This document shows, piece after piece, positions 1-34,604 of a stretch of DNA of 34,604 bases; positions within the stretch are counted from its first letter, which is position 1, and each line of letters starts with the position of its first letter. The stretch covers positions 1 through 34,604 of the forward strand of contig JACRGV010000011.1 in NCBI GenBank assembly GCA_016212215.1. The letters are read 5' to 3'. The notes under the pieces are model-generated. The model had not been told where the DNA came from, did not search any database, and saw nothing but the letters and a program-made list of their open reading frames with translations. The position numbers were made by a program, and so were the translations under genes. The stretch comes from Nitrospirota bacterium. Its GTDB lineage: Bacteria > Nitrospirota > 9FT-COMBO-42-15 > HDB-SIOI813.

Positions 1-623
1 CCTTCAAACTGATTATAAAAGGCACGCTTTACATCTTCAGGCGATTTTGTATCAGGGTCATTAAATTCAATAATCTGAAATACTGTGTATGGTTTTTTAC
101 TACCTCTCCTCTTTTTCTCATTCAGGAAGCTGATAATATTGTTTAATGTTTTATCAAAATTTGCCTTCACCCGGATGGATTCATATACCTCTTTTTCATA
201 TCCATCAAATGAGATGCTGATCATATCCAGTCCAGCATCCAGAATATCCTCCGCTGTTTTCTTACTCAACATAGTGGCATTTGTATGCAGGCAGACCTTT
301 ATCCCACGGTCAGTTGCATAAGAAATCATAGAGGCTATATCTTTATGTAAAAGAGACTCCCCGCCAAGGAAGAGATTAATATCAAAAATATAATTGTGGA
401 CATCATCAATAATCTTTTTAAAAAGACCAAGCTCCATATACCCCTTTGTATCCTTAGGAGTCTTGACATTCGGGCACATGACACATTCAAGATTACAGTA
501 ATTTGTAGGTTCAATCCAAAGAATATAGGGTGGATAATTCAGTATTGTTTGCTTTCTTTTATAAGAATAAACAGAATGGATTATCCTCTTATAGCGTTCA
601 ATCCGGCTTCTGATTTCAATCAC
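1..623 (-). CDS. Radical SAM protein (3' end beyond window)
   Basis: The minus-strand reading frame runs off the left edge, leaving about 207 N-terminal residues. After roughly 35 basic residues comes WIEPTNYCNLECVMCPN, whose CxxxCxxC is the radical SAM [4Fe-4S] motif. It is followed by LFLGGESLLHKD (the GGE element) and by the HTNATMLSKK and ISFDGY segments typical of the radical SAM barrel, so SAM-dependent radical chemistry is well supported. The substrate is not; related proteins in polysaccharide loci often carry a C-terminal SPASM domain, which would lie outside the window. The chosen start is GTG at 623. Its GTGA overlaps the stop of the upstream glycosyltransferase, and an in-frame TAG seven codons upstream (646-644) excludes a much longer protein. 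The overlap suggests translational coupling. No strong separate ribosome binding site is visible, so the exact start is uncertain. Confidence 0.85.
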   Translation of the reverse strand, partial: MIEIRSRIERYKRIIHSVYSYKRKQTILNYPPYILWIEPTNYCNLECVMCPNVKTPKDTKGYMELGLFKKIIDDVHNYIFDINLFLGGESLLHKDIASMISYATDRGIKVCLHTNATMLSKKTAEDILDAGLDMISISFDGYEKEVYESIRVKANFDKTLNNIISFLNEKKRRGSKKPYTVFQIIEFNDPDTKSPEDVKRAFYNQFE

Positions 624-1903
624 CTCTTTATAGTTGAAGTAATACTATTCAACACCCTTTTCCCGATTGCCTCAACAGAAAAGTTATTCTCAAAATATTT
701 ATATCCATTAGCCCCAATATGTTCTCTTAGATTAGCATCATTCTTGAGTTCTGTGATACCTCTTGCGAGATCATCAGGGTCACCCGGCCTGCACAAAAAG
801 GCATTCTCCTTATGTTTTAGAATGCCCTCGGTTGCAACCGTATTTCCGGTAATAAGCGATCTGCCCATTTGCAGACAGTTGTAGACTTTACAAGGTATAA
901 CCCTTAATGCCTTTTCCGTCTTGCCGAATATACCGAGGCAAATGTCAGCTCGCTGGATATATTTAATTAGTTCCTTTTCTTCGACGAATCTATCTATAAA
1001 ATTTATGTTCTTTAATTCAAGGTCAGACGCAAGTTGTTTCATTGCCGGCAGGAGCTGTCCTGTGCCTATCATGGTAAAGACTATTTCAACTTTACTCGAA
1101 TATGACCCCATCCCCACCCTATCCCTCCCCTTGAAGGGGAGGGAAATCTCCTCTCCCTCAGGGAGAGGATTAAGGTGAGGGTGGGGTTTTTCATCCTGCA
1201 ATATCTTAGCAGCATGGATGATAACATCTACTCCGTGAAGAGGTATGTAGGAGCCGAAGTAGAGGATTTCAAATTTATCTTTGCCATTCCCCCCCCCTCC
1301 TGACCTCCCCCCGCAAGGGGGGGAGGAATTTGCTTGGTAAGAGGATAAAGCCGACCCAACCGGCACTGCAAAGAACTTCCCTGCAGGCAGGCCAAACTCT
1401 TTTACAAAATATTCAATATGTGCCTGAGTATCCAACAGGACTGCGTCTGCCAGTCTGCATGACCATGTATCAAGAAACCGCAGTAATTTTGCCTTGAATG
1501 AACCCTGACGGACAATGCGTCTGTCCATTACTGCGGTATCGTAGAGTGACAGGAAGGCATCAAAGATGAGAGGTTTTCTTCTGAAGAGATTTAAGACCTT
1601 TGCAAGAAATATATCTATATGACCGGCATAGCCGACAATGATTGCATCGTAATGGCCAACACGCATGAATTTGCTTATTAGTTTTGAATAGGCAAGCAAA
1701 AGCCTGTACAACATCTTAACGATTCCACTACCGGCCTTTACCCCTTCTAACTTTTGTGATGTATCCTTCCAGAAATCCTCATGACATTCAACAACATCTA
1801 CACCATTTTTACGCAGTCCATCAATAATCACCCTGTTCCTCGGATACCCCTCTTCCATTGAGTAGGTGCCGAAATAACATATACGCAACATTCCTTTGTT
1901 CAT
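620..1903 (-). CDS. GT4-type glycosyltransferase with two repeat inserts
   Basis: A 427-residue group 1 (GT4, GT-B fold) glycosyltransferase. The N-terminal half opens with MLRICYFGTYSMEEGYPRNR and the C-terminal nucleotide-sugar half has FEILYFGSYIPLHGVDVIIHAA, MIGTGQLLPAMKQLA and an IPCKVYNCLQMGRSLITG segment in place of the usual donor-binding region. The end of the protein, from KENAFLCRPGDPDDLARGI onward, is conventional. Acceptor and sugar are not predictable; the context is surface polysaccharide. Two segments do not belong to the family: residues about 193-205 (SSPPCGGRSGGGG) and about 239-266 (KPHPHLNPLPEG...). Both are encoded by GC-rich repeat modules and both keep the frame. Start ATG 1903 lacks a clear ribosome binding site, and ATG 1891 (MLRIC) is an alternative. 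The gene follows the GT39 gene after 32 bp and overlaps the radical SAM gene by 4 bp. Confidence 0.88.
   Translation of the reverse strand: MNKGMLRICYFGTYSMEEGYPRNRVIIDGLRKNGVDVVECHEDFWKDTSQKLEGVKAGSGIVKMLYRLLLAYSKLISKFMRVGHYDAIIVGYAGHIDIFLAKVLNLFRRKPLIFDAFLSLYDTAVMDRRIVRQGSFKAKLLRFLDTWSCRLADAVLLDTQAHIEYFVKEFGLPAGKFFAVPVGSALSSYQANSSPPCGGRSGGGGNGKDKFEILYFGSYIPLHGVDVIIHAAKILQDEKPHPHLNPLPEGEEISLPFKGRDRVGMGSYSSKVEIVFTMIGTGQLLPAMKQLASDLELKNINFIDRFVEEKELIKYIQRADICLGIFGKTEKALRVIPCKVYNCLQMGRSLITGNTVATEGILKHKENAFLCRPGDPDDLARGITELKNDANLREHIGANGYKYFENNFSVEAIGKRVLNSITSTIKR
1106..1190. repeat. Module A repeat inside the GT4 gene
   Basis: This copy starts CCCCATCCCCACCC and ends GGGTGAGGGTGGGGTTTT. It contains the internal hairpins CTCCCCTTGAAGGGGAG and CTCTCCCTCAGGGAGAG. 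It is read on the minus strand as the peptide KPHPHLNPLPEGEE and onward, without stop or frameshift. Confidence 0.95.
1289..1328. repeat. Module D repeat inside the GT4 gene
   Basis: A C-run, then a hairpin CCTCCCCCC-GCAA-GGGGGGGAGG centred near 1314. It is read as SSPPCGGRSGGGG in the glycosyltransferase. It resembles the D copies near 21013-21050 and 29818-29857. Confidence 0.85.
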
Positions 1904-1935
1904 CGTCTTATTTATTGTGCATAATAGATTTTTAC

Positions 1936-3516
1936 TTAATTAACTTGTTTGCCTATTTCCCTGTTTATCCTGTATAAGGCAATATATACTTCACCTGTTT
2001 TAGGACTCTGTAGCCCTCCGATATATGATAATTCAGGCGGTACTTGTTTAGGGTAAAATAAGAATCGGAGTTCAGGTCTTCTTTCATACTCAAATTCCCT
2101 TTCAAGGACAATATAATCCACTGACTTTTCCTTTGCCAGTTGAAGCATTTCAATATACGTAGCAGGCGTATTAAACCATATCGCATCAGCATAATAGGGC
2201 ATAAAAGGTTTTCTTGACATAACCCTTAGCGGATGAGGTAGTTCTTTCTTCATCCATAGCCCGACTGTTTCTCTTACATACTTATCATCTATTTTTCCCA
2301 TGAAATGTAATTTCACCGGAAACAGGATAAGGTGTAAGGTAAAGGAAAGCAGGACCAAAACGATCATTGCAGGAACCAATATCTTCCTTGTCTCTTGGGA
2401 TTTAATCAAATCTCCAATCCGTAAAATCCCGGCGGAAACAATAATCAATAACAATGGAAACACAGGTGACAGATACCTTATCCGCTCATCTATCATAGGA
2501 GACAGAGGTTGCACAAGCAGTGCGCTAAAATAGACTACTATTACTGAAACTAAATAGAGCACCTTCCACCTGAATAATAAACCGGCAATTACAAATATGG
2601 TGCCGATTGTAAGCATAGCAAGTAAAGCTAATGAATAATTTTGAAGGTTTAATAATATTTTCTTCACCAGTCTTAATAAAGCACTCTCTTTCACAGCACC
2701 TTTTTTTATGTTTTCCCAACCTGCAGGAGTTGCAGCGCCTTCATAAGCTATTGTACCTTTTATACTTCCATAGGAACCGGCAATGGTCCAGTAACCGTAG
2801 AATGAGTGTAATTTAACCAGATAAAGTCCTGTTACAAGTATAAAACCTATTGAAAAAACTATTACAGGAACTAATGCATCTTTCCAATTCATGCCGGTTT
2901 TATTATCAGCAGGTTTTCTCACACTGAAATAATGGATTAACATCCAAATCCCGAGAACCGGTATGACAACAATACCGACAACTCTCGTCATATATGACAG
3001 ACCAATTAATCCACCGGAAACTAAAATAAATAGCAACTTCTTATTTTCAATACCATAAAGGCATCCGGCAATCCCTGATATAAATAGTGTGATAAATAGA
3101 GATTCCGTCAGCATAGACGTTGACCAGTTAATTAGGATAGGGCTGAAGAATACAAATGCAGTGCTGACCCATGCAGCCTTTTCATTGTAAACAGTTTTGG
3201 CAATATAGAATACTGGAATTATCAGAATGGCCCCTGACAGAATAGAAACCAGCACTCCAGCTTTCTCAATATTTCCGGTGAATAATGAGAAAAATGCAAT
3301 AACCAAAGAATAAAGTGGCGGCAGAATAGTATTATTACCCCCGGCAAAATCAAAAAATAACCTCCCGTTTAGTATGGATTTTGCGAAGGAAAGATATAAC
3401 GCTGAATCAGGATATGTAACAAATACGCTGGCAGTTGATATGCGAACTATAAAAGATAAAAATGTTATTATCCCAAGGATAATCCACTTCAGCTTTGTAT
3501 CAGAAATATTCTTCAT
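1936..3516 (-). CDS. GT39/ArnT-like membrane glycosyltransferase
   Basis: A 526-residue polytopic membrane protein. A first membrane segment (about residues 11-30, WIILGIITFLSFIVRI) is followed by a periplasmic loop with YPDSALYLSFAKSIL, then AGGNNTILPPLYSLVIAFFS and about nine more hydrophobic segments. The order (TM1, Asp-containing loop, LPPLYS segment, soluble C-terminal region from about residue 430) is that of the PMT_2/GT39 superfamily, which uses polyprenyl-phosphate-linked sugars on the outer face of the inner membrane. A role in moving a sugar from undecaprenyl phosphate to a glycan or lipid is inferred. The upstream genes fit: a DPM-type GT2 that could make the lipid-linked donor, and a small DUF2304 protein. 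Its start (ATG 3516) overlaps the DUF2304 stop by 4 bp (ATGA). Confidence 0.83.
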   Translation of the reverse strand: MKNISDTKLKWIILGIITFLSFIVRISTASVFVTYPDSALYLSFAKSILNGRLFFDFAGGNNTILPPLYSLVIAFFSLFTGNIEKAGVLVSILSGAILIIPVFYIAKTVYNEKAAWVSTAFVFFSPILINWSTSMLTESLFITLFISGIAGCLYGIENKKLLFILVSGGLIGLSYMTRVVGIVVIPVLGIWMLIHYFSVRKPADNKTGMNWKDALVPVIVFSIGFILVTGLYLVKLHSFYGYWTIAGSYGSIKGTIAYEGAATPAGWENIKKGAVKESALLRLVKKILLNLQNYSLALLAMLTIGTIFVIAGLLFRWKVLYLVSVIVVYFSALLVQPLSPMIDERIRYLSPVFPLLLIIVSAGILRIGDLIKSQETRKILVPAMIVLVLLSFTLHLILFPVKLHFMGKIDDKYVRETVGLWMKKELPHPLRVMSRKPFMPYYADAIWFNTPATYIEMLQLAKEKSVDYIVLEREFEYERRPELRFLFYPKQVPPELSYIGGLQSPKTGEVYIALYRINREIGKQVN

Positions 3517-3863
3517 TTTTCTCCAAGCCTCTTTATCTCTGTCTCAAGTATCGCCACATGCTGTGCCAGGTCTTTCACATGGTTGTGCAGGCTTGAAATC
3601 TTGGTTGCATAATAAAGATTTATTACCATAAAAAAGATACCGCCGAACAGAAAGAGTGTTGTTGTAGGAAGTACCGCACCAATTGCCCTTGTTATAAGGT
3701 TCAGCAAGTCATACCATACTGCAAGCACTATTACACCGGCCCCTGTTAGAAGCCATAGCCATGAAAATTCCTCCCGTAACTTACGCCTCCTTACAAGGTC
3801 AATAATAACGATAAAAAGTAAAACACTAATGCTTATGGCAAATATCTTTTGGTGAAGCGGCAT
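3513..3863 (-). CDS. DUF2304-family small membrane protein
   Basis: A 116-residue protein with membrane segments near residues 7-22 (IFAISISVLLFIVIIDLV), 40-55 and 67-85, separated by the basic RRRKLREEFSWLWLL signature of DUF2304. It ends in a heptad-like coiled coil (HVKDLAQHVAILETEIKRL). The function of DUF2304 is not established; it is regularly found next to a GT2 enzyme, as here. I chose ATG 3863 rather than the longer ATG 3899 because CGGAGGGAGGAGATT, an excellent ribosome binding site, lies 7 nt upstream of 3863. The gene overlaps the 3' end of the GT2 gene by 38 bp, so that site is inside the GT2 coding sequence. It overlaps the next gene by 4 bp. All three are probably translated from one mRNA. 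Confidence 0.85.
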   Translation of the reverse strand: MPLHQKIFAISISVLLFIVIIDLVRRRKLREEFSWLWLLTGAGVIVLAVWYDLLNLITRAIGAVLPTTTLFLFGGIFFMVINLYYATKISSLHNHVKDLAQHVAILETEIKRLGEK

Positions 3864-4611
3864 GCTTAATCTCCTCCCTCCGTACAACACGTCTGACAAA
3901 TTTATCTCTTCTCAAAAGCGTAACGAACATGGATAGAAACATCTTAAAAACATAATACATAGGTTTTATTATTCCGCTATGCATAGAAGTGCCTTCCAGC
4001 CTGTTATGCATAACTACAGAAACCTCTTTTACACGCAAACCGGCCCTGTAAAGCATAATGATCACATCTGCATCAGGATAATCAACCGGATAGTATTTAC
4101 TCGAATAAAAACGGAGGGCATCCCTGTTCAACGCCTGAAATCCTGAAGTCGGATCCGACACAGTCATGCCTGTAACTATTGATGCAATCTTTCCAAATAA
4201 CCCTATCCCTATCTTACGTACTATTGGAGATTTATAAACGTTTTTATCATCAAGAAATCTGGAACCTATTACCACATCCACTTCCTCTTTTCTTATTTCA
4301 TTCAGTAATAACCTGATTGATTCAGGGTCATGCTGTCCATCGGCATCCATCTGGATCGCATATCTGTACCTCTTCATAAGTGCATACTTGAAGCCGGTTT
4401 GCAGTGCAGCGCCATAACCCATATTAAAAGGCAGACGTAATGCTATAGCACCCGAATCTTCTGCAACTCTTGCTGTACGATCAAGAGAACCGTCATCAAC
4501 CACAAGAATATCAATATCAGAAACTTTAGTCTTGATATTTCTTATTAGAGGTTCTATATTCTTTTCTTCATTATAAGCGGGGATTACTATGATAACTTCT
4601 TTTAGAGGCAT
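3826..4611 (-). CDS. GT2 glycosyltransferase, DPM/DPG synthase-like
   Basis: A 261-residue soluble GT-A enzyme. It begins VIIVIPAYNEEKNIEPLI, followed by the nucleotide-binding ILVVDDGSLDRT, FNMGYGAALQTGF and the DxD metal-site motif MDADGQHDPESI (about residues 88-99). SDPTSGFQALNRDAL is typical of the polyprenyl-phosphate mannose or glucose synthase branch. The likely reaction is transfer of a hexose from a nucleotide sugar to polyprenyl phosphate at the inner face of the membrane. No C-terminal membrane domain is present. Together with the DUF2304 protein and the GT39 enzyme immediately downstream it makes a plausible module: load a sugar on lipid, flip it, transfer it outside. The donor sugar cannot be predicted. 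Confidence 0.85.
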   Translation of the reverse strand: MPLKEVIIVIPAYNEEKNIEPLIRNIKTKVSDIDILVVDDGSLDRTARVAEDSGAIALRLPFNMGYGAALQTGFKYALMKRYRYAIQMDADGQHDPESIRLLLNEIRKEEVDVVIGSRFLDDKNVYKSPIVRKIGIGLFGKIASIVTGMTVSDPTSGFQALNRDALRFYSSKYYPVDYPDADVIIMLYRAGLRVKEVSVVMHNRLEGTSMHSGIIKPMYYVFKMFLSMFVTLLRRDKFVRRVVRREEIKHAASPKDICHKH

Positions 4612-4670
4612 TTATGATCCCAAATTTGCAGACAACACTTCTGTCAAACAACTCCTTTTATCTATTTAAC

Positions 4671-4838
4671 TTCACCCAAAAATCCTTTCCGGCGGGGTAA
4701 GAAAACCCCGCCTATCCACGCATAGATTGAGGATAGGCGGGACATTCTTGTCCCGCTGATTTTTACTAACCCTCCCCTTGAAGGGGAGGGGAATTTCCTC
4801 TCCCTCAGGGAGAGGATTAAGGTGAGGGTGGGGTTTTT
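4671..4838. repeat. Intergenic B + A repeat composite
   Basis: A boundary-like TTCACCCAAAAATC is followed by module B: GGCGGGGT-aagaaa-ACCCCGCC, CTATCC...GGATAG and GCGGGAC-attctt-GTCCCGC, to about 4763. A module A lacking its CCCCATCCCC end follows (4768-4838). The composite separates the two GT2 genes. It can be read as a 60-residue open frame, but every residue of that frame comes from the repeat, so it is not called as a gene. Confidence 0.93.
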
Positions 4839-4887
4839 CGTTGTCCTGATTCATTTAAATTCATCATACAATAATAATGATTTTTTT

Positions 4888-5664
4888 TCACCTTCCAACG
4901 CAGCTCATAAGGCCATACCCAATCCGTATCTTCATCCTGTACATCCAGTTCCCCATAAGAATATTCTTCCTGCCTTTTGCATAACGGCGGCAGAGCCGGT
5001 GAACTTCGTTAAGGGACTTATTTAATTCGCCGCCTGTTTTAGAACCGGAATAGAAACGAAATGATGCAAGGTATTCGTTGATTATGAAAGGCTCTGCTTT
5101 CGCACCCATTCTAAGCCACAAATCATAGTCCATCGTGTAGTGCAGGTTTTCATCTAACAGCCCAACCTCATTAAGGAATGATTTTCTGAACCATACTGCC
5201 GGTTGGGAAATAAAATCTTCAACAAGAAGCCTGTCATAACTATACCTTCCAAGCCACTTATTCTTATATCCGGTAACTGCCTTTCGTATCTCCATGCCAT
5301 CTTCATCTATAATTCGGCACCTGCCCGCTATCCACTGACAATCCTCATTGTTGGAGAAAACTGAGACTATCTTTTGCAATGCCCCATCTTCATACAAATC
5401 ATCAGAATTGAGCCATCCGATTATATCGCCCTTTGCCTTATTAAACCCTTTATTTATTGCATGAGACTGACCACGGTCTTTCTCAGAAACCCAGTCTATC
5501 CTGCCGTTGTATCTTTTCAATATATCTAAAGTACCATCCGCTGACCCGCCGTCTATAATCAGATGTTCAATCTCAAAAGCACCTTTCTGATTCAGGACAC
5601 TCTGAATCGTCTGCTCTATGTATTTGCCCTGATTAAAAGATGGGGTGATGACGGAAAGTTTCAT
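4888..5664 (-). CDS. GT2 family glycosyltransferase
   Basis: A 258-residue GT-A enzyme: LSVITPSFNQGKYIEQTIQS at the N-terminus, LIIDGGSADGTLDIL, WVSEKDRGQSHAINKGF and the metal motif IGWLNSDDLYEDGAL (about residues 82-96). ISQPAVWFRKSFLNEVG and MDYDLWLRMG form the acceptor-side region with the catalytic-base area. This is the common polysaccharide-assembly type of GT2; sugar and linkage cannot be assigned. It has no membrane segment. ATG 5664 overlaps the stop of the upstream ATPase gene by 4 bp (ATGA), so the two are co-translated even though the ATPase has no obvious glycan function. The stop is followed by repeats. Confidence 0.88.
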   Translation of the reverse strand: MKLSVITPSFNQGKYIEQTIQSVLNQKGAFEIEHLIIDGGSADGTLDILKRYNGRIDWVSEKDRGQSHAINKGFNKAKGDIIGWLNSDDLYEDGALQKIVSVFSNNEDCQWIAGRCRIIDEDGMEIRKAVTGYKNKWLGRYSYDRLLVEDFISQPAVWFRKSFLNEVGLLDENLHYTMDYDLWLRMGAKAEPFIINEYLASFRFYSGSKTGGELNKSLNEVHRLCRRYAKGRKNILMGNWMYRMKIRIGYGLMSCVGR

Positions 5665-6992
5665 TGTTCTATATTAGGATTTGAATTTTGTATCAGCCAT
5701 TGCCACAAAGAAACATATCTTATCCTTTTTTCTTCTATCTTCTCTTCACCTTCGTAATCTTCTGTAATAATTAATCCTTCATCTAATTTAAACTCTTTCA
5801 TCGCCTTGCTCAACGATTGAATTTCTCTTTTTCGGGTTTCATGATGGTTCATATCCCAGCAAACCTGTATCAGTTGTTTTACTGCTAAATCTCTTTTTAT
5901 AACAAAATCTACTTCTCTATGAGTGTTATCTTTCCAGTAAAATATCTCAATATCCTTGTCTGTTTCCTGCAGCCTTTTTAACTCCAGTAAAACAATATTT
6001 TCTGCAAGCCTGCCCAGATTCTGACTGAATCTAAAACCGGCTGTATTTGCTAAACCGGTATCAATAGCATAGACCTTTTTGGGACTTTTTTCCTGTTGCT
6101 TTATTTTAAATGAAAATCTTTTGAGAAAAAACAACATGTACGCAGTCTCAAAATATTCGGAGAATTTTTCTACCGTATCTGCGGAAACATCCAAAAACTT
6201 TTCTATAGAATTAAACGTCACAGGAGAAGATATATTGCTGAAATAAAACTTTGCAAGGCCCTTTAATTTCTCAGTTTTCCTGATCTTGAATCTTCTGATC
6301 AGGTCTTTATTTAAGATATCTTCAAAGTAGTTCAACAATATCTGTTTCTTTTCTCCTGCAAGCACAACCTCAGGAAAGGAACCTAATTCAAGATAGCTTC
6401 TGAATAATCTCATTATTTCTAACTTGTTATGCACAACATCAAGTTTATCGTTGAAAGCCACGTCATTGAAATCGAGATACTCACTAAATGAGAGCGGAAA
6501 GACTGTTATGTCGAGATGCCTGCCTGTAAGCAATGTTGATAATTCTCTGCTCAAAAGCCTTGCATTTGAACCTGAGACAATTACATTTGCCTTACCCAAT
6601 TCATGGATCATCCTCACCCATTTTTCCCAACCTTCAATCTCCTGAACCTCATCAAGAAATATATACGGTTTTCTCTTAGGATTAAGAAATTCCAGATACG
6701 TTTCATATATATCCTGGAGTGTTTTTGTATTTAGTTCCTCAAACCTAGGATCATCAAAATTTACCATCAAAATCTCTTTTTCAGACACCCCATCAGCAAT
6801 CAGAGATTTTGCCGACTGCCTCATAATATAAGATTTTCCGCTTCTCCTTGCACCCGTAATTACTACAATCTGGTTGGTCTTCAGGAACTGTTGAATTCGA
6901 TTTCGATAAGATGACCTTTCTTTACCGACATTCAACTTACCTTTCCAGAAATTCCAATCATTGAGTATTGTTATTATCTCATTTTTGTTCAT
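5661..6992 (-). CDS. AAA_14/DUF4143 P-loop ATPase
   Basis: A 443-residue protein of the AAA_14-DUF4143 type. Walker A is VITGARRSGKSYIMRQ (about residues 43-58), Walker B is KPYIFLDEVQEIEGWEKWV (about 108-126), and sensor VIVSGSNARLLSRELSTLL follows. FPLSFSEYL is the family signature. The C-terminal DUF4143 part has VYAIDTGLANTAGFRFSQN, GRLAENIVLLEL and IEIFYWKDNTHREVDFVIK, which resembles a PD-(D/E)XK nuclease fold (E..D..K spacing). These ATPases are abundant, lineage-patchy and of unknown biological role. It sits inside the glycan block and overlaps the GT2 gene by 4 bp. An 11-bp inverted repeat lies 9 bp upstream of the start. Two broken relatives lie 1.3-1.9 kb away. It appears complete. 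Confidence 0.85.
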   Translation of the reverse strand: MNKNEIITILNDWNFWKGKLNVGKERSSYRNRIQQFLKTNQIVVITGARRSGKSYIMRQSAKSLIADGVSEKEILMVNFDDPRFEELNTKTLQDIYETYLEFLNPKRKPYIFLDEVQEIEGWEKWVRMIHELGKANVIVSGSNARLLSRELSTLLTGRHLDITVFPLSFSEYLDFNDVAFNDKLDVVHNKLEIMRLFRSYLELGSFPEVVLAGEKKQILLNYFEDILNKDLIRRFKIRKTEKLKGLAKFYFSNISSPVTFNSIEKFLDVSADTVEKFSEYFETAYMLFFLKRFSFKIKQQEKSPKKVYAIDTGLANTAGFRFSQNLGRLAENIVLLELKRLQETDKDIEIFYWKDNTHREVDFVIKRDLAVKQLIQVCWDMNHHETRKREIQSLSKAMKEFKLDEGLIITEDYEGEEKIEEKRIRYVSLWQWLIQNSNPNIEQ

Positions 6993-7000
6993 TAGTTTTA

Positions 7001-7040
7001 ATTATATTAGGGATAAATCATTAATTTTACCTAATATAAT
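7001..7040. promoter_or_regulatory. Inverted repeat upstream of AAA_14 ATPase gene
   Basis: Perfect 11-bp arms, ATTATATTAGG (7001-7011) and CCTAATATAAT (7030-7040), with an AT-rich 18-nt centre. It ends 8 bp before the ATG at 6992. It could be an operator or an mRNA hairpin. Similar inverted repeats precede both broken ATPase genes at 8661 and 8844. Confidence 0.55.
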
Positions 7041-7080
7041 AGGTTTTATCGTTCTGAGTGTCAAGGTAAAGTAAAGCAGG

Positions 7081-8241
7081 TTAATGCTTTAAGTACCACT
7101 CATAGGTCTTATTAATTCCATCCTTTAAGCTTATCTTTGGTTCCCATCCGAGTGATTTGATCTTTGATATGTCAAGGAGTTTTCGTGGAGTGCCGTCAGG
7201 CTTTGATAAGTCATGCTCTATCCTGCCGTCAAAACCAACAACATCTCTTATAATGCCGGCAAGTTCTTTTATCTTTATATCCTCTCCCATCCCTATATTA
7301 ACAAGCTCTCCTGTGTCTTTATAATCATAATTCTCCATCAGATAGACGCAGGCATCGGCGAGGTCATCAACATATAGGAACTCACGGTACGGTTCGCCGC
7401 TGCCCCATAAGACGACAGAATCCTTTGTGATGCCGAGGTGTTTAAGGATGTCTTCGATGAATTCAACCGAAAATAAACCCCATCCCCACCCCCCGATTAC
7501 TACTTCGGGGGCAGGCTCTAACCCTCCCCCATTAAGTATCGGGGAGGGAATAAACTTAGCACCCTCTCCCTCAGGGAGAGGGTCAGGGTGAGGGTGGGGT
7601 TTTCCAATCCCAAAACCAAGCGGATACGTCTTCATATCATTCATTAATCCCTCAATATCCCCATTCCTCAACAGCTTTGCAAGATGGAATTTTCTAATTA
7701 ATGCAGGCAGGACGTGTGATGTCTCGAGATTAAAATTATCTTGAGGGCCATAAAGGTTAGTGGGCATCACTGATAAATAGTTTGTCCCATATTGCTCATT
7801 GTAATACCTGCAAAGTTTTATGGCTGTAATCTTCGCAATTGCATAAGGTTCATTGGTTGATTCCAGAGGGCCTATAAGTAAATGCTCCTCTTTCAAAGGC
7901 TGAGGTGCAAGTTTAGGATATATACAGGATGAACCAAGGTTTAAAAGCTTACTCACCCCATTCTTATATGCGGCATTGATAACATTTAAGGCAATCGCCG
8001 TATTATCATAAATAAATTCCGCCTTATAAGTATTATTCGCAAGTATCCCTCCGACCTTAGCGGCTGAAAGATACATCTGCTCAGGCTTCTCCTCTTCAAA
8101 GAATGTCTCCGTATCAGCCTGATTTCTTAAGTCAAGCTCTTTACTCGTCCTGCAAACAATTTCAGTTCCATCCCTCTCATTCAATTTCCTGAGAATGGCA
8201 GAACCAACAAGACCCCTGTGTCCGGCAACATAAATCTTCAT
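7081..8241 (-). CDS. fcl: GDP-L-fucose synthase with in-frame repeat insert
   Basis: The enzyme is the NADPH-dependent epimerase/reductase that turns GDP-4-keto-6-deoxymannose into GDP-L-fucose. The extended-SDR features are all present: [15 protein letters not shown] (GxxGxxG), [10 protein letters not shown] with the catalytic Ser, [12 protein letters not shown] (YxxxK), [13 protein letters not shown], and [19 protein letters not shown]. The protein has 386 residues where the family usually has about 310-320. The excess is residues about 213-258 ([14 protein letters not shown]..., [12 protein letters not shown]), encoded by a module A repeat. It falls between the ALIRKFH helix and the WGSG strand, a surface-loop region in known family structures, so activity may survive; that is inference. 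AAAGGA lies 6 nt before ATG 8241. No GDP-mannose dehydratase gene is in the window. Confidence 0.9.
7466..7606. repeat. Long module A repeat inside fcl
   Basis: It starts with a boundary-like ATTCAACCGAAAAT, then CCCCATCCCCACCCCC, an inserted CCCCGAT...ATCGGGG inverted repeat around 7490-7545, the CCCTCTCCCTCAGGGAGAGGG hairpin, and ends GGGTGAGGGTGGGGTTTTCC. At about 141 bp it is longer than other A copies and remains open in the fcl frame. Confidence 0.93.
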
Positions 8242-8268
8242 AATATTTCCTTTATCTATATGTGTGTA

Positions 8269-8661
8269 TATACTCTTGAGAAGTATGCCTTCTTTTTCAG
8301 ATGCCTTTATTAATCTTTTTGTGAAACCTTTCCTGCTTATAATCGCAAAAAGGAAGGTGTTTTCTCATATCTCCATTGTCTTCAGGATAGAAAAATATGT
8401 GGTTGTCTCTGATACCTTTTCTGAAAGGTTGGCATCATTTAAATATTCTGATAAAGAATCCTGAAGCCTCCTGATTAATTCAGTCTCCATCTGCCTGTCA
8501 GCAAGAAAATAGAGTCCTGGTTTTCCTCTTAAGAACTCCTTAATAAGCGTGGTCTTACCAACCCTCCTCCTGCCATATATGACTATAAAGCCCGCACCAT
8601 TTCTACTATATTCAGTCTCAATGGCATCAATATCTGATTTCCTGTTTATAAATTTGTTCAT
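8269..8661 (-). pseudogene. Truncated archaeal-type P-loop ATPase remnant
   Basis: The first 98 codons encode a good ATPase N-terminus: FINRKSDIDAIETEY, then Walker A IVIYGRRRVGKTTLIKEFL, as in the Arch_ATPase/DUF234 family (usually 400 residues or more). The frame hits TGA at 8367-8365. Reading on through it gives [20 protein letters not shown] and GILLKSI, which resembles the extreme C-terminus of the same family. The middle, including Walker B, is missing, so this is an internal-deletion remnant. It ends about 27 bp before the fcl start and its remains now form the fcl leader. A short product of 98 residues could still be made but would lack catalysis. Confidence 0.75.
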
Positions 8662-8690
8662 CGGTTTTATTTTATCATAATTAGAAACCG
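8662..8690. promoter_or_regulatory. Inverted repeat upstream of ATPase remnant
   Basis: CGGTTT (8662-8667) and AAACCG (8685-8690) with a 17-nt AT-rich centre, directly abutting the ATG at 8661. The arms are short and would mean little alone, but the arrangement matches those upstream of the other two ATPase genes. Confidence 0.35.
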
Positions 8691-8715
8691 CTTTATATTC
8701 AATAACTCAGTTGGA

Positions 8716-8844
8716 TCATTTATGGGAATAGTAACAGCCGTTCAGAGTAGTCTTACCGCACCGCCTTGGGCCATAAACAATAATTACTTTGCTGGGTTGG
8801 AGTAACTTTATTAGATTTTCTAATTGCTTTTGAGGAATATACAT
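8716..8844 (-). pseudogene. N-terminal fragment of an AAA_14 ATPase
   Basis: A 42-codon open frame starts MYIPQKQLENLIKLLQPSKV and continues to IIVYGPRRCGKTTLNG, a canonical Walker A for AAA_14/DUF4143 ATPases. It stops after YYSHK; the rest of the usual 380-450 residue protein is absent. This is a second broken P-loop ATPase next to the first and of a different subtype. An inverted repeat lies upstream at 8865-8900. Confidence 0.7.
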
Positions 8845-8864
8845 CTTCAAATAAATATTGTCAC

Positions 8865-8900
8865 TTGATTGACTATATTATATATAATTCAGTCAATTAA
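8865..8900. promoter_or_regulatory. Inverted repeat upstream of AAA_14 fragment
   Basis: TTGATTGACT (8865-8874) and AGTCAATTAA (8891-8900) pair at 9 of 10 positions around a 16-nt AT-rich centre. It lies between the stop of the GT4 gene (8924) and the start of the ATPase fragment (8844). It could be an operator for the fragment or a weak terminator for the GT4 gene. Confidence 0.45.
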
Positions 8901-8923
8901 GGCACCCAATACTTCAACTTTTT

Positions 8924-10219
8924 TCATTTCTCAATCTCCATTTTTAAAACCCCTAACACCATATCCTGATACTGTTCAGCAAAAGCAAGCCTTCTCTTTG
9001 GTAAATCTTCTTTCGCACGGTTCATACGTTTCCGGTCTTCCTCAATACTATTCTCATTTGCCCATAAACTCCACATCTTCTCAGCGAGGTCTTTGGGATC
9101 TTTGGGATCGAAGAATATGCCGCCAGGCGGATTCTGTTCTCTGTGCACTTCTATGTCAGAGAGCATAATTTGCTTTCCCATAGACTTGGCCTCTTCAACT
9201 GTAGTGCTCCACCCTTCAAAAAAGGAGGGATTAATCAATGAAATGGAATAACGCATCAGAGCTATCACATCAGCACGTGGTACAAGACCCAGCATCCTGA
9301 AATTTTCTTTGAGATTATTCTGTTCAATATAGGTACAGAGCGATTTGATAAGATCCGGCTGTCTGTAGTCATTAGCATTTCCGGTTGAAAATACAAGGAC
9401 ATCCCGCCCCGTCTTTTTCAAGATATGGAGGGCCTCAATAACCACACGATGGTTCTTGTGCCCCCAGAACTGATTTGGTACATAGAAAAAAGGACCTTTA
9501 AATTTATAGCTATCCTCTAAATCCTCTAATGGCGGTATATCAGTCTTGCTGTTAAGACCTGCCACAAATTGAAGGACGCTGGACTTATTTACACAATCAG
9601 GGGCAAAATCGGCAAGGTCTTTTCTTGCATCATAACTGCTGAGGATCAGCCCTGTACATCGCCTGCATATATTTTTATAATGCCAGTTACGGGATTTAAT
9701 CTCATTATCACTGAAAACATCTTTTAGATGTAAGTGTTGAAAATCAGGGATCCAGCCAAGTGAAGGGATTCTTGCATGAGTCCCCAGAAAGCCTGAATGA
9801 GACAATAAGGATACGTTATGTTTTCGTAAGAGCCGCTCCAATAAGATATCATAACCGAAATTGTTTCTTGTAATATATCTTGATGCCCAAAGCAAAAGAG
9901 AGGTATCAAAAAGGCTTGACAGAATGACCCTGAGGAATGAACCCCTGACGGAAGGGTTATCATCATTACCTGACTTTGCAAACAATATATCCCTTATCTG
10001 CCAGATATTATCAGGGACATCCAGCAGGCTTGACTTCACCACCTCTACCGCCGGAAAATCCCTGAACATCTTCATATCCGTCTTTAATCCGACAAATACG
10101 ACAGGCTCAATCTTTCTGTCAGGTAACAGATATATTGCATTGAATAAATTAGAAAAATAATTTACCCCGCCCAGCCACCCTTCATTTAATTGATCAAATA
10201 CAAAACCTACTCGTATCAT
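8924..10219 (-). CDS. GT4-type glycosyltransferase
   Basis: A 431-residue GT-B glycosyltransferase. The N-terminal domain begins IRVGFVFDQLNEGWLGGVNY with the glycine-rich acceptor loop (WLGGVNYFSNL). The C-terminal domain has FYVPNQFWGHKNHRVVIEAL, VFSTGN, FRMLGLVPRADVIALMRYS and the donor-binding signature INPSFFEGWSTTVEEAKSMG (E-x7-E-like). It ends in the usual GGIFFDPKDPKDLAEKMW segment. It probably adds one sugar to a lipid-linked glycan at the inner face of the membrane; donor and acceptor are unknown. The gene is separated from fcl by two ATPase remnants and from the next upstream gene by 350 bp of repeats. ATG 10219 has no clear ribosome binding site but the following residues fit the family start. 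No repeat insert is present. Confidence 0.87.
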   Translation of the reverse strand: MIRVGFVFDQLNEGWLGGVNYFSNLFNAIYLLPDRKIEPVVFVGLKTDMKMFRDFPAVEVVKSSLLDVPDNIWQIRDILFAKSGNDDNPSVRGSFLRVILSSLFDTSLLLWASRYITRNNFGYDILLERLLRKHNVSLLSHSGFLGTHARIPSLGWIPDFQHLHLKDVFSDNEIKSRNWHYKNICRRCTGLILSSYDARKDLADFAPDCVNKSSVLQFVAGLNSKTDIPPLEDLEDSYKFKGPFFYVPNQFWGHKNHRVVIEALHILKKTGRDVLVFSTGNANDYRQPDLIKSLCTYIEQNNLKENFRMLGLVPRADVIALMRYSISLINPSFFEGWSTTVEEAKSMGKQIMLSDIEVHREQNPPGGIFFDPKDPKDLAEKMWSLWANENSIEEDRKRMNRAKEDLPKRRLAFAEQYQDMVLGVLKMEIEK

Positions 10220-10254
10220 GGTATAAACATTTGTAAAGAACTATTAAACATTGA

Positions 10255-10545
10255 AACGCCCATGAGCGGGGCGCTCACAAGGGGGATGAAAATATGGCGG
10301 TTCAATCTTGTCATTCCCGAAGTTTTTTATCGGGAATCTGATTTGTAAGCCATTTCCCCGATAGAGACCTTCGGGGATAACAGAAAAGGATTTTCGGTTG
10401 AACTCCCATGAACCGAAGGTTCACAAAGGGCAATGAAAACCCCACCCCCACCCGGACCCTCTCCCTGAGATAGAGGGTGCTTAGTTTTTATCCCCTCCCC
10501 TTCAAGGGGAGGGTTAGGGTGGGGATGGGGTTGATTTTCGGATGA
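10255..10545. repeat. Intergenic repeat composite C-E-C-A
   Basis: The 350-bp gap 10220-10569 holds no gene and is nearly all repeat. In order: a C module in reverse (TGAGC/GCTCA stem, 10258-10290); module E with TTCCCGA-agttttttat-CGGGAA and CCCCGA...TCGGGG hairpins (10311-10384); a reverse C with a TGAACC/GGTTCA stem preceded by GATTTTCGGTTGAA (10392-10436); a reverse A (10438-10530); and the boundary motif GATTTTCGGATGAA (10531-10544). This is the only copy of E seen. Confidence 0.93.
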
Positions 10546-10569
10546 ATAATTTCTGTAGATATATCATCA

Positions 10570-10911
10570 CTATTCAGGTTGCTCGCTTACTTCTTTTATT
10601 TTAGAAATAACTTCCTCTATAGATGGTTTATCGCAGGGTATATGACCTTCCGGATATTCAACTGGATGATAGTGCCATTCTTTTAAATTATCATATCCGA
10701 ATATTCTTTGACCATTCTCAATCAATGCAAAATCCATCCTTTCATTTCTGGCATTATAACGCACAGCTATAAAGAGTTTTTCACCTATATGAATATTAGC
10801 TTTAAAGGATCGCGGCGTATTTAATAGGATTTCAAACCTGTATCCAGAAAAATACTTTTCTATAGAGTTATTTATATCTGAAAGGAAGTCATCAACATTG
10901 TATATACTCAT
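10570..10911 (-). CDS. TumE-like (DUF6516) toxin candidate
   Basis: A 113-residue protein. A variable N-terminal half contains FEILLNTPRSFKANIHIGEK. The C-terminal half, FIAVRYNARNERMDFALIEN followed by RIFGYDNLKEWHYHPVEYPE and CDKPSIEEVISKIKEV, has the YDN...W-H-H pattern and the PSIEEVI tail I associate with DUF6516/TumE toxins of type II toxin-antitoxin modules. Assignment is by pattern recognition only. Its ATG overlaps the stop of the preceding small gene by 4 bp (ATGA), which is the normal coupled antitoxin-toxin arrangement. It looks intact, unlike the other toxin genes in this stretch. The likely activity of the toxin is not known to me with certainty. Confidence 0.6.
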   Translation of the reverse strand: MSIYNVDDFLSDINNSIEKYFSGYRFEILLNTPRSFKANIHIGEKLFIAVRYNARNERMDFALIENGQRIFGYDNLKEWHYHPVEYPEGHIPCDKPSIEEVISKIKEVSEQPE

Positions 10912-11234
10912 TTCTTTTTCACACCTTTGAGTCTGGTCAGCGCTGATAAAAGTTCTTTTTTCTCCATTCCTAACATCTCCCAGTCCATAAAATCACTTTC
11001 TACTTCATAGCTGTGTTTGTCTTGTATCTTATCTTCATCCCAATTTCTTTCAAATTCATAAAATGGAAGCCCGTATTTCTCCTCAAATTTTAATATTTCG
11101 TTATTAAATTTCGCAAGCCTGCTCTCAATTGCAGAAAAAAGTATATCGTCTATCTTTTCCCTCAAGATAACTTCCCCAAAAGACTCTACAAGTGCATTAT
11201 ATAAATCTTTATCTATTTCCAATATATTAGGCAT
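10908..11234 (-). CDS. TumA-like antitoxin candidate
   Basis: A 108-residue, highly charged protein with predicted helices: LEIDKDLYNALVESFGEVIL, then FNNEILKFEEKYGLPFYEFE, then an acidic linker and HSYEVESDFMDWEMLGMEKK. The KYG-x-x-F-x-x-F and H-x-x-E-x-D-x-x-x-W pattern is that of small antitoxins found directly before DUF6516 toxins. The start is firm: GAGGAGGG sits 5 nt before ATG 11234. That ribosome binding site lies inside the 3' end of a broken PIN-domain gene, so the pair was apparently placed directly into, or next to, an older module. Function is inferred mainly from pairing. Confidence 0.55.
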   Translation of the reverse strand: MPNILEIDKDLYNALVESFGEVILREKIDDILFSAIESRLAKFNNEILKFEEKYGLPFYEFERNWDEDKIQDKHSYEVESDFMDWEMLGMEKKELLSALTRLKGVKKK

Positions 11235-11388
11235 AATTACCCTCCTCAGGTCGAATTATATCATTTCTTTTTTTGCACCCTACCTCACTATTGATAATTA
11301 AAGTGTTGATAAACTCTTGAGCATTCTTTGAACCGGCGGTGTGGTATATAATAATATTTGTGTCAATCAGGTATTCACTTACAGGCAT
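11227..11388 (-). pseudogene. Truncated PIN-domain (VapC-like) toxin
   Basis: A 53-codon frame begins MPVSEYLIDTNIIIYHTAGS, continuing KNAQEFINTLIINSE. YLIDTNIIIYH is the first catalytic Asp block of a PIN RNase. After about 37 residues the match ends and the frame passes into the leader of the TumA-like gene (CKKRNDIIRPEEGNYA). A working PIN domain needs about 120-140 residues and further acidic residues, so this is dead. Its ATG overlaps the 3' end of the antitoxin gene 11375-11611 by 14 bp in another frame, the classical antitoxin-toxin overlap. Confidence 0.72.
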
Positions 11389-11611
11389 CCCGTTCCCAGC
11401 TTTCCCTTAGTATTCGTGTTTCCTCTTCAACATTTATATCTTTATATATACCTGAGGTATCTGCAACAATCTTTTTTAATTCAATTTCCGAAGCAGTTTC
11501 TTCCATCTCATCATAAATTAGATGAACCTTAATTCTTTTACATGGTAATTTCTTGTCAATATATTTTATCTGCCCATCTTCGATAATTGCTTCAGCTATT
11601 TTGTGTCCCAC
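11375..11611 (-). CDS. Antitoxin of a broken PIN toxin module
   Basis: A 78-residue protein: KIAEAIIEDGQIKYIDKKLP at the N-terminus, then RIKVHLIYDE and a helical C-terminus with SGIYKDINVEEETRILRESWER. An N-terminal beta-strand DNA-binding part and a helical toxin-wrapping tail are typical of antitoxins paired with PIN toxins. The reading starts at GTG 11611 with GAGAAGGA 3-4 nt before it. The partner toxin is truncated (11227-11388), so this is an orphan antitoxin. A 10-bp palindrome CTTTATAAAG (11624-11633) and a repeated ATATCAT (11646-11659) upstream could be its operator; that is inference. Confidence 0.6.
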   Translation of the reverse strand: MGHKIAEAIIEDGQIKYIDKKLPCKRIKVHLIYDEMEETASEIELKKIVADTSGIYKDINVEEETRILRESWERDACK

Positions 11612-11633
11612 AGTTCCTTCTCCCTTTATAAAG

Positions 11634-11861
11634 TTTTCGTTATAATATCATATATCATGGAATATTAAGAAAACTACAATATTTAATTTAAACCCAGAAC
11701 AAGTTATTTTTTATCTCCGTTTCTGTAAGAGTAAATAGAAATTACGTTTAAATGTCTCATTGAATGATATCTGTTTAGAAAGTATGATACCAAAATTTCC
11801 TTTTGGTTGAAGATAATTGCATAATAGTGATCAATCAATGAATCCCTTATTCTTTCATAAG
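11634..11861. other. AT-rich stretch without an intact gene
   Basis: No complete gene is seen. On the minus strand a 58-codon open stretch (about 11880 to 11704) with no usable start reads LWKNILTYERIRDSLIDHYY and onward, and a neighbouring frame gives FNETFKRNFYLLLQKRR before a stop. This suggests frameshifted remains of an unidentified gene, but I do not recognise a family. The right-hand end would contain the promoter of the antitoxin at 11611. Confidence 0.4.
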
Positions 11862-11933
11862 TTAGTATATTCTTCCAGAGTTAATGTGTAAGCTTAACTT
11901 CCTGAAAATCTTTTCCATCTCGCTCTTTTTCAT
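11862..11933 (-). pseudogene. HicA-like toxin N-terminal fragment
   Basis: A 23-codon frame, MKKSEMEKIFRKLSLHINSG then RIY and stop, resembles the first helix and turn of HicA/YcfA mRNA interferases. It starts inside the ATGA overlapping the stop of the HicB-like gene, as a real hicA partner would. The His-containing core and the rest of the domain are absent. Confidence 0.4.
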
Positions 11934-12226
11934 TTGGTCTCTATTACTTCTTCTAAATATTCAAGCCATTTTTTCGGTAATATACCAAGACCGTCCTTGT
12001 CTTCCCTCAGATCCTCATAAATATTCACAATCTACTGACACAAACTATTGATTGCCTCAAACTCTGTATCTGCATAAGCAAATGCCTCTATATCATCAAA
12101 TGATGCTACAGTTATATTTTCCCCTCGTTCTATCGTGATATAAATGGGCTTTTTAAAAATATACTTTGAATGTTTTAATGTATTTAATGGAATTATTTTA
12201 AAATGTCCTTCTATTGTATTAATCAA
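11930..12226 (-). pseudogene. HicB-like antitoxin with in-frame amber stop
   Basis: The first 64 codons encode MINTIEGHFKIIPLNTLKHS and a segment IYITIERGENITVASFDDIE, FAYADTEFEAINSLCQ. A single TAG follows (12034-12032). The same frame continues with IVNIYEDLREDKDGLGILPK and KWLEYLEEVIETK before TGA. The two halves join into one sensible roughly 98-residue protein of the short HicB-like type (beta strands, then a helix with a ..LYEDL-x-D.. tail), so the amber codon is best read as a nonsense mutation. Amber suppression or a sequencing error is possible. The downstream partner is also truncated. Confidence 0.6.
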
Positions 12227-12248
12227 TTTCTTAGAAAGGATTCTATAT

Positions 12249-12425
12249 TGTTCATCCGGAAATCAACCCCATCCCCACCCTAACCCTCCCCTTGAAGGGG
12301 AGGGGATAAAAACTAAGCACCCTCTCCCTCAGGGAGAGTGTCCGGGTGAGGGTGGGGTTGTTTCATCCTGAGCCTCATTTTCATGTACCTTTGTGAGCCG
12401 AAGGCTTATGAGGGTTCATTCCAAT
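12249..12425. repeat. Intergenic A + C repeat composite
   Basis: Boundary motif TTCATCCGGAAATC, a full module A (12265-12361), then module C with stem TGAGCC-gaa-GGCTTA and GAGGGTTCATTCC at the end. It fills nearly the whole gap between the HicB-like pseudogene and the MbcA-type gene. Confidence 0.93.
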
Positions 12426-12440
12426 ATCCGGTGTCCTGTT

Positions 12441-12803
12441 TTACAAGGGTAGTCCGTGTGCGGCATTCCACAATTCTTCGCGGACAAGATCAAAACCGCG
12501 GGGGTCCAAGACCAGCCGCAGCGGAATTGATCCTCCAAGTGCCCGATTGGGTTCGTGAAACCATTCAGTAATCGCATCTTCATTCAAAGACTTCAAGGCA
12601 AGGGCAATAAGCTCCTGCAGCCTGATCAACGGATAATACTGCGCCGGCGGACCATCCTCTAACCAGCGGTAGACGGTCCTGATGCCGGTATCCAACAGCA
12701 GGGAAAGCTCCCCATCAGACGGATTTAAAAGACGCTTGATTTCAGCAACCGGGTTATCGGTCTTTCTTGCCCGGACTGGTCTATGTTTGGCAATTGCAGG
12801 CAT
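12441..12803 (-). CDS. MbcA/ParS/Xre-type antitoxin, orphan
   Basis: A 120-residue protein. Residues about 20-60 form a helix-turn-helix region (EIKRLLNPSDGELSLLLDTG, then TVYRWLEDGPPAQYYPLIRL). The C-terminal part ITEWFHEPNRALGGSIPLRL, with DPRGFDLVREELWN after it, is the toxin-binding domain (DUF2384) of MbcA/ParS/Xre antitoxins, in which the WxxxPNxALGGxxPL pattern is diagnostic. The usual partner is a RES-domain NAD+-degrading toxin. None is seen: a repeat follows downstream and an MscS gene lies upstream. The gene is clearly richer in G+C than its neighbours, which suggests transfer. The start has only a weak AAGAGA site. A well-formed promoter with a palindrome in its spacer lies 18-46 bp upstream, fitting autorepression. 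Confidence 0.75.
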   Translation of the reverse strand: MPAIAKHRPVRARKTDNPVAEIKRLLNPSDGELSLLLDTGIRTVYRWLEDGPPAQYYPLIRLQELIALALKSLNEDAITEWFHEPNRALGGSIPLRLVLDPRGFDLVREELWNAAHGLPL

Positions 12804-12820
12804 AAGTTTCTCTTCACTTC

Positions 12821-12849
12821 AATATAGTATATGACTGTCATTATGTCAA
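12821..12849 (-). promoter_or_regulatory. Sigma-70 promoter with spacer palindrome
   Basis: On the minus strand: TTGACA (12849-12844), a 17-nt spacer, then TATATT (12826-12821). The spacer holds the 11-bp palindrome ATGAC-A-GTCAT (12831-12841). The leader to ATG 12803 would be about 10 nt. A repressor bound in the spacer would block RNA polymerase directly; the antitoxin encoded here is the natural candidate. Confidence 0.7.
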
Positions 12850-12961
12850 TATTTTATGATAATATTTCTGTAACACTCGTCATTACTGATTGCTGTCTGC
12901 GTACTTTTTATATACGTCATCACACTCTCGAGGGGTGAGTCTGATAGGGGCAGGTCACCTA

Positions 12962-13999
12962 TTAACTATTACCTCTTACCTGTCTTTTTACATACACCAC
13001 TCTCTGCGGATATGGAATCTCAATGCCTTCTTCCCTGAATCTTTTAAACACCCTCTTCAATATCTGATGCTGTACAGACTTCTGATTTTCATACTCACGG
13101 ATATGGCAGACAATCTCAAAATCAATGGATGATTCACCAAGTTTGTGAAATCTGACTGAAGATGATGTCCCGCAAATTTCATGTATCTCATCAGCCGCCT
13201 TTTCCATCTCTTCAGTAAGTACCTGTTCTACTCTATCAGGGTCTGCGTTATAGCTTACGGATATTGGGATTGAGATGGCCATCTCCTTATCAGGGAGTGA
13301 ATAGTTTGTTACAATGCTCTGAGAAAGTTTATTGTTAGGTATAATCACCATATTATTCGGAAGCATCCTGATTCGGGTAGTCCTCCAGGTAATATCATCT
13401 ACATATCCCTCCTGACCTGATTCGAGCCTTACAAAATCCCCCACCTTCACTGACTTCTCCACCAGTATGTGAATACCTGCGAAAAGATTTGACAGTGTAT
13501 CCTGAAGTGCAAGTGCTACAGCAAGACCTCCGACACCCATTGCAGTGATCAGAGGGGCAATGGATATGCCTAACACGCTAAGCGTTATCAGTACTCCAAG
13601 AATAATAATCGTAATCTTAACAATACCGTGTGCAAGACCGGTTGATGGGATGGGGAGATTTGATTTCCTGATGTAGTGGTCAAGTATCTTGCCTGAGAGA
13701 CCGGCAATAGCAAAAGCAATAGACATGATAACTATTACATGTATTGCCTTTGAGATATAAAAGACATAATTCTCAGGTAATCCGGATATTGCAACCCCGA
13801 TATAAAGACCAATTGCAATAGTCAGGTAAATTGAAGGGGTCTTAATTGCACTGATGATAATATCATCAATATCAGTCTCAGTCTTATCTGCCCAGCGTTG
13901 CAGTGTCTTAGCCGCAACACCCCTGACAATAAACAGGATAACCATTGACAGCAATGAAATTATTGCAGGTATGAGGATATTTTTAAAATTATCGTCCAT
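12962..13999 (-). CDS. Small-conductance mechanosensitive channel (MscS family)
   Basis: A 345-residue inner-membrane channel. About five membrane segments lie before residue 170 (ILIPAIISLLSMVILFIV at 8-25; further ones near 56-72, 83-103, 128-145). The pore helix follows: APLITAMGVGGLAVALALQD and TLSNLFAGIHIL, with the Gly/Ala packing pattern of MscS TM3. The beta domain has VKVGDFVRLESGQEGYVDDI and the PNNMVIIPNNKLSQSIVTNY signature, and a C-terminal alpha/beta domain ends near IPYPQRVVYVKRQ. It opens under membrane tension to release osmolytes. It starts 8 bp after the stop of the PATAN protein, so they are probably co-transcribed. It has five rather than three membrane helices, as in YbdG/YnaI-like members. 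Confidence 0.92.
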   Translation of the reverse strand: MDDNFKNILIPAIISLLSMVILFIVRGVAAKTLQRWADKTETDIDDIIISAIKTPSIYLTIAIGLYIGVAISGLPENYVFYISKAIHVIVIMSIAFAIAGLSGKILDHYIRKSNLPIPSTGLAHGIVKITIIILGVLITLSVLGISIAPLITAMGVGGLAVALALQDTLSNLFAGIHILVEKSVKVGDFVRLESGQEGYVDDITWRTTRIRMLPNNMVIIPNNKLSQSIVTNYSLPDKEMAISIPISVSYNADPDRVEQVLTEEMEKAADEIHEICGTSSSVRFHKLGESSIDFEIVCHIREYENQKSVQHQILKRVFKRFREEGIEIPYPQRVVYVKRQVRGNS

Positions 14000-14007
14000 T
14001 TGAATGT

Positions 14008-15297
14008 TTACTTTATATCATCACTACTTCCTGAAAGACCGTCCGGGCCTTTGCTGTAAATACTGTAACCTTGCGGCAGTGGTTCAAAGACAAATTTATT
14101 ACCCCATGGGTCCGTTATAATATCTTCGCTAATGAAATGTTCTTGATAAAGCGATTCAAGGGATTCCGACAATTTACCGTTTGCCTTCTGATAAAATGTA
14201 ATTGCATTTCTCAGGGAGGTCATCTCATCTACTGCTGAGGATTTCTTTAATCTATCATAAGCTGAAGAATAATCCTTGATACCGGCAATCTCTCTAATTG
14301 AGAAAAATATAAAAATGGAACTAACAATAAATATCAATATAGCAATCTGAACAGCGGTCCAGATACGTCTCTTTTCATTTTTTTCTTCATGAAGGGGTAC
14401 GTCAAATCCCTCCGGCGGGGTTGGAAAACCCCGCCTATCCAGAGATATATTATGGATAGGTGGGACATTCTTGTCCCATCCATTTTCATCCACCTTTGTG
14501 AGCGCCCCGCTCATGTTCGATTCATCCGAAGATGAGCGCAGCTCACCCTCCCCTTGCGGGAGGAGGTTAAGGGGAGGAGTGGATGTTATCTCCTCTATAA
14601 GCCCCGCTACTTTTAATGCAGCTATGTTTTTGAAGACATCAAACTCTGTAAGATTTACAAGTTGTTTGATCATACGTATATCCCTCTGCCCGTCAATCAG
14701 ATTGAAGACACTCATCTCCTCCGGGGTTAAAGAGGAAAATAATGACTCTGCTTCTTCACCTTTTAATGATTGAGAAAAGATTATATTCTCTGATGAGATA
14801 TGGGATTCAATGTATGGCCATTCATCAAGCATCCGGATACCTTCCATAAGGATGAAATCAGTTGGAATCGGTATCTGATACTCCTTTTCATATTCAATCT
14901 CCTGTGCATCAAATTTATACCATCCGTTCTTCCATCTGAATGCCTGAAATATCACATCTTTTATCTGTATCTGTAAAACATCTTTCAGATCATCCTCTGA
15001 AATTGCACCGGAGGCCGTAAGTATGTGACCGATTTTTCCACCTGTATTCTGCTGAACAATAAGGGCATCTTCAAGCGCCTTTTCAGACAGCTTCCCTAAC
15101 CCTATAAGAAGCCTCCCGACCTTCTCATTCTCTCCCATTTTGGTTGATACAGCATAGACTATCTCTCCTACGGAGAAATTTATTGATGCAACAGCCTCAC
15201 CGTTTTGGATTGTGAGTACACCGCTCTTTTTCTGGAGGTTGATGAGCTGAAATATATCGGCAATGCCGAAGTCTTTTATAGAACCTTCTAATGCCAT
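14008..15297 (-). CDS. PATAN/DUF4388 protein with repeat insert and pseudopilin-like tail
   Basis: A 429-residue protein in three parts. Residues 1-~175 are a PATAN/DUF4388 module: MALEGSIKDFGIADIFQLIN, KSGVLTIQNG, and a helical part with VGRLLIGLGKLSEKALEDAL and KIGHILTASGAISEDDLKDV. A small helical region with FNLIDGQRDIRMIKQLVNLT (about 198-230) follows. After a membrane segment (IWTAVQIAILIFIVSSIFIF, about 309-330), the C-terminus resembles the GspG/pseudopilin end (DPWGNKFVFEPLPQGYSIYS, then SKGPDGLSGSSDDI). PATAN proteins occur in gliding and pilus-related signalling; the role here is unknown. Residues about 237-298 come from repeat modules, so the linker between soluble and membrane parts is repeat-made. 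It starts 3 bp after the plsY fusion. Confidence 0.82.
   Translation of the reverse strand: MALEGSIKDFGIADIFQLINLQKKSGVLTIQNGEAVASINFSVGEIVYAVSTKMGENEKVGRLLIGLGKLSEKALEDALIVQQNTGGKIGHILTASGAISEDDLKDVLQIQIKDVIFQAFRWKNGWYKFDAQEIEYEKEYQIPIPTDFILMEGIRMLDEWPYIESHISSENIIFSQSLKGEEAESLFSSLTPEEMSVFNLIDGQRDIRMIKQLVNLTEFDVFKNIAALKVAGLIEEITSTPPLNLLPQGEGELRSSSDESNMSGALTKVDENGWDKNVPPIHNISLDRRGFPTPPEGFDVPLHEEKNEKRRIWTAVQIAILIFIVSSIFIFFSIREIAGIKDYSSAYDRLKKSSAVDEMTSLRNAITFYQKANGKLSESLESLYQEHFISEDIITDPWGNKFVFEPLPQGYSIYSKGPDGLSGSSDDIK
14402..14588. repeat. B + C + A-like composite inside the PATAN gene
   Basis: Module B (about 14408-14484, CCGGCGGGGTTGG...CATTCTTGTCCCATCC), module C (14486-14533, stem TGAGC-gcccc-GCTCA, then TTCGATTCATCCGAA), then an A-like piece with GCTCACCCTCCCC and a CTCCCCTTGCGGGAG hairpin. 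About 62 codons are read through on the minus strand without a stop. Confidence 0.9.
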
Positions 15298-15300
15298 TTC

Positions 15301-17589
15301 TTATTTAAAACGCATCCTTATATATTTGAAGTTTAAGAATATCATTACATAAGAAACAATTATGAGAAACAATCCTACAAGGTAAATCTTATGCGGGATA
15401 ATATAGGCTGAGAATCTTATGTCATATAAATTACCGGATAAAAAACATAAAAGACCCATAAAGAAAATTAGATTTACAATAATGCCGAAGAATGTATTTC
15501 CCCTGTAGATATGCCAAATCCCTGGTAGAAGAAATGAAAATCGTTTATCAAGACCTGTTTCAGTTATTTCTTCTTTCTCCCCTTTCTTCCTGCACTCCAT
15601 GCATATACTCCCAAAGACCCTTGACCCTTTACATAACCCGCAAACAATCCGTCTGCACTCAGGACAATAGTAGGCCATTGGGGTCCTTGGTTTAACATAA
15701 GATAATACAGTAATAAATATAAGTAGACTGACACCAAGAAACGGGAATCTGTCCCCGGATATTCTGAATATCCCATGCAGGACATCCTGCTCCCACATCT
15801 TTGATTCTTCTGTAGGACGCAGTGCAACAGACCACAGGTCGCTTTTACTTATTGGATAATCTACTACACTACTTCCGCCTTTTGAAGAAATACCTGAAAA
15901 CTTTTCTGTGTCCTTGAGATTGATACCTCGTGCAGTGTTATATGCCTTATCAGCCTCTTCAAACATCAATTTCTCACGGTATGCGAGACTAAGATTGTAT
16001 GAGGGTATGGCAGATATTGATGTCTCTTTAGCCGCGGCCTTGTAATACTCAATTGCCTTATCATGGTCACCTGATTCAAAATAAAGATTGCCGATATTAT
16101 TCAAGGCTGTAGTCTTAACGCCCTCATTGTCAGAAACAAGAATTTTCCTGTAGTATTCAATTGCCCCGTTAATGTCACCTTCTTTACTAATTAAAGCGGC
16201 GATACTTAGCGGCAGGTAAGTATTATCAGGCATAGCTGCGTATTGTTCTTTAAGTTTCATAATAAGGGTAGTGTCCCCGATGCCGTTGTCTGCTGCAATC
16301 AAACCCTGTAAGGTTATATTGTTATGATTATTAAGATAACCGGCATTATATTTAAGCAGTATTGGAAGGGATAATAAAAATATCAGGATAAGTACCGCAG
16401 TTATTCTTTCTCTCTTGTTCAAATAAATCCAGAGGCAGATAATCCAGAATATTACAAACCATCCTATTCCCAATACTGCGGGAAAAACAACAACAAAACC
16501 TAAAAACAGGGGACGCAGATAACCTTCAATATAGTTAGATGTAGTTTCCCTGAAGGTATGATAAAAAACAGGCAGGATACGTATCATCCATGCGAGCAAA
16601 ATAGAAAAAGATGTGAATAGGATAGTAATCGTCAGGAAAAGGAAAACCGTGCCGGTAATGTTATAAAGTGTCCGGAAGTCCTTAAAAGAGACCTTGATCC
16701 CATCTATATATTCTGAAAATGCAGGGGCAAACTTTGACATCTTCCTGAGAGATTTTGCAGTAAGAAAATATGCAGGGGCATAATCAGGGGATAATTCTTT
16801 TGCACTGACTCCAATCCTGTAAGCCTCTTCTGCCTGTCCTTTATCAATATTTATGTAGCCTTCCCTGATGAGAAGCGGCAGTGATTGTGTATGCGTTGTT
16901 TTTGATGATTGAACCCCAGCAAAAACATTAGTTGCAATAAGGATAAAGATAAGAAAAAGTAAGGTAGTTGTAGTGTTATTATTCTTAATCTTATTCTTAC
17001 TTATCCGCTTTTCTTCCCCGCTGATAAGTCTCTTTATGTTTTCAATATGGCGAATATAAATCATTGATGAAATCAGGATTGTAAAAATCAAGTACAGTAT
17101 GGATTTTTCTCCTAAGACGACTACGATCGGCATTAATGCAAAAGAAATCAAGGCGCCAAGGGATGAATATTTCCATAAAACCAGACTGATTATCCAAATA
17201 CCAAGTGTGATAAACCCTGCATAAGGCCACAGTGCAAACAAAACACCATAACTCGTTGCAACCCCTTTACCCCCTTTAAATTTCAGGTATACGGGAAAGT
17301 TATGACCTATCACAGCGGCAAATGCGATAACAAGTGTCCATGAATCTATTCCCCATAATTGCCTTGCAATAAGTACCGGTATAAATCCTTTTAACGCATC
17401 CAGTAATAATGTAATAGCACCGCCGAGTTTACCTGTGGTTCTAAGGACATTGGTAGCACCGATATTCCCACTGCCCATCTTCCGTATATCACCGGCACCC
17501 ATGAACATAGATATTATAAGGCCGAATGGGATCGCACCGGTAAAATAGCTGACCACTGTAAGCAATATTTTAATAAAATAACTATTCAT
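15301..17589 (-). CDS. plsY: PlsY fused to a TPR/zinc-ribbon membrane protein
   Basis: A single 762-codon frame. Residues 1-~200 are a complete PlsY, the acyl-phosphate:glycerol-3-phosphate acyltransferase of phosphatidic acid synthesis. Motif 1 is KMGSGNIGATNVLRTTGKLG, motif 2 is KFKGGKGVATSYG, and motif 3 is RHIENIKRLISGEE, where PlsY proteins normally end. It continues with KNKIKNNNTTTTLLFLIFIL and IATNVFAGVQ, which looks like the signal peptide of a separate protein. Then follow a membrane/TPR protein (membrane segments near 325 and 375-415; TPRs near 470-560, e.g. TALNNIGNLYFESGDHDKAI), a four-Cys zinc ribbon (YCPECRRIVCGLCKG...CMECRKK, about 645-675) and C-terminal membrane segments. 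I infer fusion of two formerly adjacent genes. The role of the second half is unknown. Confidence 0.85.
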   Translation of the reverse strand: MNSYFIKILLTVVSYFTGAIPFGLIISMFMGAGDIRKMGSGNIGATNVLRTTGKLGGAITLLLDALKGFIPVLIARQLWGIDSWTLVIAFAAVIGHNFPVYLKFKGGKGVATSYGVLFALWPYAGFITLGIWIISLVLWKYSSLGALISFALMPIVVVLGEKSILYLIFTILISSMIYIRHIENIKRLISGEEKRISKNKIKNNNTTTTLLFLIFILIATNVFAGVQSSKTTHTQSLPLLIREGYINIDKGQAEEAYRIGVSAKELSPDYAPAYFLTAKSLRKMSKFAPAFSEYIDGIKVSFKDFRTLYNITGTVFLFLTITILFTSFSILLAWMIRILPVFYHTFRETTSNYIEGYLRPLFLGFVVVFPAVLGIGWFVIFWIICLWIYLNKRERITAVLILIFLLSLPILLKYNAGYLNNHNNITLQGLIAADNGIGDTTLIMKLKEQYAAMPDNTYLPLSIAALISKEGDINGAIEYYRKILVSDNEGVKTTALNNIGNLYFESGDHDKAIEYYKAAAKETSISAIPSYNLSLAYREKLMFEEADKAYNTARGINLKDTEKFSGISSKGGSSVVDYPISKSDLWSVALRPTEESKMWEQDVLHGIFRISGDRFPFLGVSLLIFITVLSYVKPRTPMAYYCPECRRIVCGLCKGSRVFGSICMECRKKGEKEEITETGLDKRFSFLLPGIWHIYRGNTFFGIIVNLIFFMGLLCFLSGNLYDIRFSAYIIPHKIYLVGLFLIIVSYVMIFLNFKYIRMRFK

Positions 17590-17617
17590 ATCTAAAAAAG
17601 GCTGCTAACCACAGAGG

Positions 17618-17672
17618 CACAGAGACACAAAAAAATATTTTTTTAATTCTTCAATTACTCTGTGTCTCTGTG
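17618..17672. repeat. 12-bp inverted repeat CACAGAGACACA/TGTGTCTCTGTG
   Basis: Perfect 12-bp arms (17618-17629 and 17661-17672) with an A/T-rich loop, just downstream of the pgsA stop and before the plsY fusion. It includes the CCACAGAGGCACAGAGACACA type of sequence that recurs in many bacterial genomes. It could fold as an mRNA hairpin between the two genes. Confidence 0.85.
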
Positions 17673-17673
17673 T

Positions 17674-18237
17674 TTATACAATATCTTTATCCTTGTTAAA
17701 ATTACTCCAGAATCTGTAAAAATATTCAAAGGCCGAGATGAGGGATAATATTGCGGCAAACCAGAGGCCTACAGTTCCAATAAAGTGGAAATCAATGGTT
17801 TCTCCGGCTATTATAACAGGATAGCCGAGAACAAGAAGAATTATTGCGAAAATCTGAACAACTGTTTTATACTTCCCGATATCTCTTGCCTCAATAACAA
17901 CCCCTACAGAGGAGGCTATTGCCCTTAATCCGGTTATTGCAAGCTCCCTTCCAATTATCAGGATCGCAATCCATGATGCAACCCTTCCGAACTCTACAAG
18001 CATAACAAGCGCTGATAGAACAAGAAGTTTATCTGCAACCGGGTCAAGGAATTTGCCGGAGAGAGTAACCTGTCCCCATTTTCTTGCTAAATAACCATCA
18101 AACCAGTCGGTTATTGAGGCAACTGAAAAAACCAGGGCCGCCCAAAAAGAACGATCAGATGTAGGGGTATTAAATACAATTATAAAAAAAGGGATTAATA
18201 ATATTCGAATAATCGAAAGGATATTCGGGAGATTCAA
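17674..18237 (-). CDS. pgsA: CDP-diacylglycerol-glycerol-3-phosphate phosphatidyltransferase
   Basis: PgsA makes phosphatidylglycerol-phosphate, the committed step to phosphatidylglycerol and cardiolipin, in the inner membrane. The 187-residue length is normal. The CDP-alcohol phosphotransferase motif DG-x2-AR-x8-G-x3-D-x3-D is seen as DWFDGYLARKWGQVTLSGKF then LDPVADKL (about residues 41-68). The start NLPNILSIIRILLIPFFII is the usual first helix, and further helices lie near 78-95, 125-142 and 150-168. Its ATG overlaps the kdsC stop by 4 bp, coupling envelope phospholipid synthesis with Kdo synthesis. Confidence 0.95.
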   Translation of the reverse strand: MNLPNILSIIRILLIPFFIIVFNTPTSDRSFWAALVFSVASITDWFDGYLARKWGQVTLSGKFLDPVADKLLVLSALVMLVEFGRVASWIAILIIGRELAITGLRAIASSVGVVIEARDIGKYKTVVQIFAIILLVLGYPVIIAGETIDFHFIGTVGLWFAAILSLISAFEYFYRFWSNFNKDKDIV

Positions 18238-18740
18238 TTTCTTTCCTTCATCTTTAGAATGAAGTCTATTACCTCACGTACTGCCCCCTCCCCTCCCCTT
18301 CTCTCCGTTACCATATCTGTTATCTCTTTTACTCCATCAATGGCATCAGATGCCGTAGCAGAAAGACCAATAATCTTAAGGAGAGGAATATCAATCAGGT
18401 CATCACCCATAAAGGCAAATTCCTCATCTGTTAAGTTAAACCTTGATTTAATCTCATTGTACACGCCGACCTTGTCATGAATCCCCAGATGTACCTCTTC
18501 AATCTTCAGTTCTTTTGCCCTGTACTCAACTGATTTGGAGTATCTGCCTGATATTATTCCAACATCAATACCCGCCTTTCTCAACAGATAAATCCCATGG
18601 CCGTCATGTATATGAAATGCCTTTAACTCATTCCCATTACTATCAATAAATATCCTGCCGTCGGTAAGTATACCGTCAACATCAAGGAGGAGGAATTTTA
18701 TGTTTTGGACCTTATGTTTAAGTATCTCTAAATCTTTCAT
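18234..18740 (-). CDS. kdsC: Kdo-8-phosphate phosphatase
   Basis: The HAD-type phosphatase that turns Kdo-8-phosphate into Kdo. The 168-residue cap-less C0 type is normal for KdsC. Motif I is LLLDVDGILTDGRIFID, followed by FHIHDGHGIYLLRKAGIDVG, motif II IISGRYSKSV, the conserved Lys region GIHDKVGVYNEI, and motif IV EFAFMGDDLIDIPLLKIIGL. The C-terminal tail is REVIDFILKMKERN. GAGGA lies 7 nt before ATG 18740. That site and the start codon lie in the repeat boundary motif: on the minus strand, GATTTTCAGATGAA matches GATTTTCGGATGAA with one change. The gene overlaps pgsA by 4 bp and is separated from kdsD by about 180 bp of repeats. Confidence 0.95.
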   Translation of the reverse strand: MKDLEILKHKVQNIKFLLLDVDGILTDGRIFIDSNGNELKAFHIHDGHGIYLLRKAGIDVGIISGRYSKSVEYRAKELKIEEVHLGIHDKVGVYNEIKSRFNLTDEEFAFMGDDLIDIPLLKIIGLSATASDAIDGVKEITDMVTERRGGEGAVREVIDFILKMKERN

Positions 18741-18895
18741 CTGAAAATCCTCAAAGATAACCCCATCCCCACCCTAACCCTCCCCTTGAAGGGGAGGGAA
18801 TAAAAACTAATCCCCCTCTCCCTCAGGGAGAGGGAATAATCTATGGACCCTCTCCCCTGGCGGGAGAGGGTCCGGGAGAGGGTGGGGTTTTTCTA
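18736..18895. repeat. Boundary motif + module A with extra hairpin
   Basis: TTCATCTGAAAATC (18736-18749, containing the kdsC start), then CCCCATCCCCACCC from 18761, the CTCCCCTTGAAGGGGAG and CTCTCCCTCAGGGAGAG hairpins, an additional CTCTCCCCTGGCGGGAGAG hairpin near 18849-18867, and GGGTGGGGTTTTT at the end. It fills the gap between kdsD and kdsC. Confidence 0.93.
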
Positions 18896-18918
18896 ATTAC
18901 GTACTCAGCACTCCGAAT

Positions 18919-19890
18919 TTAAACGATTCCCTTCCTCAGCAAATCATGCAGATGGATCACGCCTTCAACTGTCCTGTCCTCACTCAGAATTACAAGGGAG
19001 GTTATTGAATATTTTTCCATAAGTTGTACAGCAGATACTGCAAGGGAATCTTTTGCAATGGTCTTGGGATTCTTTGTCATCACCTCTTTTGCAGTAAGCT
19101 TGAACAGGTCTTTTTCATTTCCTGTCCACCTCTCAAGCAGTCTTCGCAAATCTCCATCAGTTATAATCCCTGCAAACTTATTAACATTGTCCACTACAGT
19201 AGTCATTCCAAGTTTCCGTGATGTCATCTCGCAGATTACATCCTTCATAAAACTGTCTTCATGAATAGTCGGGACATCAGGATTCTTGTGCATAATGTTC
19301 TCAACTTTCAACAGAAGCCTTCTTCCAAGTGCACCACCCGGATGAAATAGTGCAAAATCGTCCTCTTTAAACCCCCTCTTCTCAAGCAGGGCTATTGCAA
19401 GTGCATCACCCATAGCAAGTGTAACAGTTGTACTTGCAGTAGGGACAAGGTTCATCGGACATGCCTCTTCCTTAACACTTACGTCAAGTGTTACGTCACT
19501 GTTTCTTGATAGTGTTGAGTTGTTCCTGCCGGTCAAACATATCAGCCTCAGATTCATACGTTTGAATGTTGGAAGGAGTGCAACAATCTCATCCGTTTCA
19601 CCACTGTTAGAAATAGCAAGTACTACATCATCCCGCATAACCATTCCAATATCTCCATGAATACCCTCTGCCGGATGGAGAAAAAAGGATGGTGTGCCTG
19701 TACTTGCAAACGTAGCACTTATCTTCTTACCGATGAGGCCGGACTTACCCATACCGGTAACAACCACCCTGCCATCACACGCGAAAAGCGTATCAACCGC
19801 CTTTGAAAACTCCTTATCAAGCCTGCCAATCAAATCCTCAATCGCCCTCGCCTCAATCGCCAGAACCCGTTTACCAATCTCTATACTCAT
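18919..19890 (-). CDS. kdsD: D-arabinose-5-phosphate isomerase
   Basis: It interconverts ribulose-5-phosphate and arabinose-5-phosphate, the first step of Kdo synthesis. At 323 residues it matches KdsD/GutQ. The SIS domain (1-~190) has VVTGMGKSGLIGKKISATFA, the catalytic-site FFLHPAEGIHGDIGMV, AISNSGETDEIVALLP and a DFALFHPGGALGRRLLLKVE linker. Two CBS domains follow (from MHKNPDVPTIHEDSFMKDVI, and from VMTKNPKTIAKDSLAVSAVQ). ATG 19890 lies 1 bp after the kdsA stop, with AGAGGA about 11 nt upstream inside kdsA. The gene is therefore translationally linked to kdsA, its pathway successor. Confidence 0.96.
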   Translation of the reverse strand: MSIEIGKRVLAIEARAIEDLIGRLDKEFSKAVDTLFACDGRVVVTGMGKSGLIGKKISATFASTGTPSFFLHPAEGIHGDIGMVMRDDVVLAISNSGETDEIVALLPTFKRMNLRLICLTGRNNSTLSRNSDVTLDVSVKEEACPMNLVPTASTTVTLAMGDALAIALLEKRGFKEDDFALFHPGGALGRRLLLKVENIMHKNPDVPTIHEDSFMKDVICEMTSRKLGMTTVVDNVNKFAGIITDGDLRRLLERWTGNEKDLFKLTAKEVMTKNPKTIAKDSLAVSAVQLMEKYSITSLVILSEDRTVEGVIHLHDLLRKGIV

Positions 19891-19891
19891 A

Positions 19892-21050
<1,159 letters not shown>

Positions 21051-21071
21051 TCTTGGTTACCTAATCACTAA

Positions 21072-22697
<1,626 letters not shown>

Positions 22698-22705
22698 TTA
22701 CCCTT

Positions 22706-22830
22706 TCATCACCCGAAAATCGTCATAGCCCACCCTCCCCCTACCCCCCTCCCGTCATTTAAATTTGGGGAGGGGGAATATTCTATGTACCCTCTCCCCT
22801 AAGGGGAGAGGGGAGGGTGAGGGGTTGTTT
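22706..22830. repeat. Module A variant overlapping the 3' end of kdsB
   Basis: Boundary-like TTTCATCACCCGAAAATCGTCATAGCCCACC, a CCCCCT...GGGGG part with CTCCC...GGGAG arms, then CCCTCTCCCCTAAGGGGAGAGGG and GGGTGAGGGGTTGTTTC. Its last 30 bp encode the final residues and stop codon of kdsB. Confidence 0.88.
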
Positions 22831-23587
22831 CAATCTGTTTTAGATCTTCCTGTGTATCTATCCTGTAGGAATTATAATGAGTCTCTTTAACTTTAATTTT
22901 AAATCCATGTTCTAATGCCCTTAACTGCTCCAATTTCTCGAGGTCTTCAAGTATTGTTGTTGGAAGGGTGCAGAATTGCATGAGAAAGTCCCTTCTGTAG
23001 GCATAAATACCGAGGTGTTTATAAAAGGTTTTGGCAGGTACAGGGTTTTCATTATAATCTGATTTGGCATCTGATTTATAATCTGATTTGTCTCGGATGA
23101 ATGGGATAGGAGACCTTGAGAAATATAGTGCAAAATCATTGACATCAGTTACAACCTTAACAACGTTCTTATCATTCAATTCTTCAGGATCTTTAATCTC
23201 TATTTTTAGAGTTCCCATCATGATACCGTTATCTTCAACAAGCGTATTAATGAGTTCATCAACCATTTCAGGCCCTGTTAATATTTCATCAGCCTGGAGA
23301 TTGATAATTATGTCCTCATCTGATTTTTCTACTGCCTCTGCACAGCGGTCTGAACCGGTACGAGGTTTCGATGATGTCATAATTACATTGCCGCCGAATC
23401 CGGTTACTGCATTATATATATTTATGTCATCTGTGGCTACAATTACTTTGGTTACAATCGCTGATTTTTTTACAGCCTCATACGTCCATTGAATAAGAGG
23501 CTTTGAGTGCAACAGAGCAAGCGGCTTTCCGGGAAATCTTGTAGAACCGTAGCGGGCTGGTATTATAACGATAGCATTGTTATTCAA
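22799..23587 (-). CDS. kdsB: 3-deoxy-manno-octulosonate cytidylyltransferase
   Basis: It makes CMP-Kdo from CTP and Kdo. About 262 residues: AIVIIPARYGSTRFPGKPLA (nucleotide-binding signature), IVATDDINIYNAV, SKPRTGSDRCAEAVEK, INLQADEILTGPEMVDELIN, a YFSRSPIPF segment, HLGIYAYRRDFLMQF and RIDTQEDLKQIE. I prefer TTG 23587 to the longest GTG (23614): GGAGAT lies 6 nt before the TTG, the family sequence starts just after it, and the longer start lies in G-rich repeat. That TTG and its ribosome binding site are part of the repeat boundary motif (GATTTTAGATTGAA). The C-terminal TPHPPLSP and the TAG stop come from another repeat, so both ends of the gene have been rewritten. Confidence 0.93.
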   Translation of the reverse strand: MNNNAIVIIPARYGSTRFPGKPLALLHSKPLIQWTYEAVKKSAIVTKVIVATDDINIYNAVTGFGGNVIMTSSKPRTGSDRCAEAVEKSDEDIIINLQADEILTGPEMVDELINTLVEDNGIMMGTLKIEIKDPEELNDKNVVKVVTDVNDFALYFSRSPIPFIRDKSDYKSDAKSDYNENPVPAKTFYKHLGIYAYRRDFLMQFCTLPTTILEDLEKLEQLRALEHGFKIKVKETHYNSYRIDTQEDLKQIETTPHPPLSP

Positions 23588-23645
23588 TCTAAAATCTCCA
23601 TGGCTCACCCCCACCCTACCCCTCCCCCCTCAAGGGGGAGGGGAT
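23583..23645. repeat. Boundary motif + half module A at kdsB start
   Basis: TTCAATCTAAAATC (23583-23596), CTCCATGGCTCACCCCCACCC, then the CTCCCCCCTCAAGGGGGAGG hairpin. The same CTCCAT(A/G)GCTCACCCC junction occurs at 20861-20877. The second half of module A is missing. Confidence 0.88.
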
Positions 23646-23651
23646 TCCTCT

Positions 23652-23728
23652 TCTTGATTTAAGTCTTTACTATTCACTATTCACTGTCTTTCTTCTTACT
23701 TCTATCTTCTTACTTCTAACATCTACTT
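23652..23728. repeat. Degenerate short tandem tract (ACTATTC/TTCTTACTTC)
   Basis: TTTACTATTCACTATTCACTG followed by TTCTTACTTCTATCTTCTTACTTCTAAC: imperfect 7-bp and 12-14-bp tandem units between kdsB and the heptose kinase. The left part of the kinase stop region (23716) is immediately adjacent. Similar tracts occur at 24774-24880 and 34168-34230. Confidence 0.75.
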
Positions 23729-24711
23729 TCAACGCTCATCGCCCTGACAATCTCCTCCCGCTTAACCGTAGCCGTCCCGACAACACCCACTACAATACCT
23801 GCGGCATAATTTGCTATCCTTGATGCATCGCATAGTGAAGCGCCGGCAGCGAGAGAAAGTGCAAGTGTACTTACAACTGTATCCCCTGCACCGGTAACAT
23901 CAAAGACCTCCCTGGCAACAGATGGGACGTGCGTTACATTTCCATTTTTTTCAAACAGGTTCATCCCATGCTCTCCCCGGGTAATAAGGATTGCATCTGC
24001 CTCTGAATGTTTAAGCAATGTTTCTCCTGCCTGATAAAGGGATGCATCATCAGTAATCTTGATTCCTGAAGCCGCAGATGCCTCATTCGTATTCGGGGTA
24101 ATAACAGTTGCTCCGGTATAATAATTAAAGTGTTTTAGTTTGGGGTCAACAATAACACTCAAATTATTCTGCTTCGCAATCTCTAAAACCCCTTTTACAA
24201 GCCGGCTCGTCACAACCCCTTTTGCATAATCTGAGATAACAATTATGCCGGTACCGTTAATATGAGTATTTATGTAATCAAGTATCTTATCCTGAGACTG
24301 TCGGGAAATATCCCCTCTGGATTCGTGATCAAAACGGACTACATGCTGACTGTGTGCAACAACCCTTGTCTTCTTAGAGGTTGGCCGTCCGTCTTCAACT
24401 GCTATACCTCCTGTATCTACCCCTTCTGCCCTCAGGTTGTGAATAATCCACTGCCCCATGGCATCATTTCCCACCACACCACAAATAGTCACCTTGCCGC
24501 TTAGAGAAAGTATGTTATTCGCAACATTTCCGGCCCCTCCGAGCATGTAACCTTCCCTCTGAACATCCACAATCGGCACAGGGGCCTCTGGAGATATCCT
24601 CTCCACCTTCCCCCATATATAATGGTCCGCAATAAGATCCCCAATAACAATAACCTTAGATTTATCAAAATTATTTATACAATTAATTAATTGTTCAGTA
24701 TTGTTTTTCAT
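23716..24711 (-). CDS. rfaE1: D-glycero-beta-D-manno-heptose-7-phosphate kinase
   Basis: A PfkB/ribokinase-family kinase of 331 residues matching the N-terminal (kinase) half of HldE, which phosphorylates heptose-7-phosphate at C1 for ADP-heptose and the LPS core. Features: KVIVIGDLIADHYIWGKVER, ISPEAPVPIVDV, MLGGAGNVANNILSLSGKVT, IISDYAKGVVTSRLVKGVLE, VDPKLKHFNYYTGATVITPN, ILITRGEHGMNLFE and the catalytic DVTGAGDTVVSTLALSL. The cytidylyl/adenylyltransferase half is absent, so that step must be encoded elsewhere (HldC/RfaE2 type). The 5' end lies directly against a half module A; no good ribosome binding site is seen other than G-runs from the repeat. Confidence 0.95.
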   Translation of the reverse strand: MKNNTEQLINCINNFDKSKVIVIGDLIADHYIWGKVERISPEAPVPIVDVQREGYMLGGAGNVANNILSLSGKVTICGVVGNDAMGQWIIHNLRAEGVDTGGIAVEDGRPTSKKTRVVAHSQHVVRFDHESRGDISRQSQDKILDYINTHINGTGIIVISDYAKGVVTSRLVKGVLEIAKQNNLSVIVDPKLKHFNYYTGATVITPNTNEASAASGIKITDDASLYQAGETLLKHSEADAILITRGEHGMNLFEKNGNVTHVPSVAREVFDVTGAGDTVVSTLALSLAAGASLCDASRIANYAAGIVVGVVGTATVKREEIVRAMSVESRC

Positions 24712-24718
24712 TTAAGAC

Positions 24719-24762
24719 AACCCCATCCCCACCCTACCCCTCCCCTTGAAGGGGAGGGAATT
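24719..24762. repeat. Half module A upstream of rfaE1
   Basis: CCCCATCCCCACCCTACCCC plus the CTCCCCTTGAAGGGGAG hairpin, ending GGGAATTTC, 8 bp upstream of the rfaE1 start. The second half of the module is missing, as at 23583 and 30311. Confidence 0.9.
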
Positions 24763-24773
24763 TCTTCTTGATT

Positions 24774-24880
24774 TATGTCTTTACTATTCACTATTCACCA
24801 CTCACTATTCACTGTTTTTCTTCTTACTTCTTGCTTATAAATTCTTACTTCTGCTCCCTGCTCACTGCTTACTGCTCACT
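24774..24880. repeat. Degenerate short tandem tract
   Basis: TATGTCTTTACTATTCACTA continues as repeated CACTATTC/CACTCACT units, then TTCTTACTTC units and CTGCTCACTGCTTACTGCTC near the lepB stop. Low-complexity 7-bp-like periodicity; no coding potential. Confidence 0.75.
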
Positions 24881-25500
24881 CATCTAATCCAATGCCCAAT
24901 CCTTTTCCACCTGACCCAGCTATCCTCTCCATCCCATGACCAGTAGATAATAAATGCCCTGCCCTTTATCTTATTCAGCTTTACAAAGCCCCAGTATCTG
25001 CTGTCAAGGCTGAAGTCCCTGTTATCTCCCATAACAAAATAAGATCCTTCAGGTACAATAACCGGCCCAAAGTTATCGCGCGGCTGAATACCATAAGGGT
25101 AGACTACTGCATCATTGTGCTCCGGATATGATTCTTCAAGTGGATTGCCGTTTATATATACCTTTTTCTCCTTAACCTCCAGTGTATCGCCGGGGAGGCC
25201 GATGACACGTTTAATAAAATCCTTACTCTCATCCTCAGGATACTTGAAAACAATAATATCCCCGCGTGCAGGTTTTTTAAACGGTATAATAATCCTGTCT
25301 GTAAACGGGAGTTTGGTCCCATAAATAAACTTACTTACCAGAATATGGTCCCCTATCTTTAACGTCGGAATCATTGACCCTGAAGGGATCTTGAATGCCT
25401 GAATAAAGAATGCCTTAATAATCAGGGCCATTACAATTGCTATAACAATTGATTCTACATATTCACGTATGATGTTCTTTTTATCTTTTTTATTTTCCAT
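24880..25500 (-). CDS. lepB: Signal peptidase I
   Basis: The inner-membrane serine protease that removes signal peptides from secreted proteins. 206 residues: a cytoplasmic KKDKKNIIREYVES start, one membrane anchor (IVIAIVMALIIKAFFIQAF), box B FKIPSGSMIPTLKIGDHILV with the catalytic Ser, box D RGDIIVFKYPED, FIKRVIGLPGDTLEV with the catalytic Lys, and box E YFVMGDNRDFSLDSRYWGFV. I chose ATG 25500 over the frame-opening Met at 25641 because the latter would overlap 136 bp of lepA and add 47 non-family residues. AAGGA at the end of lepA lies 9 nt upstream of 25500, and the lepA stop is only 5 bp away. The lepA-lepB pair is a classic operon. Confidence 0.95.
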   Translation of the reverse strand: MENKKDKKNIIREYVESIVIAIVMALIIKAFFIQAFKIPSGSMIPTLKIGDHILVSKFIYGTKLPFTDRIIIPFKKPARGDIIVFKYPEDESKDFIKRVIGLPGDTLEVKEKKVYINGNPLEESYPEHNDAVVYPYGIQPRDNFGPVIVPEGSYFVMGDNRDFSLDSRYWGFVKLNKIKGRAFIIYWSWDGEDSWVRWKRIGHWIR

Positions 25501-25505
25501 ATAAC

Positions 25506-27308
25506 TTAATCCTTCACCTGAAGTATCGCAAGGAATGCCTCCTGCGGTATCTCTACCCTTCCAAACTGTTTCATTCGCTTTTTCCCCTTCTTTTGTTTTT
25601 CCAGCAGTTTTCTTTTTCTTGATATATCTCCGCCATAGCACTTGGCTATAACATCCTTCTTTAATGCCTTGACAGTCTCCCTTGCAATAATCTTTGCACC
25701 TATCGCCGCCTGTATGGCAACCTCAAACATCTGTCTGGGAATAAGCTCCTTCATCTTCTCAGCAAGCATACGCCCGCGTACCTCAGCCTTATCCCTGTGG
25801 GTAATAAAAGAGAGTGCATCAACAACCTCGCCATTCAACAATATATCAAGCCTTACAAGATTTGATTCCCTGTAGCCAAGAATTTCATAATCAAGTGAGG
25901 CATACCCTTTGGATATTGACTTCAGCCTGTCGTAGAAATCCATCACAATCTCATTTAACGGGAGTTCATATAATAGCATCATGCGTTCTTTGCTGACATA
26001 CTTCAACTCACGCTGAATCCCGCGGCGTTCCTGGCATAAACCTATAATCGCCCCTGCATATTCTGAAGGCGTAATTATTGTAGCAATTATAAACGGCTCT
26101 TCAAATCTCTCAATAAACTGTACCTGCGGTAACCTTGCAGGACTGTCTATTAAAAGTACCGCGCCATTTGTAGTGGTTACCCTGTAAACTACCGTAGGGG
26201 CTGTACTTAAAAGGTCAAGACCGAATTCACGCTCAAGCCTTTCATGGATAATCTCCATGTGAAGTAGGCCGAGATAACCGCACCTGAAACCGAATCCTAG
26301 TGCAAGAGAGCTTTCAGGCTCAAAAGTGAAAGACGAATCATTGAGCCTCAATTTCTCTACTGCATCCCTTAGATCCTTGTAGTCGTCCGATTCCACAGGA
26401 TAAAGTCCTGCAAAGACCATTGGTTTTACTTCCCTGTAACCTGGAAACGCAGATTCAGTAGGATGGGATGCATCGGTGATGGTGTCCCCGATTTTTGTAT
26501 CACCTACCTTTTTAATACCTGCAACTAAGAAACCTACCTCTCCTGCTGATAATTCATTGACAGTCACAGGCTTTGGCGTGAATATACCGAGTGTCTGGAC
26601 TTCAAGAATATTGCCTGTAGACATAAACTTTATCTGCTGACCTGGGAATATACTGCCGTCAACTACACGAATCAGTACAATAACCCCCTGATAATTGTCA
26701 TACCACGAGTCAAACATCAGGGCCTTAAGAGGACGGTCAATATCACCGGTCGGATGAGGTATTTTTTTTATTATTGATTCAAGGATATCAACAGTCCCGA
26801 TACCCTCTTTGGCGCTTGCAGGTATGGCCTCACTTGCATCCAGCCCAAGCACCTCTTCTATCTGTCTTTTGGCATCCTCAACATCAGCACCGGGCAGGTC
26901 AATCTTATTAATAACCGGCAATATTTCAAGGTTATTATCAATGGCAAGGTAGGTATTAGCGATTGTCTGTGCCTCAACACCCTGCGATGCATCTACAATA
27001 AGCAGTGCACCCTCACAGGCCGCAAGGCTTCTCGATACTTCATAAGTAAAATCCACATGCCCTGGGGTATCAATGAGATTAAGAATATACTCATTCCCAT
27101 CCTTTGCCGTGTAATGAAGCCGCACAGCATGGGCCTTAATCGTAATCCCCCTCTCACGCTCAAGGTCCATGGCATCGAGCACCTGCTCCTTAAAATCCCT
27201 CTGCTCAAGTGCCCCGGTCTGTTCAAGGAGACGATCGGCTAAGGTTGATTTACCATGATCAATGTGTGCGATTATGGAAAAGTTTCTAATCTTCTGTTGG
27301 AGTGCCAT
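25506..27308 (-). CDS. lepA: Elongation factor 4 (LepA)
   Basis: A ribosomal GTPase that back-translocates or remodels stalled ribosomes and affects initiation. The 600-residue length is standard. G domain: [20 protein letters not shown] (G1), [13 protein letters not shown] (G2), [20 protein letters not shown] (G3), [20 protein letters not shown] (G4), [14 protein letters not shown] (G5). The LepA-specific C-terminal domain has [20 protein letters not shown] and [20 protein letters not shown]. It is the first gene of the leftward run; the 211-bp gap upstream separates it from a divergent kelch gene. No strong leftward promoter could be picked. Confidence 0.98.
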
Positions 27309-27394
27309 CTTATAGAGATAATTTGTAGATTCCCTGCAGCAATCTGCCGTGAATCTTCGAAATGTAAGGTATTACCTATTTATATACGCTCGCT

Positions 27395-27423
27395 TTGCAT
27401 TTTCATTTTTTTAAGAATAAAAT
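27395..27423 (+). promoter_or_regulatory. Candidate promoter of kelch lipoprotein gene
   Basis: TTGCAT (27395-27400), a 17-nt spacer, TAAAAT (27418-27423). It would give a leader of about 90 nt before ATG 27520. The leader holds a 14-codon frame from ATG 27447 and a GGAGGAGAT not followed by a start at normal distance; neither is called a gene. Confidence 0.5.
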
Positions 27424-27519
27424 TATAAGGGAAATGGATGAATGATGTCAAATTCTGGAGGAGATATACCGATAAAAAAAATGTCCTGACAAAATTCAAG
27501 AATAACTGAGCACGGTAAG

Positions 27520-28821
27520 ATGAATTTATTATTTGCCATAATAATATCTTTAGTATTGATCTCAGGCTGTGGGAAAACCGCAGGCATTGATAGTCCTGAT
27601 GTCGGTCTTGAAAATACAGACACTCCTGCTTTAACAGCATCTTCCAAGTCAATCAGTGAGGTTGGTTATTCAACAAGTAATCTCCCGGTCCCTGAAGTAA
27701 CAAAGCAATGGGTATTGTCAGGGAACCTGCCTAAGGGCCTATATGACCATGCCTCTGCATTATGGAATGACTATTTGTATGTTTCCGGCGGATTTGGTCC
27801 GGGCCCTTATGTAAATACGAATGAGATATATATCTTCAGGGTTCTCCCTGATAAGACTGTTAATATGTACGCTGTCTCATCAATACCGGAAAAGAATCTG
27901 GTGTTTGGAAAGGGCGAAAAGGCAAAGGTTGTTGGGATTGACGGCCATTCTATGATTATATTTAATAACACCCTTTACATAATTGGAGGTAAGTTTCAGT
28001 ATGTACGAACTGATTGTTATCCTGTATCCGATGCCCCGTGCTTCACACCAACGCCAACCGCATGGAATAAAAATATCTTTTATGCATCAATAAATCCGGA
28101 CGGCACCCTTTCAACCTGGCATGAGATGCCCCTTCCTGATGCTGTCGGACCTTATACTACAGGGGTTACAGAGGTGGATGGTTATCTTTATATTATTGGC
28201 GGCTGGGATGGTGAAAAGAATACCGGCACAGTTATCTCTGCACCTTTCTTGCCTAATGGCGGGTTAGGCGAATGGCATTCGGAATTTTCTTTACCGATTG
28301 GATTAAGTAAACACGCTGTATCAGCATCCGGTAGATTTATCTATGTAACGGGTGGAAGTACCGGAGAGGCTGCGCAGTTTTCTTATGCACAGGGATATAG
28401 TAACAAAGTATACTTTGCAACTGTTCAGCGTGACCATTCTATAGATGGCTGGAAGAGTATTGAACCACTCCCTGATTTGTGGATTGACCATAAGTTGATT
28501 GCCGCAGGAAAAAAACTTTTCATAACCGGCGGGCGTAATGTTAATGAATATTACGATTATACGGGAGATTATTACGATTATCTTATACATGATACTATCC
28601 TGTCAGCCCAAATCAATGATGATGGAACTCTGGGGGCATGGACTTATTACAGTACCATGCCCATTCCGGTAGTCCGCCATTCAGTTTCAGCTAATAAGGA
28701 TGGTATGTTTGTCATCGGCGGGGCAAGCGGGCAGGACATTAATCAAATAAGCTGTATATCAGGGGTTTGCAGTGCACCTTATGTCAGGGAAAGCTCGATA
28801 TTTTTTCTGGGGTTGGACTGA
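27520..28821 (+). CDS. Kelch-like repeat lipoprotein
   Basis: A 433-residue exported protein. The signal peptide LLFAIIISLVLISGCG has a lipobox (LISG/C17), so the mature form should be lipid-anchored. After a low-complexity linker, beta-propeller units repeat the kelch pattern: GLYDHASALWNDYLYVSGGF, IDGHSMIIFNNTLYIIGGKF, TTGVTEVDGYLYIIGGWDGE, SKHAVSASGRFIYVTGGSTG, DHKLIAAGKKLFITGGRNVN and VRHSVSANKDGMFVIGGASG. Each has an H/T, an aromatic or hydrophobic doublet and GG, giving about six blades. Interblade segments (TLSTWHEMPLPDAVGPY, GLGEWHSEFSLPIGL) are typical of bacterial secreted kelch proteins. Binding partner and role are unknown. It stands alone, convergent with the sigma-factor gene. 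Only a weak ribosome binding site (GGTAAG) precedes the start. Confidence 0.85.
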   Translation: MNLLFAIIISLVLISGCGKTAGIDSPDVGLENTDTPALTASSKSISEVGYSTSNLPVPEVTKQWVLSGNLPKGLYDHASALWNDYLYVSGGFGPGPYVNTNEIYIFRVLPDKTVNMYAVSSIPEKNLVFGKGEKAKVVGIDGHSMIIFNNTLYIIGGKFQYVRTDCYPVSDAPCFTPTPTAWNKNIFYASINPDGTLSTWHEMPLPDAVGPYTTGVTEVDGYLYIIGGWDGEKNTGTVISAPFLPNGGLGEWHSEFSLPIGLSKHAVSASGRFIYVTGGSTGEAAQFSYAQGYSNKVYFATVQRDHSIDGWKSIEPLPDLWIDHKLIAAGKKLFITGGRNVNEYYDYTGDYYDYLIHDTILSAQINDDGTLGAWTYYSTMPIPVVRHSVSANKDGMFVIGGASGQDINQISCISGVCSAPYVRESSIFFLGLD

Positions 28822-28828
28822 AGCAGCT

Positions 28829-28950
28829 TGATCCGAAAACCCCTCCAGCGGGGTAAGAAAACCCCGCCTATCCAGATATATATCAAGGATAGGTGGGACA
28901 TTCTTGTCCCACTCATTTTCATGCCTCTTTGTAAGCCCGCGGCTCGCTGG
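28829..28950. repeat. B + C composite between convergent genes
   Basis: A boundary-like TTGATCCGAAAA, module B (28849-28917: GCGGGGT-aagaaa-ACCCCGC and GTGGGAC-attctt-GTCCCAC), then a degenerate C (28920-28950, stem AAGCC-cgc-GGCTC). It fills the gap between the kelch and sigma-factor stops. The strong hairpins could end transcription from both sides, although no U-tract follows. Confidence 0.9.
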
Positions 28951-28953
28951 GTA

Positions 28954-30294
28954 TCATTGATTTGTAAAAAACTTCAATATCTTCTGGAACTTCGGATGTC
29001 TGAGTTTACGCAATGCCTTAGCCTCTATCTGCCGGGTTCTCTCTCTTGAAACCTTCAACAGGTCTGCGATTTCATCTAATGAGTATGTCCTGCTGCCGCC
29101 GATGCCGTAGCGCATCCTTAATACATCTGCCTCTTTGTCTGATAAATCCGACAGCGCCTGCTTCATTTGTTCATTAAGTTCATTCCCTTCAACCTCATCA
29201 TGAGGGGCTGCGGCAGTTGTATCCTCAATAAAATCTATCAGCATTGTATCTTCTTCACTGCCTACCATGGCATCGAGAGACACCGTATACAGATCTATAT
29301 TCAGTAACTCATCTATCTTTTCAACCGGGATTTTTATTATCTCAGCCAATTCTTCTTTCTCAGGTTCTCTCCCGTTTGCCTGAATAAAGTGATATGAAGT
29401 ACGCATAATCTGATTGAGAGTATCTATTATATGCTGAGGGATCCGGATGGTCCTTGTCTGGTCCGTAATTGAACGTGAAACTGCCTGACGTATCCACCAT
29501 GTTGCGTAAGTAGAAAACCTGTAACCCCTCTGATACTCAAACCTCTCAACTGCACGCATCAGGCCGATATTACCCTCCTGTATAAGGTCCGACAAAGGAA
29601 GTCCCCTGTTCATGTATTTTCTCGCAATACTCACTACAAGCCTTAGATTAGACTTCACAAGCATGTCTTTGGCATCTTCAACATCTATGTTTATTAAATT
29701 TATATTCTTTAAAATGCTATCAGTGTTACTTAGCTTCGCAATAACTGTCTCACAAAGGTTTGTCTCTTTATCTATTTCAACGAGCAGGGTTATTAATCGT
29801 TCGTCATCACCCGAAAACACCCCCCCAAGCCCCCCCTTAAACAAAGGGGGGGGATTCCCGTTTTCATTTGTGAGATACCGTCTCATTAGTGGTTCATTAC
29901 AAATACCCACTGCCTCCTCTATCTTTCGAATTAATCTTTTAAGTTCATCTTCACTTTCAATAAGGATCCCTTCATCATCAAAATTCACCAACTTTGTGGT
30001 ATTCTTTTTTTCCTTTTCTATAATACGTTGCTTTAAATCTTTCAGTTCATCAATTATTTTACCGGATTTTAATAATTCATTTACAACAGCAGACTTCCCC
30101 TTTTCTATTCTCTTAGCAAGCCTTACTTCATCCTCCCTTGAAAGGAGTGAGGCAGAGCGTATCTCTTTGAGATAGGCATTTACAGGCTCAGACGGCGGGG
30201 CAGACGGCACACCCTTCCCTTCTCTGGACTTATTCGTATCATCAATAAGTTCTTCTTCAGGAGATAGTTCAATGTGCCTTTTCACATTTTTCAT
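28954..30294 (-). CDS. rpoD: RpoD-type sigma factor with repeat insert
   Basis: A 446-residue sigma-70. Region 1.2 is [21 protein letters not shown] non-conserved region (about 70-205) follows. Region 2 is [40 protein letters not shown], then [20 protein letters not shown] (2.3-2.4). Region 3 begins [16 protein letters not shown]. Region 4 has [20 protein letters not shown] and [20 protein letters not shown]. Region 4.2 is of the primary-sigma type, but region 1.1 is missing and the protein is short, so it may be a second RpoD-like factor and not the housekeeping one. Residues about 145-163 ([20 protein letters not shown]) are repeat-encoded and fall in the non-conserved region, away from promoter-contact surfaces. 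AAGG lies 7 nt before ATG 30294. Confidence 0.88.
29805..29857. repeat. Module D repeat inside the sigma-factor gene
   Basis: Boundary-like TCATCACCCGAAAA, then CCCCCCCAAGCCCCCCCTTA paired with the AAGGGGGGGG run. It is read on the minus strand as [19 protein letters not shown]. The same sequence class occurs at 21013-21048. Confidence 0.88.
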
Positions 30295-30310
30295 ATTCGT
30301 ACCTTGTTAT

Positions 30311-30388
30311 ACCCCATCCCCACCCTACCCCTCCCCTTGAAGGGGAGGGAATCTTCTACCTTCAGCCTTCAGCCTTCAGCCTAATAAC
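30311..30388. repeat. Half module A plus TTCAGCC tandem repeat
   Basis: CCCCATCCCCACCCTACCCC with the CTCCCCTTGAAGGGGAG hairpin (30314-30350), then CCTTCAGCCTTCAGCCTTCAGCC (exact 7-bp tandem) and TAATAACCTATTACC. The mirror image, TAATAGGTTAATAGGCTGAAGGCTGAAG, lies after the helicase gene at 34056-34084. Confidence 0.88.
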
Positions 30389-30462
30389 CTATTACCAAAT
30401 TTTCCCATTCGATTTTATCACTTTGAAAACCCAATGTCATGTATAATCAAAATAAATACTAT

Positions 30463-30510
30463 TTGACATGTAATTTTCAATTTGGCAATATATTCCCCTG
30501 ACACTATAGA
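30463..30510 (+). promoter_or_regulatory. Two overlapping candidate promoters for SNF2 gene
   Basis: TTGACA (30463-30468), 17 nt, CAATAT (30486-30491); and TTGGCA (30482-30487), 17 nt, TATAGA (30505-30510). The second has the better -10. Both point to the helicase start at 30556 with a 40-60 nt leader. The rest of the gap 30389-30555 shows no gene. Confidence 0.5.
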
Positions 30511-30555
30511 ACATTAAAGACATTCATAAGTCAAATTATTCATACCGAATACTAT

Positions 30556-33500
30556 ATGGAGTTATCTGATAATAAAATCCTGAAATGCCTTAAAGAGCTT
30601 CCGGCAAATAATATTTATTATATTAGCCCGAGACAATATTTTCTCAGGGGATACGAATATTACAGAGACAGGCGGGTATCCGATTTTGTATGGTCGGGCG
30701 ATAAAAACCTTCTCACAGCAAAGGTTGTCGGAAATAACATCTACTCCGTTATTTTCTTTGATATTAATGAAACACTGAAATATAAATGTGATTGCCCTTC
30801 ATGGTCCCAATCCAATCATTGCAAACATGTAATATGTGCATTACTCACCATAAAGAATACTATTAACCCTGAATTATTTGCTATGTCGGACCGCTATGAC
30901 CGGGATGCCTACAGGGATAAACTCAAAGCCATCCTTTTTTCAACGAATGATTCTGCCAATTCTATTATTACTAATGATGATTTGTCTTTTGAATATGACC
31001 TTGTCCTTGAACAAGAGATTTTTGTCAGAGCATTGAAAATCAATATCGAGAAAGACGGACGGCCTGTTGCAAGGAATCTATTTTACCGTCTGCCTGAGGA
31101 GATTCGTAATCTAATTAAATTCGATGCCTATTATTATCATGACATAGAAAATGATGTAATAACTTTTCTCCAAAAGAATAAGAATTTACCCCCACTTTTT
31201 ATTAAATCAGAGAATAAAAATATACCTCTAAAATGGGATAAAACACTGCGGTTTAACTCTAAAACTGAGTTAGATGTAACAGGAAATTCAGTCTCCATAA
31301 AGAAAATTGCAATATCCAACAGTGATACCTGCTCTGATATACGTATGTTAGGAAACAATTTAATAGCTGATCTTGAATCAGGCAGGCTGGGTATTCTTAA
31401 AGGTCATGATGGATGGGGGGTCTCATACTTTTTTGAGAAAATTATTGACGAGATGGATTATACCCGTATAGACCAAATCACTGCCGGAAATATAAATAAA
31501 TTAAAGAGTATTTATGGTAATGCAAATTACAATCGTGTGATGCCTCTTGAGCTGTTTAATGATATCCATCTTATGATACATGATGATAAAGCTGTACTTA
31601 AAGACCTCACACTGAAAGTCAATCATATTGTCTCAGAGGTAGAAACACCAATCCCTTCTTACAGTATGATTATCGAACCGATACACAAGGCCTCTAATAA
31701 TATGATCTTAAAGGCATGTTGTAATTATTCAGGTAATATAGATTCAACTTCAGGATTATTTTTTTCCTTTCTGACCACTGCAACAAAAGGGTTAAACATT
31801 TCTCACTCTTTAAAGGTGCGTAAAAGGTGGTCTGTACTGGTTAAAACGTTTTTTGAACTACTTACCGCTGAGACTAAGAATGAGGCACAGAAGATTATAA
31901 GGGAGTCACTTTCTGAAGGAGATTTTTTAAAGCGCAAGGTCAGGCAGGAGGCCAAAGACCTTCTGATGGAGGCATATTCAAGGCTCAATACCAAATCATC
32001 TTTACTCCGTTTTACCGGAGGGAAGTGGAATCTGATCAGGAATAATAAGCCTGCAGAGTCATTACTATACACAATCCCTTATCAAATATTCGGGATGGAT
32101 GTCTTTCTCAACATGCACACTCACAATGAGATTATTATGGATTCTAAGAAGATATACAGCAGTCTCCCGCTGCTCAGCCGGAGACTAAAAGAACATGGAA
32201 TTCCTTTATTTTTTAAGGGTAAATCTGTTGTCACATCCAAATGGGATTTTTCATTTGATGCAAGCAGGAGTATGGGTATTGACTGGTTTGAGATTAAACC
32301 GGAGATTAAATGCGACGGCAGGTTAATTGATGATGACAAATGGGAACAGATTTTATCTCAGGATGGTGTAGTAGAGGATGGTGATGTAATCCAGATACTT
32401 GATTCTGATTCCCGTGAAATTCTCAAAACCATTTCATCCATGTATCAATCTCAGGATAAAAAGTCTTCAGGTGATAAACGTGAAAAAGAGATTGTCCGGA
32501 TACCGAGGCTCAGGATCCTTGACTGGATATATTTAAGAAATGCAGGGGTTAAGGTTAAACTTTCAGAAGAGGATGAAGAGCTGTTTGCAAGGCTGAATGC
32601 TTTTGAAAAGATTGAGAAGAGGCCCTTGCCTGATAAGTTAAATGCGAAATTAAGGCACTATCAAAAGGATGGTTATTACTGGCTTGCATTCCTTTATGAG
32701 CATCAGTTCGGTGCATGCCTTGCTGATGATATGGGGCTTGGAAAGACATTGCAGGCCATCACCCTTCTTGCAGGAATAAAGGAAGGAACTGTCAATGTTT
32801 CAAAGGAGTATATTAATCTGCCTCATCTATTAGTATTACCGCCGAGCCTTTTATTTAATTGGGAAAATGAGATAAACCGCTTTTATCCTGAATTAAAGAT
32901 TCATGCCTATACAGGTAAAGAACGGAGTACGGATTTTAAAGGGTGTGACATCGTACTAACAACTTACGGCCTTATCCGCAGGGATATTGAGACCTTAAAA
33001 AAAGAAACATTCAACGTCATTGTCTTTGATGAGGCTCAGACCGTTAAGAATATATATGCAGATACAACCGGCGCTGTAAGACACTTAAACGGTTTTTTCA
33101 AGCTGACAATGACCGGCACACCTGTTGAAAATCACCTTGGAGAATATTACTCCATACTTGACCTTGCTGTCCCAGGATTGCTTGGTGATTATGACAACTT
33201 CAAATCCTATATTAAAACAGAGACAACCCCTTATGTTGACATGATCCTTAGAAGGACAAGACCATTTGTTCTAAGGAGGACAAAGGAGAAGATACTAAAA
33301 GAGCTTCCGCCTAAAATAGAATCCGACATCTATCTTGAACTTACTGATAAACAGAAGGCGCTCTATAAAAGGACCGTTGATAGTGTGCGGATGACGATTG
33401 CAGATGCATACAAGAACAAGACAGCATCTCAGGCACAGATTATCGCCATCACTGCCATATTAAAGCTGAGACAGATTTGCGTATCTCCAAAACTTATTGA

Positions 33501-34044
33501 CCCTTTACATGAAGACACATCACCCAAGATCGAGTTCCTGATAACAAAATTAAATGAACTCCTCAGCGAAGGACACAGCGCCCTTGTGTTCTCCCAGTTC
33601 ACGAGTTTTCTTGACATCCTTGAAATGGACCTGAAAAAACATGCTATTTCCTTTACAAGGCTTGACGGAAAAACTGCTGTCGGAAAAAGAAAACAGCTTG
33701 TTGAGGGATTTCAAATGGGAGCAAATGCCTCAATATTTCTACTGAGCCTGAAGGCAGGAGGTCAGGGGCTAAACCTTACAAGGGCATCTTATGTATTTCA
33801 CCTTGACCCATGGTGGAACCCTGCTGTAGAAAACCAGGCATCAGACAGGGCACACAGGATTGGCCAGACAAACAAGGTAACCATAACACGTATACTCATG
33901 AGGCACACAGTTGAAGAGAAGATGATGGAGTTAAAGAAAAAGAAACTTGCATTATACAATGCAGTAATGGGAGAATCCGCCGGCAGTAAGCAAGGACTGT
34001 CTGTGTCAAAGGCAGACTTTGATTATTTGATAGAGAATGCATAG
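30556..34044 (+). CDS. SWIM zinc finger - SNF2 family helicase
   Basis: A 1162-residue ATP-dependent DNA translocase. An N-terminal SWIM finger has ligands C78, C80, C89 and H91 (YKCDCPSWSQSNHCKH). A long middle part (about 130-680) corresponds to the bacterial SNF2-associated region. The motor follows: Q/I region NAKLRHYQKDGYYWLAFLYE, Walker A CLADDMGLGKTLQAITLLAG (about 716-735), LLVLPPSLLFNWENEI, DEAQ box VIVFDEAQTVKN (about 822), LTMTGTPVENHLGEYYSILD, LRRTKEKILKELPPK, then RecA2 with LVFSQFTSFLDILEMDLKKH, LLSLKAGGQGLNLTRASYVF, HLDPWWNPAVENQASDRAHR and IGQTNKVTITRILM. All motifs look intact. Family members remodel nucleoprotein or displace RNA polymerase; the precise role is unknown. No strong ribosome binding site precedes ATG 30556. 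No repeat insert is present. Confidence 0.95.
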   Translation: MELSDNKILKCLKELPANNIYYISPRQYFLRGYEYYRDRRVSDFVWSGDKNLLTAKVVGNNIYSVIFFDINETLKYKCDCPSWSQSNHCKHVICALLTIKNTINPELFAMSDRYDRDAYRDKLKAILFSTNDSANSIITNDDLSFEYDLVLEQEIFVRALKINIEKDGRPVARNLFYRLPEEIRNLIKFDAYYYHDIENDVITFLQKNKNLPPLFIKSENKNIPLKWDKTLRFNSKTELDVTGNSVSIKKIAISNSDTCSDIRMLGNNLIADLESGRLGILKGHDGWGVSYFFEKIIDEMDYTRIDQITAGNINKLKSIYGNANYNRVMPLELFNDIHLMIHDDKAVLKDLTLKVNHIVSEVETPIPSYSMIIEPIHKASNNMILKACCNYSGNIDSTSGLFFSFLTTATKGLNISHSLKVRKRWSVLVKTFFELLTAETKNEAQKIIRESLSEGDFLKRKVRQEAKDLLMEAYSRLNTKSSLLRFTGGKWNLIRNNKPAESLLYTIPYQIFGMDVFLNMHTHNEIIMDSKKIYSSLPLLSRRLKEHGIPLFFKGKSVVTSKWDFSFDASRSMGIDWFEIKPEIKCDGRLIDDDKWEQILSQDGVVEDGDVIQILDSDSREILKTISSMYQSQDKKSSGDKREKEIVRIPRLRILDWIYLRNAGVKVKLSEEDEELFARLNAFEKIEKRPLPDKLNAKLRHYQKDGYYWLAFLYEHQFGACLADDMGLGKTLQAITLLAGIKEGTVNVSKEYINLPHLLVLPPSLLFNWENEINRFYPELKIHAYTGKERSTDFKGCDIVLTTYGLIRRDIETLKKETFNVIVFDEAQTVKNIYADTTGAVRHLNGFFKLTMTGTPVENHLGEYYSILDLAVPGLLGDYDNFKSYIKTETTPYVDMILRRTRPFVLRRTKEKILKELPPKIESDIYLELTDKQKALYKRTVDSVRMTIADAYKNKTASQAQIIAITAILKLRQICVSPKLIDPLHEDTSPKIEFLITKLNELLSEGHSALVFSQFTSFLDILEMDLKKHAISFTRLDGKTAVGKRKQLVEGFQMGANASIFLLSLKAGGQGLNLTRASYVFHLDPWWNPAVENQASDRAHRIGQTNKVTITRILMRHTVEEKMMELKKKKLALYNAVMGESAGSKQGLSVSKADFDYLIENA

Positions 34045-34047
34045 TGA

Positions 34048-34235
34048 AGAGCATAGGTAATAGGTTAATAGGCTGAAGGCTGAAGCGAGAATCAGGAAAC
34101 AGGAGGTAACTCCTTAATTCCCCTCCCTTGACGGGAGGGGGGTAGGGGGAGGGTGAGCAAAAGCTGACTCTTAAATTATAGAAGATAGAAGTTAGAAGAT
34201 AGATGCAAGAAGTAAGATAAAAGAAGTAAAACTAT
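34048..34235. repeat. Short tandem tracts and reversed half module A
   Basis: GGTAATAGGTTAATAGGCTGAAGGCTGAAG (34054-34084), then a reversed half module A (34114-34156: CCCCTCCC-ttgac-GGGAGGGG and GGTAGGGGGAGGGTGAGC), then GAAGATAGAAGTTAGAAGATAG and AAGAAGTAAGATAAAAGAAG units (34180-34230). It looks like the reverse complement of the tracts near 23650-23728 and 30355-30388. Confidence 0.8.
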
Positions 34236-34239
34236 TGAT

Positions 34240-34604
34240 ATGCAGACATGGCGGCTGATAAATACCGGTTCTAATAACGGCTACTATAATATGGCGGTTG
34301 ATGAGGCGATTGTTATTGCCTGCAGGGAAGGGGTTGTCCCGCCGACTCTAAGATTCTATACGTGGGATCCTCCTTGCGTATCCATTGGATACTTTCAGAA
34401 GATTGATAGTTCATCCGAAAATCCCTTCCGGCGGGGTAAGAAAACCCCGCCTATCCATTTCTTCGAGGATAGGCGGGACTTTCTTGTCCCGCTGATTTTC
34501 ATGGCCCTTTGTGAACCCTCGGTTCATGGGAGTTCATCCGAAAATCAACCCCATCCCCACCCTACCCCTCCCCTTGAAGGGGAGGGAATCAACGTAGCCC
34601 CCTC
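34240..34604 (+). CDS. Lipoate-protein ligase A-like, 5' part with composite insert
   Basis: The frame opens at ATG 34240 and stays open to the right edge (121 codons). The first 56 residues are the typical start of the LplA/LipM BPL-fold family that attaches lipoyl or octanoyl groups: MQTWRLINTGSNNGYYNMAV, DEAIVIACREGVVPPTLRFY and TWDPPCVSIGYFQKID. The family would then continue with its catalytic domain. Instead, from residue 57 the frame enters a B-C-A composite and reads [20 protein letters not shown] and onward to QPHPHPTPPLEGEGINV, still without a stop. Whether the rest of the enzyme resumes beyond the window cannot be seen. Every other intragenic copy in the window preserves the frame, so a functional long-insert protein is possible. 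It could equally be a disrupted gene. Confidence 0.75.
   Translation, partial: MQTWRLINTGSNNGYYNMAVDEAIVIACREGVVPPTLRFYTWDPPCVSIGYFQKIDSSSENPFRRGKKTPPIHFFEDRRDFLVPLIFMALCEPSVHGSSSENQPHPHPTPPLEGEGINVAP
34409..34604. repeat. B-C-A composite inside the lplA-like gene
   Basis: Boundary TTCATCCGAAAATC (34410-34423), B (34424-34497), C with stem TGAACC-ctc-GGTTCA (34500-34533), boundary TTCATCCGAAAATC (34533-34546), then the first half of A (34549-34604), cut by the window edge. The order matches the composite at 20724-20964. Confidence 0.93.

Follow-up and report, generated by a model that had tools for sequence, protein, structure and literature searches.

We report a single open reading frame of an uncultured Nitrospirota bacterium in which the essential lipid enzyme PlsY runs on, behind an internal signal peptide, into a TPR/six-cysteine membrane protein. 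Judging from the sequence, we think it likely that this fusion is a polyprotein which signal peptidase I would split, giving PlsY and a TPR/zinc-ribbon protein that faces the periplasm, a cleavage that we infer. The frame lies on the minus strand at 15301-17589 of the window (the whole stretch of 34,604 nucleotides that was analysed). It has 762 codons, starts with ATG and is open throughout; at the seam both other frames contain stops and the coding frame has none. The original prediction that PlsY continues into a TPR and ribbon membrane protein is borne out by this one open frame, by profile matches to its parts and by the same fusion in six more members of the family. The signal-peptide-like segment announced within the protein is present as well, with an n-region, an uncharged run and the motif VFA/G, and it overlaps the last four residues assigned to PlsY (Table 1). 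The predicted ribbon of CxxC pairs also exists, but it is built from three such pairs, with six cysteines, and not from two. Behind the seam the second protein comprises, in order, N-terminal helical repeats, membrane segments, a TPR block, a membrane segment, the ribbon and two C-terminal membrane segments.

Table 1. Positions, within the window, of the parts of the fused frame and of neighbouring genes.
Feature	Position	Strand	Details
PlsY domain, apparently complete	16999..17589	(-)	residues 1-197; TIGR00023 above cut-off, PF02660
Internal signal peptide (predicted)	16918..17010	(-)	residues 194-224; n-region 194-205, core 206-220, proposed site VFA224/G225
Mature second protein (predicted)	15304..16917	(-)	residues 225-762
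TPR block	15979..16203	(-)	residues about 463-537; Pfam TPR models
Six-cysteine ribbon CxxC-x4-CxxC-x9-CxxC	15592..15666	(-)	residues 642-666
Downstream partner gene (DUF4388, MshE-type c-di-GMP-binding motif, membrane segment, GspG-like tail)	14008..15297	(-)	
pgsA, directly upstream	17674..18237	(-)	TIGR00560 1.8e-50
lepB (signal peptidase I)	24880..25641	(-)	about 7 kb upstream; TIGR02227 6.1e-56 at 24931-25458

The domain of PlsY, an acyl-phosphate:glycerol-3-phosphate acyltransferase, looks complete. TIGR00023, the PlsY model, matches residues 6-197 with 4.1e-52 and 176.8 bits, above its cut-off of 137.2, PF02660 matches this half with 2e-51, and the only solved relative found by sequence is the PlsY of A. 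aeolicus (5XJ5, E 1.5e-39 over residues 8-196). The G3P pocket of the latter contains Ser35, Arg45, Lys104, Ser142, His177 and Asn180 (PMC5700162); five of these six residues are identical in the window PlsY (S40, R50, K108, H181 and N184), and Ser142 aligns with Ala146. Since alanine also occupies this position in unfused PlsY, namely that of G008 and a row of family f3 (L055, alignment A4), the fusion is not its cause. PlsX, the supplier of acyl-phosphate, is encoded in the same genome. PlsY is described as a protein of seven membrane helices with its active site on the cytoplasmic side (PMC5700162), and as motif 3 near the C-terminus belongs to the G3P pocket, the C-terminus should be cytoplasmic.

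To place the fusion among relatives, ten genomes of the family of this bacterium (f1, the present genome G000 included) were compared. The locus was found in eight of them, fused in seven (G000, G001, G003 up to the contig end, G004, G006, G007 and G009) and as two genes in one (G008); neither gene was found in G002 (70% complete) or G005 (77% complete). The f1 fusions cover four genera, and outside f1 the fusion was present in both f15 genomes found with the locus (G045 and G193). The proposed check in related genomes thus returned the fusion. Across 395 Nitrospirota genomes, PlsY was detected in 369 and the TPR/six-cysteine protein in 131, belonging to 88 of 170 genera. Nine of these 131 genomes carry the fusion, a count in which fusions broken by a contig end could be missed. 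The remaining TPR frames of at least 690 residues (G010, G118, G313, G297, G174, G369, G231, G158, G185, G024 and G032) were in no case fused to PlsY; G158 and G185 have separate PlsY frames of 214 and 222 aa, and G024 and G032 are without PlsY. Among named genomes, a scan with the single protein gave no relative, whereas a narrower alignment did, the nearest records being 'Nitrospirae bacterium' RBG_16_43_11, RIFCSPLOW2_12_42_9, nzgw272 and nzgw273. The two genes being separate in most of the phylum, the view of the junction as the start of a formerly separate gene is upheld; the unfused orthologues of the second protein begin with an export signal.

A stop codon removed by sequencing or binning error could also produce such a frame, and all of the genomes are metagenome-assembled. 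However, the same fused frame recurs in seven f1 genomes, several of them under separately named records, and in two f15 genomes, which makes this explanation exceedingly improbable. Recent stop loss and assembly error were both rejected on this agreement of independent genomes; the recent loss of a stop codon envisaged in the original prediction does not fit a fusion that spans four f1 genera and appears again in f15. Relatives with two genes, which were to speak against the fusion if joined by read evidence for an error, do exist, but a missed stop or frameshift at the junction is contradicted by the same agreement.

The gene order at the loci inspected is pgsA, plsY, TPR gene and DUF4388 gene, often preceded by kdsC. 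Adjacency was scored in 83 of the 131 genomes, from the best PlsY matches listed, and in 81 of these 83 the PlsY domain is followed on the same strand, at a distance of at most 2.5 kb, by the ribbon part of the TPR gene; in G003 and G040 the PlsY and ribbon matches are on different contigs. In most unfused pairs the two genes are contiguous, share a few bases or sit within about 35 bases of each other, so that a stop loss or a small frame change would be enough to join many of them. In a tree of the PgsA, PlsY and TPR proteins from 34 loci (a quick search with SH-aLRT support only; its branches are long and the composition of some rows is unusual), f1 forms a single clade (SH-aLRT 100) and f15 is found elsewhere, among unfused families. 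G008, whose two genes overlap by ATGA, pairs inside f1 with the fused G003 (SH-aLRT 99). The minimum number of changes on this tree is three, for example two fusions and one split; several separate fusions inside f1, in place of one fusion plus a split, would also explain the pattern. The split in G008 comes from one 81%-complete genome and may be due to an indel error there. The f15 fusion is probably an event independent of that in f1, and the fusion itself is real, old and lineage-fixed, having probably arisen at least twice. Elsewhere in the window, an antitoxin Xre/MbcA/ParS C-terminal domain (PF09722, 4.1e-10) is encoded on the minus strand at 12441-12803, followed by two ORFs (10908-11234 and 10570-10911) that matched no Pfam family.

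At the seam of the window protein, an n-region of net charge +5 and a 15-residue uncharged run lead to the VFA/G motif. Each of the nine seams shows a positively charged segment after the final PlsY motif (net +2 to +5), a stretch of 12-17 uncharged, hydrophobic residues and a site of the signal peptidase I type (VFA, VFA, AFA, ALA, AYA, AFA, AYG, VLA and SLA, that is [AVS]xA, with AxG in one), as called by a simple, crude rule and not by a trained predictor; the AYG of G003 is the weaker site. An [AVS]x[AG] site occurs in 9/9 seams against 16/89 other hydrophobic segments of the same proteins, counted at the corresponding distance, an enrichment (Fisher p 1.3e-6) that is indicative only, the rows being related; as the nine sequences may stem from only two events, the 9/9 does not amount to nine independent proofs. 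Among the seven f1 proteins, positions -1 and -3 are small in 7/7; pair identity is 0.05-0.33 for most columns of the linker and reaches 0.5-0.7 in a few columns of the hydrophobic core. Every one of the nine fused genomes has signal peptidase I (TIGR02227) above cut-off; none was found in G008, the genome with split genes (81% complete). Upstream of plsY, a signal peptidase I gene also lies on the same contig and strand, at about 6 kb, in G003, G004, G006, G007 and G009.

Two proteins could also arise from an internal translation start, the read-through product then being a by-product. Four of the nine seams (G006, G009, G004 and G007) do contain an in-frame start codon, one of them with an SD-like GGAG upstream. 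In the other five, that of the window included, no in-frame ATG, GTG or TTG was found between the PlsY end motif and the hydrophobic core, so that at these seams a single chain must give rise to both halves. An internal start was thus rejected as a general route, and as the explanation of the fusion it is very unlikely.

The course that we propose for a polyprotein cleaved by signal peptidase I is as follows. The plsY gene and its neighbour, once adjacent or overlapping cistrons, would have merged into one reading frame, whose translation would give a PlsY-TPR precursor. To judge from the published structure, the seventh PlsY helix would end in the cytoplasm, and the basic tail of PlsY would supply the n-region for the old signal peptide of the second protein. 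This signal peptide would enter the membrane as segment eight, its C-end on the outer side, and signal peptidase I would cleave after [AVS]xA. This topology predicts two products, PlsY carrying an additional helix at its C-terminus and, detached from it, the TPR/zinc-ribbon membrane protein. The fusion would then alter the production of the two halves (1:1, with no re-initiation) and not their function.

If the chain stayed uncut, the eighth TM helix would tether PlsY to the periplasmic TPRs, the cytoplasmic ribbon and, via the DUF4388 partner, c-di-GMP, and an envelope complex could place or regulate lipid synthesis. Purposeful tethering would also explain the persistence of the fusion, which is retained across the f1 genera and recurs in f15, and it agrees with the tight plsY-TPR gene synteny (81/83 testable genomes) and with the c-di-GMP motif above cut-off in the DUF4388 partner. 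However, the signal peptidase I site is conserved within a drifting linker, the uncharged core of 12-17 residues is short compared with most other segments, the TPR protein is retained without PlsY in genus g12, and most of the phylum has plsY and no TPR gene (369/395 versus 131/395 genomes). On these grounds an uncut tether seems unlikely to us. We consider it quite doubtful that PlsY is left uncut for a purpose, as a physical part of a membrane complex that includes the c-di-GMP-binding, pseudopilin-like partner, the committed phospholipid step answering to c-di-GMP or to the state of the envelope, or, in a milder form, that slow cleavage by signal peptidase I leaves tethered and free pools of PlsY. 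We know of no other PlsY tethered to a signalling complex; an uncut fusion would, if true, be the first. The suggested tie between phosphatidic acid synthesis and a scaffold is disfavoured by the signal peptidase I site in 9/9 seams, by the split in G008 and by the maintenance of the TPR protein where PlsY is undetectable, and a polyprotein cut at the seam is the reading that we prefer.

In the second half, the TPR models PF07719 (1e-11) and PF13424 (4.6e-9) match within residues 463-521, and PDB searches by sequence and by fold relate the TPR block to TPR chains of both designed and natural proteins. All six cysteines of the ribbon, which would be expected to bind zinc, are invariant in 21 relatives (alignment A1) and in 23 relatives (A3), and the C-terminal P-G and G positions are likewise invariant in the 23 rows of A3. 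With the structure model of the second half (mean pLDDT 69.6), all matches were generic TPR chains, headed by designed TPR proteins. The model of the entire chain is of poor quality (mean pLDDT 59.6, pTM 0.40, linker 194-235 below 50) and uninformative on contacts between PlsY and the TPRs. Loops rich in Lys and Arg occur on the presumed inner side (the short loop before the third segment, the ribbon loop and the C-tail), a distribution which, by the positive-inside rule, favours periplasmic TPRs and a cytoplasmic ribbon. This arrangement is probable if the hydrophobic stretch at about 360-390 forms a hairpin, the segment count being uncertain.

Several family assignments of the second half were rejected. 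The B-box zinc finger (PF00643) reached E 0.015 and 15.8 bits against a gathering score of 24.1. DUF6677 as a family name was matched by 15 of 23 C-terminal parts with a best E of only 0.004, and the literature search found no paper using this term. LapB/YciM was dismissed as no LapB model (NF008753) was among the matches of the window protein; the best match to LapB models among 21 relatives was 6.7e-9, and none was above cut-off in ten genomes. A separate LapB-like ORF of 465-489 aa, which stays below cut-off at E 2e-16 to 5e-21, was observed in G003, G004, G006, G007 and G009; at 1e-15 it was absent from G000 and from the other four of the ten genomes searched.

In genus g12 (family f7), no PlsY was detected at E<=10 in any of the three genomes (G015, G024 and G032, with a completeness of 98, 92 and 89%), each of which encodes PlsX and a single PF01553 acyltransferase. 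Their TPR gene comes immediately after pgsA, plsY missing between them (loci L022, L023, L027, L097 and L098); the TPR protein is thus kept without a detectable PlsY. The downstream partner is more regular. DUF4388 and the c-di-GMP-binding motif were above cut-off in the window protein (14008-15297; MshE-type motif 47.5 bits against a cut-off of 38) and in 10/10 relatives examined, and the GspG-like tail, with the motifs DPWGN ... GPDG ... DDI, was matched in 11/11 and above the Pfam gathering score in 8/11. A pseudopilin-like domain on a c-di-GMP protein is thus seen adjoining the TPR gene across Nitrospirota. The best reading of these data is that the DUF4388/c-di-GMP/GspG-like protein, and not PlsY, is the more constant partner of the TPR protein, with which it would be functionally paired. 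Since the TPR protein is kept without PlsY, PlsY occurs mostly without the TPR protein and DUF4388 is the most regular neighbour, we assign the second half to an unnamed envelope pair, which probably serves signalling or the assembly of a surface structure. The analysis brings out this conserved Nitrospirota pair beside phospholipid and KDO genes.

Our search of the literature found no published report of a PlsY-TPR fusion, and the part of PMC7203096 that was searched mentions neither PlsY nor tetratricopeptide. Compared with the A. aeolicus enzyme (5XJ5), residues 1-197 correspond to a full PlsY, whereas 565 further residues follow here. PlsY-DegV fusions of Bellilinea and Thermanaerothrix are named as UniProt entries in PMC5700162 (there 'DagV'). 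They too have a second protein joined to the PlsY C-terminus, but DegV binds fatty acids and its metabolic link is evident, whereas the partner described here is an exported protein with TPRs and a ribbon that follows a signal peptide. The ribbon of LapB has four cysteines. LapB/YciM combines TPRs with a rubredoxin domain, has a role in envelope lipid balance and holds both parts in the cytoplasm behind one N-terminal anchor, as described in PMC8745692. The present protein is, like LapB, an inner-membrane protein that unites TPRs with a cysteine ribbon; its gene has lipid and KDO genes nearby. It differs in its six cysteines, its several membrane segments and its TPRs, which are probably periplasmic on the charge pattern alone.

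If the seam is cut, we would have a lineage-fixed bacterial polyprotein that joins a housekeeping lipid enzyme to an exported protein of no known functional relation, with fusion and probably fission both seen among relatives. The inference that fused proteins interact could then fail where the seam contains an internal signal peptide, and looking for such a peptide is a simple test. A parallel is offered by FbcH of Bradyrhizobium, a cytochrome b/c1 polyprotein whose halves are parted by signal peptidase at an internal signal peptide. Both cases place two envelope proteins in one frame with a signal peptide at the seam; the FbcH halves are subunits of one complex and their cleavage is proven, whereas the halves of the PlsY-TPR protein have no known interaction and would be separated by a cleavage that we infer from the seam.

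Follow-up and report, generated by a model that had tools for sequence, protein, structure and literature searches.

The interrupted gene at the contig end

The window, meaning the whole stretch of DNA analyzed (34,604 nucleotides), ends where its contig C11 ends, the contig being exactly 34604 bases long. Its last features (Table 1) are an SNF2-family helicase gene, the N-terminus of an LplA/LipM-type gene (here lplA) and a composite of palindromic repeat modules called B, C, and A. The initial annotation had an LplA/LipM N-terminus running straight into a forward B-C-A composite without an in-frame stop, and this was confirmed: from the ATG at 34240 to base 34604 no stop occurs, and translation yields 56 LplA/LipM-type residues followed by 65 repeat-encoded residues. 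The junction lies at 34409/34410, the repeat beginning exactly at 34410 with TTCATCCGAAAATC, a left edge common to about 45 other copies in the genome, and 195 bp of repeat are visible beyond it up to the contig end.

Table 1. Features of the window that bear on the interrupted lplA gene
Feature	Position	Strand	Basis or remark
SNF2-family helicase gene, directly 5' of lplA	30556..34044	+	Gene order as in G001
LplA/LipM-type gene N-terminus, 56 codons plus 2 bases of codon 57	34240..34409	+	Pfam match, G001 ortholog
TTCATCCGAAAATC, 14-bp constant left edge of the repeat unit	34410..34423	+	Recurs at 34533; about 45 copies
B core, long near-perfect hairpin GGCGGGG...CCCGC, inner CGCCTATCC/GGATAGGCG	34431..34492	+	DNA fold
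C module TTTTCATGGCCCTTTGTGAACCCTCGGTTCATGGGA, small hairpin	34496..34532	+	
Second TTCATCCGAAAATC edge and first part of the A module (hairpin 34565-34586), ended by the contig end	34533..34604	+	
Stretch of 141 bases shared exactly with the end of contig C152 (proB)	34464..34604	+	Copy comparison
Second B-C-A copy of the window, intergenic, two TAA in the corresponding frame	20724..20927	+	
Opposite-orientation B core WDKNVPPIHNISLDRRGFPTPPEGF, in frame in a DUF4388 gene (14008-15297)	14401..14490	-	

The lplA N-terminus scores above the gathering cut-off of the Pfam family LplA-B_cat (PF21948; 27.8 bits against 27, E 3e-6), with a match that covers only profile positions 2-44 of 200. It shares 52 of 56 residues (93% amino acid identity) with its ortholog in G001 (Nitrospirae bacterium isolate nzgw273), an intact LplA of 255 residues. 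G001 is a sister species of the same genus, and its protein lies 3' of the corresponding SNF2 helicase gene and is without the insert. Over these 56 codons dN/dS is about 0.02, with dS near saturation, and lplA has thus been under strong purifying selection during most of the time since the divergence from G001.

Intact relatives carry the motifs RRITGGRAV, CF, and GKKLIGSAQRR in a single domain, and the Cys of CF and the Lys of GKK are invariant across seven relatives. RRxTGGRAV and GKKLxGSAQ, which all seven have, were absent from the window and from every readable contig of this genome, so that the likeness to the LipM/LplA/LipB family (PF21948) lies here in the N-terminus and the further motifs are seen in G001. 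No NCBIfam equivalog cut-off was reached by the lplA-type gene. LipM is a single-domain member of the LplA/LipB fold with octanoyltransferase activity (PMC6067878). In the lplA-type protein, the single domain and the invariant Cys fit a LipM-like octanoyltransferase no less well than a ligase, and the gene, annotated as lipoate ligase-like, should on its sequence be read as LplA/LipM type, with the activity left unsettled.

The segment from GYFQ to VVRRITGG varies by about 8 residues in length among close relatives. AlphaFold models the G001 protein (mean pLDDT 84.8) with a loop at residues 50-69, flanked by strands 46-49 and 70-73; within this insertion-site loop, pLDDT falls below 50 at residues 60-66. 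The repeat insertion at lplA is real and is placed in this variable, disordered loop. A tolerated insert would be physically plausible, because the loop is variable in length and poorly modeled. The LplA-type protein of G002, from another genus (L041 / L094), has an in-frame repeat-like PHSALRTPHSTLNPPHSALRTQHY insert in a different loop.

Structure of the composite and its open frame

The repeat is a palindromic unit with many dispersed copies, there being at least 150 B matches in this genome. At the threshold used, five B matches were found in the sister genome G001 and none in nine more distant genomes, counts that are to be read with G001 being only 78% complete and with contigs below 3 kb possibly unreadable in all genomes. 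The edge-to-edge unit at 34410-34532 measures 123 nt, which is 41 codons, and the single-stranded DNA fold of 34410-34604 has a predicted energy of -43.9 kcal/mol (z = -5.65).

Over the matched length, 20 of 45 copies leave the reading frame used by lplA open, against 0-4 of 45 for each of the other five frames, and when the B core is taken by itself the figure is 53 of 84; nearly all of the copies counted for openness lie outside genes. Averaged over the three frames of the lplA orientation, about 0.19 of random insertion points would be open, so the open frame at lplA does not exceed what is expected by chance. Many copies run on into SPSGRGLG* or similar stops, and the full arrays on L076 and L083 stay open well beyond the composite. 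The open frame at lplA is therefore weak evidence, as openness is intrinsic to the repeat, and the absence of an in-frame stop should be read with this caution wherever a repeat is itself open. By our estimate, a random disruptive insertion would be both open in frame and in the loop in only a few percent of cases, which speaks against a disruption. The insertion into lplA itself is not due to chance.

Contig ends at repeats

The copies on C11 and C152 differ only at 34457 and 34463, and both contigs end at the same repeat base. Since the last 141 bases of C11 are shared with C152, its end is an assembly-graph branch and not a biological end. Exact 141-base overlaps were seen in six pairs among the sampled contig edges, and 141 is probably the word length of the assembler. 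We take the lplA junction to be real: it is 195 bases away from the contig end, ahead of the copy-specific bases, and coincides exactly with the constant left edge.

A closed two-in/two-out node made of the C11 and C152 ends and the C162 and C115 starts (shared G variant, 56-61 bp overlaps) was rejected; among 188 contig edges sampled, the best partner of C162 was C72 (141 bp) and that of C115 was C116 (123 bp). On C152, proB (L043, about 10990-11033) has a likely ATG inside the repeat left edge CGGATGAA, and its start codon may thus come from the element.

At least 18 of the 164 contigs have a B copy within 300 bp of their start, where about 2.5 would be expected by chance, and gene-loss calls in this genome therefore need care. 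Repeats are a main cause of its fragmentation.

The missing C-terminal half

The C-terminal 185 residues of the G001 protein, used as a query, matched nothing in the readable contigs of this genome at E values up to 10; the same query found an ortholog in G001, G002, G003, G004, G006, G007, and G009 (E 1e-36 to 1e-125). This search covers readable contigs, those below 3 kb being read as N (nine of nine in the stretches fetched), and a short contig carrying the 3' half of lplA could exist unseen.

The gene that follows lplA in G001 encodes a nucleotide-sugar dehydrogenase, whose counterpart here is 85% identical and lies on contig C2. Repeat-rich sequence comes next on C2, then a BTAD-type regulator and another array before the contig ends, and no lplA remnant is recognizable beside the dehydrogenase gene. 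In the ancestral order, the ends of C11 and C2 would be opposite one another; each is a repeat break, and the tail of C2 coincides with an edge of C58.

The expectation that the frame would return to LplA sequence beyond the repeat is accordingly neither supported nor refuted, the C-terminal half being in no readable contig here and in seven of seven relatives. A second intact lplA had been proposed as refuting evidence. The one candidate found, on contig C9, is LipB-like and adjoins pyruvate dehydrogenase genes, and of the seven relatives with the lplA-type gene, six have a LipB-like match as well; the C9 gene was rejected as a replacement lplA and refutes nothing. C93 was likewise rejected as the missing half, as it falls below the family cut-off and an equivalent weak match exists in relatives. 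The pyruvate dehydrogenase E2 gene (L044, 2446-3786) has the repeat-like peptides PPPLNPLPRGEG... and PSPLTGEGQGGG in the linker after its lipoyl domain.

Composites elsewhere and the kdpB case

No other composite was found inside a long ORF with both flanks among about 54 inspected (about 45 in a first set and 9 in 80 unselected contigs). The only parallel to lplA is kdpB on C22 (L155, minus strand), the N-terminus of which enters the same forward composite after about 124 codons. The gene is recognized over profile positions 2-112 of 675, and its frame continues for 107 array codons to an in-frame TAG inside the array. With none of these other composites in an ORF interior and kdpB stopping in its array, the suggestion that whole composites insert into genes as a unit has gained no support and has not been refuted either.

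The interruption of kdpB comes directly after kdpA-side sequence (L155). A 126 bp overlap between C22 and C144 was rejected as proof that a liv-type ABC gene follows kdpB, since C123 has the same 126 bp; the in-frame stop is independent of this overlap.

Single B cores in the opposite orientation

Read in the opposite orientation, the B core encodes a conserved peptide of about 31 residues, DKNVPPI…DRRGF.TPPEGF. Reverse-frame B was found in stop-free frames of at least 250 aa for 29 of the 150 matches listed, some of which may be N-terminal extensions and not internal inserts, against 3 of 150 in forward frame, located in two ORFs (Fisher p about 1e-7). A domain-flanked forward insertion was shown in neither of those two ORFs. 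A forward B in a long ORF on C21 was rejected as a gene insert, the array preceding the signal-peptide-like start of a cytochrome gene, and one on C29 was not counted as domain-flanked because its ORF has no family match. The 80 unselected contigs (44 copies) gave 3 reverse and no forward cases, the same direction in numbers too small to test.

In PolA the B peptide occupies residues 441-471, between Pfam matches that end at 430 and start at 531. Opposite-orientation B also lies between Pfam domains of ValRS, MutL, and a P-type ATPase and within the single domain match of NadD, so that in-frame inserts with both gene halves present, as known from Rickettsia palindromic elements (RPE), occur here at the level of the family. 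That repeat modules stand in frame inside genes of this genome had been claimed from the window and holds far more widely. Where single modules are concerned, these repeats do form a genuine coding-insertion family.

Core genes in which the peptide was observed include those for PolA, ValRS, MutL, DnaX, NadD, a histidine kinase, a P-type ATPase, and PolB (L122, L124, L130, L133, L134, L135, L072, and L043). Within the window, a primary-sigma-factor-like gene (28954-30294) has an 18-residue segment resembling another in-frame repeat module, and a GDP-fucose-synthase-like epimerase and a glycosyltransferase (7081-8241 and 620-1903) carry in-frame A-type module peptides.

Disruption, tolerated insertion, or assembly effect

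We favor a disruption of lplA, because the 3' half is missing, the orientation and size of the insert are unusual, and kdpB offers a precedent, all weighed against the loop position and the open frame. A forward palindromic array, consisting of a B-C unit and an A module, became joined to the gene after codon 56, in the loop of variable length that separates the GYFQ strand from the RRITGG motif, and in our view marks a disruption or rearrangement breakpoint and not a tolerated coding insertion. Translation would then run through a few dozen repeat codons to a stop within the array, so that only a truncated remnant without function would be left, and the LipB homologue on C9 could do the lipoylation instead. 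Coding insertions tolerated in this genome are for the most part lone modules, B being read in the opposite direction. We hold the chances that lplA is truncated or disrupted to be about even, which is somewhat likelier than an intact fusion; this weighting of disruption, fusion, and assembly effect is a judgement and not a computation.

The principal competing reading, to which we give a smaller but appreciable chance, is a tolerated in-frame insert of at least 65 residues in the disordered loop of an active enzyme, with the 3' half on a short contig, unbinned or unread, that lies between two arrays. It is consistent with the frame staying open to the contig end, although such openness is intrinsic to the element, and with a loop that differs by about 8 residues among close relatives and is poorly modeled. 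Many other genes here carry in-frame modules, the G002 LplA has its PHSALRTPHSTLNPPHSALRTQHY insert in another loop, and some full arrays (L076, L083) are open well past the composite, but no other composite lies within a gene that retains both halves, domain-flanked B insertions have no precedent in forward orientation, and kdpB stops in its array. The contigs below 3 kb read as N could hold the 3' half, and the facing ends of C11 and C2 both break at repeats. That the whole composite is translated within a working LplA/LipM enzyme as an insert of at least 65 residues seems rather doubtful.

Misassembly or a mixture of strains, in which the lplA flank was joined to a non-neighboring array copy or the array form is a minority variant, appears improbable. 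The excess of contig starts with a B copy within 300 bp (at least 18 against about 2.5), the 141 terminal bases common to C11 and C152, and the long exact repeat overlaps shared by several contig edges are compatible with it. However, chimeras normally switch inside a repeat and not at its edge, whereas here the junction coincides exactly with the element's constant left edge, 195 bp in from the contig end, and the C11 copy differs from that of C152 at 34457 and 34463, after the junction, which places the joint in contig-specific sequence.

Relation to known elements and significance

Rickettsia palindromic elements are protein-coding palindromes that occur between genes and also, in frame, within unrelated ones (PMC10969869; see also the RPE work of Ogata et al. 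2002 as cited in PMC2635572). By description, not by sequence, the repeats studied here are like RPE in being dispersed palindromic units of about 100-150 bp with a preferred open frame and a recognizable peptide. They differ in that the host belongs to the Nitrospirota and not to the Rickettsiales, that they are chained in modules (B-C-A, B-B) with a 14-bp edge repeat, that the tolerated B insertions are read from the strand opposite to the lplA case, and that at least 150 copies occur in one genome. The enterobacterial ERIC-type repeat units RU-1/2/3 are small mobile-looking repeats with ORFs that lie between and inside genes (PMC2759123). These and MITE-like elements are similar, again by description only, in being mobile-looking, ORF-bearing, and both intergenic and intragenic; the lplA array is known from its left junction, the right junction, where a target-site duplication would be seen, being missing.

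If a working fusion were true, multi-module palindromic arrays, and not only single modules, could be inserted into a conserved gene in a single step and leave it working. Taken alone, the lplA locus amounts to a gene interrupted where the assembly breaks, and its value is the contrast of orientation that it exposes, the opposite-orientation B peptide in core genes being the more interesting finding. A single B core in one direction is tolerated in frame in core genes of a Nitrospirota lineage, whereas the multi-module composite in the other direction is almost only intergenic and the one clear gene that it entered, kdpB, was cut short. This contrast of orientation and module number provides a testable rule on which mobile repeats can become parts of proteins.
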